The notes under the pieces are model-generated. The model made no database searches. It was not told the origin of the DNA and worked only from the letters and a program-made list of their open reading frames with translations. A stretch of DNA of 62,733 nt from Alistipes senegalensis (GTDB taxonomy: Bacteria; Pseudomonadota; Gammaproteobacteria; Burkholderiales; Burkholderiaceae_D), in assembly GCA_023664945.1 (NCBI GenBank), contig JAMPER010000005.1, positions 1 through 62,733 of the forward strand, given 5' to 3'. Position numbers and translations under genes: made by a program. This document shows positions 1 through 62,733 of the stretch, piece by piece (positions within the stretch are counted from its first letter, which is position 1; every line of letters begins with the position of its first letter).

Positions 1-118
1 GGGGCATTTTTATACGACTACCAAGAATAAGCGTTCTTCTCCTGATAAGCTGGAACTGGTGAAGTTCGATCCTAAGGCCCGTAAGCATGTGCTTTATAAG
101 GAAACGAAGATTAAGTGA
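1..118 (+). CDS. rpmG: 50S ribosomal protein L33, C-terminal part
   Basis: The last 38 codons of L33 are present; the start lies before the window. The reading frame begins at base 2 and runs [11 protein letters not shown] to the end KETKIK, which matches the highly conserved C-terminal half of bacterial L33, a small protein of the large ribosomal subunit. It stops with TGA at 116-118 and is followed by an intrinsic terminator. The rpmB gene normally precedes it in proteobacteria but would be outside the window. Confidence 0.93.
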
Positions 119-161
119 TGTAACACTTTTTCTTCTACCCCCACTTTTTTACGACTCTCAA

Positions 162-188
162 GGCTCTCTATATGGGAGCCTTTTTTTT
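162..188 (+). terminator. intrinsic terminator after rpmG
   Basis: Seven-base arms GGCTCTC and GGGAGCC (one G-T pair) enclose a short AT loop and are followed by eight T residues. It lies 44 bases after the rpmG stop, as expected for the end of the ribosomal protein operon. Confidence 0.85.
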
Positions 189-213
189 ACCCCCCCCAAA
201 CACATCCGCACCC

Positions 214-471
214 TCAACCTCCGGTAACCGGCGGGAAAAAAGCTACCTCGCATCCCTCGGTAAGAAGCGTATCCGATCCTGTCATCCTATGGTTATAAGC
301 CATACGCAATACCTTGTCCTGCCCCAGCGCTTCAGCCCATACCCCGCCTCTGGCAGCCAGAAACACCCGAACTTCCCCTACCGTTTTAATCTTATCCGGC
401 AAATTAACCGTTTCTTCCCCTGTACTCAAGGTTTCGCGTACATGGGCAAAAAAACGCAAGGTAATTTTCAT
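214..471 (-). CDS. moaD: molybdopterin synthase small subunit MoaD
   Basis: An 85-aa ubiquitin-like sulfur carrier. After adenylation and sulfuration its C-terminal glycine becomes a thiocarboxylate, which supplies the dithiolene sulfurs of molybdopterin in complex with MoaE. The protein ends in the required Gly-Gly (PPVTGG) and begins MKITLRFFAHVRE, typical of the family, and its length is normal. Its start overlaps the moeA stop by 4 bases, so the two are translationally coupled. A moaE gene would be expected just downstream, but rpmG lies there on the opposite strand, so moaE must be elsewhere. Confidence 0.93.
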   Translation of the reverse strand: MKITLRFFAHVRETLSTGEETVNLPDKIKTVGEVRVFLAARGGVWAEALGQDKVLRMAYNHRMTGSDTLLTEGCEVAFFPPVTGG

Positions 472-1712
472 GGATAAATCAACCCGTTCAAAGGCAGAAA
501 ACGCACCATATCCCCTTTTCTGATCCGGTTACCCGGCGGGTTATCAACCAAGCCGTCACACCAAGTGAGGGAAATAATTGCACCTGATCCCTGGTCATCA
601 AACAAATCAAGCCCGCCTTGCCGGTTAATTCGTGCGCGCAGGAACTCATTGCGTTCCTGCACTTTATCCATTGAAAAATCAGCCCGCATCATGATAGCCG
701 CCGGTTCAATCTGCCTGACGCCCATCATGCGCAAAAGAAATGGCCTGACAAAAACGAGAAATGTCACAAAGCTGGAAACCGGGTTGCCCGGAAGCCCGAT
801 AAAAGGCGTAATAACAGAGCCGTTACCGTCCTTTTCCGTACACGTTATCTCGCCATAAGCCAGCGGCTTGCCTGGTTTGACAGCAACCTGCCAGAAACAG
901 ATACGCCCCAACGCTTCCACCGCCGCTCTTACATGATCTTCTTCGCCAACAGACATACCGCCGGAGACCAGAACCAAATCATGTCCTTCTGCTGCACAGG
1001 CCAACGCTTTCCGGGTAGCATCCCGGTCATCCGGCACATTGCCGCCGTGGGTAACAATACAACCGTAATTTTCCAGCAAAGCCCCAATCAGGCTGCGATT
1101 GGCGTTATAAACCTGGCCGGTGTCCAATAATTCCCCAGGCATCACCACTTCATTGCCGGTAGAAAAAAACGTCACCCGCAAACGCCGCACAACAGGAAGT
1201 GCAGCACAACCGGCAGAAGCCGCCAATCCCACATGCGGCGGCTTCAGATACGTCCCTTCTTCCAGGGCCAACATTCCTTTTTTCAGGCTTTTCCCGGCAG
1301 GCTGTATCCAGTCGCCGGGACACGGTAAACAGGAAAGCGTTATCCCGTCGCCTGCCGCCTGGCAATCCTCCTGCATCACAACAGCATCTGCCCCTTCCGG
1401 CAGAGACGCACCGGTAAAAATGCGCGCTGCCTCTCCCTCACGCAAAACATGCCCTGCCATACCGGCCGGAATACGCTGTGTCACTTTCAAGGCCGCATTT
1501 TTGGCCTGGCAATCACGGCTGCGCACAGCATAACCGTCCATCGTGGCTACATCGGTATTGGGAACATTCACACCGGAAAAAATAGGTTCAGCCAGAACCC
1601 GCCCATTGGCACAGGAAAGATCCACCGTTTCTGTCCCGGCAACAACAGAAGCCGCATCTGCCAAAAAAGCCAGGGCTTTCTCTGTGGATAGCATAGATTG
1701 TTTTTTTGCCAT
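468..1712 (-). CDS. moeA: molybdopterin molybdenumtransferase MoeA
   Basis: MoeA inserts molybdate into adenylylated molybdopterin, the last step of molybdenum cofactor synthesis, in the cytoplasm. The 414-aa length is normal. Visible family features are the N-terminal substrate-binding region (VPNTDVATMDGYAVRS), FTGASLPEGADAVVMQED, the MoCF-type domain with STGNEV and VLVSGGMSVGEEDH, and GLPGNPVSSFVTF. It lies 86 bases downstream of thrC on the same strand and overlaps moaD, so thrC-moeA-moaD probably form one transcript. Its presence implies at least one molybdoenzyme, for example a formate dehydrogenase, somewhere in the genome. Confidence 0.95.
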   Translation of the reverse strand: MAKKQSMLSTEKALAFLADAASVVAGTETVDLSCANGRVLAEPIFSGVNVPNTDVATMDGYAVRSRDCQAKNAALKVTQRIPAGMAGHVLREGEAARIFTGASLPEGADAVVMQEDCQAAGDGITLSCLPCPGDWIQPAGKSLKKGMLALEEGTYLKPPHVGLAASAGCAALPVVRRLRVTFFSTGNEVVMPGELLDTGQVYNANRSLIGALLENYGCIVTHGGNVPDDRDATRKALACAAEGHDLVLVSGGMSVGEEDHVRAAVEALGRICFWQVAVKPGKPLAYGEITCTEKDGNGSVITPFIGLPGNPVSSFVTFLVFVRPFLLRMMGVRQIEPAAIMMRADFSMDKVQERNEFLRARINRQGGLDLFDDQGSGAIISLTWCDGLVDNPPGNRIRKGDMVRFLPLNGLIYP

Positions 1713-1798
1713 CAGTTACCTGTTTTCGGGCTGCTGCAAACCATATAGACACACCGCTTATAAAAAGCACTTTTTTCAGCTTCAGCCAGCGCCATTGC

Positions 1799-3265
1799 CT
1801 ACAGGCCGGTATGCCCTGCAATATACTGTTTGATCTGCACGGCATCAGGCGGCATAACCACATAGCGCTGCGGCAGCCTTTCTATATTGTCAAACCCTGC
1901 CGGGCGAACCGCCTCCCTGCCCAGCGCCTCCTGAATCGTTTCGCTGAACTTGGCTGCCAGTGCCGTTTCCAGCACAACCATCGGAATACCCGGTTCCAGG
2001 TGCTCCATTGCCACCTTGACGCCATCTGCCGTATGGGTATCAATCACAATCCCATAATCCCGATATACAGAACGAATCGTCCCCAGCCTGTCCTGATGAG
2101 TCGAGCGTCCCGACAGGAAGCCGAACGCCGGCACCTTCAGGAATTCATCGCCGTCACTGCCGGCCCCCCCCGAAAGATCAAACCCGCCTTTCTTGTCAAT
2201 CTGGCTGAAAAGTGCACGAACCCGCTGCCCGTCCCGTCCCAGCAAATCATAGATAAACCGCTCAAAATTCGATGCCTTGGAAATATCCATGGAGGGACTG
2301 CTTGTATGCAGCGTTTCAGCCGGACGCCTCACCCGGTAAATCCCCGTACGGAAAAACTCGTCCAGCACATCGTTTTCATTGGTTGCCACAACCAGCCGGG
2401 CAATCGGCAATCCCATCATACGTGCAATATGGCCCGCACAAATATTGCCAAAATTACCGGAAGGTACAGTAAACGATACCTTCTGCGTATTATTTTCCGT
2501 TGCCTCCAGATACCCGCGGAAATAATAGACTACCTGTGCCACCACCCTTGCCCAGTTGATGGAATTCACTGTCCCGATTTTCTGACGGGATTTGAACAAA
2601 AGATCGCCTGATACAGCCTTGACCATATCCTGGCAATCATCAAAAACCCCTTCAACGGCGATATTGAAAATATTGGGATCCTGCAAGCTGAACATCTGCG
2701 CCGTCTGGAAAGCGCTCATTTTTTGATGGGGAGAAAGCATAAATACCCGAATACCCTTTTTCCCCCGCATGGCATATTCTGCTGCGCTGCCCGTATCACC
2801 CGATGTCGCACCCAAAATATTCAGCGTCTCCTGCTTGCGCGCCAGCTCATATTCAAACAGGTTGCCCAAAAGCTGCATCGCCATATCCTTGAATGCCAGC
2901 GTCGGACCGCCAGAAAGGCCAAGCAGCGCAAGCGGCCTGTCTCCTTGCTTCAGCATCCGCAAAGGCGTAATCCGGGCGGCATCTTCGTCAGGACGGGCAT
3001 TCCGGTACACCTCCGGCGTATAGGTTTTCATGACTATCCGCTCAAGATCCGCATCCGGCATATCCCCGGTAAATTTCCGGAGTATCTCAAAAGCCAGCCC
3101 GGCATAAGAAAAAGAACGCCAGGCCGTCAATTCCCTGTCCGTCACCCTGGGATAGCTCTCGGGCATGTAAAGCCCGCCATCCGGGGCAAGCCCTTCCAGC
3201 AAAATTTGCAAAAAAGTCCGTTTGTCCTCCTGTTTCCCGGAAGCGCGGGTCGAAATATATTGCAT
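1799..3265 (-). CDS. thrC: threonine synthase
   Basis: A PLP-dependent enzyme converting O-phosphohomoserine to threonine. At 488 aa it belongs to the long class. The N-terminus MQYISTRASGKQ and the segment GLAPDGGLYMPESYP are typical, the PLP-lysine region reads GGPTLAFKDMAMQLLG, and the phosphate-binding region SGDTGSAAEYAM follows. The homoserine dehydrogenase gene hom, usually immediately upstream in Burkholderiales, is absent; the divergent nadE gene lies 238 bases away instead. I see no threonine leader peptide or T-box in that intergenic stretch. Confidence 0.95.
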   Translation of the reverse strand: MQYISTRASGKQEDKRTFLQILLEGLAPDGGLYMPESYPRVTDRELTAWRSFSYAGLAFEILRKFTGDMPDADLERIVMKTYTPEVYRNARPDEDAARITPLRMLKQGDRPLALLGLSGGPTLAFKDMAMQLLGNLFEYELARKQETLNILGATSGDTGSAAEYAMRGKKGIRVFMLSPHQKMSAFQTAQMFSLQDPNIFNIAVEGVFDDCQDMVKAVSGDLLFKSRQKIGTVNSINWARVVAQVVYYFRGYLEATENNTQKVSFTVPSGNFGNICAGHIARMMGLPIARLVVATNENDVLDEFFRTGIYRVRRPAETLHTSSPSMDISKASNFERFIYDLLGRDGQRVRALFSQIDKKGGFDLSGGAGSDGDEFLKVPAFGFLSGRSTHQDRLGTIRSVYRDYGIVIDTHTADGVKVAMEHLEPGIPMVVLETALAAKFSETIQEALGREAVRPAGFDNIERLPQRYVVMPPDAVQIKQYIAGHTGL

Positions 3266-3503
3266 ACAGTATCCGTCTCTGTCAGCGTCCAGATAGTAGG
3301 CTGGGCCAGGTTGAAAAATAGAAACGGGCTATATTTTACCAGCTATCGTTTCCATGCTCTCACCGGAAAAACCGCAAACACCACCTGCCAATCCGCCGCT
3401 TTCCTCCTTTATCCCATGCCTGGAAAAGAAAAAGCCCAGCCCCGAAACCTGCTGCCCGTGCCATAATACGAGCCTCTCATTCCGTTAATCAGCCTGTAAA
3501 ATC

Positions 3504-5518
<2,015 letters not shown>

Positions 5519-5538
5519 CCTACCCGACCAGGCCGCAA

Positions 5539-6021
5539 TTATTTGCCGGTTGCCACAAAATAGCGGCCTGTCGCTTCCCTGGCCTTCCGGCCTTCCTCAA
5601 TAAGCTCTTCGGCACGGGCCAGCTGGGCAGGCATCATCGTTGCTTCCAGTTTCTTTGCCGCACTGCCAGACATCTGATAACCCTGTTCAAAAGAATGCGT
5701 GTACCAGCGAAACGCCTGGACAGGATCAGCCCGAACACCCAGGCCTTGTTCATACATGCCGCCCAGCATAAATTGCGCCCGCTTGTGCCCCCCTTCCGCA
5801 GCGCGCCGCATCCAGATACTGCAAACCTGGTCGTCCTGTTCAATATTAATGCCGCCGCAATAAATCTCGGCAATCTTCAGCATTGCATCAACATCCCCTT
5901 TTTCAGCCTGTGCAACAAGTTTGGCAACGGTTTCCTCCCCCGTCTCACAACCGGATAACCCGATAACCGCCGCCACTGCAAATATGGCGGATAAACACAT
6001 CCTGTTAAAAAACAATCGCAT
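5539..6021 (-). CDS. Sel1-repeat lipoprotein
   Basis: A 160-aa predicted outer-membrane or periplasmic lipoprotein. The N-terminal signal ends in the lipobox LSGC (Cys at about residue 25). Two Sel1-type repeats follow: VDAMLKIAEIYCGGINIEQDDQVCSIW and KRAQFMLGGMYEQGLGVRADPVQAFRWY. Such repeats form helical scaffolds for protein-protein contacts; no catalytic motif is seen. It stands alone between the convergent glnB and the same-strand smr gene. The function is not predictable. Confidence 0.8.
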   Translation of the reverse strand: MRLFFNRMCLSAIFAVAAVIGLSGCETGEETVAKLVAQAEKGDVDAMLKIAEIYCGGINIEQDDQVCSIWMRRAAEGGHKRAQFMLGGMYEQGLGVRADPVQAFRWYTHSFEQGYQMSGSAAKKLEATMMPAQLARAEELIEEGRKAREATGRYFVATGK

Positions 6022-6121
6022 ATTTCTTCCTGTTGATAATGCTGTTTTCCTGCCTGTTACCAGATTGAGGCGAGGAAGGAAAAGTATAGCTCCAACAGGC
6101 AGCCCGCACCAGCCAAACCGC

Positions 6122-6763
6122 CTATTTTCCCTTCAGCAAAACAAGCAGCGCACCTGATCCGCCATCTGCTGCCCTGGCCTGTACAAACGCTATCACTTCC
6201 TCTTTCTGCACCAGCCAGCCATGAACAAGTTTTTTCAAAACCGGCTTCTGATTAACCGAACCCAGGCCTTTCCCGTGAATAATCCTGACACAACGGATAC
6301 CCTTCAAGACACACCGCCGCAAAAACCCGCCCAGCAGCTCCCTCGCTTCATCGCGCCTGTGCCCATGCAGATCCAGCTCATCCTGGATAATCCAGTGGCC
6401 GCGCCGAAGCCGGCGAATCACATCCGGCCCAATACCGTCCCGCCGGTAACTTAAATCGGCATCCGTCTCCAAAAGCGTATCCACATCAAAAGCATCCGAA
6501 ATGGATTCATACAAAACGGCCCTGTCATCAGCCAGGCGCTGCCTCGGAACAGGCGCCGGTCTTGGCACTGCCGGCACAACCCGGTCGCTGAAATCCAGCG
6601 GAACAACATCTTTCATGCTCTCCCTGAAAAGGCTGGCCTCCCGCCGGGTTTCCCGTTCCTGCCAGCGGCGCGCTGCCTCCTTCCTGCGCTCGGCCTCCGC
6701 TTTCTTTTTCAGCGTTTTTCCAAGCGTCTTGAGATCAGCAAACGCCCTGACAGAAGAAGCCAT
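6122..6763 (-). CDS. Smr-domain protein
   Basis: A 213-aa protein with a C-terminal Smr domain, the fold of the MutS2 C-terminus and of E. coli SmrA/SmrB, which bind or cleave nucleic acid. The domain begins with the hallmark DLHGHRRDEARELL at about residue 133 and contains RIIHGKGLGS, followed by a GSGALLVLL end. The N-terminal half is charged and basic (KKKAEAERRKEAARRWQERETRRE) and probably disordered or coiled. It is 12 bases downstream of trxB and probably co-transcribed with it, an arrangement seen in other Burkholderiales. The exact substrate, DNA or stalled ribosomal mRNA, cannot be told from sequence. Confidence 0.85.
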   Translation of the reverse strand: MASSVRAFADLKTLGKTLKKKAEAERRKEAARRWQERETRREASLFRESMKDVVPLDFSDRVVPAVPRPAPVPRQRLADDRAVLYESISDAFDVDTLLETDADLSYRRDGIGPDVIRRLRRGHWIIQDELDLHGHRRDEARELLGGFLRRCVLKGIRCVRIIHGKGLGSVNQKPVLKKLVHGWLVQKEEVIAFVQARAADGGSGALLVLLKGK

Positions 6764-6775
6764 TTCTGCCGTCCC

Positions 6776-10315
<3,540 letters not shown>

Positions 10316-10334
10316 CCCGACAGGATACACTGCC

Positions 10335-10991
10335 ATGAAAAACAACCGGATTACCTGCGTTTCACGATGGAAAACCTTCCTTTTCCTGGCCTCCCTCTGC
10401 TGCCTGCCGCTTTTGGCTCATGCTTCTGCCATTGTGCAATTCCGGCATTTTTTATCCGGCACCCGTTCTGCCCGAGGTACATTTGCCCAGGTACAGGTAC
10501 GCCAGGAAAAAGGCGAGAAAATGCGCATGGGCACTCCCTCGTCAGGTACCTTTCTCTTCTCCAAACCCGGCAAATTCATCTGGGCCTACAAAAAGCCTTA
10601 TGAACAAACTCTCCAGGCTGATGGCACTATGCTGTACATCTATGACAAAGACCTCAACCAGGTCTCCATGAAAAAACTGGGGAAAGCGCTGGGTGCCAGC
10701 CCGGCAGCTATCCTTTTCGGCAGTACAGATATCGAAAAAGATTTCACCCTCTCCGAAAAAGGAGAACGGGACGGCATGGAATGGATGGAAGCCAAACCCA
10801 AAAACCATGAAAGCACTTTTCAATCCATTAATATCGGCATGAAAGAAAACACACCGGTTGCCATGGAACTACATGATGCAATGGGGCAGCTTTCCCTGAT
10901 CCGGTTCACAAAATTTGAAAAAAACCCGCCACTCAAACCGGATACCTTCCGGTTCGTCATGCCCAAAGGCGCAGATATTTTTGAAAACTGA
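10335..10991 (+). CDS. lolA: outer-membrane lipoprotein carrier LolA
   Basis: A 218-aa periplasmic chaperone that takes lipoproteins from LolCDE to LolB. The start at 10335 gives a clear signal peptide (KTFLFLASLCCLPLLAHASA) and lies shortly after the ftsK stop. The mature part has the LolA pattern: RGTFAQVQV, SGTFLFSKPGKFIWAYKKPYEQTLQADGTMLYIYDKDLNQV, then TFRFVMPKGADIFEN at the C-terminus. The ftsK-lolA order is conserved in Burkholderiales. The rarA gene that often follows is replaced here by convergent ispF. Confidence 0.94.
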   Translation: MKNNRITCVSRWKTFLFLASLCCLPLLAHASAIVQFRHFLSGTRSARGTFAQVQVRQEKGEKMRMGTPSSGTFLFSKPGKFIWAYKKPYEQTLQADGTMLYIYDKDLNQVSMKKLGKALGASPAAILFGSTDIEKDFTLSEKGERDGMEWMEAKPKNHESTFQSINIGMKENTPVAMELHDAMGQLSLIRFTKFEKNPPLKPDTFRFVMPKGADIFEN

Positions 10992-11010
10992 CCCGGCCAG
11001 TCTGGCCTGG

Positions 11011-11505
11011 TTACTTCCCGTCTGCCATCAACAAAACAACGGCATGGGCAGCCATCCCCTCTTCCCTGCCCAGATAGCCAAGCCGTTCATTGGTTTTGGC
11101 CTTGATATTGATTCTTTCTGCCAAAACAGCCATATCCTCTGCCAAATGGCGGCGCATGGCAGGAATATGCGGCGCCATCTTCGGTTGTTCTGCAATAATG
11201 GTGGCATCCACATTGCCCACTGTATAACCGGCTGATCTTGCCAACGCAACGGCCGCCCGCAAAAGTACCCTTGAGTCTGCATTGTGATATTTGGGATCCG
11301 TATCAGGAAAGTGGGTACCGATATCGCCCAGCCCGGCTGCCCCCAGCAATGCATCAGTAATGGCATGCAAAAGCACATCCGCATCCGAATGTCCCATCAA
11401 CCCCAGCCTGTGCGGAATCGTTACCCCGCCTACCACCAGTTTACGTCCTTCAACCAGTGCATGGCAGTCATATCCCTGTCCGACACGATACAGCAACCGT
11501 TCCAT
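11011..11505 (-). CDS. ispF: 2-C-methyl-D-erythritol 2,4-cyclodiphosphate synthase
   Basis: IspF cyclises CDP-methylerythritol phosphate in the MEP isoprenoid pathway. The protein is about 164 aa. Zn ligands and active-site segments are visible: YDCHAL near the N-terminus (the first ligands are normally D and H), [26 protein letters not shown] and [15 protein letters not shown] chose the start at 11505 ([15 protein letters not shown]) because GGAG lies about 10 bases upstream. The alternative at 11514 would overlap the ispD stop by 4 bases. It is co-transcribed with ispD. Confidence 0.94.
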
Positions 11506-11510
11506 CAGTC

Positions 11511-12251
11511 TCATTCTCCAGCATTCTTTTTGCCCGTACGCCATGCCAGGAACATTTCCACTACTTCCAGATCCGCCGGGCGGGTAATCTTGCTGTTGCA
11601 CAAGTGCCCCTCCACCAGCCGGGGAGAAAATCCCATTGCCTCAACCGCACCGGCTTCATCTGTTACTTCGTGATGTTTTGCCAGAGCTTCAAGCAGCAAG
11701 CCATAGCGAAACATCTGGGGCGTCTGCGCCAGCCATACCCCTTCCCGGGGAATTGTTTCCACTTGGGAAAACCGTTCGCGTTTTACTGTATCCGCAACCG
11801 GCAGAGCCAACAAGCCGCCAACAGGATGATTCCCCGCCTCCCCAATCAGCCGCTCAATCAGCTCCGGTGTCAACCCGGGCCGGGCGGCATCATGTACCAA
11901 AACCCAATCTGTGGGAAGAAGTACCTCAGCCATTGCTTTAAGGCCCTGGACAACAGAATCACGCCGCGTAGCGCCGCCGCAACGCAACAATACTACTTTT
12001 TCTTCCGGCAGCCTGACAGCACCGGAAACCATATACCCGTCAATCCAGGCATCATCCGGACTGAGCACAACATAAACCCGCCTGATGTGGGGAGAAGCAG
12101 CCAACGCCTCTATAACATGCTGCAAAACCGGCTTTCCCGCCAGCGACAAATACTGCTTTGGCAAAGCAGCGCCCATGCGCTTCCCGACTCCGGCGGCAGG
12201 AACCAGCGCATAATAACGAGGCAAATTCAGGGAAGGTAAATTCTCCGGCAT
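11511..12251 (-). CDS. ispD: 2-C-methyl-D-erythritol 4-phosphate cytidylyltransferase
   Basis: A 246-aa enzyme that joins CTP and MEP in isoprenoid synthesis. The nucleotide-binding loop [29 protein letters not shown] is near the N-terminus, and [19 protein letters not shown] supplies the catalytic region. The length is slightly above the usual 230. It directly precedes ispF and is divergent from mfd, with about 107 bases between the two starts. Confidence 0.95.
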
Positions 12252-12261
12252 AGGAAAGCCA

Positions 12262-12290
12262 CTGACGATAACCCGTCAATCAATTATAAT
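12262..12290 (+). promoter_or_regulatory. probable sigma-70 promoter for mfd
   Basis: CTGACG (4 of 6 matches to the -35 consensus) is followed after exactly 17 bases by a perfect TATAAT at 12285-12290. Transcription would begin near 12297, about 20 bases before the leader hairpin. Confidence 0.6.
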
Positions 12291-12317
12291 GACATAATTA
12301 ACAGGACTTTCCTATAG

Positions 12318-12352
12318 GACGAAACGGCCGCGCGGCCTGGTTCGTCTTTTTT
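12318..12352 (+). terminator. terminator-like hairpin in the mfd leader
   Basis: GACGAA (12318-12323) pairs with TTCGTC (12341-12346) around a self-complementary GGCCGCGCGGCC core. Six T residues follow, then GTTTTT and the mfd ATG. This has all the parts of an intrinsic terminator, yet lies between the only good promoter and the gene. No Shine-Dalgarno sequence lies between hairpin and start. Confidence 0.75.
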
Positions 12353-12358
12353 GTTTTT

Positions 12359-15300
12359 ATGCCAGCAGACTTCAGCAAATTTCTCCCCCGTCCCGGCCAA
12401 CGCTATGCCCTGCCCGCCCTGCATGGTTCGGCTGATGCGCTTGCCGTCATGCTGGCTGCAACCGAGCTGAAAAAACATAACCGGATGCTGGTCGTGGTAA
12501 CCGCCCGCGCCGCCGACGCCCGCAGGATGCTGGAAGAAATTCCCTGGCTTGACACAAACCGGGAAAATCCACTGCGCTGCCACCTTTTGCCAGATTGGGA
12601 AACCCTGCCCTACGACACCTTTTCCCCCCATCAGGATTTGGTATCGCAACGCCTGGCAACCCTGTATGAAATCGGAAACAGCCGGTGCGATATCCTCCTG
12701 GTTCCGGCTACCACCGCTCTCTTGCGGCTTGCTCCCCCCTCCTTTCTGGCTGCCTATACCTTCTTTTTCAGGCAAAACGAAACGGTTGACGAAGCCCGCT
12801 TGCGCGCCCAGCTGACACTGGCCGGATACAACCATGTCTCCCAGGTCGTCTCCCCTGGTGAATACGCCGTCAGAGGCGGCCTTATCGACCTTTTTCCGAT
12901 GGGATCATCTCTTCCGTATCGCCTTGACCTCATGGGCGATACCGTTGAAACCATCAAAACCTTTGATGCGGATTCCCAGCGCTCCCTGTACCCGGTACAG
13001 GAAATGCGCATCCTTCCCGGCAGGGAATTTCCCATGGATGAAAATGCCCGGGCCTTCTTCAGGAGCCGCTGGCGCGAAGTCTTTGAAGGCGACCCAACGC
13101 TCTCGGTCATCTACCGAGATATTGCCTCCGGCATTGCCTCGGCCGGTATCGAATACTACCTGCCCCTTTTCTTTGAAGAAACCGCCACCCTCTTTCACTA
13201 CCTGCCGGAGGACGCCGTTTTTGCTCTTGTCGGGAACGTGGACGAAGCCATTGACCGCTTCTGGACCGATACCCTTTCCCGCTATACCTTCCTGAAAGCA
13301 GACCGGGAACGGCCGCTCCTGCCGCCGGAAAAACTGTTTCTCAAAAGCGAGGATTTCTTTGTCCTGGCAAAACCTCATGCCAGATGGGCGCTCAAAACAG
13401 ATGATACCGCTTCCGAACTATCTGCACCGTTGCCGGATATCACCATCAACCGCCGTGCTGACGACCCGCTTGCCAACCTGCGCGCCTATCTCAAGCGCAG
13501 CGGGAAACGCACCCTGATTTGCGCCGAGTCTGCCGGCCGCCGCGAAACCATGCAGCAGCTCTTTAACGAATGCGGCCTGGAAGTCGCGCCATGCGACAGC
13601 CACATTGATTTTCTCACTTCCGACAAACCGTTGATGTTTGGCGTCTCGCCGCTCCAAAGCGGCTTTTCCCTTGGCTATATTCTGGGCGACCTGAACTTTA
13701 TCACCGAAACCGAACTGTACGCCAATGCAGGCAGGCGAACAGGTAAAAGACGCCAGGAAGGCATCACACAGGTTGAGCACATGGTGCGCGACCTTTCCGA
13801 ACTCAAAATCGGCGATCCGGTTGTCCACGCCAACCACGGCATCGGCCGTTACCGCGGGCTGACCAGCATGGACATGGGAGAAGGGGAAACAGAATTTCTC
13901 CACCTGCAATACGCCAACAACACCGCGCTTTACGTTCCGGTTTCACAGCTGCATGTCATCTCTCGCTATGCCGGGACTTCTCCGGAAGACGCGCCGTTGC
14001 ACGCGCTGGGATCAGGCCAGTGGGAAAAAGCCCGGCAGCAGGCAGCCCGCCGCATCCATGATACTGCGGCGGAATTACTTGACCTTTACGCCAGGCGCGC
14101 CATGAGAAAAGGCCACGCCTTCTCCGTTACCTCAAAAGATTACGAAGCCTTTGCCGACAGCTTCGGTTTCGAGGAAACACCAGACCAGGCAGCTGCCATT
14201 CGTGCCGTCATGGAAGACATGGCCTCAGACAAACCCATGGATCGCCTGATCTGTGGCGATGTAGGCTTTGGTAAAACAGAAGTTGCGCTTCGCGCCGCCT
14301 TTATGGCCGTCATGGGCGGCAAACAGGTCGCCCTGCTTGCACCTACCACCCTCCTGGCTGAACAACATGCCCAAACCTTTGCAGACCGTTTTGCCGACTG
14401 GCCGGTCCGCATTGCCGAACTTTCCCGTTTCCGTACGCCCAAACAGGTCGCCCAGACAATCAAGGCCCTCTCGGATGGCACGGCAGATATCGTCATCGGT
14501 ACGCATAAGCTGCTTTCCCGCGATATCCGCTTCGCCCGGCTTGGCCTGGTCATTATTGACGAGGAGCACCGCTTTGGCGTCCGCCAGAAAGAAGCCCTGA
14601 AAACACTAAGAACCGATGTGGATGTGCTCACGCTGACCGCTACACCTATCCCGCGCACCCTTGGCATGGCGCTGGAAGGCCTGCGCAGCTTTTCCATCAT
14701 CGCCACCGCTCCCCAGAAACGGCTTGCCATCAAGACTTTCGTCCGCAGTGAAAATGATTCCGTCATACGGGAAGCCTGCCAGCGTGAACTCAAACGGGGC
14801 GGACAAGTCTATTTTCTCCACAATGAAGTGGAAACCATCGAGAACCGGCGCGCCATGCTGGAAAACCTGCTGCCTGAAGCGTGCATTGGCGTCGCGCACG
14901 GGCAAATGCACGAACGCGACCTGGAAAAAGTCATGCGGGATTTCGTTGCCCAGCGATACAACATCCTGCTATGCACCACCATCATCGAAACCGGCATTGA
15001 CGTTCCCAACGCCAATACCATGCTCATGCACCGGGCAGACAAATTCGGGCTGGCACAGCTCCACCAGTTAAGGGGAAGAATCGGGCGCTCACATCACCAG
15101 GCCTACGCCTACCTGCTCGTACACGATACGCAAGCCCTCTCCAAACAGGCACAGCGTCGCCTGGAAGCCATCCGCCAGATGGAAGACCTGGGCAGCGGCT
15201 TTTTCCTGGCCATGCACGACTTGGAAATCCGGGGTGCAGGCGAAGTACTTGGGGACGAGCAATCCGGCGAAATCCAGGAAATCGGCTTCCAGCTGTATTC

Positions 15301-15811
15301 CGATATGCTCAAAGAAGCCGTCCGCGCCATGAAAAAAGGGGAAGAGCCCGATTTTGATGCCCCCTTCCGTACCACAACCGAAATCAACCTCCACACTCCT
15401 GCGCTTCTGCCTGCCGATTATTGTGCCGGCATCAACGAACGCCTGTCCCTGTACAAACGGCTTGCCAGCAGCGAAACCCAGGAAACCATTGATGACCTGC
15501 AGGAAGAAATGATCGACCGCTTCGGCAAACTGCCGGAAGAAGCACAGGCACTTATCGCCACCCACCGCCTGCGCATCCTGGCCAAAGCGGCGGGCATCAT
15601 CAAAATCGACGCCCATACAGAAGCCATATCATTCCAGTTCATGCCGGAACCACCCATTGATGCCCTGCGCATCATTGAGCTCATCCAGAAAGACCGGAAT
15701 ATCCGGTTAAATGGTCCCGAAAAATTGCGGGTAACCGCAAAAATGCCAGACCTCTCTTCCCGTGTTGCCCGAATCAAAGCCACCATCCGTGCGCTAACCG
15801 CACCTGCCTGA
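12359..15811 (+). CDS. mfd: transcription-repair coupling factor
   Basis: Mfd (1150 aa) pushes stalled RNA polymerase off damaged DNA and recruits UvrA. In order: UvrB-like domains in the first 350 residues (VSPGEYAVRGGLIDLFP); the RNA polymerase interaction domain (LKIGDPVVHANHGIGRYRGL); the RecG-like translocase with Walker A GDVGFGKT near 632-639, DEEH (IIDEEHRFG), TATPIPRTL and QLRGRIGR; and the C-terminal TRCF domain (LPADYCAGINERLSLYKRL). It is complete. The start is supported by the family N-terminus, although no ribosome binding site precedes it. Confidence 0.96.
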   Translation: MPADFSKFLPRPGQRYALPALHGSADALAVMLAATELKKHNRMLVVVTARAADARRMLEEIPWLDTNRENPLRCHLLPDWETLPYDTFSPHQDLVSQRLATLYEIGNSRCDILLVPATTALLRLAPPSFLAAYTFFFRQNETVDEARLRAQLTLAGYNHVSQVVSPGEYAVRGGLIDLFPMGSSLPYRLDLMGDTVETIKTFDADSQRSLYPVQEMRILPGREFPMDENARAFFRSRWREVFEGDPTLSVIYRDIASGIASAGIEYYLPLFFEETATLFHYLPEDAVFALVGNVDEAIDRFWTDTLSRYTFLKADRERPLLPPEKLFLKSEDFFVLAKPHARWALKTDDTASELSAPLPDITINRRADDPLANLRAYLKRSGKRTLICAESAGRRETMQQLFNECGLEVAPCDSHIDFLTSDKPLMFGVSPLQSGFSLGYILGDLNFITETELYANAGRRTGKRRQEGITQVEHMVRDLSELKIGDPVVHANHGIGRYRGLTSMDMGEGETEFLHLQYANNTALYVPVSQLHVISRYAGTSPEDAPLHALGSGQWEKARQQAARRIHDTAAELLDLYARRAMRKGHAFSVTSKDYEAFADSFGFEETPDQAAAIRAVMEDMASDKPMDRLICGDVGFGKTEVALRAAFMAVMGGKQVALLAPTTLLAEQHAQTFADRFADWPVRIAELSRFRTPKQVAQTIKALSDGTADIVIGTHKLLSRDIRFARLGLVIIDEEHRFGVRQKEALKTLRTDVDVLTLTATPIPRTLGMALEGLRSFSIIATAPQKRLAIKTFVRSENDSVIREACQRELKRGGQVYFLHNEVETIENRRAMLENLLPEACIGVAHGQMHERDLEKVMRDFVAQRYNILLCTTIIETGIDVPNANTMLMHRADKFGLAQLHQLRGRIGRSHHQAYAYLLVHDTQALSKQAQRRLEAIRQMEDLGSGFFLAMHDLEIRGAGEVLGDEQSGEIQEIGFQLYSDMLKEAVRAMKKGEEPDFDAPFRTTTEINLHTPALLPADYCAGINERLSLYKRLASSETQETIDDLQEEMIDRFGKLPEEAQALIATHRLRILAKAAGIIKIDAHTEAISFQFMPEPPIDALRIIELIQKDRNIRLNGPEKLRVTAKMPDLSSRVARIKATIRALTAPA

Positions 15812-15981
15812 CCTGATACCCGCTTAGCCCGCATCTCCCTCTCGGCAACCGAAAAATACCGGATAAATCAAATCCGGGGCATTCTGTCCGGTGCTGGCCT
15901 GTTTTTGCGGAACCAACCGCCTCATTGCCGGGTCACAGGAAAAACCTTACCAACCTGTTTGACTACCTTACGGAGATAAGC

Positions 15982-16470
15982 ATGGATAATCTTTCCTACA
16001 GCATGGTCGTCGGTGTGTACCGCTCCCCCGAACTGGCCAAACGTGCCATCTACAGCCTGGTTGAAGACGGGCTTAAGCCCGAGCAAATCCACATCCGCTC
16101 CAAAACCGCCAATGATCTGGGCATCCCTACCACCGATGAAAATACCTTCGGACTGTACGGCAACGTCAAGGGCGACCTGGAAAACCTTTTTCATGGCATG
16201 ACAGACGGCGACAGCGAAGCCCGCGTCATCAGCGAATATACCAAAGTCCTGGAATCCGGCCACACCATCATTTCGGTTGATACCGACAACGACGCCCTTG
16301 CCAACAAAGTCGCAGCCCTCATGAGCAAATCCGCTGCTGTAGCCAGCGACCACACAGCAACTTCCCCCGCAGAATCGGATATTTCCAATACCGGTTCCTG
16401 GGCTGGCGTAAAAATCTTCAAAAGCACCCGGGACAGCCTCTATGAAGGTCAAAAAAGCATGATGCACTAA
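15982..16470 (+). CDS. general stress protein 17M-like domain protein
   Basis: A 162-aa cytoplasmic protein. The N-terminal portion (YSMVVGVYRSPELAKRAIYSLVEDGLKPEQIHI) resembles the general stress protein 17M/YflT-type domain that detects or buffers stress in several bacteria. The start at 15982 is preceded by GGAGATAAGC. The C-terminal 50 residues are rich in Ala and Ser and look disordered. It is followed by a small charged protein gene, 43 bases on, that is probably co-transcribed. Function beyond stress association is unknown. Confidence 0.7.
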   Translation: MDNLSYSMVVGVYRSPELAKRAIYSLVEDGLKPEQIHIRSKTANDLGIPTTDENTFGLYGNVKGDLENLFHGMTDGDSEARVISEYTKVLESGHTIISVDTDNDALANKVAALMSKSAAVASDHTATSPAESDISNTGSWAGVKIFKSTRDSLYEGQKSMMH

Positions 16471-16513
16471 CCAGTGCCGGCACTTTACTTTACCCGCCAA
16501 CAAGGAGGAAAAC

Positions 16514-16759
16514 ATGAACATGGAAACAGGAAACAACCAAAACCGGACTCAACAGGACATCCCGTCTGTAGTCACCCACCCTGACGAAAGCCTGAAAAAA
16601 CTGGCTGCCGAAGAAGAAAGCGTTACGGAAAAAATACACGACAAATTTGAAAATGCAGCTGAATCAACCAAAGAAGCAGCCGAAGGGCTGGCTGAAAAAA
16701 CAGCCTCAACCCTGCATAAAGCCGCAGGAAAAATCAGGGACTGGACTCACCACATCTAA
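16514..16759 (+). CDS. small charged helical stress-type protein
   Basis: An 81-aa hydrophilic protein with repeated Ala/Glu/Lys-rich amphipathic helix (EKIHDKFENAAESTKEAAEGLAEKTASTLHKAAGKI). This composition resembles CsbD, LEA-like and YtxH-like stress proteins, but I cannot assign it to one. AAGGAGG lies 7 bases upstream of ATG, which supports translation. A strong terminator follows directly. Confidence 0.7.
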   Translation: MNMETGNNQNRTQQDIPSVVTHPDESLKKLAAEEESVTEKIHDKFENAAESTKEAAEGLAEKTASTLHKAAGKIRDWTHHI

Positions 16760-16779
16760 CCTTTTACCTCCTTTTCCCG

Positions 16780-16805
16780 AAGCAGGCCATGCGCCTGCTT
16801 TTTTA
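16780..16805 (+). terminator. intrinsic terminator
   Basis: Arms AGCAGGC (16781-16787) and GCCTGCT (16793-16799) are followed by six T residues. It ends the two-gene stress operon and sits just before the end of the convergent marC-like gene. Confidence 0.85.
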
Positions 16806-16809
16806 TTCC

Positions 16810-17451
16810 TCATGCAGATAGCGGAGGAAACATGGCTTTCATCCCGCTTGCCATCATTTCAACTGCTACTGCCGTCAACAAAAATCCGGCCAGCCGCTCA
16901 ATCACCTTCAGCATCGAAACCGGCAGCCTGCCCCCTCCACGGCTTGCTATCCTGAAACACAGCCAGGTCGCCAACCCTGCCGCCAACGGCGGAAACAGAA
17001 CAGCCAAAAAATCCCGAGCACCCGCTATACGGGAAGTCGCCATCACATATGAAAGCGCGGCAGGCCCGGCCAGCAAGGGAATGCCGAGCGGAACAATAGA
17101 GGGGCCCGAAGCGGCATCCTCGGATTCATCCTGGGTATACTTTACAGAAGCGTTCTTGGCAACAACCATTGCCAGCGCTACCACAAACATGATAGCTCCG
17201 CCGCCTATCTGGATCGCCGCCAGGGAAACCCCCATAAAATTCAGGAAATGCAGCCCGAAAAGACCGCCGGCCAGCAAGGCAACTGCCACTGTCATCCCCA
17301 ACTGGCGACTGTAACGATACCGGAAAAGCATATCGCAATCCCTGGTTGCTGCAACAAAAAGGGGAATAGCCAAAAGCGGATCAACCAGGGCCAGCAACGT
17401 CAATGTCTTCTTCAACACCAGGCCAATTTCGGCAAAAATATCTCCCGTCAT
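16810..17451 (-). CDS. MarC-family integral membrane protein
   Basis: A 213-aa inner-membrane protein with about six hydrophobic segments. LLALVDPLLAIPLFVA near the N-terminus and PLGIPLLAGPAALSYVM in the middle are the family signatures. I chose the start at 17451 (MTGDIFAEIG) because GGAGGAAG precedes it; the frame extends 27 residues upstream with non-membrane sequence. MarC proteins were once tied to multidrug resistance, but that role has not held up and the transported substrate is unknown. Confidence 0.85.
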   Translation of the reverse strand: MTGDIFAEIGLVLKKTLTLLALVDPLLAIPLFVAATRDCDMLFRYRYSRQLGMTVAVALLAGGLFGLHFLNFMGVSLAAIQIGGGAIMFVVALAMVVAKNASVKYTQDESEDAASGPSIVPLGIPLLAGPAALSYVMATSRIAGARDFLAVLFPPLAAGLATWLCFRIASRGGGRLPVSMLKVIERLAGFLLTAVAVEMMASGMKAMFPPLSA

Positions 17452-17690
17452 ATTCTTCTTCCTCCGACAGGAAAAGAGCTTACGCCTGCGGCCAAAACCG
17501 GTCTTGAGGAAAAGCGGCTTTTTTACGTTCATGCCGGGAAAACAGGAATAAGGGCAAATTCATCATGCACAAATGGAAACCACAGCAGAAATAGGCAAGA
17601 AAAAGGCAGAAAAACAGAATTCCCCCATCAGGTGCCCATGCTACGCTCTGATAACTGAATAAAAGTGGCAACCTCAAACCAAGAGAACCC

Positions 17691-18716
17691 ATGAAAAAAT
17701 TACTGACAGGCATCATCGCATTTATCTTCATTTCAGGGAGCGCTTCCATGGCTATGGCAAAAAACAGCAGCTGGGATAAAACTTTTGCAAAAAGCGATAA
17801 GGTAGAAGTGAAAAAAGTCAGCTTCAAAAACCGGTATGGTATTGTTTTGGCAGGAGACCTGTACACACCGAAAAAAAAGCCTGACGGAAAACTCCCCGCC
17901 CTTGCCGTCAGTGGCCCTTTCGGCGCCGTCAAGGAACAGGCATCCGGGCTCTATGCCCAGACCATGGCGGAACGCGGGTTTATCACCCTGGCATTCGATC
18001 CCTCTTATACTGGTGAAAGCGGCGGGGAACCTAGGCATGTCGCCTCTCCCGATATCAACACGGAAGATTTCAGCGCTGCAGTTGATTTTTTGAGCAACCA
18101 GAAAGAAATTGATCCGGAAAAAATCGGGATTATCGGCATCTGCGGCTTCGGCGGCATGGGGCTCAATGCAGCGGCAGCAGATACCAGAATCAAGGCAACC
18201 GTCACCTCAACCATGTACGACATGAGCCGCGTCAACGCCAATGGCTACTTTGACGCCATGGATAAAACAGCCCGTTACGAGCTGAGAAAGGCACTGAACA
18301 AACAGCGGACCGAAGACTTCAGAACCGGCACCTATGCACCCGGAGCAGGCCTGCCGGACAAACTCACAGGCGAAGAACCCCAGTTCGTCAAGGAATATTG
18401 GGATTACTACAAAACCCCGCGCGGCTTTCACAAACGCGCCATCAACTCCAACGGAAACTGGAACCAGACCTCTGCCCTGTCTTTCATCAACATGCCCATC
18501 CTGGCCTACAGCAATGAAATCCAAAACGCCGTCCTCATCATCCACGGCGAAAACGCCCACAGCCGCTACTTCAGTGAAGATGCCTTCAAAAAACTGAAAG
18601 GCGAAAACAAGGAACTGCTGATCATTCAGGGAGCAAACCATGTCGACTTGTACGACAACCTGGAAAAAATCCCGTTCGACAAAATGGAAAACTTTTTCCG
18701 GGCATATCTGAAGTAA
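17691..18716 (+). CDS. exported alpha/beta hydrolase with Cys nucleophile (YcjY/DLH-like)
   Basis: A 341-aa protein with an N-terminal signal peptide (LLTGIIAFIFISGSASMAMA). The alpha/beta-hydrolase fold is indicated by the nucleophile elbow GICGFGG, in which Cys151 takes the place of Ser as in dienelactone hydrolases and E. coli YcjY. A late Asp/Glu region follows, with the catalytic His in QGANHVDLYD. VSGPFGAVKEQASGLYAQTMAERGF is typical of the YcjY-like group. The substrate is unknown. It diverges from marC and ends at a bidirectional terminator shared with ubiT. Confidence 0.8.
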   Translation: MKKLLTGIIAFIFISGSASMAMAKNSSWDKTFAKSDKVEVKKVSFKNRYGIVLAGDLYTPKKKPDGKLPALAVSGPFGAVKEQASGLYAQTMAERGFITLAFDPSYTGESGGEPRHVASPDINTEDFSAAVDFLSNQKEIDPEKIGIIGICGFGGMGLNAAAADTRIKATVTSTMYDMSRVNANGYFDAMDKTARYELRKALNKQRTEDFRTGTYAPGAGLPDKLTGEEPQFVKEYWDYYKTPRGFHKRAINSNGNWNQTSALSFINMPILAYSNEIQNAVLIIHGENAHSRYFSEDAFKKLKGENKELLIIQGANHVDLYDNLEKIPFDKMENFFRAYLK

Positions 18717-18726
18717 ACCGGTATAC

Positions 18727-18757
18727 AGAAGAGGCGGTTTTAAGCCGCTTCTTCTTT
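18727..18757. terminator. bidirectional terminator between hydrolase gene and ubiT
   Basis: An 11-bp stem (AGAAGAGGCGG with CCGCTTCTTCT, one G-T pair) has a seven-base loop and CTTT after it. It separates two convergent genes. Confidence 0.7.
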
Positions 18758-18766
18758 ACCTTGTGC

Positions 18767-19231
18767 CTACGGCTTGCGCAGCAAAGCAGCAAGCAAACGG
18801 CCCGGCATATTTTTGACAAGTGTGTAAATATCCGGCTCCAGCGCATCAATCGTATTTTTCAGCAGCACTCCCAGCTCCGTATCACCTTCCATAACCAGCC
18901 TGCGGCTGAAAAAAAGGGTATCGGCATCCTCTTTCCGTAAAGCCAGCAACATGAAATCGTGCGCGCAGGCACTGATAACCAAATCCGGCTTCTCAACATG
19001 CCGTCCGGCTACAAACCCGTTTCCTGCCCACAGGAAATTGAAATGCAGCCCCATATCCGTCACTGTCAGGCGCAGGAGCTTTCCGGCCAGCATAGACTGC
19101 ATTTCCTCCGTGATAGCAGATTCCAGCAGCATATTGGCAGCAGAAGCAAACAACACCGAACCGGGATAGGATGGGGCCAGGGAGAACGCCTTTCCCAGCC
19201 AGTCAGGCACCTTAAAGGATTTCAGTTTCAT
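18767..19231 (-). CDS. ubiT: ubiquinone biosynthesis accessory factor UbiT
   Basis: A 154-aa SCP2-type lipid-binding protein that assists O2-independent ubiquinone hydroxylation. The C-terminal part DLVISACAHDFMLLALRKEDADTLFFSRRLVMEGDTELGVLLKNTIDAL is typical of UbiT. The start at 19231 was chosen because AAAAGGA lies 9 bases upstream; a GTG seven codons earlier is possible. It is the last gene of a minus-strand cluster ubiU-ubiV-ubiT, 27 bases after ubiV. Confidence 0.9.
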   Translation of the reverse strand: MKLKSFKVPDWLGKAFSLAPSYPGSVLFASAANMLLESAITEEMQSMLAGKLLRLTVTDMGLHFNFLWAGNGFVAGRHVEKPDLVISACAHDFMLLALRKEDADTLFFSRRLVMEGDTELGVLLKNTIDALEPDIYTLVKNMPGRLLAALLRKP

Positions 19232-19258
19232 CACTATTTTCCTTTTAATCACACCCTT

Positions 19259-20167
19259 TTACGCTTTACCATCCTGCCGGACATACGCCATACCGGGATA
19301 GCCATGCCAATACCCGTTGCATAATCCGGAAGAAGCCATCTTCTCCAAAGCACGAAATGCAATATCCGGTGTTTCCTTCCCAGCCAGAACGGCAGCATAA
19401 AGCCGGACAATCTCCGCCGTATTTTCCGGCTGAGGGCTGATGCGAACTATATCCACCCCCATTTTCTGCATAACAGGCAATTCACGAACCAAACAATAGA
19501 TCCGGGCAGATTGCGTCTGGATACCGTTTATCACCAGAAAATCTTCCCCCTCCTGCGTTTTCAGGCACAGCCCCTCCGGATGCTCAAGACAACGAAAACC
19601 GCACTCATCCCGGGATAAATTGTAATGCCGGGCAGTAAAACAGCGCGCCGAAAATGCCAACGGCAAACGGCCATAGCCGAAAACCTCCACTTCACTGCCT
19701 GGCTGCCTTGACGCCATCATGCCCGCCAGGCCGTCCTGCCCCATCTCGACAGGCATCACCCACCGCCTGCCCCCCCATGCCGACATCAGCGCCCATGCCT
19801 GCGGATGACTGATATTCAGGGAAGCGCCCGCAATAAAACTTGCCTTTCCTGCAAGAAGGCGCACCGCTCCCATATCGTTGGCTTCAACCGGGAAAACACC
19901 GTTTTGTACAATCCGGCGCATCGTCTGGAGATGGGTATCCGATTCCAGCAACACCTGGGTAGAAAGAACCACTTCCTTGCCAGCTTCCTGAAGGCGGCGG
20001 CCTATATCAAGCCAGTCTTCCTCCCGCAGCGCATGGCGCTTGGCACAAACCGTCTCGCCCAGGTACACCACATCAACCGGCATATCCGGTACAGCGTCAT
20101 AAAAACGGTAAACAGCCTCTTTCGGCCAGTAATAGGAAACAGGAGCCAGCGCCAGTCTCACCGTCAT
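19259..20167 (-). CDS. ubiV: O2-independent ubiquinone hydroxylase subunit UbiV
   Basis: A 302-aa U32-peptidase-family protein. With UbiU it hydroxylates the ubiquinone ring anaerobically, using prephenate rather than O2 as oxygen donor in E. coli. The four predicted 4Fe-4S ligands are at Cys41, Cys176, Cys189 and Cys193; the last three have the same spacing as in E. coli UbiV. Although assigned to the peptidase U32 family, it is not expected to be a protease. It is 12 bases downstream of ubiU. Confidence 0.92.
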   Translation of the reverse strand: MTVRLALAPVSYYWPKEAVYRFYDAVPDMPVDVVYLGETVCAKRHALREEDWLDIGRRLQEAGKEVVLSTQVLLESDTHLQTMRRIVQNGVFPVEANDMGAVRLLAGKASFIAGASLNISHPQAWALMSAWGGRRWVMPVEMGQDGLAGMMASRQPGSEVEVFGYGRLPLAFSARCFTARHYNLSRDECGFRCLEHPEGLCLKTQEGEDFLVINGIQTQSARIYCLVRELPVMQKMGVDIVRISPQPENTAEIVRLYAAVLAGKETPDIAFRALEKMASSGLCNGYWHGYPGMAYVRQDGKA

Positions 20168-20179
20168 TCTCCCTAGCGT

Positions 20180-21178
20180 TTATTTCCAGGCGCGATGATA
20201 CGCGCCCAGCGTATGCTGCGCCCCCTCGGCTACCTTGTTAAGCTGCGCCGTCCATGACGGATTAACCATATATTCCCCTTCCCCGGCAGACAGGCACCGG
20301 TCAATCGCTTCCCGCCAGACACGTGTTACCTGCCCTGCATAGGCCGGGCTGCGCTGGCGGCCCTCAATCTTGACAGCAGCAACCCCAATCTCCTTTAAGC
20401 GGGGAAGTAATTCCAGCGCATTCAGGCTGGCAGGCTCCTCAATAGCATAATAACGTTCTCCATTCACCTCAAAACGTCCTTTGCACAAAGTGGGATACCC
20501 TGCAAGCTCTCCTTCGGCAAACCGGTTAACCAAAATACCGTTTAGGCGGGATTCCAGTCCGTCAGGAGAAGATTGCCAGCGCACAGCCTTTGCAGGAGAA
20601 CAAACGCCGCTGTGATTAGGTGCCTCGCCCGTCACATAGGAAGAAAGCGCACAGCGGCCCTCCACCATCACGCACAGGCTGCCAAAACCAAACACCTCGA
20701 TTTCCACTTGCGTATGTCTGATAACCTGGGCTATCTGGGCGACAGACAACACCCTGGGAAGCACTGCACGCACAATGCCAAAACGCTCCCGGTAAAAATT
20801 GATTGCTTCATAATTGGTTGCCGAAGCCTGGACAGAAAGATGCAAACGCAAATCAGGATACCTTTCCGATGCGTATTGCATCAGGGCAAAATCCGCCACA
20901 ATCAGGGCGTCAACCCCGGAAGCAGCAGCCCGGTCCACCGCCTTTTGCCATCGTTCCCAGCTTCCGGGCACAGGGTAGGTATTCAAGGCCAGCAACACTT
21001 TCCTGCCATGCCGGTGCGCATAATCAATTCCCTCGGCAAGCGCTGCCTCTTCAAAATTGAGGCCTGCAAAATTCCTGGCATTCGTCGCATCCCTAAAGCC
21101 AAGATACACACAATCGGCACCATGATCGACAGATTGCTTCAGGGCAGGCAAGGTACCAGCAGGGCAAACCAGTTCCAT
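20180..21178 (-). CDS. ubiU: O2-independent ubiquinone hydroxylase subunit UbiU
   Basis: A 332-aa U32-family partner of UbiV. The candidate 4Fe-4S cysteines are at 169, 176, 193 and 232, identical in number to the E. coli ligands as I recall them. The N-terminus MELVCPAGTLPALKQSVDHGADCVYLGFRD is the UbiU signature. It is the first gene of ubiUVT and diverges from the hlyD-type gene across 190 bases. I saw no clear FNR site in that gap. Confidence 0.93.
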   Translation of the reverse strand: MELVCPAGTLPALKQSVDHGADCVYLGFRDATNARNFAGLNFEEAALAEGIDYAHRHGRKVLLALNTYPVPGSWERWQKAVDRAAASGVDALIVADFALMQYASERYPDLRLHLSVQASATNYEAINFYRERFGIVRAVLPRVLSVAQIAQVIRHTQVEIEVFGFGSLCVMVEGRCALSSYVTGEAPNHSGVCSPAKAVRWQSSPDGLESRLNGILVNRFAEGELAGYPTLCKGRFEVNGERYYAIEEPASLNALELLPRLKEIGVAAVKIEGRQRSPAYAGQVTRVWREAIDRCLSAGEGEYMVNPSWTAQLNKVAEGAQHTLGAYHRAWK

Positions 21179-21367
21179 AAACTTTCAGGATGCCCGGCAT
21201 AACCGGACTCCATCAAAAAAGAAAAAATGATAACGATGATTATGACAGCTTAAACTATCATGAAAAAGCAGACGTTAAGATAATTTCATTCCCGGAAGAC
21301 CCCGTTGGCAAAATGGGTATAATCGGAGAAAGCGCTTTTTTGTACTGCCAAGATCAGGAGCACCGAC

Positions 21368-22360
21368 ATGTCTTTCAAACTGCCAGGATCGCGCCTTGCC
21401 AAAATTGCCGTCCTAGCTGCCATAGTCGCTGCTGTCGGCGCGGCGGCATGGGCTTTTCTTCGCCCGCCAGCCATACCGGAAGGCTTTGCTTACGGTAACG
21501 GCAGGCTGGAAGCGACCGAAACCGCCATTGCCTCCAAAATACAGGGAAAGATCGTTGAAGTACGCTTTCGCGAAGGAGCCGATCTGAAAGCAGGCGAAAT
21601 AGCAGCCGTGCTGGATGGCGAGGATGTCAAAGCCCGGTTGCGTGCTGCCGAAGCCGACCTCATCCGGGCTCAAGAAGCAGCACGCGAAAGCCGCGAAAAC
21701 GTCAAAACCGCCCAAAGCGAACAGGAACTGGCTGTCGTCACCTACCGGCGGACAGAAGAACTGATCCGGAAAAACTTCATCTCAAAGGCCCAGCTGGACA
21801 AGGACAAAACCACCCTTGACACCGCTGCTGCCAACCTGGCTGGCGCACGTAACCGCGTAAGCGAAGCCGATGCCGCTGTTGAATCCGCACAAGCCAATGT
21901 GGAGGCCCTCAAAGTCGGTGTGGACGACACCCTGTTGCGTGTTCCGGTTGACGGCCGCGTCCTGTACCGCCTGGCCGAACCGGGGGAAGTCGTATCCGCA
22001 GGCGGACGCGTCCTTGCCATGATCGACCTGTCCGATATCTATATGTACATTTACCTCAACACAGAAGAAGCCGGAAAAGTCGTCATCGGTGATGCAGCCT
22101 GTATCATGCTGGATGCTTTGCCCAATGTCCCTATTCCGGCCCATGTTGCCTTTGTCGCCCCAAAAAACCAGTTCACCCCCAAAGAAGTGGAAACCCGCGA
22201 AGAACGAATCAAGTTCATGTTTCGCGTCAAGCTCAAAATAGACCGGGAATGGCTTGATAAAAACAGCCATATCGCCAAACCGGGCATGCCCGGCATCGGC
22301 TGGGTCAGAATCCGGCCTGGCGCACCCTGGCCTGCCAACCTGCCAAAGCTCGCAAGGTAA
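21368..22360 (+). CDS. HlyD-family periplasmic adaptor (YhiI-like)
   Basis: A 330-aa membrane-fusion protein. An N-terminal transmembrane anchor (IAVLAAIVAAVGAAAWAFL) is followed by a split biotinyl-lipoyl domain (KIVEVRFREGADLKAGEIAAVLDGED and VPVDGRVLYRLAEPGEVV). Between these is a long alpha-helical hairpin rich in Ala, Glu and Arg, then a beta-barrel. The start has AGGAG upstream. With the next two genes it forms the same three-gene set as E. coli yhiI-rbbA-yhhJ, probably an efflux or export pump. Confidence 0.88.
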   Translation: MSFKLPGSRLAKIAVLAAIVAAVGAAAWAFLRPPAIPEGFAYGNGRLEATETAIASKIQGKIVEVRFREGADLKAGEIAAVLDGEDVKARLRAAEADLIRAQEAARESRENVKTAQSEQELAVVTYRRTEELIRKNFISKAQLDKDKTTLDTAAANLAGARNRVSEADAAVESAQANVEALKVGVDDTLLRVPVDGRVLYRLAEPGEVVSAGGRVLAMIDLSDIYMYIYLNTEEAGKVVIGDAACIMLDALPNVPIPAHVAFVAPKNQFTPKEVETREERIKFMFRVKLKIDREWLDKNSHIAKPGMPGIGWVRIRPGAPWPANLPKLAR

Positions 22361-22363
22361 CTC

Positions 22364-25087
22364 ATGACCGGTTTGACTGCAGCCCGGCTTAAGGAAGTCA
22401 GCCTGCACTACAAGGCGGCAACGGCCTTGGATAATATTACGGTAGATATACCAGGTGGCTGCATCGTTGGCTTGATCGGTCCGGATGGCGTGGGCAAATC
22501 TTCCCTTCTGTCCCTCATTTCCGGCGCACGCAAACTCCAGAAAGGTCATATTGAAGTCCTCGGCACCGATATCAGCAGCGAACCCGACAGGAGACGCCTG
22601 CTTCCCCGGATTGCCTACATGCCGCAGGGCCTGGGGAAAAACCTCTATCCCACCCTTTCCGTAGCGGAAAATATTGATTTTTTTGCCCGGCTTTTTGGTC
22701 ATGCAAAAGAAGAACGCCGCGCCCGCATTGATGCGCTTACCGAAGCCACCGGCCTTGCCCCGTTCAAGGATAGGCCCGCCGGCAAACTCTCCGGCGGCAT
22801 GAAACAAAAACTGGGATTATGCTGCTCGCTCGTACACGACCCGGATCTTCTCATCCTGGATGAACCGACAACCGGCGTGGACCCCCTCTCCCGCCGCCAG
22901 TTCTGGGAACTCATCAACTCCATCCGCGAAAAACGCAGCCAGATGAGCGTGCTGGTCGCCACCGCCTACATGGAAGAGGCAGAACAATTCGACTGGCTGG
23001 CTGCCATGTATGCAGGAAAAATCATTGCAACCGGCACAGCCGGGGAAATGAAATCGCAGGCAGGAACAGATACCCTAGAAAAAGCCTTTATCCATTTCCT
23101 GCCGGACTCACGCACACAAAACTACCAGGAACTAGTTATCCCGCCCCTGGAAAAAACCGGCGACAGCTGGGCCATCGAAGCCGAAGGGCTGACCCAGCGT
23201 TTCGGCGATTTTACCGCCGTCAATAATGTCAGCTTCCGGATTGCAAAAGGCGAAATATTCGGTTTTCTGGGATCAAACGGCTGCGGCAAAACCACCACCA
23301 TGAAAATGCTTACCGGCCTGCTTCCTCCCACCGAAGGCAGCTCCCGTATCTTTGGCAAAGTCGTGGATGCCGCCAATCTGGAAAGCCGGCGCGATGTCGG
23401 TTACATGTCGCAATCCTTTTCCCTGTATGGCGAACTGACCGTCATGCAAAACCTGGATTTGCATGCCGCGCTTTTCCACCTGCCGCCAGAAAAGAAAAAA
23501 ACGCGGGTAGCCGAACTGGTCGCACGGTTCGGCCTGGAACCCTACGTTGATTCGCCGGCAGAAAAACTTCCCCTTGGCATCCGGCAGCGCCTTTCCCTTG
23601 CTGTCTCCGTTGTGCACGAGCCCCGGCTGCTCATCCTGGACGAACCCACCTCGGGCGTAGATCCGGTAGCCCGCGATGAATTCTGGCGTTACCTCATCCA
23701 GATGTCGCGCGAACAAAACGTCACCATTTTCATCTCCACCCACTTCATGAACGAGGCCGAACGATGCGACCGCATCTCGCTCATGCACGCCGGCACAGTT
23801 TTAGATAGCGGTACGCCCAAGGCCCTCCAGGAAAAACGGCAGGCTGCCACCTTGGAAGAAGCCTTCATCGCCTATCTGGAAGATGCCGCCGGCAAAGACG
23901 AACCGGTATCCTTCCAGGAAACCACTCTGGAACCGCATACTGAAACTGCTGCGCCTCCTTCCTCTTTCAGCCTGCAACGCATGCTGGGATACGCCTTCAG
24001 GGAAAGCCTGGAACTCAGGCGCGACCCTATCCGGCTCATCTTTGCCCTTTTAGGCTCTGCCCTTTTAATGTGCGTTCTAGGCAGCGGCATTTCCATGGAT
24101 GTGGAAGACCTGAAATTCGCGGTATACGACCAGGATCAGTCACCCCAGTCGCGGGATTACATCGACAATCTCGCCGGATCACGCTATTTCATCCGGCAAA
24201 AACCCATCCAGAGCGGCCAGGAACTGGAACACCGCATGAAAACCGGCGAACTGTCGGTTGCCATTGAAATTCCTCCCGGTTACGGACGTGACCTGCTGCA
24301 AGGCCGCCGGCCGGAAATTGCCGCCTGGGTGGACGGCTCCATGCCATACAGGGGAGAAACCATACGGGGATACATCGTCGGCATGCACCAGGAATACCTA
24401 ACCCGTCTGTCCCGCGAAACAACCGGGTTAACCGCCACACAACCTGCCCAGATGGATTTACGCTACCGCTACAACCAGGATTTCAAAAGCATCTATGCCA
24501 TGGTGCCTGCCGTTATCCCGCTATTGCTGACCCTGATTCCCTCCGTACTGGTCGCACTTGGCGTCGTCCGGGAAAAAGAACTGGGCTCCATCACCAATTT
24601 CTATGTCACCCCCACCACCAAACTGGAATTTCTCCTGGGCAAACAAATTCCCTACATTATCATCTCCATGCTCGGCTACTTCATCATGATGGGCCTGGCC
24701 GTTTTCCTTTTCAGGGTTCCCTTAAAAGGCAGCTTCCTCGCGCTGACTATCGGTGCCTTCTTTTACGTTGTTGCCACCACCGGCGTCGGGCTGGTCATCT
24801 CCACCTTTACCCCTACGCAAATATCCGCATTGTTTGGCACCGCCATTTTGACCATGCTCCCCACCACGCAATTTTCCGGCCTGACGACACCGGTCGGCTC
24901 GCTTGAAGGGGGTGCCTACTGGATCGGGCAATGCTTCCCGGCATCCTACTTTCTGGTACTAAGCCGCGGCGTCTTTACCAAAGCACTCTTTTTTCCGGAG
25001 CTGATAGGCCCCATCCTCACACTGGCCCTCTTTTTCCCTGTCAACACCTTCATTGCCTGGCTCTTGCTGCCCAACCAGGAAAAGTGA
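22364..25087 (+). CDS. rbbA: RbbA-like double ABC ATPase fused to ABC-2 permease
   Basis: A 907-aa fusion. ABC domain 1 has Walker A GPDGVGKS near residue 38, signature LSGGMKQ and Walker [16 protein letters not shown] domain 2 has Walker [11 protein letters not shown] and Walker [13 protein letters not shown]. Its signature is weak, reading [11 protein letters not shown] in place of LSGGQ. From about residue 540 a permease half follows, with one N-terminal membrane helix, a large extracytoplasmic loop and five more helices. E. coli RbbA (YhiH) was described as ribosome-associated, but operon context suggests transport. The start overlaps nothing and lies 3 bases after the adaptor gene. Confidence 0.88.
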
Positions 25088-25094
25088 GAACATC

Positions 25095-26222
25095 ATGCAA
25101 ACACGCTTTTGGAACATCTACAATCTGGGCATAAAGGAATTGCGCAGCCTGCTGGCAGACAAAGCCCTTCTCCTGCTCATCATCTGGGCCTTCACCGGCG
25201 GCATTTACAGCGCTTCCAAAGGCGTATCCAAAGAACTGAAAAACGCACCCGTTGCTATCGTAGATCAGGATCAGTCGCAGCTCTCACGCCGCTTTCCCTA
25301 TGCGCTGACACAACCCTATTTCAAAAAACCTGCCCTCCTCGCCCCAGATGAAGTGGATGAGGCCATGGACAAAGGGTTTTACTCCTTTTCCATCATCATC
25401 CCGCCCAGCTTTGAAAAAGACCTGCTGGCCGGCCGCAACCCTGTCATCCAGGTCAACATCGATGCCACCGTCATGAGCCAGGCCTTCATCGGGGCAGGCT
25501 ATATCCAGAACATCCTCACAACAGAAATCAACGAACGGCTGAACCGATCCTACGAAACCGCTTCCACACCCATTAACCTGGTCACCCGCGTCAGGTTCAA
25601 TCCCAACCTGACCGGATACTGGTTTGGCGGCGTCATGGAAACCATCAACAACATCAACATGCTGACCATCATCCTGGTCGGCGCAGCCTATATCCGGGAA
25701 CGGGAACACGGCACCATTGAGCACCTCCTGGCCATGCCGCTTGTCCCCATTGAAATCATGGCCTCAAAAATCTGGGCTAACGGGCTGGCTGTCCTGATCG
25801 CTGCCACCGTCTCGCTGACACTCATTATCCGGCTTCTCCTGAAAGTCCCTATCGCCGGCTCCATTCCACTTTTCATTGCGGCCGCCGCTATCTACCTCTT
25901 CTCGGCCGGCGCTATCGGCATCTTTTTAGGCACCATTGCGCGTTCCATGCCCCAACTCGGGCTGCTGATCTTTCTCACCATCATTCCCATGCAAATGCTT
26001 TCCGGCGGCTCCACCCCGCAGGAAAGCATGCCTGCCGCCATGCAATACCTGATGACAGTCGTTCCCATCACCTACTTTGTCCGCCTGGCGCAGTCCATCC
26101 TGTACCGTGGTGCAGGGTTGGCCATTGTCTGGAAAGACATGCTCATCATGGGCCTGATCGGCATCGTCTTCTTCATGGCCGCCCAGGCACGCTTCCGCAC
26201 CTCCGTTGCCCAGGCCGGATAA
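25095..26222 (+). CDS. ABC-2 type permease (YhhJ-like)
   Basis: A 375-aa inner-membrane protein with the ABC-2 layout: one N-terminal helix (LLLLIIWAFTGGIYSA), an extracytoplasmic domain beginning APVAIVDQDQSQLSRRF, and five C-terminal helices containing EREHGTIEHLLAMPL. That last segment is the conserved coupling motif. The start at 25095 lies 7 bases after the rbbA stop. It probably pairs with the permease half of the RbbA-like protein to form the pump channel. The convergent MBL gene ends 17 bases away. Confidence 0.9.
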   Translation: MQTRFWNIYNLGIKELRSLLADKALLLLIIWAFTGGIYSASKGVSKELKNAPVAIVDQDQSQLSRRFPYALTQPYFKKPALLAPDEVDEAMDKGFYSFSIIIPPSFEKDLLAGRNPVIQVNIDATVMSQAFIGAGYIQNILTTEINERLNRSYETASTPINLVTRVRFNPNLTGYWFGGVMETINNINMLTIILVGAAYIREREHGTIEHLLAMPLVPIEIMASKIWANGLAVLIAATVSLTLIIRLLLKVPIAGSIPLFIAAAAIYLFSAGAIGIFLGTIARSMPQLGLLIFLTIIPMQMLSGGSTPQESMPAAMQYLMTVVPITYFVRLAQSILYRGAGLAIVWKDMLIMGLIGIVFFMAAQARFRTSVAQAG

Positions 26223-26239
26223 ACGCCGGCCCGGCAAGC

Positions 26240-27217
26240 CTATTCGGGAACCAGCATCACCGGTTCCCAGCCGTAAGTACCGTCCCCGTTAGAATGAATC
26301 CTGCCGATACCGGGATACGGCAGATGCGCGCCTGCCGTCATCCATTTATATTTGGCGGCAAGATTGAACACCTTGTAGCGCGTCAGCGTCGCCTGTTCCC
26401 GGTCCACATCAAATTCCAGCGCCACATCCGGCCGTGCAAACTGCACGTCATAGCTGATAACTACATCCCCCAGCACAAAAAAACGCGCATCTCCGGATTT
26501 AACGACAAACATCGTATGCCCCGGCGTATGGCCTGCCGTAGTAATTGCCCGAATCCCCGGCACAACCTCGTCCTTGTGGCGGAAAGTCCGCCACTTTCCC
26601 GCCTTCCGATAAGGCAAAACAGAAGACTGGGCCATTTCAAACGCCTTCTTCATAAAAGCAGTCTTTGCCTCCCCGGCCAGTTTGGCAGAAAGCCAGAAAT
26701 CACTTTCCTGCTCATTCACATAAACTGTGGCGCGTGGAAAAAGCATCCTCCCTTCGGCATCGGTCAGCCCGCCAGCATGGTCGCCGTGCATATGGGTCAA
26801 AAGAATCACATCCACCTGCTCCGGCTGATAACCCGCCGCCTTCAAATTGGCAATAAGCCTGCCCCTTTGCGGCCCGAAAAGCGTCCCGCAGCCTGCATCA
26901 ATCAATACCAGATGATCCCCCGTATTGACCAGATACATATTAACAGCCATCTGCACCTTGTCGCCGTCAATATAATGCTTTGCCAAAAGCTGCTGCAACT
27001 CGGTTCCCGACGCATTTGACATCAGCGCCGTATCCACCTCCAGCACCCCGTCAAACAGCGCTGTAATCTCAAACTGGCCATGCATCACCCGGTAAAAACC
27101 AGGAACCTGCCTTTGCGCCATCGGCACTTCTGCCCGAACTGCTGTCATCCATCCCGACACCAGCACTGCCAGCGCCAGAACCAGGCTGCGCCAATACCGG
27201 CCTGAAATTGCCTGCAT
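26240..27217 (-). CDS. exported metallo-beta-lactamase-fold hydrolase
   Basis: A 325-aa protein with a signal peptide (SLVLALAVLVSGWMTAVRA). The Zn-binding motif HMHGDHAGG and the later GHTPGHTMF and LGDVVIS segments place it in the MBL-fold superfamily, near quorum-quenching lactonase and methyl parathion hydrolase-like members. I chose the start at 27217 because GGAGGATGTG precedes it directly. It stands alone. Substrate is unknown; a lactonase is one possibility. Confidence 0.85.
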   Translation of the reverse strand: MQAISGRYWRSLVLALAVLVSGWMTAVRAEVPMAQRQVPGFYRVMHGQFEITALFDGVLEVDTALMSNASGTELQQLLAKHYIDGDKVQMAVNMYLVNTGDHLVLIDAGCGTLFGPQRGRLIANLKAAGYQPEQVDVILLTHMHGDHAGGLTDAEGRMLFPRATVYVNEQESDFWLSAKLAGEAKTAFMKKAFEMAQSSVLPYRKAGKWRTFRHKDEVVPGIRAITTAGHTPGHTMFVVKSGDARFFVLGDVVISYDVQFARPDVALEFDVDREQATLTRYKVFNLAAKYKWMTAGAHLPYPGIGRIHSNGDGTYGWEPVMLVPE

Positions 27218-27661
27218 CACATCCTCCCCTGTCTGCACTTTCCAACCCAACGCCCCGAAACCCATGCTCCCGAGCTGCCGGACAAAACCATTGTAGCATC
27301 AAACCTTCCCAGCCCCGGTTCAACAGCATCCTCTTCGGCATACCGGATACAGTTTCCCTGCCGGATAAGCCGGCTTTGTGCATGCATCCCCAAAAGCAAT
27401 ACGTCACCACATTATTTGCTGATAAGTTGCTCTCCCGTCCCTGTTCATGTTTTCCCTGAATACGGTTTGGGATATAGAAATCACCGCCTCACGATGACGG
27501 GCTGCATTCAGGCAAACGGCATGAATTTTTTTAGTAACAGGATAAAAACAGTACAAAAATGCAACCTCCGGATAAAACAGAGAAACGAAAACGCCGCTGA
27601 CTATTGATGCTGCCAGCGGACATATATGGAAGATACTTCCCACTGTCCAAAGGGGTTGTTT
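27218..27661. other. 444-base stretch without a supported gene
   Basis: Only short overlapping frames occur here, the longest of them a 79-codon minus-strand frame (27404-27643). They have no ribosome binding site or family resemblance. It includes the promoter region of the exported MBL gene on its left. I see no RNA gene or repeat. Confidence 0.6.
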
Positions 27662-28327
27662 TCAAACGCTTTCGCGATTTTCCTGTAAAAGAAAATCCAG
27701 TTTGTCTTTGACGGCCTGCCGGGCAATCCTGTCCATTTGCTCTACGGTCTTCGGTCCGCCAACAGATGCCAGGGCATAAGGATCATTCAGGGCAACATGG
27801 GTATCTGTCAACATGGCCCAAAGCTGCCGGTGAGTCCACTGACGCTCCTTTACCGGCATACTGGAATCGTAGTAGTCAGACCAGTCGCACAAATACTTGC
27901 CGGAAATAAACGCCAGGCTATTAATCGGAGCTGAAACAGCCTCCTTATAAGCAGCCGCATAATAATCTTTGATCGTGTTTTCCTGCTCTGTCAATTGTCC
28001 TATATAGGATTCAAAATAGGTTTTGGTAGCAATAGTGCCATCCGGATCAACAGACCAGTAGGGGTCAACCTCCAGCGGCTTCTGGTTTTCACTCTGCCAC
28101 TGTTCAAGCTGGCACATGAAATCCTCTTTTGTCATGCATCCCAGTTGAGCCGCCACCTTATCAGCCAGCGCTTCGCCAGAAACTGCGGCCTGCCCTTCCT
28201 GGGACAAGGTAACCTGATCGCAGCCTGAAACAGATTCTGTTGCCGCCTGTTTTTCTCCCGGCATGGCAAAATGTGCTGTACGGTATGCAAAGACCTGATG
28301 TGCTCCCGGATTGAACGTAATATCCAT
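27662..28327 (-). CDS. hypothetical protein
   Basis: A 221-aa soluble protein without signal peptide or membrane helix. I do not recognise the family. The N-terminus contains DQVTLSQEGQAA, a motif style seen in unrelated secreted or structural proteins. The middle is acidic and aromatic (PYWSVDPDGTIATKTYFESYIGQL), and the C-terminus is helical and charged. The start at 28327 (MDITFNPG) was preferred over a longer AT-rich frame, although the upstream sequence has no clear ribosome binding site. It is monocistronic. Confidence 0.6.
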   Translation of the reverse strand: MDITFNPGAHQVFAYRTAHFAMPGEKQAATESVSGCDQVTLSQEGQAAVSGEALADKVAAQLGCMTKEDFMCQLEQWQSENQKPLEVDPYWSVDPDGTIATKTYFESYIGQLTEQENTIKDYYAAAYKEAVSAPINSLAFISGKYLCDWSDYYDSSMPVKERQWTHRQLWAMLTDTHVALNDPYALASVGGPKTVEQMDRIARQAVKDKLDFLLQENRESV

Positions 28328-28492
28328 TAAAAAAACTTTTTTAGTTGACGACTTGTTATTACGGCAATTCCACACAAAACTTGAAAAACTCCCCCGAAAA
28401 CATGCGCATCATACTGTGAATCATCCATTGGTTACTTTTTCACCGTCCTGGCCGCTCTTTTGCAAAATTCCTACCCTCCGGCGGGAAAGTAT

Positions 28493-28506
28493 TTGAAACA
28501 GATCAA
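28493..28506. promoter_or_regulatory. FNR/ANR-like site upstream of DUF1540 gene
   Basis: TTGAAACAGATCAA matches the FNR consensus TTGAT-N4-ATCAA at 9 of 10 positions. It lies about 160 bases before the DUF1540 start. The match fits an anaerobe, but is not proof of binding. Confidence 0.4.
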
Positions 28507-28617
28507 AAAGGAACCGCCTCCTTTGCGCCAGGTCAAATTCCGCACAGGAACAACCATTTTTTCCCACGCTCAAAAAATACCGTCACCCGGCAGCCCTAAA
28601 CGGCCCGCCCGGAAAAA

Positions 28618-28644
28618 CGGGAAAAAAGCTTTCCCGCCTTTTTT
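28618..28644 (+). terminator. terminator-like leader hairpin before DUF1540 gene
   Basis: CGGGAAA (28618-28624) pairs with TTTCCCG (28630-28636) and is followed by CC and six T residues. It ends about 23 bases before ATG and so precedes rather than follows a gene on this strand. Confidence 0.55.
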
Positions 28645-28667
28645 ACAACCACATCAAGGAACCCGCC

Positions 28668-28976
28668 ATGCAACACCTTACCGTCATGATGCCCCTCGTC
28701 AAAAACTGCTCCGTCACCCGCTGTGCCTATAACAACGAAAACCGGTGCCATGCAAAAGCCATTACCGTTGGAGACGGCCAGTGCCCCGGCTGCGATACCT
28801 TTCTGGATATGCCCGATCCTTCATCCCATGCACACCAGCCGGGGTGTAGAGCCGGCGTTGGCGCCTGCAAGGTAAGCAGCTGCAAATTCAATACAGATTA
28901 CGCCTGCATGGCAAACAACATCAGCGTTGCCATCCCCGGCAACCGGGCACTTTGCGCCACCTACGCCCCACGCTGA
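28668..28976 (+). CDS. tandem DUF1540 cysteine-rich protein
   Basis: A 102-aa protein made of two DUF1540 units. The first reads NCSVTRCAYNNENRCHAKAITV with CPGCDTF. The second reads CKVSSCKFNTDYACMANNISVAI with CATY. Each unit has four or more spaced cysteines suited to metal or Fe-S binding; the biochemical role of the family is unknown. AAGGAACCCGCC lies before ATG. The coding sequence ends just before the region upstream of the SOS-type HD gene. Confidence 0.85.
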   Translation: MQHLTVMMPLVKNCSVTRCAYNNENRCHAKAITVGDGQCPGCDTFLDMPDPSSHAHQPGCRAGVGACKVSSCKFNTDYACMANNISVAIPGNRALCATYAPR

Positions 28977-29077
28977 CTGCTTTTATTCCTGCCCCGTACT
29001 GCGCATTCTCTTCCCTGCGCTGCTGGGGCAGCCGCCACCTGGCCCTCCCCCCTTTTCAGATACAAACGGCTCATATA

Positions 29078-29097
29078 TACTGTAATTATTTACAGTA
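29078..29097. promoter_or_regulatory. LexA (SOS) box upstream of HD phosphohydrolase
   Basis: TACTGTAATTATTTACAGTA has the CTGT-N8-ACAG core used by LexA in gamma- and betaproteobacteria, with the favoured TA flanks. It lies inside a longer perfect inverted repeat, 29073-29102, with 13-base arms and a 4-base centre. It ends 13 bases before the start codon, so a bound repressor would block transcription. Confidence 0.8.
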
Positions 29098-29110
29098 TAT
29101 ATTACTTGCC

Positions 29111-29677
29111 ATGCGCCAGAAGAAAAAACTTGCCGGAAAAAGACAGAAAAAACCGGAAATTCTCACCCGCTCCGGAAACCGTTTTTCCTTCTCCAATCCC
29201 GGCACCTATTGTTTCGAGATAGAAACAATTGCCCATGCCCTTTCCCAGTTATGCCGCTTTACCGGGCATACTGATGCCTTTTATTCGGTAGCCCAGCACA
29301 GCGTACTGGTCAGCCGTCTTCTTCCTCCCGATATGCGCCTGGCCGGGTTATTGCACGATGCCGCAGAAGCCTTTGTTGGCGATATGACCCGGCCGCTTAA
29401 AGAACAGTTCCCTGCCTATCGCCGGATGGAAAAAAAGATCGAAAAAGCCCTCTTACGGCAATATGGCCTGCCATTTCCTTTGCCCTATGAAATCAAAAAG
29501 GCCGATCTGGCGCTCCTGGCAACCGAATTGCGCGACCTGATGCCGCAAGGAAACTTCCGGCAGAGCTGTTCAAAAGATATTCGTCCCATGCAAGAAACCA
29601 TCATCCCCTGGGAACCGGCTGTTGCCAAAAAACAGTTTCTCGCCTGCTTCAATCAGCTGACAGGCTATGGCTGCTAA
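29111..29677 (+). CDS. HD-domain phosphohydrolase
   Basis: A 188-aa protein with the HD-fold metal site: an early His (VAQHSVLVSRLL), the HD pair in GLLHDAAEAFVGDMTRP, and a later Asp (IKKADLALLATE). It resembles YfbR-like 5'-deoxynucleotidases and phage-borne HD hydrolases. The basic N-terminus (MRQKKKLAGKRQKKPE) is unusual. The start at 29111 follows the LexA box directly; there is no good Shine-Dalgarno sequence. A nucleotide-hydrolysing role in the SOS response is inferred. Its stop overlaps that of the convergent gene. Confidence 0.82.
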   Translation: MRQKKKLAGKRQKKPEILTRSGNRFSFSNPGTYCFEIETIAHALSQLCRFTGHTDAFYSVAQHSVLVSRLLPPDMRLAGLLHDAAEAFVGDMTRPLKEQFPAYRRMEKKIEKALLRQYGLPFPLPYEIKKADLALLATELRDLMPQGNFRQSCSKDIRPMQETIIPWEPAVAKKQFLACFNQLTGYGC

Positions 29678-30528
29678 TGAAGCAGCCACTTCATCCGCCC
29701 GGAAGCCGGCCTAAGCCGCTTCCCCGGCGAATCGGCATATTCATCGTCCTCGCTGCCTGGCTCGGCATCATCCCCGGCAGACAATGCCTGCTTTTTCCCC
29801 GAAACCTGCCCGGCAATCGCATGGGCTGCATTAAAAAAGGCACGTCCGCCCAATTCCTGCAATACCATATGGATATCTGCTGTTTCCGGCACAACCCGGG
29901 AAACCGAAAATGAAAATGGCTCATCCGCCTGCACAGCTCCCTCAAGGCCGGTTATCCGGTAACGACCCGAGAAAATAACCTCCGCACGGGTACGCCGGGT
30001 TTTCCCGGTACTCACCGGCACACCCACCTTTTCCTCATATTGCAGCACTTTCCCGGCAAGCACATAACCCTTCGGCCTGTCCGCCTGTTGTGCCGCATTT
30101 TTCCCTGCTGCAATTCCCCCGCCTGCTTGCGCCTTTTCAGCTTTTTCCGCCTCTTTAACCATCTGCATCAGCGCATCTTTTTCTATTTCCTCATTCCCGG
30201 CTGCTTCAGGTACCTCTCCAACATCTTCCTCAACCTCGGTAACTGTCTCGCCATCAGGTAATGCTGCCTCCCGGGAAAACTCCTCTTCCGGCAGCGACAC
30301 CGCTTCCACACGGATACCTGCCGCCTCCAAAGCTGCCAGCAGCTGCCGGTAAAAAGCTGAAGAAAAGCGCGCTGCTTCCTCCTCTGCCCCCTGATAAGCC
30401 GCCTGCGGAAAAACAAAAGGGCGCACTTGCAAAAGCGCGCCCTCCGGAAGCGATGCCGCCGTGGCAAGCGGCCAAGCCGCTATTCCCGCCAGACAGAAAA
30501 ACAGCTTCTGGAACCATCCTGCCCGCAT
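29674..30528 (-). CDS. exported protein of unknown function in lpoB operon
   Basis: A 284-aa protein with a signal peptide (KLFFCLAGIAAWPLATAASL) and no lipobox. The first half resembles periplasmic proteins that bind in LPS or peptidoglycan complexes, with RPFVFPQAAYQGAEEEAARFSSAFYRQLLAALEAAGI. An acidic Ala/Glu-rich linker spans about residues 95-145, followed by a beta-rich segment GYVLAGKVLQYEEKVGV. I do not recognise the family with confidence. It is 15 bases after lpoB, last in a four-gene minus-strand operon. Confidence 0.65.
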   Translation of the reverse strand: MRAGWFQKLFFCLAGIAAWPLATAASLPEGALLQVRPFVFPQAAYQGAEEEAARFSSAFYRQLLAALEAAGIRVEAVSLPEEEFSREAALPDGETVTEVEEDVGEVPEAAGNEEIEKDALMQMVKEAEKAEKAQAGGGIAAGKNAAQQADRPKGYVLAGKVLQYEEKVGVPVSTGKTRRTRAEVIFSGRYRITGLEGAVQADEPFSFSVSRVVPETADIHMVLQELGGRAFFNAAHAIAGQVSGKKQALSAGDDAEPGSEDDEYADSPGKRLRPASGRMKWLLH

Positions 30529-30543
30529 TGGCCTGTCCCTTTC

Positions 30544-31155
30544 CTACCAGCCAATAGCCGGCTTTGTGGTACGCTTGCGAATCTCCTTCTCGTCCGCCCA
30601 CTTGATCTCGCCGCTTTGCGGATCAGTCAGCTCAAGCGTAATCTGGAAATACACATCACCCACACTCTTTGTCCGTTTCCTGATAGAACGCACCGAACCG
30701 GTAATAATATAATCCGCATCCATCATCAGCTTGTTTTCGCGCCGTTTCGTTGCCAGCTCGTTCAGGTCGCGTTCCTCAAAGACATCATCCATATTGCCCT
30801 TGTCGGCCAAAAAGCGAACCTGCCCCGAACGCAGCAGCCGGATACGGATTTTGTCCGTCACCCCCTTTGTATCAATATGCTCATCCGTATAATTCTTCAC
30901 ATCCCGCAGGCGCACCTTCGGCGGACTGGCCGCCTCGGCAATCCACCGGGAAGCCAAAAGAGACTGTGCCATACTTTCTGCTGTGGACTGAAGGTCGGTT
31001 GACCCCCATTGCGTCGTCACCGTCTCCACTGCCTGGGCATCCTCATAAACTACCTCGCCGTCCCCGGTAATACGGCCGGTCTGCGGGCCGCTGCAGGCGC
31101 AAAACAATACCGCCGCAACAGGTGCAATAAAAAGGAAAGCAGGCAATTTTTTCAT
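30544..31155 (-). CDS. lpoB: penicillin-binding protein activator LpoB-like lipoprotein
   Basis: A 203-aa lipoprotein with lipobox LFCAC (Cys at residue 21). The mature domain matches LpoB/YcfM: AESMAQSLLASRWIAEAASPPKVRLRDVKNYTDEHIDTKGVTDKIRIRLLRSGQVRF, then ADYIITGSVRSIRKRTKSVGDVYFQITLELTDPQSGEIKWADEKEIRK. In E. coli LpoB reaches from the outer membrane to stimulate PBP1b. It follows the YcfL gene by 3 bases, the order found in enterobacteria and vibrios. Confidence 0.88.
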   Translation of the reverse strand: MKKLPAFLFIAPVAAVLFCACSGPQTGRITGDGEVVYEDAQAVETVTTQWGSTDLQSTAESMAQSLLASRWIAEAASPPKVRLRDVKNYTDEHIDTKGVTDKIRIRLLRSGQVRFLADKGNMDDVFEERDLNELATKRRENKLMMDADYIITGSVRSIRKRTKSVGDVYFQITLELTDPQSGEIKWADEKEIRKRTTKPAIGW

Positions 31156-31158
31156 GGT

Positions 31159-31518
31159 CTAGCTCGCATCATTGGAAATCAGGATAGTAAACTCCGCAGC
31201 GCCCGGCACAGTGGAACGCTCCTTAACAAAAACAGGCGTCTTGCCTTTTACTGTCACAGGCCGCCAGGAAGACTGCTCCAAAAGCACACCATCCTCGTCA
31301 AACCAAAGAACACGGTACACACTATATTGCACCGCATCATCGTCATCATTCACCAGCTTTGCCGTCACAACCAGAAAATCGCCATCTTCTTCCTTTTGGG
31401 TTGATTCCACCCTGACATCTTCATTATCCAGGTACTCATGGGTAGAACGGCCGCACGAAACCAGGAGGCCAAGGCAAAAAAGAGCAGGCAAAGCCTTAAG
31501 AACCCTAATAAGTGACAT
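31159..31518 (-). CDS. YcfL-family lipoprotein (DUF1425)
   Basis: A 119-aa lipoprotein with lipobox LVSC (Cys at residue 22). The beta-sandwich region VTAKLVNDDDDAVQYSVYRVLWFDEDGVLLEQSSWRPVTVKG is typical of DUF1425. YcfL sits beside LpoB in many proteobacteria, which suggests a role at the cell envelope, but its function is unknown. It overlaps the upstream COG3014-type gene by 14 bases. Confidence 0.85.
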   Translation of the reverse strand: MSLIRVLKALPALFCLGLLVSCGRSTHEYLDNEDVRVESTQKEEDGDFLVVTAKLVNDDDDAVQYSVYRVLWFDEDGVLLEQSSWRPVTVKGKTPVFVKERSTVPGAAEFTILISNDAS

Positions 31519-32911
31519 AATCCATCCTCATGCGGGAACCGGTAAAACAGGTCAGCATAATAATAACCCCCCGTATATCCTTCGGCAAGGTCAGGCTCTG
31601 CCGCTCCTTTCCCGCCCCGGCAACAATCGTGCTGCCTGCCGGAACCTGCCCCATGGCAATATATCCCTCATTAGGCAGCATTTCCCAGTTCCGCGCCGCA
31701 TCCGACATGGCTGTCGTCCATAAATCCAGCAAAAGCGTCGTCAACGCCCCTGCCAGCTCGGCATAATCGCGCGTATCCTCGCTGGAATGCGCCCCGGCAT
31801 AAACCGCAGCGGAAATCCCGGCCCTGACAGCAGCCCGGCTAATCGCAGAACCCATTTCAAAGCCAATCTCGTCCTGTAATGTCCGGTATGCCAGCCGGTC
31901 CGTATGAAGCAAAGGGTAAAAAACCAGTGGATCGCCGGTCAAAACAGCAGCCTCAGGCATTGCGCCCGGCAAAGCCCGGGCATAAGAAGGCAAATCCAGC
32001 AAAAAATAACCAATATGCGGCATTAAGACCCGCACTTGCTCTACCTGAAGAGAAGGCGCAAGTCCCCCTGTAGAAACAACCGTTACCTCCGTCATATTGG
32101 AAGGCGCAGCCGGAAGCATTGGCAATCCCGTATGTTCACTCTCGTCCGTTTTTTTCAGACGCTTTTTCTTGCCAGAAACATCCGGCGGCCAGGCCCCCCG
32201 GAAAAGACCGGATGCCCGATCATCCAGCGCTGCCGCCCGACGGGCGCTCACCGCCGCAGCCTGCTCATCCCCCGCCAGCCTGAACAGAATCGCCCCCAAA
32301 GTGTAGGAAAACGGTTCCTGATAACTGTTGACAAGACTTCGCACAGACTCATCCTTCAAAAGCTCTCGCATACTGTATTGCACCGGCAACTCCACTTCCT
32401 TGCCCCCTGCCGCCTTCAGGTTCTCCTCAATACGGGATTGGGATTCCTGCAACCAGAACTCCTGCCGCTTGTCCATCCGGCGCATCTCGACCGCCGCGCC
32501 GGTAAAATCTCCCAGCATCACATAATTAAGCGAATTGAGCGTATGTAAAAGCGAGCGCTCATACCCGGTGCCATAATAAGTTTTCGCTCCCCGCGAAAGA
32601 AGAATTGTGCCTGCCGTAGCCATGATTTCCCTTGCATTGATAATCGCGCGGGATTCATACTCCTCCAGCATTGCCAGTGCCTCATCATAGCGGCGGATAG
32701 AATCTGCCCACCGGCCCTCAACCTGAAGCAGGCGCGCCAGATTCAATGCCGTTGCGAATTCCCCCAAAGAGGCATGGCTTTCCTCCATGGCCTCCCGCAA
32801 ATCGCTGATACGGCCTGAAGAAAAAGAAGCATGGATTTCCTGGGTCGGGATGCGGGAAGCACAACCCGAAAAAAGCAGGCAGACAAAAAGAAAGGCAATA
32901 GCTCTGGACAT
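31505..32911 (-). CDS. COG3014-type TPR-like lipoprotein
   Basis: A 468-aa protein with a lipobox at LFSGC (Cys 17). The first 200 residues look like TPR-type helical repeats (FATALNLARLLQVEGRWADSIRRYDEALAMLEEYESRAI). The rest is a beta-rich domain with VTVVSTGGLAPSLQVEQVRVLMP. It matches the family found upstream of YcfL/LpoB in Vibrio and others. It begins a minus-strand operon, divergent from the MBL gene at 33068. Its role in envelope growth is inferred from the neighbours only. Confidence 0.75.
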   Translation of the reverse strand: MSRAIAFLFVCLLFSGCASRIPTQEIHASFSSGRISDLREAMEESHASLGEFATALNLARLLQVEGRWADSIRRYDEALAMLEEYESRAIINAREIMATAGTILLSRGAKTYYGTGYERSLLHTLNSLNYVMLGDFTGAAVEMRRMDKRQEFWLQESQSRIEENLKAAGGKEVELPVQYSMRELLKDESVRSLVNSYQEPFSYTLGAILFRLAGDEQAAAVSARRAAALDDRASGLFRGAWPPDVSGKKKRLKKTDESEHTGLPMLPAAPSNMTEVTVVSTGGLAPSLQVEQVRVLMPHIGYFLLDLPSYARALPGAMPEAAVLTGDPLVFYPLLHTDRLAYRTLQDEIGFEMGSAISRAAVRAGISAAVYAGAHSSEDTRDYAELAGALTTLLLDLWTTAMSDAARNWEMLPNEGYIAMGQVPAGSTIVAGAGKERQSLTLPKDIRGVIIMLTCFTGSRMRMDYVTY

Positions 32912-33067
32912 GGAAAAACCAATTTACCGTAATCCCTCATCCCTGACAAGCAGCGCCTGCCCCAACAACAGCAGCGGCAAAACAGGGGCATCTCTGGTAT
33001 GCTATGGCATAAAGGGAAAAAAGGCTGTCGCACAGCACGTTCGGCCGAGATAATCAAAGGAGACGAC

Positions 33068-33913
33068 ATGTCGGAAAATACACTCAGAATTACCATACTG
33101 GTTGATAACGAAGCAAAAGAAGGCCTGGCAAAAGAACACGGCTTTGCCGCCTGGATTGAAGCGGGCCAAAAACGTATCCTCTTTGATACCGGCCATGAAG
33201 GCGCACTACAGGTTAATGCAGCCAAACTTGGCATCGACCTGTCCACAGCCGATACCCTCGTTATCAGTCACGGCCATAAAGACCACACTGGCACCCTGGA
33301 CCGTTTTCTTGCCATCAACGACCATGCCGAACTGTACTTTGCCGGCCAAATTGATGCTGAACGCTACTGGTACAAGCCCGATCCGGATCGCTACGGTATG
33401 CCTGATACCTGCCGCAAAGCCTTTGAAGCCTTGCCTGCAAGCCGCCTGCATTCCCTTTCCGGTCCCCACTACCTGGCTCCCGGCATTGGCATCACCGGCC
33501 CTGTCTCACGCCTCTCCTCCTTTGAAGATACGGGCGGCACCTTCTATTTCGACAAGGAACGCGGCAAAGTTGATCCCATCGAAGACGACCAGTCCATGTG
33601 GTTTGAAACCGAAAAAGGGCTGGTCATCCTGCTGGGTTGCTGCCACTCCGGCCTGTCCAACACCATCGACTACATCCGCAAAGCCTCAGGCATCGAAAAA
33701 GTCTGCGGCGTCATGGGCGGAATGCACCTGCTCCAGGCCAGCGAAGAACGGCTGGAAAAAACCTTCAACATCATGCGCAGCTGGCAAGCCGAATTTCTCA
33801 TCCCTTGCCACTGCACAGGCTTGCCCTCTGCTGAAAAAATGGCCAACGCCCTGGGTAACACCGTCAGCCACGGCTGCGCCGGGCTGGTAGTTGAAGCAGG
33901 CCGCCTCACCTAA
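33068..33913 (+). CDS. metallo-beta-lactamase-fold hydrolase (COG1237-like)
   Basis: A 281-aa soluble protein. The motif SHGHKDHTGTLDRF carries the Zn ligands, and ILLGCCHSGLSNTIDYI and MGGMHLL are the other hallmarks of the group annotated as dihydropterin ribofuranosyl-aminobenzene phosphate synthase-like. It ends with LIPCHCTG. AAAGGAGACGAC precedes ATG at 33068. Whether it acts in pterin chemistry here is unknown. It is followed by a 13-bp perfect stem. Confidence 0.85.
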   Translation: MSENTLRITILVDNEAKEGLAKEHGFAAWIEAGQKRILFDTGHEGALQVNAAKLGIDLSTADTLVISHGHKDHTGTLDRFLAINDHAELYFAGQIDAERYWYKPDPDRYGMPDTCRKAFEALPASRLHSLSGPHYLAPGIGITGPVSRLSSFEDTGGTFYFDKERGKVDPIEDDQSMWFETEKGLVILLGCCHSGLSNTIDYIRKASGIEKVCGVMGGMHLLQASEERLEKTFNIMRSWQAEFLIPCHCTGLPSAEKMANALGNTVSHGCAGLVVEAGRLT

Positions 33914-33926
33914 AAAAAGCTTCCCC

Positions 33927-33960
33927 GCTTTCCTGCCCGTACCAAACCGGGCAGGAAAGC
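33927..33960. terminator. 13-bp perfect hairpin
   Basis: GCTTTCCTGCCCG and its exact complement flank an eight-base loop. On the minus strand a run of seven T residues follows within about 8 bases, so it may terminate transcripts from the flavodoxin-fold gene. On the plus strand there is no T run. Confidence 0.6.
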
Positions 33961-34158
33961 CCTGCTCTCTCATTTCCCCGCTCTTCACTATCCGCCTTGG
34001 GAACCTCGCTTTTTTTCGGCTGATACCTGCCAGCCCCAACCCTTGCCGGGCGACATCTGGTCTATACACCGGGCAATAAGCCAGGTTTTATCCTGGAATT
34101 CCAACTTCCTGAAAACACCAGCGCAATATATTCTTACAACAAACTATTCCGGCAACAT

Positions 34159-34698
34159 CTAGATACCCTTGCCCATCTCATAAGCCTGTTGCATGGCAGC
34201 ATTTCCCTGAATATCGCCTGGCGCCTCAACCCCGGCACCCAAAACAGCGCCTGTAAATTGGGCCTTTGAAAAACAGGAAACCCAGCCTTTTATTCCCTGA
34301 ATGGCAATATCAGCCGCACGCGGATCGGCATCAGCTGCAGTGGATAAAAAGTAAATATCCCTGAATTGATAATCAGAAGCAAAAAGCGCGTTAGCCCTGT
34401 CGAGCATCGTTTTGAGCTGTCCCGACATACTGTAGTAATAAACGGGGCTGGCAAAAGCGATCACATCCGCATACTTCATCTTTTCAGTAATGGCTACTGC
34501 ATCATCCCTGATAACACATGTCCCCATTTTCTGGCAAGCCAGACACCCCTGGCAAAATCGGATTGCCTTATCCTGCAAAGTCACAAACTCAACATGATGG
34601 CCCGCCTCCAAAGCTCCTTTATAAAACTCCCGCGCCAGCAATTCGGAATTACCGTTTCTTCTCAAAGTTGACGAAATAACCAATACCTGCTTCGCCAT
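34159..34698 (-). CDS. flavodoxin-fold NAD(P)H-dependent oxidoreductase
   Basis: A 179-aa FMN reductase-type protein. VLVISSTLRRNGNSELLAREF is the phosphate-binding loop, CQGCLACQKMGTCVIRDDA a cysteine-rich segment seen in this family, and ASPVYYYSMSGQLKTMLDRANAL the second FMN loop. The start at 34698 is preceded by GGGGAG. The HxlR regulator gene is upstream on the same strand. Such pairs often respond to quinones or electrophiles; that link is inferred. Confidence 0.87.
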   Translation of the reverse strand: MAKQVLVISSTLRRNGNSELLAREFYKGALEAGHHVEFVTLQDKAIRFCQGCLACQKMGTCVIRDDAVAITEKMKYADVIAFASPVYYYSMSGQLKTMLDRANALFASDYQFRDIYFLSTAADADPRAADIAIQGIKGWVSCFSKAQFTGAVLGAGVEAPGDIQGNAAMQQAYEMGKGI

Positions 34699-34820
34699 AT
34701 CACTCCCCTTTTCCAAAAAAAACTTCCCTCACACTTTCATCATATCCCTTTACATTAAAAACACAGCACCTTACGGCTTCTGAGAAACACCTCCTTCCAT
34801 CCTGTAGGAATAACCCACCA

Positions 34821-35183
34821 TCAAAAAACCTTGCGAGATTTTTTATTATAAACAGGGCGGTTTTTATCTCCCCATTCGCACAAGGCGAATAAAATAGGAA
34901 GCAATGATTTCCCTTTTTCTGACAAGCTGTACTCCACTTTGGGAGGAATTTGCGGATAAGCAGTCCGAATAATCAAACCATCAGCTTCCATTCCTTTCAA
35001 GGTTGAACTTAACATCTTGAAAGAAATTTTCCCAATCAGCCGGTACAACGCATTATGGCGCAAAACCTCAAATTCACCCAGCCAATAGAGAATAATCATC
35101 TTGTATTTCCCGCCTATAATAGATAGGGTATAACCAAATCCTGTATTTTCTATATGCGTATCCGGCGTGATACAATTCTTCAT
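34821..35183 (-). CDS. HxlR-family transcriptional regulator
   Basis: A 120-aa winged-helix regulator. The family signature is clear: TLSIIGGKYKMIILYWL, LRHNALYRLIGKISFKMLSSTLKGMEADGLIIR, then YPQIPPKVEYSLSEKGKSLLPIL. The single Cys-containing N-terminus (MKNCITPDTHIENTGFGY) could allow redox sensing, as in related regulators. The coding sequence is AT-rich compared with the core genes. It probably controls the flavodoxin-fold gene 122 bases downstream. Confidence 0.88.
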   Translation of the reverse strand: MKNCITPDTHIENTGFGYTLSIIGGKYKMIILYWLGEFEVLRHNALYRLIGKISFKMLSSTLKGMEADGLIIRTAYPQIPPKVEYSLSEKGKSLLPILFALCEWGDKNRPVYNKKSRKVF

Positions 35184-35412
35184 CTTATACTACCCTAAAA
35201 GTAAGTATTGCTTTTTATATTTTATACTTTTATACTTTCCGCATCAAGAATTAGCTATAAGAAAGCTGAATAAAAAACTTTATGAGTTTACACAATGACA
35301 AATACATCTACTAAAAAGTCAATTCATATCAACAAAATGCTTGCATAAAAGATAACTAATAATAAACGAAACAACTATTTCGATTTTGGATCTGTAAAAA
35401 AATACGTTTAAT

Positions 35413-35720
35413 CTTTATTTGGAAGCCGGAAGAAAGGGAAAAGCGTCCTTATAAAATCGGCATTCCATAAGAACGCTATCATTTTGGCAGAACAGGCGGC
35501 GAACTTTCCGGCGTTTCAATCCAAGGGCTCTGTTTGACTATATAGATAAAGTGCCTGATTTAAGAGCAGAAATCACAATGATTGATATCACAGAAGACAT
35601 TGCCATACCAAAATAGAATCCGAAAACTGGAATAGGGAAAAATATACAGACATGTTTCTGCTGGTTAAAGATAAAACCGAATGGAAAATTTTAACTAAAA
35701 CTTTTTATACGCCCCCATAA
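35413..35720 (+). pseudogene. decayed lumazine-binding/NTF2-like (PF12893-type) gene
   Basis: No single frame is open, yet successive frames read as one protein of the small exported NTF2-like family. The pieces are LYLEAGRKGKASL, then IKSAFHKNAIIL, then GELSGVSIQGL, then FDYIDKVPDLRAEITMIDITEDIAI, then IESENWNREKYTDMFLLVKDKTEWKILTKTFYTPP with a stop. At least four frameshifts separate them. The end lies 16 bases before the esterase gene, so it was probably once its operon partner. Confidence 0.7.
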
Positions 35721-35735
35721 ATAAACGGATATAAA

Positions 35736-36719
35736 ATGCAAAAATACTGCCTTTCATGCTTATTCATCCTAGGTGTTTCCCTGTATCTTACCAGTGCCGA
35801 AGCACAAATCATCCCCAAACAAGGCATCGTCCTTTCCGGCCAGGAAAAACAGGCATATATTGAGCAGCACACTTCACTTCTCTTTCATGAAAAAACAGCT
35901 GCCCGGGCAATGGAAGAAAGAAAATTTAAACTTCCTGAAAACTGGCAGCTGGAAACACTTAAAATAGGCAACGTTGATACTGAACAGCTGTGTACCACAT
36001 ATACAGACAGCAAAAGAATCATCCTTCAGTTCCACGGCGGCGGTTACATCTGGCCGCTGAATGACACACACCGGACACTGGCTGCAATCGAAGCTGAACT
36101 GGCAAAAGCAAAAAAGGCCTATATGATACATTACAGGCTTGCTCCGGAACATATTTATCCGTCAGCATTAAATGATGCGGTTAACGTATATAAAGCATTC
36201 CTGGCAAAAGGAATAAATTCCCGGAATATTATTGTCACAGGGGATTCTGCTGGTGGAAACCTGGCCGTAGCATTGGCTCTTTATCTGAAGGAACACAAGC
36301 TTCCGCAGCCTGGAATGTTGATTTTGGCTTCCCCTTGGACAACAATGGAAACAAACCTGCCCTCTCGCACTGAAAATTATGAAAAAGATTTAGTTCTCGG
36401 TAAAAATGATCCCGTAATGTACCAAGAAGTTGCCAACCCTTCGTATCAGGGAAAACACGATAGTAAAGATCCCAGGCTTTCTCCTGTTTATGCAGACTTA
36501 AGCGGACTTCCCCCAATGCTCATTCAGGTGGGCAGTTATGAACTATTCCTGGATGAGGGGTTCAGGCTGGCTGAAAAAGCGGCAAAAGATAATGTCAAAG
36601 TGACAATTACCTCTTACCCGGCAATGCCTCATGATTTTGCTTTAATCTTGCCTTCCTTGCAGGAAGCAGTCGATTCATTCAAGGAAATTAAAGACTTTAT
36701 AGAAACAAACATGCAATAG
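35736..36719 (+). CDS. exported alpha/beta hydrolase, HSL/acetyl-esterase type
   Basis: A 327-aa protein with a signal peptide (YCLSCLFILGVSLYLTSAEA). The oxyanion motif HGGGYIW and nucleophile elbow GDSAGGN are those of hormone-sensitive lipase-family esterases, with DPRLSPVYADLSGLPPMLIQVGSYELFLDE and PAMPHDF (catalytic Asp and His regions) following. Composition is AT-rich like the HxlR gene. Substrate is likely a short acyl ester, but this is a family-level guess. It lies beyond a dead NTF2-like gene. Confidence 0.87.
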   Translation: MQKYCLSCLFILGVSLYLTSAEAQIIPKQGIVLSGQEKQAYIEQHTSLLFHEKTAARAMEERKFKLPENWQLETLKIGNVDTEQLCTTYTDSKRIILQFHGGGYIWPLNDTHRTLAAIEAELAKAKKAYMIHYRLAPEHIYPSALNDAVNVYKAFLAKGINSRNIIVTGDSAGGNLAVALALYLKEHKLPQPGMLILASPWTTMETNLPSRTENYEKDLVLGKNDPVMYQEVANPSYQGKHDSKDPRLSPVYADLSGLPPMLIQVGSYELFLDEGFRLAEKAAKDNVKVTITSYPAMPHDFALILPSLQEAVDSFKEIKDFIETNMQ

Positions 36720-36880
36720 GCCATGAAAATCTCTTGGGGATAAAAGAAAAAAACAAATACAGGCCGCTTTAAATCGTATACCTGTACTTCATACTGGATA
36801 CGAAGCCCGCTTCTGAAAGAGAAAAAAACGGGTCTTTTTACGCAAAAGTCTGATTCACAGACAAAATGCTGATTGTTTTA

Positions 36881-36957
<77 letters not shown>

Positions 36958-37041
36958 CCGAAGGATAAAATAATAGCGCCTTCCGGCAGCAGGGTCAATC
37001 AAACAACACCTTCCCCCTGCCGGAAAATCCGTTCTCCTGTA

Positions 37042-38388
37042 TCAGGCCGCCTCTGCCGCACAAACATCCGCAATCCGTTTAGCCATGGCATGCGCCGTTT
37101 CCTCATGCTCGGCCTCCACCATAACACGCAAAAGCGGTTCGGTTCCCGATGCGCGAATCAATACCCGTCCGCTGTTGCCCATTTCCCGTTCCACCCTGTC
37201 TTTTTCGCCCAGAACAGCCTTGTTTTCTTTCCAGTTAAAGCCCCGGGGAATCCGCACATTGATCAGCGTCTGCGGAAACAACCTGAGCTCGCGGCAATAT
37301 TCGGAAAGCGTAGTCTGGTTACGCTGCAAAGCCGATAAAACCTGAAGAGCCGATACAATACCGTCCCCTGTTGTCTGCTTGTCCAGACAAAGAAGATGCC
37401 CAGAACCTTCCCCGCCCAGAATCCAGCCGCGTTCATGCAGCACTTCCAGCACATAACGATCGCCGACCGCCGCCCGCTCAAAACTGACGCCCATTTTGCC
37501 CAAAGCCACTTCCAGCGCCATATTGGTCATCAGGGTACCGGCAACCCCCTCGACAGCGCCCAACGCAAGCCTGTCCTTCACCATCAAATACAACAACTGG
37601 TCGCCATTGTAAATCTGGCCGTTTTCATCAATCATGACCACCCGGTCCGCATCGCCGTCAAACGCAATGCCGATATCCGCACCATGATTGAGTACCGTCT
37701 CCGCCAGCGCTTCAGGCGAAGTCGCGCCGCAGCCGTCATTGATATTTTCACCATTCGGCTGAATACCGATAGCAATCACCTCTGCGCCCAGCTCGTGGAA
37801 AACATGCGGCGCAATATGATAGGCTGCGCCATGCGCGCAATCCAGCGCAATTTTCATACCGCGCAAATCCAGCTCATTGGGGAAAGTACTTTTGCAAAAT
37901 TCAATATAGCGGCCCTGCGCATCATCCAGCCGGCGTGCCTTCCCAAGCGCATCCGACATGGCGCAAGCCATGGGGCGCTCCATCATTTCCTCAATCTCGC
38001 GTTCCATCTCATCCGGCAGCTTGTTGCCGGATGAAGAAAAAAACTTGATACCGTTATCATCATAAGGATTATGGGAAGCCGATATAACAATACCGGCTGC
38101 TATCCGCAAGGCACGGGTCAGATAGGCCACCGCCGGAGTTGGCATGGGGCCGGAAAGCATCACATCCACGCCAGCGGCAGAAAGCCCCGCCTGGAGCGCC
38201 GCCTCCAGCATATATCCCGATATCCGGGTATCCTTGCCAATCAACACCGTTGGCTGGATAGCGGCAGTACCTGACCGGGTCAGCACCTTTCCTGCAGCAT
38301 ACCCCAGACGCATCACAAAATCAGGCGTAATCGGACTGATACCAACCCGCCCCCTTACACCGTCTGTACCAAAGTATTTCCTTGCCAT
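37042..38388 (-). CDS. glmM: phosphoglucosamine mutase
   Basis: GlmM (448 aa) interconverts glucosamine 6- and 1-phosphate for UDP-GlcNAc, peptidoglycan and LPS synthesis. The N-terminus [16 protein letters not shown], the phosphoserine loop [12 protein letters not shown] (active Ser near residue 103), the metal loop DGDADRV and the sugar loop GGEGSGH are all intact, and the C-terminal phosphate-binding [15 protein letters not shown] is present. Here folP and ftsH, its frequent neighbours, are absent. It diverges from purC across 277 bases. Confidence 0.96.
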
Positions 38389-38665
38389 TTGCCTGAACTG
38401 ATGAGAAATAAACAGCGCACTATTTTACCGTGTTGCCCATCAGAAAGGGAAAAAACCGCAAGGGGCCTGTTTACTACACTATCATCCCCAAAAACACGTC
38501 AAAAGCAGAATATTCCTTATACATAAATTGTTTTTCTCTCCCTTTCCCCAAAGCAGAAAAAACGGCTTTCCAACCAAGGCAGTTCAGCATAAAATGAAGC
38601 CCTTTCAAAACAAAGCGGCAGCAAACCGCTTCCCGCATCAATCCCAAACAGAAGGAACCAACCGC

Positions 38666-39367
38666 ATGTCTCTCTTGCACCGTGGAAAAACCAAAGACGT
38701 TTACAGCCACAGCGACCATACCATTGAACTCCGGTTTACCGACCGGGTTACCTTAAACGACGCAGGCGAAATTGATCCGGGCGGCAACAACGTTTCCGAA
38801 TCACTCCTTGAAGGCCAGGGATTTGCCTGCCTATCCATGACATCTGCCATCTTCGAATACCTGGCAAAAAACGGCATCCCTACCCACATGGTTTCCTTCG
38901 ACCTAGACAAACTTTCCATGATCGTGCGCAAAGCGGAAACCTTCAAACCCGGCTTGGAATGGGTATGCCGCTGGCGGGGTACCGGCAGCTTTATCCGCCG
39001 CTACCATACCGTTCCCGGCGTATCCGAAGGCATGGTGTTGCCCACCCCGGTACATGAAATCACCATCAAGGACGATAAAGGCGGCGACCCGATGATTGTG
39101 CCGGATTCCCTGGTCGCCCTGAAAATGATTACAAAAAACCAACTTGATGAACTCATTGCCTTAAATGCCAAAACCATGGCGCTCCTGCACGACCTGTACC
39201 GGCAAAAAGGACTGGAACTGTGGGATATTAAAATCGAATGGGGCAAAGACGCACAAACCGGCAAACTCATGTTGATTGATGAAGTCAGCGCCAACGGCTG
39301 CCGGGCCTTTGATGAAAAAGGCAACCGCATTACCGGGCAAGCCCTCTCCGCCTGCTTCCGGAACTGA
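38666..39367 (+). CDS. purC: phosphoribosylaminoimidazole-succinocarboxamide synthase
   Basis: SAICAR synthetase (233 aa) joins CAIR and aspartate using ATP in purine synthesis. The start at 38666 gives MSLLHRGKTKDVY with AGAAGGAA upstream; the longer frame lacks family similarity. Conserved parts are DRVTLNDAG, ECR-like VCRWRGTGSFIRRY and LIDEVSANGCRAFDEKG. The leader contains AAGCGG/CCGCTT as a small stem without a T run. It ends at a strong bidirectional terminator. Confidence 0.95.
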   Translation: MSLLHRGKTKDVYSHSDHTIELRFTDRVTLNDAGEIDPGGNNVSESLLEGQGFACLSMTSAIFEYLAKNGIPTHMVSFDLDKLSMIVRKAETFKPGLEWVCRWRGTGSFIRRYHTVPGVSEGMVLPTPVHEITIKDDKGGDPMIVPDSLVALKMITKNQLDELIALNAKTMALLHDLYRQKGLELWDIKIEWGKDAQTGKLMLIDEVSANGCRAFDEKGNRITGQALSACFRN

Positions 39368-39397
39368 TAGCCTTTGCTGCATCAGTCCCGGCTTCAT

Positions 39398-39430
39398 AAA
39401 AAATGGCTGGTACAAACCAGCCATTTTTTT
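39398..39430. terminator. bidirectional terminator between purC and Sel1 gene
   Basis: A-rich flank, ten-base arms AAATGGCTGG and CCAGCCATTT with a six-base loop, and T-run. It serves both convergent genes. Confidence 0.88.
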
Positions 39431-39456
39431 ACATTCTTGCAGTTCTTTCGCTGCGC

Positions 39457-40431
39457 TCAATCCTCCAGCATCTGGCTGATGCCACGGCTGGCAATACTCG
39501 GCTTGGGCAATCCCAGCCGCTTTCGGGTCTTGTCTGCCTTCTTCTGCCATTTACGCCCCTGATCAGGATCTTTCGGCTGCCCCAACCGCCCGAAAAAATA
39601 AACTTCCGCCAGTCTTTCCATAGCGGCAATACTGCCATTCTCTGCCGCCTTCCGATACCACTCAAACGCTGCCTCGGGATTTCCCGGCGCATCATCCCCC
39701 AAATCATAAACACGCCCCAGATTATACTGGGCAGTCGGATACCCCATTCCTGCCGCTTCCTTCAAAAGAAGCAAACTTCTTTCCGGCTGCCTTTCCACCC
39801 CCATCCCTTTTCCGTAGATAATCGCCAGGTTGGACATGGCACACGCATTTTTCTGGAGAGCGCCCTTTTCCAGCCATTGGCGCGCCCGTCCATAATCCTT
39901 CCTCCCCCCCAGGCCTTTCATCAAAAACCGGCCCATCTGGCACTGAGCCACGGCATCTCCCTTTTCAGCGCCCTTGAGAAACCAGCCTGCAGCCTCCCGA
40001 TTATCCCGCACAACACCGTTACCCTCGGCATAAATCAGCCCAATCCGGGTATAACCTGCAGCACTCCCGTAACCGGCTGCCTTCTCATACCAGGAAAGCG
40101 CCGCCTGAATATCCTTGTCAACACATTCGCCATTCTGGTACAACGAAGCCAGCGCCAACGCTGCATCCGCGCTTTCCTGCTCTTCCGCCTTCTTGTAGCA
40201 AACAACAGCCTGAAAACAATTTTTCCCTACACCGAGACCCTTTTGATACATCTCCCCCAGGTAATACTGTACCTCCGGATTATCTTCCAGCCCCGGCAGC
40301 TGAAAATAGAGCAATGCTTCCGCATATTCGCCCTTCCGGTAATGCTCAACCCCCGTTACCCACTCTTCCTCCGCCTGGGCAGAAACCGAAAAAAACAATG
40401 CCAGCAATACCAGGAAAATCCGACCCTTCAT
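39457..40431 (-). CDS. exported Sel1-repeat protein
   Basis: A 324-aa protein with a signal peptide (IFLVLLALFFSVSAQAEE) followed by about seven Sel1/TPR-like repeats of roughly 36 residues, for example VQYYLGEMYQKGLGVGKNCFQAVVCYKKA and AAGYTRIGLIYAEGNGVVRDNREAAGWFLKGA. The start at 40431 was chosen for the signal peptide. No catalytic domain is present. It is probably a periplasmic scaffold. It is not clearly linked to its neighbours, and is different in sequence from the Sel1 lipoprotein at 5539. Confidence 0.85.
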   Translation of the reverse strand: MKGRIFLVLLALFFSVSAQAEEEWVTGVEHYRKGEYAEALLYFQLPGLEDNPEVQYYLGEMYQKGLGVGKNCFQAVVCYKKAEEQESADAALALASLYQNGECVDKDIQAALSWYEKAAGYGSAAGYTRIGLIYAEGNGVVRDNREAAGWFLKGAEKGDAVAQCQMGRFLMKGLGGRKDYGRARQWLEKGALQKNACAMSNLAIIYGKGMGVERQPERSLLLLKEAAGMGYPTAQYNLGRVYDLGDDAPGNPEAAFEWYRKAAENGSIAAMERLAEVYFFGRLGQPKDPDQGRKWQKKADKTRKRLGLPKPSIASRGISQMLED

Positions 40432-40863
40432 AATCCCGATCCACCCTAAAAACAAACCGCACCAGAAAGCATACCGTACCCATACACAGCAGCCTGTTCC
40501 TGCCCAAAAATCCGGACAAGCTTACCGCCTTCTGTTTTTCAGCGCCAGCTTTCCCTGCCGGAAAATATCATCTTCCTGAAACAAATCAATCTGCCACAAA
40601 AAACAATGCGGCAGAACAGCATGGCACTTCATAGCTAAATTAACAGGAAACCTGCCAAAACCTGTTCCCCCGGCTGCAAAAGCAGTTAACCACAGCAATT
40701 TGAGCCATAAAAACACCCCAAAAAACTATTTTTCTCCGGCAACAGGGAAAACCATCCAGACAGGCACATCACATGGCAAAAACAATAAATATTTGCCGAA
40801 CCCTAATATATAAAAGAATAATCCGGAAAAAACGGCAATGCCGAATACACCGCCGAAAGAAAC
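40432..40863. other. 432-base gap between pflA and Sel1 gene
   Basis: The stretch holds the probable pflBA terminator at its right end and an AT-rich promoter-like part (TATATATT near 40805). A 64-codon minus-strand frame at 40522-40716 starts with GTG and a hydrophobic N-terminus, but lacks a clear ribosome binding site and known relatives, so I do not call it a gene. Confidence 0.55.
40826..40843 (-). terminator. probable terminator of the pflBA operon
   Basis: Read on the minus strand, CGGCATTGCCG is followed by six T residues, about 20 bases after the pflA stop. The stem is only 4 base pairs, so it may be weak. Confidence 0.55.
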
Positions 40864-41646
40864 TCAATAAACCGTCAATAACCCGCGTGCTTCAAACTGG
40901 CCTTTAACACGCTCAATCGTTTCCTGGGAAGGAGGCTGAACATCCGTCAGCTCATATTGCAAGCCCATCTCCCGCCATTTGAACTCGCCCATCTTGTGAA
41001 ACGGCAAAATTTCCACCCGCTCCACATTTTTAAGCGCAGCCACAAAATCAGCCAGCTTTTCCACATCTTCCGGCGCATCCGTATAACCAGGCACCAGCAC
41101 ATAACGTATCCATGCGGGTTTACCCATCCTGGCAAGACGCTGGGCAAAAGCCAACACCTGATCCAGCGGCGTGGAAGTCAGCTTCCGGTGTTTTTCAGGA
41201 TCAATCTGCTTGATATCCAAAAGCACCAGATCTACTACATCAAACCACTCGTCAGGCAAATTCTTGGCAAGCAGCCCATTGGTATCCAGCGCCGTATGCA
41301 AACCATACGTTTCCCTGCAGCGTCGGAAAATCTCATGGACAAACTCGGCCTGAACCAGCGGTTCACCGCCGCTAATGGTTACCCCGCCGCCAAACTTGAG
41401 AAAAGGAGCATATTTGCCGATTTCGGCAACAACATCATCAACAGAACGCCATGTACCGCTTTTGCGGTCCCAGGTATCCGGGTTATGGCAATAAAGACAG
41501 CGCATCTGGCAACCAGATACAAACAGGGCAAAACGCATGCCCGGCCCATCTACCGCAGCGCTGGGTTCCTCGGAATGAACATATCCGCCTAAAACCCCTC
41601 CCGCCTCAGGCGGGAGGGAGGCTTCTTCATGACAAGACGTTATCAC
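40864..41646 (-). CDS. pflA: pyruvate formate-lyase activating enzyme
   Basis: A radical-SAM enzyme (260 aa) that installs the glycyl radical on PflB. The 4Fe-4S motif [14 protein letters not shown] follows [14 protein letters not shown], as in E. coli PflA. The frame starts at GTG 41646, whose GTGA overlaps the pflB stop. The first 20 or so residues have no counterpart in E. coli PflA and include a hairpin region, so the real start may be different; no good ATG in frame lies closer. It is transcribed with pflB. Confidence 0.92.
41591..41618 (-). terminator. intercistronic hairpin within the start of pflA
   Basis: CCCTCCCGCCT (41596-41606) and its exact complement (41608-41618) flank one base. 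On the minus strand this forms a ten-pair G+C-rich stem with a three-base loop followed by G and four T residues. It lies about 25 bases after the pflB stop and inside the annotated pflA reading frame. Confidence 0.7.
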
Positions 41647-43925
41647 GCAGCTTTATGGAAAGTACGGTTAATAACATCAAGCTGCTGCTCACGTGTCAGA
41701 CGCGTGAACCTGACAGCATAGCCGCTGACACGGATGGTCAGTTCCGGATATTTTTCCGGATTGTTCATCGCATCAATCAGCATGTCGCGGTCAAGGACGT
41801 TGACATTGATATGGTAACCGCCAGCCGTGCAGAAACCATCCAGGCAATTGGACAGGGTAATAACCTGTTCACTGGCCAGCTTGCCCAGTGCCTGCTGCGT
41901 CAGGTTGGCCGTCCAGGAAATGCCGTCCTGGTTATGCGCATAAGGCATCTTGGACAGGGAGGCACCAGCAGCAACAAAGCCCTTGGTATCGCGTCCGCTA
42001 ACCGGATTGGCTCCCGGCGGGAACGGTTCACCTTTCTTGCGGCCGCACGGCGTATTACCTGTCTTGTTACCGTAAACAACGTTACTGGTAATCGTCAGGA
42101 TCGACTGGGTCGGAATAGCATCACGGTAAATCTTTTGCTGACGCAGCTTGTTCATAAAGCGTTCAGAAAGCTTGACCGCAATCTGGTCAACCCGGTCGTC
42201 ATTATTACCAAATTTCGGGAAATCGCCTTCAACCTCGAAGTCGATTGCAACACCCTTCTCGTTACGGATCGGTTTAACCTTCGCATACTTGATAGCCGAA
42301 AGGCTGTCAGCAGCAATGGCAACGCCAGCCAGGCCGAATGCCATCGTACGAACAACATCACGGTCATGCAGCGCCATCATCAGGCGTTCATAAGCATACT
42401 TGTCATGCATGTAATGGATAGCATTCAATGCACGGACATAGGTTTCGCACAGCCAGGTTTCCAGCTTGTCGAATTTTTCCATGACTTCATCATAGTCAAG
42501 GTATTCGCTGGTAATCGGCTCAAAGCCTTCAGCAACTTTTTCGCCGGACAGCTCGTCAACACCGCCGTTGATCGCGTAAAGCAGCGTCTTGGCCAGGTTG
42601 GCACGTGCGCCGAAGAATTGCATTTGCTTGCCGCTGGCTTGCGGAGAAACACAGCAGCCGATGCAGCAGTCGTCGCCCCAGGCAGCACGCAGCAACTCGT
42701 CGTTTTCGAACTGGATAGCCGAAGTTTCGATAGACATCCGGGTAGCATAGTGCTTGAAGCCTTCCGGCAGCTTGTCAGACCACAGAACCGTCAGGTTCGG
42801 TTCCGGAGCCGTACCCAAGTTGGTCAGCGTATGCAGCAAACGGAAATCCGTCTTCGTAACCATGGAACGGCCATCCAGGCACATACCAGCGAAGGCAATC
42901 GTAACCCAAGTCGGGTCGCCTGAGAACAGCGAATCGAAATCCTTCGTACGCAGGTAACGCAGAATACGGCACTTGATAACCAGCTGGTCAATAATTTCCT
43001 GGGCTTCAGCTTCCGTAATGCGGCCTTCATCCAAGTCACGCTGGATATAAATATCAAGGAAAGTCGTGATACGGCCGATACCGGTAGCAGCGCCATTGGC
43101 TTCACGGGCAGCAGCAATAAAACCAAAATAGGTCCATTGGGCAGCTTCAAGCGCCGTGGTAGCCGGCTTGGTAATATCAAAGCCGTATTCCTTGGCCATT
43201 TCTGTCAGCTCTTGCAGCGCCTTGATTTGTTCAGCCAGCTCTTCACGAACGCGGATAACTTCCTCGCTGAACGGATGGCTGTCGCTTTCCGCTTTCTCAC
43301 GTTTCTTGTCAGCAATCAGGAAATCCGTACCGTACAGTGCAACGCGGCGGTAATCGCCGATAATACGGCCGCGGCCATAGGCATCCGGCAAACCGGTAAT
43401 AACACCGCTGCGGCGGCAGGCGATAATTTCCGGATCATAAACATCGAAAACGCCTTGGTTATGGGTTTTGCGGTATTGCGTATAAATTTCCTTGATCGTA
43501 TCGCTCATCGGCGGGAAATTATATTCGCGCAGGCTGGCCTCAACCATGCGCAGGCCGCCGTTCGGGTAAATACCGCGCTTGAGCGGGGCATCCGTTTGCA
43601 GGCCAACACAAATTTCGTTTTCCTTGTCAATATAACCCGGAGCATGGGAAAGGATGCTGGAACCAACATCAGCGGAAACAGCCAAGACACCGCCGTTGGC
43701 GCGTTCCTGCTTTTGCAGATCCTTGATAACGTTCCAGACTTTCTGGGTGCGTTCGGTCGGGGGGGCAAGAAAATCCTCATTGCCGAGGTATTCTGTCCGG
43801 TTCAGGGCAATAAAGTCACGAACCGCAACATGCTCGCGCCATTCCTGGCCTTTGAAAGCGCGCCACGGATCCAGGGAGGTAGAAGTTGCAGATTCTGCCA
43901 AGCGTGGATTTCTCATTTTATTCAC
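41643..43925 (-). CDS. pflB: formate C-acetyltransferase (pyruvate formate-lyase)
   Basis: A 760-aa glycyl-radical enzyme splitting pyruvate and CoA into acetyl-CoA and formate in anaerobic metabolism. The radical Gly is 735 (RVSGYAVRF), as in E. coli G734. The catalytic adjacent cysteines lie in [10 protein letters not shown]. Residues [33 protein letters not shown] are typical. The enzyme would be cut by oxygen when active. An FNR-like site lies about 190 bases upstream. Two extra cysteines (DCC) just before the active pair are unusual compared with E. coli. Confidence 0.96.
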
Positions 43926-45467
43926 CTTTTAAAAGTGTTTTCTGAAAATCTGCCTTTTCAAAAACGCCCTGCTAAAACAGGCATTCCAGAAAGGACAACT
44001 CAATAGTGTGTTTGTCAAAAGCCAGTTCCGGGTAGTGAACATTAGGCCACGATTGATGTGCTCGTGACAAAGCTTTCAGAAACACAAGGTTTTTCAGCTG
44101 GGCGTTTGTTGAAGACCTGATCCGGATCAGACCAAGCCAAACATGCCTACGCGATTGATGCCCGCAAGGATGCTTTCAAAAACACCATCAGGTATGGAAA
44201 ACATTCTATCCCACTTTCCGGTGCCGTGCAAACGACCCAACTGCTTTTTTACGCAAAACCTAACAAATTTCATTGCGTTATTTGTCTTGCACTGTTATTA
44301 TAGCAGGTTTATTTTTTGCCTGCAGAGCACGCAAAAGTCCGGCAACAGAGTTCCAGACACCCAAATCAACCCCGCGTAAAGCCTTAACTGACGCGGGTTA
44401 GCGAATTCCCTATCCTAAAACAAAAAGGCAAATTCTCCTTGCCGCCTTCCGTTTTCCGTATCCAATTCACCATGCGTTTTACCCTGTTTTCATAACCAAA
44501 CGCTCAGGCCTTGCCATAAAACTTGCTCAAAAAATGAAAAAACAGGGAAAATCCTGAACATTCCCTCATTCCCCCTTCCAATTTGCAGTGAGAAATCCGG
44601 CAAAAATTTTTACATAATTTCAAAAAGTTGGCATCCTCTCGCAACTGATAGAATCCCACACCATACCCGCGAAAAGCGGCATAAAATTGCCGTTACATTT
44701 AGATACAGACAATCTGCCCGGAATAACCCGGCCGATGGATATCCCGGCAAAATTGCCAGATAAATACCCTTCCGACTCCAGATAACAAATTACACTCAGC
44801 TAGGCATTAAAAACAAAAAACCGATGGAGGGATTCTAATACCATCCTGAAACCCGCACGGATAAATGTTCTTTGCATTTCATTTTTTCCATATACCGTCA
44901 AATATACCGTCATCCGTTTCACCTGCTGCAATAGCCTCACTGGCAGCAAGCCGTGATGTCATGATCAAACGGCTTTGGTGATAATTATGCCAGCAAAAAT
45001 CTTTGCCCAAACCCTCCAGCATCCACTCCACTCTGGTTGGATAAGAGTACCAATACGGGAAACTGAATGATGTACTGCCTCGTGCTCCTGCCTGAGTCCG
45101 GGAAACTCTTGGCAGAATTTACGACAGCCGTTCTAATCATTACTCACCCTGCTCAGGCAAGCAAGAAGCTGCCATGAGCTTCCGATATGACCTGGACAGC
45201 TTCTCCCCTTCCCGCCTTGCTGCATCACAGTGTCACTATTTACAGCGAACATCTCCTCTGACTCCAGATTGCCCCATGTCCGCACCCGTCCAACATCCGG
45301 ACTCCAAGCTGCCCAATATCTGGTGCAAGTAAGCATCGGCGTCTATCTTTTGCCTTTTTTTGAGGCTCCTGTGAATCCAGAATAGCTCCCATCAGATCTG
45401 ATTCCGAAAACCCTGAGGCAAAAAGCGTCGCGAACTTCGACACCTCTCATTCAAAAGGAAAAAGAAA
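43926..45467. other. 1.5-kb gene-poor junction between pflB and the acquired block
   Basis: No gene is supported. It begins with the pflB upstream region and an FNR-like box. Near 44371-44397 is a CCCGCGT/ACGCGGG stem. From about 45140 to 44879 the minus strand has an open frame of some 85 codons that reads like coding sequence (RVEWMLEGLGKDFCWHNYHQSRLIM) but starts after stops and lacks a good start codon; it may be a gene remnant. The 78-codon frame at 44143-44379 has no support. This is where core and acquired DNA probably meet. Confidence 0.55.
44117..44130. promoter_or_regulatory. FNR-like palindrome upstream of pflB
   Basis: CTGATCCGGATCAG contains the core TGAT-N4-ATCA of the FNR consensus, with outer bases C and G in place of T and A. 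It sits about 190 bases upstream of the pflB start, plausible for anaerobic activation from a distal promoter. Confidence 0.45.
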
Positions 45468-45677
45468 ATGACGGATAGAGATGATTCTATTATCACGATG
45501 AAAGAAGTTATCAAAATGATGAGTCTTTCCAGGGCAACCATATACAACAAAATGGACAAAAAGCATCCTCAATTCGATCCTTCGTTCCCTCCACGGATCC
45601 ATCTCTCCAGACATCAAATAGGCTTCCGAAAATGGCAAGTGCAGAAATGTATTGGCTCCCGTCTGGAAAAGAACTGA
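45468..45677 (+). CDS. AlpA-family phage-type regulator
   Basis: A 69-aa MerR-like winged-helix protein: TMKEVIKMMSLSRATIYNKMDKKHPQFDPSFPPRIHLSRHQIGFRKWQVQKCI matches AlpA proteins of P4-type satellites and islands, which control excision or replication genes. AAAAGGAAAAAGAAA precedes ATG. It is followed by a strong terminator. It supports a mobile origin for this block. Confidence 0.88.
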   Translation: MTDRDDSIITMKEVIKMMSLSRATIYNKMDKKHPQFDPSFPPRIHLSRHQIGFRKWQVQKCIGSRLEKN

Positions 45678-45689
45678 TTCTTTTGTACT

Positions 45690-45719
45690 ACAAGCCACAT
45701 GATGTGGCTTGTCGTTCTT
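45690..45719 (+). terminator. intrinsic terminator after alpA-like gene
   Basis: ACAAGCCACAT and its exact complement ATGTGGCTTGT are separated by one base, followed by CG and TTCTTTTT. The stem is 11 bases in the sequence. Confidence 0.82.
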
Positions 45720-46069
45720 TTTATGATTTCCGGAACCAAATTTTCATATGGTATGAGAAATATCTCATCGAATATACCTCACATACTCCTTGAGATTTTT
45801 CTATCGTTCCAACCCATTAAAGCATCCTGATGAAGAGGATATATTACTTTTAATTTATTTTTAATTTATTTAATTTAAGGATATGTCTTCTCACCGAATA
45901 ATGGCTGTGGCTTGATATTCGTTTGCAAAACGATCTCTTGGAAGCATCTCTTTAGTGTATTGCTCTTTGTGGCATCTATAGATGCTCTGATAAGGATTGT
46001 TGCTGTTCATGCCTCGCCAGCAGATCAGGATGAGTTGGTTTCTTTTATTCTCATGAAAGGATTACCACT
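45720..46069. other. AT-rich intergenic region with palindrome upstream of the Gp2-like gene
   Basis: The 350-base stretch has no gene. At 45848-45882 lies a nearly pure A/T run with repeated TTTAATTTAT units. At 45972-45985 is a perfect 14-base palindrome GCATCTATAGATGC, with a further GCATCT half-site near 45943. The combination of AT-rich DNA and operator-like repeats before a replication-type gene resembles a small-element origin or operator. Confidence 0.45.
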
Positions 46070-46738
46070 ATGATCTCTTCTTATCTGGCTCCAGCTTATG
46101 ACCATGTTGCGTCTTTTGATTATAAGCATGACCCGCTTGCTGATAGTAAAAGGCGTGCTGCTGATAAGCGCTTTGCTTCAGCTACCCGGCATCTTAATGA
46201 TCTCTTTTCAGGCAAGGCCAGGCTGATGATGGTCAAGGTGGTTCTCTGGTATGAACGGCCTGTTGTCGATATCCCAAGGGTTGATGCCATGCACGATTTT
46301 GAGGGGTTGTGGTGTCGGATAGACTGTCATCCCAGGTTGCAGGATTATTTGGGATATATCTGGAAGCTGGAGTATGGCTATGAGAGGGGCACGCATTTCC
46401 ATTTGCTGCTTTCCTACGATGGTGCAAGGTATTGTAAGGATGATTATTTTGGTCTGGAGGTTAAGCGCCTATGGGAGGAAGCTGTAGCAACAAATGCCTT
46501 TGGCATACAGAACGGTTATAGCCAGGTATCACGCATAGGCTCTGGCTTTGTCTGTAATCTTCAAAAGGATTCCTACTACTCTCCTGCTCTTGGTGTGATT
46601 CATCGTGATGATGCTCTCGCAAGGGAGGGGCTGAGGCATATGGCTGCGTATCTGAGTAAGCATGATGAGCTGATAGGCTATATTTCTCAACGTGGGGAGA
46701 GGAATTTCGGGGTAAGGTATCGAAGGCGAGCGGGTTGA
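46070..46738 (+). CDS. YagK/YfjJ-domain, inovirus Gp2-like protein
   Basis: A 222-aa protein. The central part FEGLWCRIDCHPRLQDYLGYIWKLEYGYERGTHFHLLLSYDGA carries the HxH-type motif (HFHLL) of HUH-like replication folds and matches the YagK/YfjJ C-terminal domain called inovirus-type Gp2. RHMAAYLSKHDELIGY and NFGVRYRR end the domain. AAAGGA precedes ATG. In satellites and islands this family is thought to act in replication; the tyrosine in AAYLSKHD is a possible active residue. Codon use differs from the surrounding core (many GT- and GA-rich codons). Confidence 0.8.
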   Translation: MISSYLAPAYDHVASFDYKHDPLADSKRRAADKRFASATRHLNDLFSGKARLMMVKVVLWYERPVVDIPRVDAMHDFEGLWCRIDCHPRLQDYLGYIWKLEYGYERGTHFHLLLSYDGARYCKDDYFGLEVKRLWEEAVATNAFGIQNGYSQVSRIGSGFVCNLQKDSYYSPALGVIHRDDALAREGLRHMAAYLSKHDELIGYISQRGERNFGVRYRRRAG

Positions 46739-46835
46739 TCTGCAAGAATCCAGGTTCTAGGTTGCGTAGGAAAAAACATGCTGATGCAGGGGCTAATTCA
46801 TTTATTGGGTAATTATCATTTTTATTTTGATAAAA

Positions 46836-47339
46836 TTAAGATGAAAGCGTATTTTCTAATAATATTTTTCCCCATAGTGCAATAGCAGGTGCATTCGACA
46901 CAACATATCCCATCACCTGTTTTAAACAGTCTTTCAAAAATTCAGGCCCTGCATCTTTTATGGCTTCTTTATAACGACTTTTTTCCTCAACTGGCAATTT
47001 AGATTCTTCAACAAAAACATATAAGATTTGTCGAATTTCCTCCGCATGGAGAATAACTGTTTCATCCTCACGAATAAAGTCTATCCCAGCTACAGTTAGC
47101 TCATGCGGAAAAGAAACAGACGCTGTTCTGTCAGTGCCAATTTGAATACTTCCACTTTTTATATAACCTTTTTCCTCAAGGTAAAGAACATTTGCAATAT
47201 ACTTCTCCTCATCCTCTTCAAATTTCTTATCGAGCCATTCAGTGATATTCTCATATGTTGGATAGTCACTCAAAAGTTTTCTAAGAATTTCTTTCTGATA
47301 TTCATCATCTATCATGAGAAGCTCCTCTCGCAAGGACAA
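46836..47339 (-). CDS. hypothetical protein downstream of the Res operon
   Basis: A 167-aa acidic, soluble protein, low in G+C. The first 110 residues look like a winged-helix DNA-binding fold: LLSDYPTYENITEWLDKKFEEDEEKYIANVLYLEEKGYI with a following beta segment ending in HELTVAGIDFI. The C-terminus is helical (LKDCLKQVMGYVVSNAPAIALWGKILLEN). I do not recognise the family. It could be a regulator of the neighbouring system or unrelated cargo. The start MSLREELLMIDD has AGGA-like GAG-rich sequence upstream. Confidence 0.65.
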   Translation of the reverse strand: MSLREELLMIDDEYQKEILRKLLSDYPTYENITEWLDKKFEEDEEKYIANVLYLEEKGYIKSGSIQIGTDRTASVSFPHELTVAGIDFIREDETVILHAEEIRQILYVFVEESKLPVEEKSRYKEAIKDAGPEFLKDCLKQVMGYVVSNAPAIALWGKILLENTLSS

Positions 47340-47453
47340 ACTATCAAGAACATAATCATATCACATCCGCAAGTAATGTAATTTCACCTGAAATCGAACT
47401 AGCTAAATTAACATGTTTCTATTCAGTAATTCAGAGAATCGAAAGTCTTCCTC

Positions 47454-48571
47454 TTACCTCATCGTTGCTGCCATGGCTCGCAAACGCTGCCTTTCAGCTA
47501 TTTCCAGCAATTCAAGAGCTTTGGGTTCTGTTTCTGGGGTTAGTTCTGGAAGTTTTGACTCAAAGTCAATCCAAGTACGTTCGATATTCCTCATTGAAAT
47601 CCCTCCCATGCGTCACCTGCGTAGTCTTTTATTTACAAGAAAATAAAGATTTGGAGGAATTGCTTTTTTCTCTACCCAGCGTTTGAATATCCACAAATAT
47701 ATATCGACCAGCTCAAGCCCTGCACTATTTTGGCTTGAAGTAAAAATTAAATTATCTTTTGGCATACCTCGTAAATCCAAACAAGGTAAACCTGGCCCTA
47801 TCTCAAGATTTATACCTTTTGCTCTAGCATAATAACTTGCCAAGGTTTGTTGAGCCCGATTGAATTATGATTGCTGGTCAACAACAATCAATACTTTGTT
47901 GGGCTTTATCTTGTTAACCCGCTTAGAAATAAAAGTAAGAACATTTTGAAAACAAATGATATTCGGGGAAACAGCCCTTATAGCATTTTTATCTATTGCA
48001 TTATAGTATAATTCCCCCTGGGTTATTAGCAGCCCATGATAAAACATCACTAAATATCTGCTTTGAACGCACATCAGGAATCCTGTGAATTCTATTCAAT
48101 AGTTCTCTACAAATCGAGACAACCATCCTTTGTGCTTGTCCATTATTTCTATTTATACGAGCTTCCCATGCTTTCCCCAACAAATCTTGATCAAACAGGC
48201 AATGAAGTTTTATTAGAAGCAAATATCGAAGTGGTGTCCAATAACCACTCCAGGGAACAGCAGGATTATTTCCCTGATCAAAAACCTGATCAAAAAAACA
48301 TATCAATGCCAAATCCGGCTTATTAAGCCTAAACATATCAAAATACAGGTCAAATTTCTTTCTTAGATTTGTTAATTGCTGGCCAATTTCATTAAGTTTA
48401 TCTGCCCAAGCTCACTAGCATGGAGCCTTGGCGCCTTGATTTGTTTTCTTATTTTTGACAAGATCGGTTCCGAATCCCATAATACAAGAATGGTTATTTT
48501 TTATCAAATAAATTATTCCCAGTGTTTCCACTCTCATCAATATAAAAATACATATCCTCATCCAGTGGCAT
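47454..48571 (-). pseudogene. decayed DUF3800 protein gene
   Basis: Pieces in all three minus frames read in order as a DUF3800 protein. The start is MPLDEDMYFYIDESGNTGNNLFDKK (48571), the DUF3800 hallmark. Then come FLYYGI, APRLHASELGQ, the 48336-48001 frame (FDLYFDMFRLNKPDLALICFFDQVF), the 48000-47865 stretch KVLIVVDQQS, the 47843-47613 frame with SAGLELVDIYLWIFKRW, and the end LDFESKLPELTPETEPKALELLEIAESRRQRLRAMAATMR. At least four frameshifts or stops interrupt it. DUF3800 is an RNase H-like, predicted nuclease often in defence and mobile contexts. Confidence 0.78.
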
Positions 48572-48657
48572 TGAGCTTATCCTATTAAAGCAATCTTAAC
48601 TCGCCTATATAGACTATATCTAAAAAATATCATCAGTATGCCAGTAATTCTTCAGCT

Positions 48658-51600
48658 CTACTTCATAACCCTTTCCATAAGAGTCTGATAACTATCAACA
48701 ACATCATAGACGACATCGCCATGGCTGATAGCCTTGAAATGTTCTCGGGCACAATGTATCTTGGAATCTTCAATCAGTCTCAATTGCATCGAATTCATTG
48801 ATCCTTTTGTCTCCGCAACAAAATAGATATGCTTTACATCGCCTTGATAGAAAGCGATTGCCCAGTCAGGGTTATACTTGCCAACGGGAGTTGAAATATA
48901 AAAGCCGTTCGGTAACTTTACATAGACGGCAACCTCAGAACTTGCTTCCAGCTCCGATGCAAAAATCTTCTCATTGTTTGAGTCAAAAACAAGATGGTCG
49001 TAGAGATGCTTCTTGACCTTCATTGCATTTTTATCCAACCTGCCTTTGATGGTGGGTTCAGTAAAGATATCTGTATCATAGCGATCTTCAAGAACATTAT
49101 AAGTAATGTGTTCAATGATAGCTGTCGCCTTCTGGTCATTGATCAAACTGGCAGACTTGATAATGAACTCTTCAGGATTTTCTTTGAACTGATTGAAAAT
49201 AAATGGCTCTATCTTTTGAAGAATCTGGATAATTGTTTTCCTTGTAAGTCCTGTTTCATCAACCAGTTTTCCAACCAGGTCATATTTCACATTGGAATTG
49301 GCTGTGACACGAACATTGTACGTGTCTGTCTTTTCTTTCTTAAAAGCCTCTCCACTTGCCAGTTCCCTCTTTGAGTGGATATTGTCCATCTCTCCTTTTT
49401 CTACTTTGAAATAAATTTTGGAGACACGGAGCTTATTGTTCAAAGAATCGACAGCCTTCTTGACCAGCTCATCTGTATCGAAATCAACAGCATAGACAGT
49501 CTTGGTATTAATCTTTTTCCATAAGGCCTTGAATTCAGGCATGGCAAGCTTGTCAACATCAACCTTCAGTTCAACATTGTTGCTCCGTGCATTTTCCGGT
49601 AACAACAGGCGGGGATCATAGACTGAATCGATAATCTGCGTGATAGATGCTGCACAATCCTGGATATCCTGAGGAAAAACTAGGATATTGTTCTTCTTGG
49701 CTTCGTAATAACAATCCGTCAAGGCGTCATTCCCATCAATATAATTGTTGCGGACAAGGCTGTGATAGATTTTCCGGGCCATATCCTGGTCAATGACATG
49801 TTCAACACCATGGATATCAGCAACCACTTTTCCAATGAACAGCTCCTTGGTAACAGCCATTGGTCTATCTGCAACAGCATTAGCCAGTTCCGTCTGCAAT
49901 CCTCGGGCAAAACTGTCATAACTTTCACTGGCTATGACCGTCAGCACATTGATGTTATGAACATCTTCACCGAGTTTATTGGCATCCATGCGGTCGCCCT
50001 CCTGATTAACACACAGGCGCAGTCCCCTGCCGACTTCCTGCCGTTTCCTGATATCGCTGCTGCTTTGTTTCAGAGTACATATCTGGAAGACATTGGGATT
50101 ATCCCAACCTTCACGGAGAGCCGAATGGGAGAAAATAAAACGGACTGGACTTTTCTTGGGATTTCTGTCCAGCAACCGTTCCTTGTCTCTCATAATCAGA
50201 TCATAGGCATCGATATCATCAGAAGTGCTCTCCTTGCGGCTCACTTTGCTATCAATCATCCTTGTACTTTTCTTGTCAATGGAAAAATACCCTGCATGCG
50301 TTGATGAAGCTGGAATGGCCTTCAGATAATCAAGGTATTCCTCGTTGCCCAGTTCACCCACCTGACCAACAAGTTCTTCGTATTCCTCCTCAAAGATCTT
50401 GGCAAAATCACCATTAAAAGGCTTTCCCGCAGCATCGTATTGCTTATAGTGCACAACTTCATCGATGAAAAACAGGGAAAGCACTTTGATACCCTTACAG
50501 AAAAGCAACTGTTCCCTTTCCAGGTGCGATTTGATAGTTTCACGAATCTGGAGACGCCGTAACTGCATCTCATCCACGCTACCAATGACATCGCCAGCAT
50601 ATATCTTGATGCCATTCATGAATTCGACAGAATCATCCCTGCCATCTATCCGGGTAATGATAAAGCGATTTTTGTATTCCTCCATGTTGTTGGAATTGTC
50701 GTAAAGATCGTAGCCCTCATTGACTATGCGGGTAACTTTACGAACACCGGAAGCCCCTTTCATTTCGAAAGAAAGGGTCGCTGTCGGGGCATCCTTCGAT
50801 AAATTGATGCTTTCCAAATAAACATAAGCATTTGTCGCCGTGCTTCCGATTTCAGAAATCCCCTTGACGGCAATCTTTTTGACCAGACGCTTGTTATACG
50901 CTTCCATCGCATCCAGACGATAAATCATGTTGTAAATGCTATCGGAACGATGGGTAGCCGAATAGCGCAAAGTAAATAGCGGATTAAATTCTGTCAGACG
51001 TTTCCTGGTTTCTTTGCCTTCTACGGACTGCGGTTCATCAATAATGAGGATAGGATTGGTCTTTGCGATGATGTCTATCGGCCTTCTTGAACGAAATTCA
51101 TCCAGTCGCATGTAAATACGGCGTGTGTCCTTCCCTTTGGCATTGAACGCCTGAGAATTGATGATCATCACACGGATGGCATTGTCAGAGGCAAAATGGT
51201 CAATCTCCATTAAACGGGCAGAATTATAGATACGGCAGAAAATGTTTTTACCATATTCATCCTTAAAGTGTTCCTTTGTCATTTCGAAGGTTTTATTCAC
51301 CCCTTCACGGATCGCCACACTGGGTACAACAATGATGAACTTGCTCCAGCCATAATGCTTGTTCAGCTCATACATCGTCTTGATATAGGTGTAGGTTTTG
51401 CCGACACCCGTTTCCATTTCAATGGTCAGATTAAGCCCATCCCCCTCCAGTTTTTCAGAAGAAGCAATCTGATGAGCTTGCTGGATTTTCTTGATGTGTT
51501 CCAAAATCAGAGTATTGTTCAATTCAATCCGGCTATTTTCCCAACCTGTAAAGTTACTTTTTTCATAAAGATCACGTATGGGAGGAAGTTTGCCTATCCC

Positions 51601-51708
51601 TTTATCAATCATGTAAGAAGGTGTCCGGTAAGGTTGACCGGCAAAAACATCCACAACAGCCTGAGCCGCATCAGCCTGGAATTTTTGGTGTTTGAAGCGT
51701 AATTTCAT
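48658..51708 (-). CDS. type III restriction enzyme Res subunit
   Basis: A 1016-aa DEAD-box helicase/endonuclease. Walker A METGVGKT is at 98-105, the motif II variant DEPQ at 224-227 (typical for type III Res), the SAT-like motif is RYSATH, and motif VI reads RQEVGRGLRLC. The C-terminal nuclease has PD at 947-948 and ETK (E966, K968), a PD-(D/E)xK site. All catalytic parts appear intact. It starts 14 bases after the mod stop. With Mod it should translocate on DNA and cut when two unmodified sites face each other. It is last in the four-gene operon. Confidence 0.92.
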   Translation of the reverse strand: MKLRFKHQKFQADAAQAVVDVFAGQPYRTPSYMIDKGIGKLPPIRDLYEKSNFTGWENSRIELNNTLILEHIKKIQQAHQIASSEKLEGDGLNLTIEMETGVGKTYTYIKTMYELNKHYGWSKFIIVVPSVAIREGVNKTFEMTKEHFKDEYGKNIFCRIYNSARLMEIDHFASDNAIRVMIINSQAFNAKGKDTRRIYMRLDEFRSRRPIDIIAKTNPILIIDEPQSVEGKETRKRLTEFNPLFTLRYSATHRSDSIYNMIYRLDAMEAYNKRLVKKIAVKGISEIGSTATNAYVYLESINLSKDAPTATLSFEMKGASGVRKVTRIVNEGYDLYDNSNNMEEYKNRFIITRIDGRDDSVEFMNGIKIYAGDVIGSVDEMQLRRLQIRETIKSHLEREQLLFCKGIKVLSLFFIDEVVHYKQYDAAGKPFNGDFAKIFEEEYEELVGQVGELGNEEYLDYLKAIPASSTHAGYFSIDKKSTRMIDSKVSRKESTSDDIDAYDLIMRDKERLLDRNPKKSPVRFIFSHSALREGWDNPNVFQICTLKQSSSDIRKRQEVGRGLRLCVNQEGDRMDANKLGEDVHNINVLTVIASESYDSFARGLQTELANAVADRPMAVTKELFIGKVVADIHGVEHVIDQDMARKIYHSLVRNNYIDGNDALTDCYYEAKKNNILVFPQDIQDCAASITQIIDSVYDPRLLLPENARSNNVELKVDVDKLAMPEFKALWKKINTKTVYAVDFDTDELVKKAVDSLNNKLRVSKIYFKVEKGEMDNIHSKRELASGEAFKKEKTDTYNVRVTANSNVKYDLVGKLVDETGLTRKTIIQILQKIEPFIFNQFKENPEEFIIKSASLINDQKATAIIEHITYNVLEDRYDTDIFTEPTIKGRLDKNAMKVKKHLYDHLVFDSNNEKIFASELEASSEVAVYVKLPNGFYISTPVGKYNPDWAIAFYQGDVKHIYFVAETKGSMNSMQLRLIEDSKIHCAREHFKAISHGDVVYDVVDSYQTLMERVMK

Positions 51709-51722
51709 ATCACCTCCAGGCT

Positions 51723-53690
51723 TTAGATGACCTTGATCTTCGTATCAGGTGCCAATAACGTGAAAACCTCACTGACATTGATTTTGGCAGGACTGTCAGC
51801 AAAACTGCTGTCACGAAAGACAGCCCGAAGCGGTTTCTGTTTGGCAATAGCCTTGATGACATTTTCAGGGATGTTTTCTTCAAAACAGGCAATCAGGTCA
51901 CCATTGTTATAGTTATGGATTGTGACGCCATCGATTTTCTCTGACTGATAAGGCAAGGAAAGCGGCAAACCCCATTCCAGCAGGCACCCAAAAAGTAAAT
52001 CCAGATCTGTACGGTCAGGTTTGATATTGGATTCCATGGATGTCAGTAAATCCTGGCTGTAATCCGATGCAGAATAATAGACATCCCGCATATTGCTGTC
52101 ATCCAATTTTAATACACGAAATCCGATATCCAAATCCTGATTAGTCAATGAATTTTCTTCTTTTATTTTTGCCCCAGCTCGGCGAATTCTTTCTTTTCCT
52201 ATTCCACAAATTGTCTGTTCTTCATGAATATCATCGAGGAAATCTATTGCTGATTGTATATCTAATTTTGTTTTTTGATTAACCCCTGACCTATTTAAGG
52301 CATCTTTTAAGGACTCAGGTAATTGAACCATTATAAATTTTCTATTACCATTATCTTCTGAGTTTAATTTCATTACAGCATGGGCTGTTGTAGATGACCC
52401 TGAAAAAAAATCAAGAATTATTGCCTCTTTATCATCAGACGTAGCAGCTTTTATACAGTCATAAACTGCATATAAACTTTTTGGGAATGTAAAAGAACAT
52501 CCTTTCATCAGTTTATCAATAAGCTTTGTACCATATTCACTTGAATCATATTTCGGATTTATCCACATGCTTCTTATTGTTTCTCTATCCTGATTAAGCA
52601 TTATTTGATAATTCTTACGGCCAAGCTTTGACTCTAATTTATTAATAACATTTTCCACAGACTGTCTTGAGTAACGCCATTTTTTCTCCTTGCCCTCATC
52701 AGTTAGGGGCCATATTTCAATTGTTCCATCTTCTAATCTTATATTTGCTGATTTTGGATGAAAAGAATCAGAAGGAACATCACCAATTCTAACTATTCGG
52801 TTATCCTTAATATAAAATGGATAGAAACAGTTTTTTGCATCTTTTCTATCTGATTCTGTTCCACTATCTCTTAATCCTCTTTTATCAATTTCTTCTTTTG
52901 GGAAATTTGACAAGTACTTCTTTCCATCAGATGGATAAACAAATATTAAATATTCATTAACATAAGAGAAATTAACGCCTTGTTGCCCTCTCCGATTATG
53001 CATAATTGAAACATAGCTATGTTCATAACAAGACTCCCCAAAAATTTCCTTCATAATGAGCGAGAGACTTGAAAATTCATTCTCATCAATTGCACAAATT
53101 AAAATCCCATTAGATGAAAGCAAATTTCTTGCTACTAATAAACGCTCATAAATCATTTTCAACCAAGCAGAATGATATCTTGCCGAGCCGACAGGATTTG
53201 AAACCAATCGAGCACCCTCATCATTTACCAATCCAGCCTCATACGAGTATTCTTCATAATCAATCGAATAATCATTTCTATATATATAGTTTCTCCCAGT
53301 ATTATAAGGAGGGTCAATATAAATTAAATTTATCTTTTTTAAATAACTTTCCTGGAGAAGCTTCAGGACTTCTAAATTATCCCCCTTTATATATAAATTT
53401 TCAGTTCTTTCCCAGTCAACGCTCTCATCTTGACATGGGCGCAAAGTCTTACGGATAGGAGAGTGTGCCTCGACAATAGCCGCTTTCTTCCCTACCCAGG
53501 TAAACTCATAAGCTTCATCACCTTCAAGAACTTCATCTGAAAGCATTTGCTTGAGCATCTCAAAATTAATTGCTTTTCTCAGTTTCCCATTTTCATCGAC
53601 TTTCTCTGTGATGCAGTTTGGAAAGAGGGCTTCTATCTTCTCAATATTCTTTTCGGTCATATCAGGTGATTCCATACGCATCTTGTCCAT
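51723..53690 (-). CDS. type III Mod adenine methyltransferase
   Basis: A 655-aa beta-class N6-adenine methyltransferase. The catalytic DPPYNTG is at 126-132 and the SAM-binding DFFSGSSTTAHAV at about 428-440, in the beta-class order. The variable region between would hold the target recognition domain. The start ATG overlaps the DUF4391 stop (TAATG), so the two are coupled. DNA for residues about 95-520 is strikingly AT-rich, unlike both ends. With Res it forms the modification and recognition core of the system. Confidence 0.93.
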   Translation of the reverse strand: MDKMRMESPDMTEKNIEKIEALFPNCITEKVDENGKLRKAINFEMLKQMLSDEVLEGDEAYEFTWVGKKAAIVEAHSPIRKTLRPCQDESVDWERTENLYIKGDNLEVLKLLQESYLKKINLIYIDPPYNTGRNYIYRNDYSIDYEEYSYEAGLVNDEGARLVSNPVGSARYHSAWLKMIYERLLVARNLLSSNGILICAIDENEFSSLSLIMKEIFGESCYEHSYVSIMHNRRGQQGVNFSYVNEYLIFVYPSDGKKYLSNFPKEEIDKRGLRDSGTESDRKDAKNCFYPFYIKDNRIVRIGDVPSDSFHPKSANIRLEDGTIEIWPLTDEGKEKKWRYSRQSVENVINKLESKLGRKNYQIMLNQDRETIRSMWINPKYDSSEYGTKLIDKLMKGCSFTFPKSLYAVYDCIKAATSDDKEAIILDFFSGSSTTAHAVMKLNSEDNGNRKFIMVQLPESLKDALNRSGVNQKTKLDIQSAIDFLDDIHEEQTICGIGKERIRRAGAKIKEENSLTNQDLDIGFRVLKLDDSNMRDVYYSASDYSQDLLTSMESNIKPDRTDLDLLFGCLLEWGLPLSLPYQSEKIDGVTIHNYNNGDLIACFEENIPENVIKAIAKQKPLRAVFRDSSFADSPAKINVSEVFTLLAPDTKIKVI

Positions 53691-54355
53691 TACATCTTCT
53701 CCAACTCACTTTTCAGTTCTTTTAATTCATTATTCATCTGCACTTGGCGATTAAACTGTTTCTCTTTTCTTACTTTCGCTTGCAACGTATTTATTCTCTT
53801 AACCAGTTTTTCCCGTTGTTCATTACGTCCAACCGTCTCTTTTAGAGTTTCATTGTTTCCAGATGGCAGTTCATCGTTTCCTATCTGCCTGACCAAATTT
53901 TCATAGACTGCATCAGTATCCAGTCCCTCAAAGCGCAAGACAGGCTCTGACAGTCCCAGCCATTCGGTGTGGTAATAACGGCTGACCTTGAATGCACTGC
54001 TGCCGGAACTGGTAGCTTCCTTATAACCAATCCATGCCTGATACTTCCCGTTATATACCAAGATGAAAAGAATATGGTATGGTATTTCCCTGTCTATCTG
54101 TAGCAGGACATTCTTATCCAGTTCTTCTCCATTGAGATGAATTTCAAACACTTCCAGCTCCAGGACTTCTTTCCCTGCGGCAATATTCATTGTGGTTGAA
54201 GCAATCTTGTTTCGCCAGACAATTGATTTTATCTGGTTGACAAAACACTGCTTCAGCTTCGGCGTAATACTCAGATGTTCATAAAACCGCTGCTTGGGAA
54301 TCCGTTTGTTAAATTCAGTTGTCTTCGGCAAATCGAGCATCAGTTTCTCGCTCAT
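53690..54355 (-). CDS. DUF4391 protein
   Basis: A 221-aa protein of DUF4391: LDLPKTTEFNKRIPKQRFYEHLSITPKLKQCFVNQIKSIVWRNKIASTTMNIAAGKEVLELEVFEIHL is the family N-terminal half, and a coiled coil (EQREKLVKRINTLQAKVRKEKQFNRQVQMNNELKELKSELEKM) ends it. The start overlaps the helicase stop by 4 bases and its stop overlaps the mod start. Function is unknown, but the family is found mainly beside helicase and type III RM genes; it may bridge the two. Confidence 0.85.
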   Translation of the reverse strand: MSEKLMLDLPKTTEFNKRIPKQRFYEHLSITPKLKQCFVNQIKSIVWRNKIASTTMNIAAGKEVLELEVFEIHLNGEELDKNVLLQIDREIPYHILFILVYNGKYQAWIGYKEATSSGSSAFKVSRYYHTEWLGLSEPVLRFEGLDTDAVYENLVRQIGNDELPSGNNETLKETVGRNEQREKLVKRINTLQAKVRKEKQFNRQVQMNNELKELKSELEKM

Positions 54356-57300
54356 TTAACAACAACGAAACTGATCAATTCAAAATCATCCAAACCTGAT
54401 ATGGATGACATCAATGCAGAAGTGCCACCAGCCTTGAACAGGCTTTCAATGTCGTTATCTTCTTTTGTATCGATAATAGAATTGATTGCCTGTACCAGAA
54501 AACCTGATATCTCTTTCATATCACGCCCATCATCTGTTTCCCGATTGAATATCTGGCATAAATCAGTCAGTGGTTCGGCCTTGCCTTTGCACAGCAGCCG
54601 AAGATCATCCAACACCTTCTTGGGGCTAAGATAATCGCAGACAAGGTTGCCATCTTCTCCGACATAGACCATATAGAAAGGATGGATACGGTTCTTGTTG
54701 TCGATATTGATATCCTCATTGATGTTTTTCAGGACAAAAATACAGCCTGGAGGCAAAACCTCCGTCGCCCTGGTAACCGCATGAAGCCCCTTTGGCATAT
54801 TCCCGAGCTCTTTATGGGACTTAAGGTATTCAAGAAGGTCAAGCCTGAACTTATTTAGTCCCAAATCCATGATAGATATCCCATTGCTCATATCCTCGAT
54901 ATCCACCACTTCTTCCTGAAGCCGTTTCAGCTGTTGTTTACGGTATTCCAGATCCCCCTTTTCTTCCGGATTGATGAGGTCGTCATCACCTGTTGAGGTC
55001 ATGATGGAAATCTTCATCCGGGTCTCAACCTTTTCCTTCAGATTGATATACTCATCCAGATCAATGTCTGGCCAGAAATTGACAAGCTGGATAACCTGAT
55101 TCTTGCTGCCGATACGGTCTATACGCCCAAAACGCTGGATAATCCGAACCGGATTCCAGTGAATGTCGTAATTGACCAGATAATCACAATCCTGCAAGTT
55201 CTGCCCTTCTGAAATGCAGTCTGTTGCTATCAGCAGATCAATCTCTGCATTGTTGTCAGGCATCAGGACTTTTTTACCTTTGGATATGGGAGAAAAACAT
55301 GTCAGGACATTGTTCAAAGTTGCCCTTAACCCTTTGATGGTTGTCTTGCCATCAACTGTTCCTGTAATCAGTGCTGTATCCAGACCAAATTCTTTCTTGA
55401 CGAATGTGCTGACTTGGCTGTACAGGTATTCTGCTGTATCAGAAAAAGCAGAAAAAACAAGTATCTTCCTGTTTCCTTCATTGATTGGATGCCTGATCTT
55501 TTCTGACAGGAGTTCCAACAAAGTCTGGAGCTTCGTATCATATTCTGGCGTAATGTCCGCAATCATACTGCCAAGCAGTTCAAGAACTTCTGCATCAGCC
55601 TGAAGGTCTGCCAGCCAGCTCTTGTAATCCATATCGGGAAGGTCAATCCAGACTTTTCTGCCGACTGTGAAATCGGTATTGGAATCTTCCGTATCCAGAT
55701 CCTGGCCTACGACTTCAATCACATCAATCTGAGACACGCCTGATTTCTCAAAGCGGTAGATGGCTTCGATGGTGTTATTGATAAGGCTTCCTATGCGTTC
55801 GAGTGTCAATCTGAAAGCATAGACAGAACTTTCAAGACGCTTGAGCAGATTCACCCCCATCAATTGCCTGATACCTTGCTCCCGTCCAACCTGGGTCAAA
55901 CCTGTCACTTTGTTCAGGAGCTGTTCCTGATATTTTTCCAGTCTGCTTGGGAAAATGTAAATGGAAGGCGTATAAACCCTGAGTGTCAGAGAGGCTATCT
56001 GCTCATAAATCTCACGATAATTGATTGCAGAGGCCAGATTAGAGAGCTTCGGACGTAACGACACAGGTTTCAACCGTTCAGGAAACCTGCCTATCTGAGC
56101 CGTGTCGTAATAGGTCTCTATATGTTTTCTGGAACGGGCTATTGTTACACTATCGAGCAGTTCAAAAAAATCAAAGTCCAAAGCCGACAAGAGGTTTTCT
56201 GTTGTCTTTTCTTGGGTGTCCAGTTTGCTCCAGGTATTGAAGGCTTTCTGTGCCTGACGGAATACCTCTTCTATAGACTTGCTGGTATTGAGTTTGTCAG
56301 ACAACGCACTTGAATCACCCTCATAGGCTATCGCCAGCTGGTTACGCAAGTCATTGAACCTGTTGTTGACCGGGGTAGCTGACAACATCAGAACTTTTGT
56401 CTTGACACCCGCACGGACAACTTTGTTCATCAGTCGGAGATAACGGTTTTCCTTGTTATCATCACCAGAAACCGCACCGCCATTTCTGAAGTTATGGGAT
56501 TCGTCGATAACGACAAGATCGTAGTTGCCCCAGTTCAGTCTGTCCAAATCCAGCCCATTGGATTGCCCATAATTCCTTGAAAGATCAGTATGGAAAAGAA
56601 CATCGTAGTTCAGCCTGTCGGCTGCGATAGGGTTGTTTATGTAGTTGTCCTTGAAGGTATTCCAGTTGTCAGCGAGTTTCTTGGGACAAAGAACAAGAAC
56701 TGATTTGTTGCGGTTCTCGTAGTATTTGACAACAGCCAGCGCGGTGAACGTCTTCCCTAGCCCAACGCTGTCGGCAAGGATACAACCATTGTATTTCTCC
56801 AGCTTGTTGATGATGGCAAGTACAGCATCCTTCTGGAAATCATAAAGCAGGCTCCAGATTCTGCTTTGCTTAAATCCAGTCGCTTCGTTCGGCAGCTCAT
56901 CCTCTGAGATATCATTGAGGAATTCACTGAAGATATTGTAAAGCGTCAGGAAATAGATGAATTCGGGGGAATTTTCATTGTAGGCATTGCTGATATTTTC
57001 GATGATGATGTCAGTAACATCCTGAAGCCTTGCCTTATCGTTCCATAGGGAATCAAACACCTGTATGTACTCCAATGAAAATGGCGCATCAATGGCATTG
57101 ATCATGTTATAGATGTTATTGCCACGTTCACAGCCAATATCCACTGTGGTGAAACCATTAAGGGGCGAGTAGGCGACCTGTTCTTCATGACTATCCACAG
57201 TCATGAAGCCTCCCATCTGTTCTTGAGTCACATTGGACTTAAAAACAGCCCTTTCTCTGACCCACCTGGCGCACTCTTTTGCAATAGCCTTCTGGGTAAG

Positions 57301-57588
57301 TTCATTCCTGAGCCTAACCTCAAATTCATTACCATACAGACACTTTTCAAGGTTCAGCCTGGGAATATAAAACTCCTTCTTCTGTTTATCGTTTTTTTCT
57401 TTGATGAATGTAGGAGTGGTGAAGATAAACCTGAATTCCTCAACGGTATCCAGCTGTTCTTTCAGTTCATTATAGGCATACAGGGAAAAACAGGCTGCCG
57501 CGATAGAGACTCTGGAACCCGCTTTTATTGTTCTGGCCATATCGTCTCGGACGATATCAGTTACATTGTTGAATATCTTCATCATCAA
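54352..57588 (-). CDS. SNF2-type helicase with PLD-like N-terminal region
   Basis: A 1078-aa protein. The first 240 residues resemble the phospholipase-D-like domain attached to this helicase type, but I see no HxKxxxxD motif, so nuclease activity is doubtful. The helicase has Walker A SVGLGKT at about 274-280, DESH at 362-365, SATPVNNR at about 403-410, and motif VI QRFGRIDRIGS. A helical insert separates the two RecA folds. It is the first gene of the operon, ending in an ATGA overlap with DUF4391. Its likely role is DNA translocation or remodelling in defence. Confidence 0.85.
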   Translation of the reverse strand: MMMKIFNNVTDIVRDDMARTIKAGSRVSIAAACFSLYAYNELKEQLDTVEEFRFIFTTPTFIKEKNDKQKKEFYIPRLNLEKCLYGNEFEVRLRNELTQKAIAKECARWVRERAVFKSNVTQEQMGGFMTVDSHEEQVAYSPLNGFTTVDIGCERGNNIYNMINAIDAPFSLEYIQVFDSLWNDKARLQDVTDIIIENISNAYNENSPEFIYFLTLYNIFSEFLNDISEDELPNEATGFKQSRIWSLLYDFQKDAVLAIINKLEKYNGCILADSVGLGKTFTALAVVKYYENRNKSVLVLCPKKLADNWNTFKDNYINNPIAADRLNYDVLFHTDLSRNYGQSNGLDLDRLNWGNYDLVVIDESHNFRNGGAVSGDDNKENRYLRLMNKVVRAGVKTKVLMLSATPVNNRFNDLRNQLAIAYEGDSSALSDKLNTSKSIEEVFRQAQKAFNTWSKLDTQEKTTENLLSALDFDFFELLDSVTIARSRKHIETYYDTAQIGRFPERLKPVSLRPKLSNLASAINYREIYEQIASLTLRVYTPSIYIFPSRLEKYQEQLLNKVTGLTQVGREQGIRQLMGVNLLKRLESSVYAFRLTLERIGSLINNTIEAIYRFEKSGVSQIDVIEVVGQDLDTEDSNTDFTVGRKVWIDLPDMDYKSWLADLQADAEVLELLGSMIADITPEYDTKLQTLLELLSEKIRHPINEGNRKILVFSAFSDTAEYLYSQVSTFVKKEFGLDTALITGTVDGKTTIKGLRATLNNVLTCFSPISKGKKVLMPDNNAEIDLLIATDCISEGQNLQDCDYLVNYDIHWNPVRIIQRFGRIDRIGSKNQVIQLVNFWPDIDLDEYINLKEKVETRMKISIMTSTGDDDLINPEEKGDLEYRKQQLKRLQEEVVDIEDMSNGISIMDLGLNKFRLDLLEYLKSHKELGNMPKGLHAVTRATEVLPPGCIFVLKNINEDINIDNKNRIHPFYMVYVGEDGNLVCDYLSPKKVLDDLRLLCKGKAEPLTDLCQIFNRETDDGRDMKEISGFLVQAINSIIDTKEDNDIESLFKAGGTSALMSSISGLDDFELISFVVVK

Positions 57589-57910
57589 AAGTATCGCAAC
57601 AACCTATTGAATATTCATATAGATCCACCCATTCAAGGCCTTCTTTATCCTGTCTTTGCAAGTGGAAACATAACAACCTCCAGTGATTGTACCCTCCCGA
57701 AAGAAATGCTGACACCAAATACCATGACTAAGGGCTTCACGGTATCACCGCAGGTCTGCTAGCCTTGCGCATCATTTGAACATGGACGAGAAATCCATGG
57801 AGCTGATCCACTAATAGGAGAATACCTAGGGAATCCAGAAGAACGAGCCAATCATTCCACAAACTGATAGCATAGACGTGCCTTCCGAGAGCATGATTGC
57901 AAGACCGTTC
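57589..57910. other. 322-base region upstream of the helicase gene
   Basis: It should contain the promoter of the four-gene operon. Two short minus-strand frames before the helicase start read like coding sequence (FREGTITGGCYVSTCKDRIKKALNGW and LQRQDKEGLEWVDLYEYSIGCCDTF) and may be gene remnants. I see no recognisable element. Confidence 0.5.
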
Positions 57911-58063
57911 TCAGGCAGCCGCTTCATATTGACGAATGTGCCGGAGCCTGTCCTTCAGATCAATGGTAGCCACCTCCAGCTCAGAATTAGCCTGAAAATT
58001 CCTCCAGAATTTCAGAAAGGAACTCTCCAGAATAAATGAGGTTCATACCGTTGTGGTAGTCAT
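57911..58063 (-). pseudogene. collapsed higA antitoxin remnant
   Basis: Begins ATG ACT ACC ACA 15 bases after the HigB-like stop. After a frameshift it reads GMNLIYSGEFLSEILEEFSG, the start of HigA/Xre antitoxins. In another frame the same stretch continues as LESSFLKFWRNFQANSELEVATIDLKDRLRHIRQYEAAA with a stop, the usual HigA C-terminus. The middle of the gene (about 50 codons, including the HTH) is missing, so an internal deletion joined the two ends. Confidence 0.65.
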
Positions 58064-58078
58064 GGACGGATTCCTTTC

Positions 58079-58258
58079 CTAGTGATAATCAATGCTCTCA
58101 ACATCGTATACATTGCCGTTTTCAAACCGGAAACAGACACGAAAACGTTTATTGATGCGGATACTCCCTTGCCCGGCGCGTTTTCTATAGAGCTGTTCAA
58201 GCTGGTTGGAGGGCGGTATCCGCAGATCCTCATTATCGCCAAACAATAGTAACGCCAT
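58079..58258 (-). pseudogene. truncated higB toxin
   Basis: The last 50 residues of a HigB/RelE-type toxin: DLRIPPSNQLEQLYRKRAGQGSIRINKRFRVCFRFENGNVYDVESIDYH. The family is normally about 92 aa, so the N-terminal 40 or so residues are missing; the upstream part of the frame is unrelated. It precedes the higA remnant in normal higBA order. Confidence 0.72.
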
Positions 58259-58473
58259 GCAGTCCCTCCCCATCCCCTTTCTAAAAAATCCCAACCACAT
58301 ATACCTTAATTGAAACTCTGTTTCAAAATCCCTTCCCCTGTCCGCAACCTGCCCGCCCTTTCCGGGTAGGCCAGGCTGCGTTTGTCTTCTGCCGCACCGT
58401 TTGTCCTGCGCTTTCTTCCTGACAGGGAGAAGGATCTTTACCCCCTTACCTTCCATCCTGAAAGGAACATGAT

Positions 58474-58842
58474 ATGCATTCAGAAACATTCATCCCACCG
58501 GAAACCCTCATCTGTCCCCGCTGCCATTCCGACCGCGTCACAACAAAAGATCACGCCAAAACAATCTGTAGCACCACAGGTATGGCCATAGGCGCAGCCA
58601 GCGGATTGGCTGGTGCGCTCAAAGGTTCCCGCACAGGCGCGGCATTGGGCATGGTTGCTGGCCCGATGGGAACAACCTTGGGCGGTGTAAGCGGAGCTAT
58701 CCTCGGCGGATTGCTTGGTGGCATCACCGGCGGCATTGCCGGGGCACAAACTGGTTCCCTCATTGACACCCATCTTTTGCAAAACTGCATCTGCCATCAA
58801 TGCGGCCTGCATTTTTCCCAACCCCTGCAAAAAGGAGAATAA
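58474..58842 (+). CDS. glycine-zipper protein with terminal zinc-ribbon Cys pairs
   Basis: A 122-aa protein. CPRC near the N-terminus and CICHQC near the C-terminus form two possible halves of a zinc ribbon. Between them lies a long glycine-zipper membrane-like segment (GMAIGAASGLAGALKGSRTGAALGMVAGPMGTTLGGVSGAILGGLLGGITGGIAGAQTG). AAAGGAACATGAT precedes the start. Such proteins are common in plasmids and integrative conjugative elements next to DUF932. Function is unknown. Confidence 0.7.
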   Translation: MHSETFIPPETLICPRCHSDRVTTKDHAKTICSTTGMAIGAASGLAGALKGSRTGAALGMVAGPMGTTLGGVSGAILGGLLGGITGGIAGAQTGSLIDTHLLQNCICHQCGLHFSQPLQKGE

Positions 58843-58844
58843 AC

Positions 58845-59780
58845 ATGGCGCATGAAGTAGAAAACATGGCCTACCGCCATCAACCTCCCTGGCACGGCAT
58901 CGGAACAAACCTGCCAGCCAATCAACCGATTGACCGGTGGATCGAAGCCTCCGGCATGAACTTCAACTACCTTGCCAGTCCGGTATCGTTTTTTGATGAG
59001 AGAGGTAATTGCCAGACCTTTCCAGAACAGAAAGTTATTTACCGTTCTGACAACAAGACCCCGCTTGCTCTCGTCTCGAAACGATACAACCTGGTACAGC
59101 CGAGAGAAATCCTGGACTTTTATGCCAGCCTTATGGACATCTTCGGATTTGAGCTGGAAACGGCAGGTGTGCTGCGTTCCGGTAAAAAGATCTGGGCGCT
59201 GGCAAAAACCGGACATCAGGGGCTGATCAAAAACAATGATCCGATAAACGGCTACCTGCTCCTGGCAACTGCCTGCGACGGCACGCTGGCAACCACGGCA
59301 CAATTTACCTCTGTTCGCGTTGTCTGCCACAATACGCTCTCCGTTGCCCTGGCATCCAACAACAGCCAGGTCAAAGTGCCGCACAGCCGGGTATTTGACG
59401 CCAAAGCCGTCAAACAGGAACTGGGGCTGACCGTATCGGCCTGGGATGACTTCATGTACCGGATGAAGGCATTGGCAAACAGAAAACTCAAGGATAGCGA
59501 AGCTGCGCAGTTTATCCAGACACTCTTTACCGATGCTGGTGGCAACCGCAATGAACAAGCCATCAAAAAAGTCATGGGACTGTATCAGGGCCAGGGCACA
59601 GGCGCTGATCTGGCTTCTGCACGCCAAACAGCCTGGGGCGCACTGAATGCCGTCACGGAATTCATTGACCACCATCGCCGTGCCAGAAGCACAGACTACC
59701 GTCTGGATGCGGCATGGTTCGGCATCGGCGCACAAATCAAGAACCAGGCAAGGGATGAAGCACTCCTTCTGGTTGACTGA
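58845..59780 (+). CDS. DUF932 protein
   Basis: A 311-aa protein of DUF932 (phage/plasmid-like). Signs are PPWHGIGTNLPANQPIDRWIEASGMNFNYLASPV, the middle GYLLLATACDGTLATTAQFTSVRVVCHNTLSVAL, and the terminal FGIGAQIKNQARDEALLLV. AAAGGAG precedes ATG, 2 bases after the previous stop. The family accompanies recombination and exonuclease genes on conjugative elements; biochemical function is unproven. Confidence 0.9.
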   Translation: MAHEVENMAYRHQPPWHGIGTNLPANQPIDRWIEASGMNFNYLASPVSFFDERGNCQTFPEQKVIYRSDNKTPLALVSKRYNLVQPREILDFYASLMDIFGFELETAGVLRSGKKIWALAKTGHQGLIKNNDPINGYLLLATACDGTLATTAQFTSVRVVCHNTLSVALASNNSQVKVPHSRVFDAKAVKQELGLTVSAWDDFMYRMKALANRKLKDSEAAQFIQTLFTDAGGNRNEQAIKKVMGLYQGQGTGADLASARQTAWGALNAVTEFIDHHRRARSTDYRLDAAWFGIGAQIKNQARDEALLLVD

Positions 59781-59792
59781 AGAAAGGCTCCC

Positions 59793-60197
59793 ATGCCAAT
59801 CCACACAACCTTACACAGGGGAAAGAATTTTCCATTCCGGCAGCAGGTTGACGCAACCGCTGCCTGCCTTGACGGGGCCTTTCTGACGGGCGAAGTATCT
59901 GTTTGCCCTGTACGGTACCTTCCCGAACACGAAGCTATGGATGTTTCTCAAAAAGAAGAGGCCAACCTGTTCGGCGTTTATGTGCAAGTCAAAGAGCGCT
60001 TCAGGGGAAAAGACTGTTTCGAATGGCGATGGCTGCATGATTTCGCCACGCAACAACCGGCGATGGCCTGCGCAGAAACATTCAGGAAATGGTTTGCTGC
60101 TGTTCAATCTGAGGATAGGCCTCGATCAGGGATGGCCGGATCAAGGCCATTTCAAAGCGAGCGCAATTGTTGCGGTCAAGGTGAAATAAAATCCTGA
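59793..60197 (+). CDS. hypothetical protein of the recombination cassette
   Basis: A 134-aa protein starting 12 bases after the DUF932 stop, in the same strand order. The part CLDGAFLTGEVSVCPVRYLPEHEAMDVSQKEEANLFGVYVQVKERFRGKDCFEWRWLHDFATQQPAMACAETF is well-formed, while the last 25 residues look less typical (RPRSGMAGSRPFQ). A late frameshift may have altered the C-terminus. I do not recognise the family. Confidence 0.6.
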   Translation: MPIHTTLHRGKNFPFRQQVDATAACLDGAFLTGEVSVCPVRYLPEHEAMDVSQKEEANLFGVYVQVKERFRGKDCFEWRWLHDFATQQPAMACAETFRKWFAAVQSEDRPRSGMAGSRPFQSERNCCGQGEIKS

Positions 60198-60344
60198 TTC
60201 TGTTGACGTACCCTATGAGGAGGGCTTTTTTACCAAATCATGCCCTGCTCCTGAAAAGCCAAACTCACACATTGGCCCAACAGGAACATCTCCCCTTCTC
60301 CCGATTGGCCAACCGGCTGATCCCTCTCTTTCATTACAACCACC

Positions 60345-60387
60345 AAGCCCCGGCCTCCCCTTTTGCATGAAGCCGGGGCTTTTTTAG
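60345..60387 (+). terminator. terminator-like hairpin before the YqaJ gene
   Basis: AAGCCCCGGC (60345-60354) and its exact complement (60372-60381) enclose a 17-base loop, followed by more T residues. It ends 13 bases before the next ATG. A weaker CCCT/AGGG stem with six T residues lies at 60211-60231. Confidence 0.7.
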
Positions 60388-60400
60388 CAAAGGAAAACAA

Positions 60401-61413
60401 ATGTCCCATACCGCAACACAACATACCGCTGCGGCAATATCCCGTCCGTCCAGGCGGTGCGGGGCCATTCGCCTGGTCTCAACCAAAAACATGGATCGAC
60501 ATACCTGGCTGGCAATCCGCAACCGGGGAATCGGCTCAAGCGATGCCGCCTGTGTGCTGGGCCTGTCGCCATACAAGTCCGCCCTGGAACTCTGGCTGGA
60601 AAAAACCCGGCGCAAACCGCCTGACAATTTGTCAGACAAGGAAGCGGTATTCTGGGGAACCGTGCTGGAACCGGTCATTGCGATGCCTATGCCAGGAAAA
60701 TGCCGGCAACGGTAAAAAGAGTCAATGCCGTCTTGCAGCACCCGAAATATCCTTTCATGCAAGCCAATCTGGACAGGGAGGTGCGCCTTGCGGATGGCAC
60801 AACCGGCATCCTGGAAATCAAAACAGCCGGATGGCGGATGGCCCTGCTCTGGGAAGATGGCGTCCCTGAAGCCTACCAGTGTCAGGTGCTGCACCAGCTG
60901 GCCGTCACCGGCAAACCCTGGGCGGATGTGGCCGTGCTGATCGGCGGACAGGATTTCCGGGTATTTCGGATCTTTCCCGATCCGGAAAAAATAGCAGCGC
61001 TCATTGATGTGGAAGCGGCTTTCTGGCGGTGTGTAGAAAACCAGACCCCGCCCCATGTTGACCATTCGGATTCGGCTGGCAGGGCACTGGCGTTTCTGTA
61101 TCCGAAGGATCAGGGTGAAGAAGTGGATTTTACAGAAGATCCCCGGATGAATGCCCTCTTTTTAGAACTGGTGCAAAGCAGAAAAACGGCGGATGAGGCA
61201 AATACCAGGGCAAAGCTGCTGCAACACAGGATGCAGCAGATCATGGGTTGCGCTCCTTCTGCCCGCTTTCACAACGGCAAAATCAGCTGGCGGCGCACCA
61301 AAGACAGCACGACGACAGACTTCAAACGGCTGGAAGAAGAACATCCCGATCTGGTCAGGCACTATACCATCACCAGGGCCGGGTATCGCCGCTTTGTAGT
61401 CACAGCAAACTGA
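60401..61413 (+). pseudogene. YqaJ-family viral recombinase/exonuclease, single-base frameshift
   Basis: Two frames join into one lambda-exonuclease-like YqaJ protein of about 337 aa. Frame one (60401-60715) gives RNRGIGSSDAACVLGLSPYKSALELWLEKTRR to WGTVLEPVIA. The continuation DAYARKMPATVKRVNAVLQHPKYPFMQANLDRE is in the next frame from 60682 on. One base seems lost near 60680-60682. The catalytic motifs (LDREV, ILEIKTAG) lie in the second part, which alone could start at 60700. The protein would process DNA ends for recombination. Confidence 0.85.
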
Positions 61414-61435
61414 CCAAACACACACACCCTCCTCT

Positions 61436-61465
61436 CTGACGGTAAACCGTCAGGGATGATTTTTT
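61436..61465 (+). terminator. terminator-like hairpin before the last gene
   Basis: CTGACGGT and ACCGTCAG (61436-61453) with two bases between them are followed by GGATGA and six T residues. The T run abuts the ATG at 61466 and the next gene's probable true start at 61479. Confidence 0.65.
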
Positions 61466-62443
61466 ATGGGAGACAGAGATGATCAAGGGATTGATGATGC
61501 CCCGCCAGTGCTGGGCAGGATCAGTATTGGCAAGGTGGTGGAGCATAACGGCAGGCGGCTGCCGGAAAAAGATGATGCGTTTACGATTACAACGCAGGTT
61601 CAAAACAAGGATGGCTGGATTCTGCATCCGTTGCACAAAATGCTGGAAGATGCCACAGAAAACGGAAAAATCCGCAGTATTCCTGTCACGTTGCTTTTTA
61701 ATGACCCGGAGCTGAACCTGCGCTCGGAATATGCGATGTTCGACAGGAAAAACGGACGGCCTGTCTGTGTCGGGAACGGGGAAACGGCACGCCAGCATGT
61801 TGATGGCTGTATCAGGGAAGGTGCCTGCCCGTCTCCGGATAACTGCCCTCGGGCAAAGGAAGGCGGGTGCAAGCCTTATGGACGATTGAATGTCCAGGTG
61901 GAGGGTCAGGATGATGCGCTCAGTACTTTTGTGTTCAGAACGACAGGATTCAATTCGATCCGCACACTCTCGTCCAAATTGCACTATTTCTTTGCCCTGG
62001 GCCAGCAAGCGACACGGCATCTGCCGCTGCAAATGAAGCTCCGTGCCAAAAGCACAACGATGTCGCACAGAACGCCTATCTATTATGCAGATATTGCATT
62101 GAGAGACGGCGTCAGCCTGACTGAAGCGTTGGCGTTGGCTTTGGCCAGGGCAATGGCTCAGGCAGATCAGGAAGCGGGACTGGACGTCAGTCTTCTGGAG
62201 TCGGTGGCACGCCAGGGGTATGGCAATGGGGTGTTCGAGGACAGTCCGGATGAAGTCCCCGCGATTTTAGAAGAATTCTTTACCGTGCAGGATAAAACGG
62301 ATGAGGTTGACGCTTTGGCAGGGGATGCCCCGGAAAAGACGGGCAACACGGCAAAACCGGCTCAACCGGGCATGACGCCTCGTCCTGCAAAGCTCTCGGA
62401 ACGGATCGGGAAGAAGGCTGAAAGACTGGAGACGAGGCATTGA
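61466..62443 (+). CDS. 'hydrolase or metal-binding' recombination-cassette protein
   Basis: A 325-aa protein of the family that follows YqaJ on conjugative elements. Key segments: PPVLGRISIGKVVEHNGRRLPEKDDAFTITTQVQ, SIPVTLLFNDPELNLRSEYAMFDRKNGRPVCVGNGETARQ, and the Cys-rich CPSPDNCPRAKEGGCKPYGRLNV, possibly metal binding. FRTTGFNSIRTL follows. Typical relatives start with MIKGL; an ATG at 61479 with GGGAG upstream gives that, but in another frame, so one base may be missing near 61498. The open frame instead begins at 61466 without a good binding site. Confidence 0.8.
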   Translation: MGDRDDQGIDDAPPVLGRISIGKVVEHNGRRLPEKDDAFTITTQVQNKDGWILHPLHKMLEDATENGKIRSIPVTLLFNDPELNLRSEYAMFDRKNGRPVCVGNGETARQHVDGCIREGACPSPDNCPRAKEGGCKPYGRLNVQVEGQDDALSTFVFRTTGFNSIRTLSSKLHYFFALGQQATRHLPLQMKLRAKSTTMSHRTPIYYADIALRDGVSLTEALALALARAMAQADQEAGLDVSLLESVARQGYGNGVFEDSPDEVPAILEEFFTVQDKTDEVDALAGDAPEKTGNTAKPAQPGMTPRPAKLSERIGKKAERLETRH

Positions 62444-62475
62444 ACGGGGTGGCTCATAAACCTGATGACCAATAA

Positions 62476-62502
62476 GGATGGGGAAAAATCTTTCCCCATC
62501 CC
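62476..62502. terminator. perfect hairpin after the last gene
   Basis: GGATGGGGAAA (62476-62486) and its exact complement (62491-62501) enclose AATC. It lies 33 bases after the last stop. No T run follows on the plus strand. The rest of the window to 62733 shows no supported gene. Confidence 0.55.
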
Positions 62503-62733
62503 TTACCTTGTCAATTTCCGTCAGAAAAGGGGGAGAAAACCCGGGAAAGTATTCGATAATATTTAGGGACATATGGTACTTTTCAGGCTCTTTCTCGTTG
62601 CTGTTAAGCCGGAAAAATCCACTTGCTGCAAGCTCTCACTGGTAGGTTTAACCTGAACCGGTATCGTCCTTAATCCAGCTTGCCACTTTCTGACAGCAAA
62701 AAAGGCAAGCCCCCTCCTGCCAATCCTCTTTTT

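What the first reader, a model, noticed from the sequence alone, without database searches (positions are those of the whole stretch)
48658..57588. Four-gene candidate defence system: SNF2-type helicase, DUF4391, type III Mod and Res
The sequence shows four minus-strand genes joined by an ATGA overlap, a TAATG overlap and a 14-base gap, so they should be made together. A standard type III system has only Mod and Res. Here a second, different motor (1078 aa, PLD-like N-terminal region, intact Walker A, DESH, SAT and QRFGR motifs) and a DUF4391 protein with a C-terminal coiled coil are placed in front. I infer a compound system: Mod/Res for site recognition and cutting, the helicase for loading, translocation or a second effector, and DUF4391 as adaptor. 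I recall similar gene sets in annotations of other bacteria but know no name for this set as one system.
Basis: partly seen in the sequence, partly recalled or inferred. Interest (0 to 1): 0.82.

Follow-up and report, generated by a model that had tools for sequence, protein, structure and literature searches.

The report
Type III restriction with extra motor
This is a DNA-cutting bacterial defence (type III restriction) with two extra genes, a DNA motor whose own cutting site has decayed and a small protein that probably links it to the DNA-recognising enzyme; the combination is widespread, and what the extra genes add is still to be tested.

Summary
The four genes are present as described and form a conserved operon in the order helicase, DUF4391, Mod, Res. 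Anchored on DUF4391 in even draws from three phyla (398, 335, 338 genomes), nearly every DUF4391 gene with enough flanking sequence has the helicase upstream and Mod-Res downstream. The dependence is one-way: related Mod-Res also occurs without them. So this is type III R-M with an accessory helicase-DUF4391 module.

Two findings go further. (1) The helicase N-terminus is a decayed PLD nuclease: 157 of 163 distinct N-termini lack the catalytic His/Lys pair; the 6 that keep it lie beside large type IIG-like methyltransferases, with no DUF4391 gene seen. One DUF4391-associated helicase (L412) still has the pair. (2) DUF4391 is homologous to the N-terminal region of those methyltransferases, so it looks like a detached docking domain between motor and methyltransferase.

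A three-gene relative with a different helicase is in print (PMC8259958); that helicase was not needed for methylation. My literature searches found no description of the DUF4391 set.

The parts
54352..57588 (-). SNF2-type helicase with N-terminal PLD-like region (HelPLD), 1078 aa; probable true start 57585 or 57582
   Evidence: PADLOC PDLC01075 'HKD+Snf2' 6.8e-127; Pfam SNF2-rel_dom, Helicase_C
57133..57222 (-). decayed PLD active-site stretch (EQMGGFMTV ... NGFTTVDIG) in place of HxK ... GSSNFT
   Evidence: alignment with HKD-intact sisters; coordinates
56749..56775 (-). Walker A of the helicase (ADSVGLGKT)
   Evidence: invariant in 20 relatives; coordinates
55114..55137 (-). helicase motif VI (QRFGRIDR)
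53690..54355 (-). DUF4391 protein, 221 aa, probable adaptor
   Evidence: PF14335 4.7e-59, 200.5 bits; no PADLOC match at E 0.001 or better
53702..53764 (-). C-terminal coiled-coil stretch of DUF4391
   Evidence: conserved tail; profile matches only coiled coils in PDB; coordinates
51723..53690 (-). Mod, type III DNA methyltransferase, 655 aa
   Evidence: PDLC03634 7e-186; EcoP15I Mod 4zcf_A 4.4e-48
53301..53321 (-). Mod catalytic motif IV (YIDPPYN)
48658..51708 (-). Res, type III restriction subunit (SF2 motor plus nuclease), 1016 aa
   Evidence: PDLC03647 8.7e-295; EcoP15I Res 4zcf_C 5.2e-60
48802..48876 (-). Res nuclease motif PD ... ETK
   Evidence: RE_endonuc 2.3e-34; aligned to EcoP15I; coordinates

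Best explanation
A type III restriction-modification enzyme (Mod plus Res) with an accessory motor module. Shown here: the four genes travel together in fixed order; the motor's PLD nuclease site has decayed while its ATPase motifs are intact; DUF4391 is homologous to the N-terminal region of the methyltransferases that partner the HKD-intact sister helicases; Mod-Res can stand without the module, whereas the module was hardly ever seen without Mod-Res. Inferred: DUF4391 docks the SNF2 motor onto site-bound Mod; at an unmethylated site the motor actively translocates along or remodels DNA beside the ATP-triggered sliding of Mod-Res, for instance clearing bound proteins or relaxing the need for a second head-to-head site; Res cuts and Mod protects the host.
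For: Fixed order in three phyla: of DUF4391 genes with room, helicase upstream in 18/19 (the nineteenth, L039, also has it), 16/18 and 27/27; Mod 18/19, 12/12, 24/24; Res 10/11, 9/9, 20/20. One-way dependence: of 37 of 398 genomes with a strong Res of this family (E under 1e-150), 22 have DUF4391 and 15 do not. HxK absent in 157 of 163 distinct helicase N-termini. DUF4391 against sister MTase N-termini: probability 83.8, E 7.9e-6, best of 200 column shuffles 19.7 against 43.4, control regions 1.1 and 0.25; Pfam PF14335 hits in four sister MTases. Two co-diverging pairs, helicase-DUF4391 (partial rank correlation 0.50) and Mod-Res (0.53), others 0.07-0.26.
Against: No experiment and no structure. 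In Eco86II, with a different extra helicase, that helicase was not needed for methylation and was not seen in a partially purified cutting enzyme (PMC8259958 passages), so an extra motor may matter little for cutting. The homology is to a ~92-column stretch and is weak for single MTases (probability 5-51); Pfam hits by hmmscan lie below the 29.9-bit cut-off (23.0-28.2), L205 was not hit, and four more distant HKD systems' MTases (L241-L244) do not match DUF4391. L412 keeps HxK with DUF4391, Mod and Res present, so decay is not a strict rule. DUF4391 sometimes follows Mod-Res and sometimes the helicase when these are exchanged. Nothing shows direct contact of DUF4391 with Mod.
Confidence: 0.5

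Rival explanations
1. Backup defence: helicase plus DUF4391 act as a separate, non-cutting block on phage DNA (BREX- or DISARM-like) that uses Mod only for self-marking; Mod-Res is an independent first line.
For: Mod-Res of the same family works, by presence, without the pair. SNF2 motors without a nuclease occur in BREX and DISARM (profile relatives DrmD, BrxH). Many of the loci carry further backup-type genes between the four.
Against: The pair was almost never seen without Mod-Res where there was room; a free-standing defence sharing only the mark should sometimes pair with other methyltransferases. No BREX or DISARM core gene is in the operon.
Confidence: 0.2
2. Safety or control role: the helicase-DUF4391 pair removes or remodels Mod-Res on host DNA, or steers Mod, to limit self-cutting.
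For: SNF2 motors commonly displace proteins from DNA (recalled). Dependence of the pair on Mod-Res and accessory status fit. DUF4391 homology to an MTase domain points to Mod as partner.
Against: Stand-alone Mod-Res of the same family shows that no such control is needed in those hosts. Nothing positive shown.
Confidence: 0.15
3. Second effector: the helicase itself degrades DNA through its N-terminal PLD-like domain, as first suggested by the reader's 'second effector' option.
For: Sisters have intact HxK and match PLDc_2 and RE_NgoFVII; L412 keeps it in a four-gene locus.
Against: The window and 156 other distinct N-termini lack both catalytic residues.
Confidence: 0.05
4. Neighbours by chance: four defence genes that merely share an island.
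For: The region is a low-GC island, 0.36-0.45 against 0.50-0.56 in the rest except one bin at 34-36 kb, near mobile-element genes.
Against: Fixed order and strand across phyla, plasmids and a phage; helicase and DUF4391 genes overlap in 73 of 155 junctions.
Confidence: 0.03

Closest known systems
Type III R-M, EcoP15I (PDB 4ZCF)
   Same: Mod and Res homologous over most of their length, motifs intact
   Different: EcoP15I is described as Mod2Res1 only (recalled; also the introduction passage of PMC8259958); here a second SNF2 motor and DUF4391 precede mod
Three-gene type III systems Eco86II and BspHIV (PMC8259958)
   Same: an extra SNF2/SF2 helicase-like gene 5' of mod, then mod and res; reported in more than 500 genomes
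   Different: The probable Eco86II locus in NCTC86 has SNF2 963 aa, Mod 1040 aa, Res 1126 aa and no DUF4391. Its helicase is a distant subfamily: best PADLOC match DrmD 663.5 bits, C3a139 only 78.8; BLAST to the window helicase only in core pieces; far away in the tree
HKD-intact sister systems (L203, L205, L206, L207, L221, L225, L388-L390)
   Same: helicase of the same family, e.g. 40% identity over 1142 columns to L203; next gene an MTase with a DUF4391-like N-terminal region
   Different: intact HxK; no DUF4391 gene, Mod or Res found beside them (L207 is cut off inside the MTase)
DUF499-centred BREX-related systems (Hma), type 2 (PMC12839542)
   Same: HKD-SNF2 helicase plus MTase plus a small extra protein, DUF3780 (sections 28 and 32)
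   Different: built round a DUF499 ATPase, absent here; MTase and small protein are other families
DISARM DrmD
   Same: SNF2 motor core
   Different: 139.1 bits against the curated 610; no other DISARM gene matched in the operon

Membership tests
Type III restriction-modification | Mod homologous to type III Mod, with DPPY and AdoMet-binding motifs | tested here: met
   PDLC03634 7e-186; 4zcf_A 4.4e-48; motifs
Type III restriction-modification | Res with SF2 motor and PD-(D/E)XK nuclease | tested here: met
   PDLC03647 8.7e-295; RE_endonuc; 4zcf_C 5.2e-60; motifs. The stricter NCBIfam equivalog PRK15483 is below its cut-off (358.6 of 564)
Type III restriction-modification | one-strand methylation of an asymmetric site; ATP-dependent cutting needing two inverted sites | not testable with these tools
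   needs methylome and enzyme assays
Three-gene type III systems (Eco86II kind) | extra helicase of the same subfamily as Eco86II's | tested here: not met
DUF4391 (PF14335) | Pfam gathering score 29.9 bits | tested here: met
   200.5 bits
PLD/HKD nuclease (helicase N-terminus) | HxK catalytic pair | tested here: not met
   absent in window; no PLD Pfam hit; fold not predicted
DISARM | DrmD score over curated cut-off and DrmA/DrmB partners | tested here: not met
   139.1 of 610 bits; best PADLOC match is C3a139; the other three proteins match type III or PF14335 families
BREX-related / Hma (DUF499-centred) | DUF499 AAA+ ATPase gene | tested here: not met
   no such match among the four proteins; of the flanking ORFs only ten were scanned, none matching

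The most novel reading that the evidence does not exclude
A plug-in motor for type III restriction. An HKD nuclease-helicase that once worked with a type IIG-like methyltransferase was re-attached, through that methyltransferase's detached N-terminal domain (now DUF4391), to an unrelated Mod-Res enzyme. Its own nuclease then became redundant and decayed, probably more than once, leaving a two-motor restriction machine that combines active translocation with ATP-triggered sliding. L412, with HxK intact beside DUF4391, Mod and Res, would be a surviving intermediate.
Probability: 0.33. Interest if true: 0.75.

Novelty: new variant of a known kind. Interest (0 to 1): 0.6.

Why it matters
PF14335 matches occur in 23/398, 24/335 and 30/338 genomes drawn from three phyla (22/335 over the family's cut-off in the second, which includes some fragments and large methyltransferases), and a helicase gene of this family at 91% identity or more to the E. 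coli H6 copy covers at least 80% of the query in 54 of 5426 E. coli genomes. So a common defence layout is split by the profile library used here into type III parts, an 'HKD+Snf2' protein and an unmatched protein. The homology gives DUF4391 a testable role, and the with/without and nuclease-intact/decayed natural pairs make the open question of PMC8259958, what the extra helicases of type III systems do, directly testable.

Tried and rejected
Sequence searches of solved structures gave coiled coils and one seryl-tRNA synthetase for DUF4391, nothing for the sister MTase N-terminus, and for the helicase N-terminus cullin-3 matches (E about 0.2) above a weak match of its decayed PLD stretch to mitochondrial cardiolipin hydrolase (E 0.35 and 0.84).

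Considered and rejected: helicase as active PLD nuclease (HxK absent); DISARM, BREX-related or Hma membership (core genes absent); chance neighbours (fixed order); DUF4391 related to the helicase N- or C-terminus (hhalign probability 0.25 and 0.3). Phase variation by repeats: no array inside the four genes. Promoter and terminator scans were at about chance level. The MTases beside the more distant HKD helicases L241-L244 did not match DUF4391 (probability 0.1-0.4), although that of L244 matches the sister N-terminal profile (98.0); so the DUF4391 link is shown for the L203-type sisters only.

Dropped before counts: in the Bacteroidota draw (32 places) I fetched 23 (20 classified as DUF4391 genes, 3 large ORFs); the 9 left out were 8 fragments or weak hits and the centre genome's own locus. 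In the Bacillota draw (33 places) 30 regions cover 31 places; the centre genome's own place and one 45-position fragment were left out. Co-divergence used the 106 of 178 loci with one good copy of each gene, 102 after removing near-copies. Trees used chosen rows and the quick method. In the Res tree some rows labelled as without helicase end at contig edges (L232, L233, L236, L237), so its 6 changes may be too many.
Full report
What is there. Families: helicase PDLC01075 'HKD+Snf2' (6.8e-127) with SNF2-rel_dom and Helicase_C; DUF4391 PF14335 (4.7e-59), no PADLOC match at E 0.001 or better; Mod PDLC03634; Res PDLC03647. Mod and Res are homologous to EcoP15I (4zcf; 4.4e-48 and 5.2e-60). The motor, methylation and cutting motifs that I looked for in the helicase core, Mod and Res are present. 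The operon sits in a low-GC stretch (2-kb bins 0.36-0.45 at 44-58 kb; the other bins 0.50-0.56, except 0.41 at 34-36 kb). DUF4391 was not found in the 12 other genomes of the same genus searched, some of them incomplete, so it was probably acquired horizontally. Among the nearest helicases are those of an uncultured Eubacteriaceae bacterium, Spirabiliibacterium and Veillonella, 71-72% identical.

How fixed the set is. Anchored on DUF4391 over even draws of the window's phylum (398 genomes, 23 with a match), Bacteroidota (335, 24) and Bacillota (338, 30; phylum names from the named centre genomes), I classified 24, 20 and 30 loci. Helicase upstream where at least 1.5 kb was held: 18 of 19 by script, the nineteenth (L039) also having it but cut by my 250-base overlap limit; 16 of 18 (misses: L439, a DUF4391 piece at a contig end, and L440, a fragment); 27 of 27 (L436 only through a fragment under 100 bits). 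Mod where at least 4 kb was held: 18/19, 12/12, 24/24. Res where at least 9.5 kb was held: 10/11, 9/9, 20/20. The one miss for Mod and Res, L034, lies at a contig start and has a transposase-like ORF downstream (my reading of the sequence). Anchored on the helicase, full-length matches (E under 1e-100) are in 21 of 398 genomes, 20 of them with DUF4391; the three DUF4391 genomes without such a helicase (G018, G022, G257) have DUF4391 within 315 bases of a contig end.

With the helicase as bait (the best 80 of at least 581 relatives, and 74 viral-contig loci), together with the 24 loci above, 178 loci were examined and 173 hold a strong helicase: 121 have all four genes in order (109 plain, 8 with two Mod ORFs, 3 with Res in two ORFs, 1 with the helicase in two), 52 are incomplete. 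Of the 52, 43 stop within 1.9 kb of the end of the sequence held; the 9 with room are four HKD-intact sisters (L203, L205, L206, L221), L157 and L158 (mod interrupted), L222, L224 and L210. E. coli H6 (two more genes between DUF4391 and mod), E. coli CFT073, plasmid pLAO18, a Methylotuvimicrobium plasmid and Erysipelothrix phage phi1605 carry the same set; DUF4391 is confirmed by profile in all five. Extra genes between the four are frequent: 139 ORFs of at least 90 aa, among the eight tested SLFN_AlbA_2, RhuM, YhcG, Abi_C, AAA_13, Fic and GmrSD, one without a match. The window has none.

The dependence is one-way. Of 37 genomes (of 398) with a strong Res of this family (E under 1e-150, counted by hand from the list), 22 have DUF4391 in the same genome and 15 do not. 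Several of the 15 end at contig edges; Mod-Res loci with room and no helicase are G295, G080, G278 and G061; G289 and G304 have a different SNF2 helicase before Mod-Res. On a quick Res tree of 50 chosen rows the with/without state needs 6 changes, some of which may be contig-edge artefacts. So helicase-DUF4391 is an accessory module that needs Mod-Res, not the other way round.

The motor has lost its nuclease. Sister helicases keep HGKMYHI...GSSNFTxxGLG and match PLDc_2 and RE_NgoFVII; the window has MGGFMTV...NGFTTVDIG. Of 163 distinct N-termini aligned, 6 have both H and K (L203, L205, L206, L207, L221, L225) and none has just one. All 6 are followed by a large methyltransferase or its start, and no DUF4391 gene was found beside them (Eco57I domain tested by Pfam for L203 and L205; L207 ends inside the MTase; in L225 the MTase is in two ORFs). 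In the second set of 41, four have both: L388-L390, again beside Eco57I-type MTases, and L412, which has DUF4391, Mod and Res and matches PLDc_2 at 2.5e-10; L408 and L414 keep one residue. L412 contradicts a strict rule. On a quick tree of the first rows, HKD-intact and DUF4391-associated helicases fall on two sides of one branch (support 96, with long outgroup branches). With more rows the HKD-intact, DUF4391-free group is weakly supported (37), L412 lies inside the DUF4391 group, and L421/L424 branch off unresolved, so decay happened more than once or after the partnership formed (root and deep forks unsure).

What DUF4391 is. Pfam's DUF4391 model hits the N-terminal region of sister MTases L203, L388, L389 and L390 at 23.0-28.2 bits (cut-off 29.9), E 2e-6 to 9e-5; L205 was not hit. 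The six-frame genome search gave the L388 place 32.0 bits, over the cut-off. Profile against profile: probability 83.8, E 7.9e-6 over 92 columns; other regions 1.1 and 0.25; best of 200 column shuffles 19.7 against 43.4; single MTases give only 5-51. A profile of the sister N-termini in turn finds 12 of the stand-alone DUF4391 proteins at 18-23 bits. So the piece fused to the MTase in the sister system is a separate protein here, the pattern expected of a docking part between motor and methyltransferase. Divergence agrees in part: partial rank correlations are helicase-DUF4391 0.50, Mod-Res 0.53, others 0.07-0.26 over 102 loci. Among helicases 80-97% identical, DUF4391 is 51-91% identical when Res is over 60% identical (79 pairs) and 22-25% when Res is under 50% (2 pairs); at 72-80% it does not fall (median 58% in 10 pairs against 50% in 180). 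So it moves sometimes with Mod-Res and sometimes with the helicase. Shared ancestry confounds these numbers.

Mechanism. Shown: gene set, order, dependence, nuclease decay, homology. From established knowledge (recalled, and in part the passages): in type III enzymes Mod reads the site, ATP use by Res turns the complex into a sliding form, and cutting follows contact with a second complex at an inverted site. Inferred: DUF4391 ties the SNF2 motor to Mod, and the motor adds directed movement or protein removal at unmethylated sites. I put the accessory-module reading at about 0.85, DUF4391 as the link between motor and Mod at about 0.55, and the specific translocation role at about 0.35.

Prior work. 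The one paper in the held library whose text contains DUF4391 is an unrelated host-range study (passage read). PMC8259958 (abstract and passages read) reports a third, helicase-like gene 5' of mod in Eco86II and BspHIV, close by in more than 500 genomes, not required for methylation and not seen by mass spectrometry in a partially purified cutting enzyme. What is very probably the Eco86II locus in NCTC86 has SNF2 963 aa, Mod 1040 aa, Res 1126 aa and no DUF4391; its helicase is a distant subfamily. PMC12839542 (sections 28 and 32 and passages) describes DUF499-centred systems with an HKD-SNF2 helicase and a small DUF3780 protein, a useful parallel. Passages of PMC10853773 and PMC11090510 mention HKD-SF2 helicases and SNF2 or Mod/Res neighbours but, in what I saw, not this set. 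Further listings only. Supplements were not searched and the library holds no bioRxiv collection, so 'undescribed' is limited to these searches.

Verdict. Observation confirmed, interpretation partly supported: a widespread variant of type III R-M, unnamed as far as I searched, with a nuclease-dead plug-in motor and a probable adaptor of traceable origin. It is not a categorically new system.

Noticed in passing
L157:14089-14541, L158:7094-7534, L185:13855-14268, L099:12792-13319: In these four loci the mod gene of the operon is cut right after the codons for YI[D/E] of catalytic motif IV (YID|PPYN); L157 and L158 continue into sequence with serine-recombinase-like ORFs (by motif, not profile). 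A mobile element seems to use the conserved active-site codons of mod as its integration site, disarming the system. A scan of the 178 loci found these four only.
   Followed up: partly
L112 against L121 and L196: Helicases 83-84% identical, but DUF4391 22-25%, Mod 40-41% and Res 46%: the cassette behind the helicase seems to have been replaced.
   Followed up: partly
window 48494-48571, minus strand: Just downstream of Res a short reading frame (MPLDEDMYFYIDESGNTGNNLFDKK, then stop) looks like the start of a decayed DUF3800-type gene (my reading). DUF3800 is fused to the MTase of sister locus L205.
   Followed up: no
L073, L089, L168, L212, L078: These loci have two full-size Mod genes in a row, so one motor module may serve two specificities.
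   Followed up: no
L043, L088, L102, L133, L094, L037: Genes inserted between the four include SLFN_AlbA_2, RhuM and AAA_13 (both in L088), YhcG nuclease, Abi_C, Fic and GmrSD: the operon seems to collect further defence genes.
   Followed up: partly
L421, L424, L430: An outlying Bacillota group with weak DUF4391 scores (35-58 bits) and a helicase N-terminus decayed in a different way (GTSSLE, GDSSLE).
   Followed up: no
window 58079-62443: Beside the operon: a HigB-like toxin ORF (minus strand) and plus-strand genes for DUF932, a YqaJ-like recombinase and a Gp3-like recombination directionality factor, suggesting a mobile element.
   Followed up: no
L228:8432-16761, L230:8144-15998, L322:8986-18506: Another SNF2 helicase family (about 950-990 aa) stands directly before Mod-Res without DUF4391, as in the probable Eco86II locus; in several E. 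coli genomes relatives of it lie next to a gene annotated mads1.
   Followed up: partly
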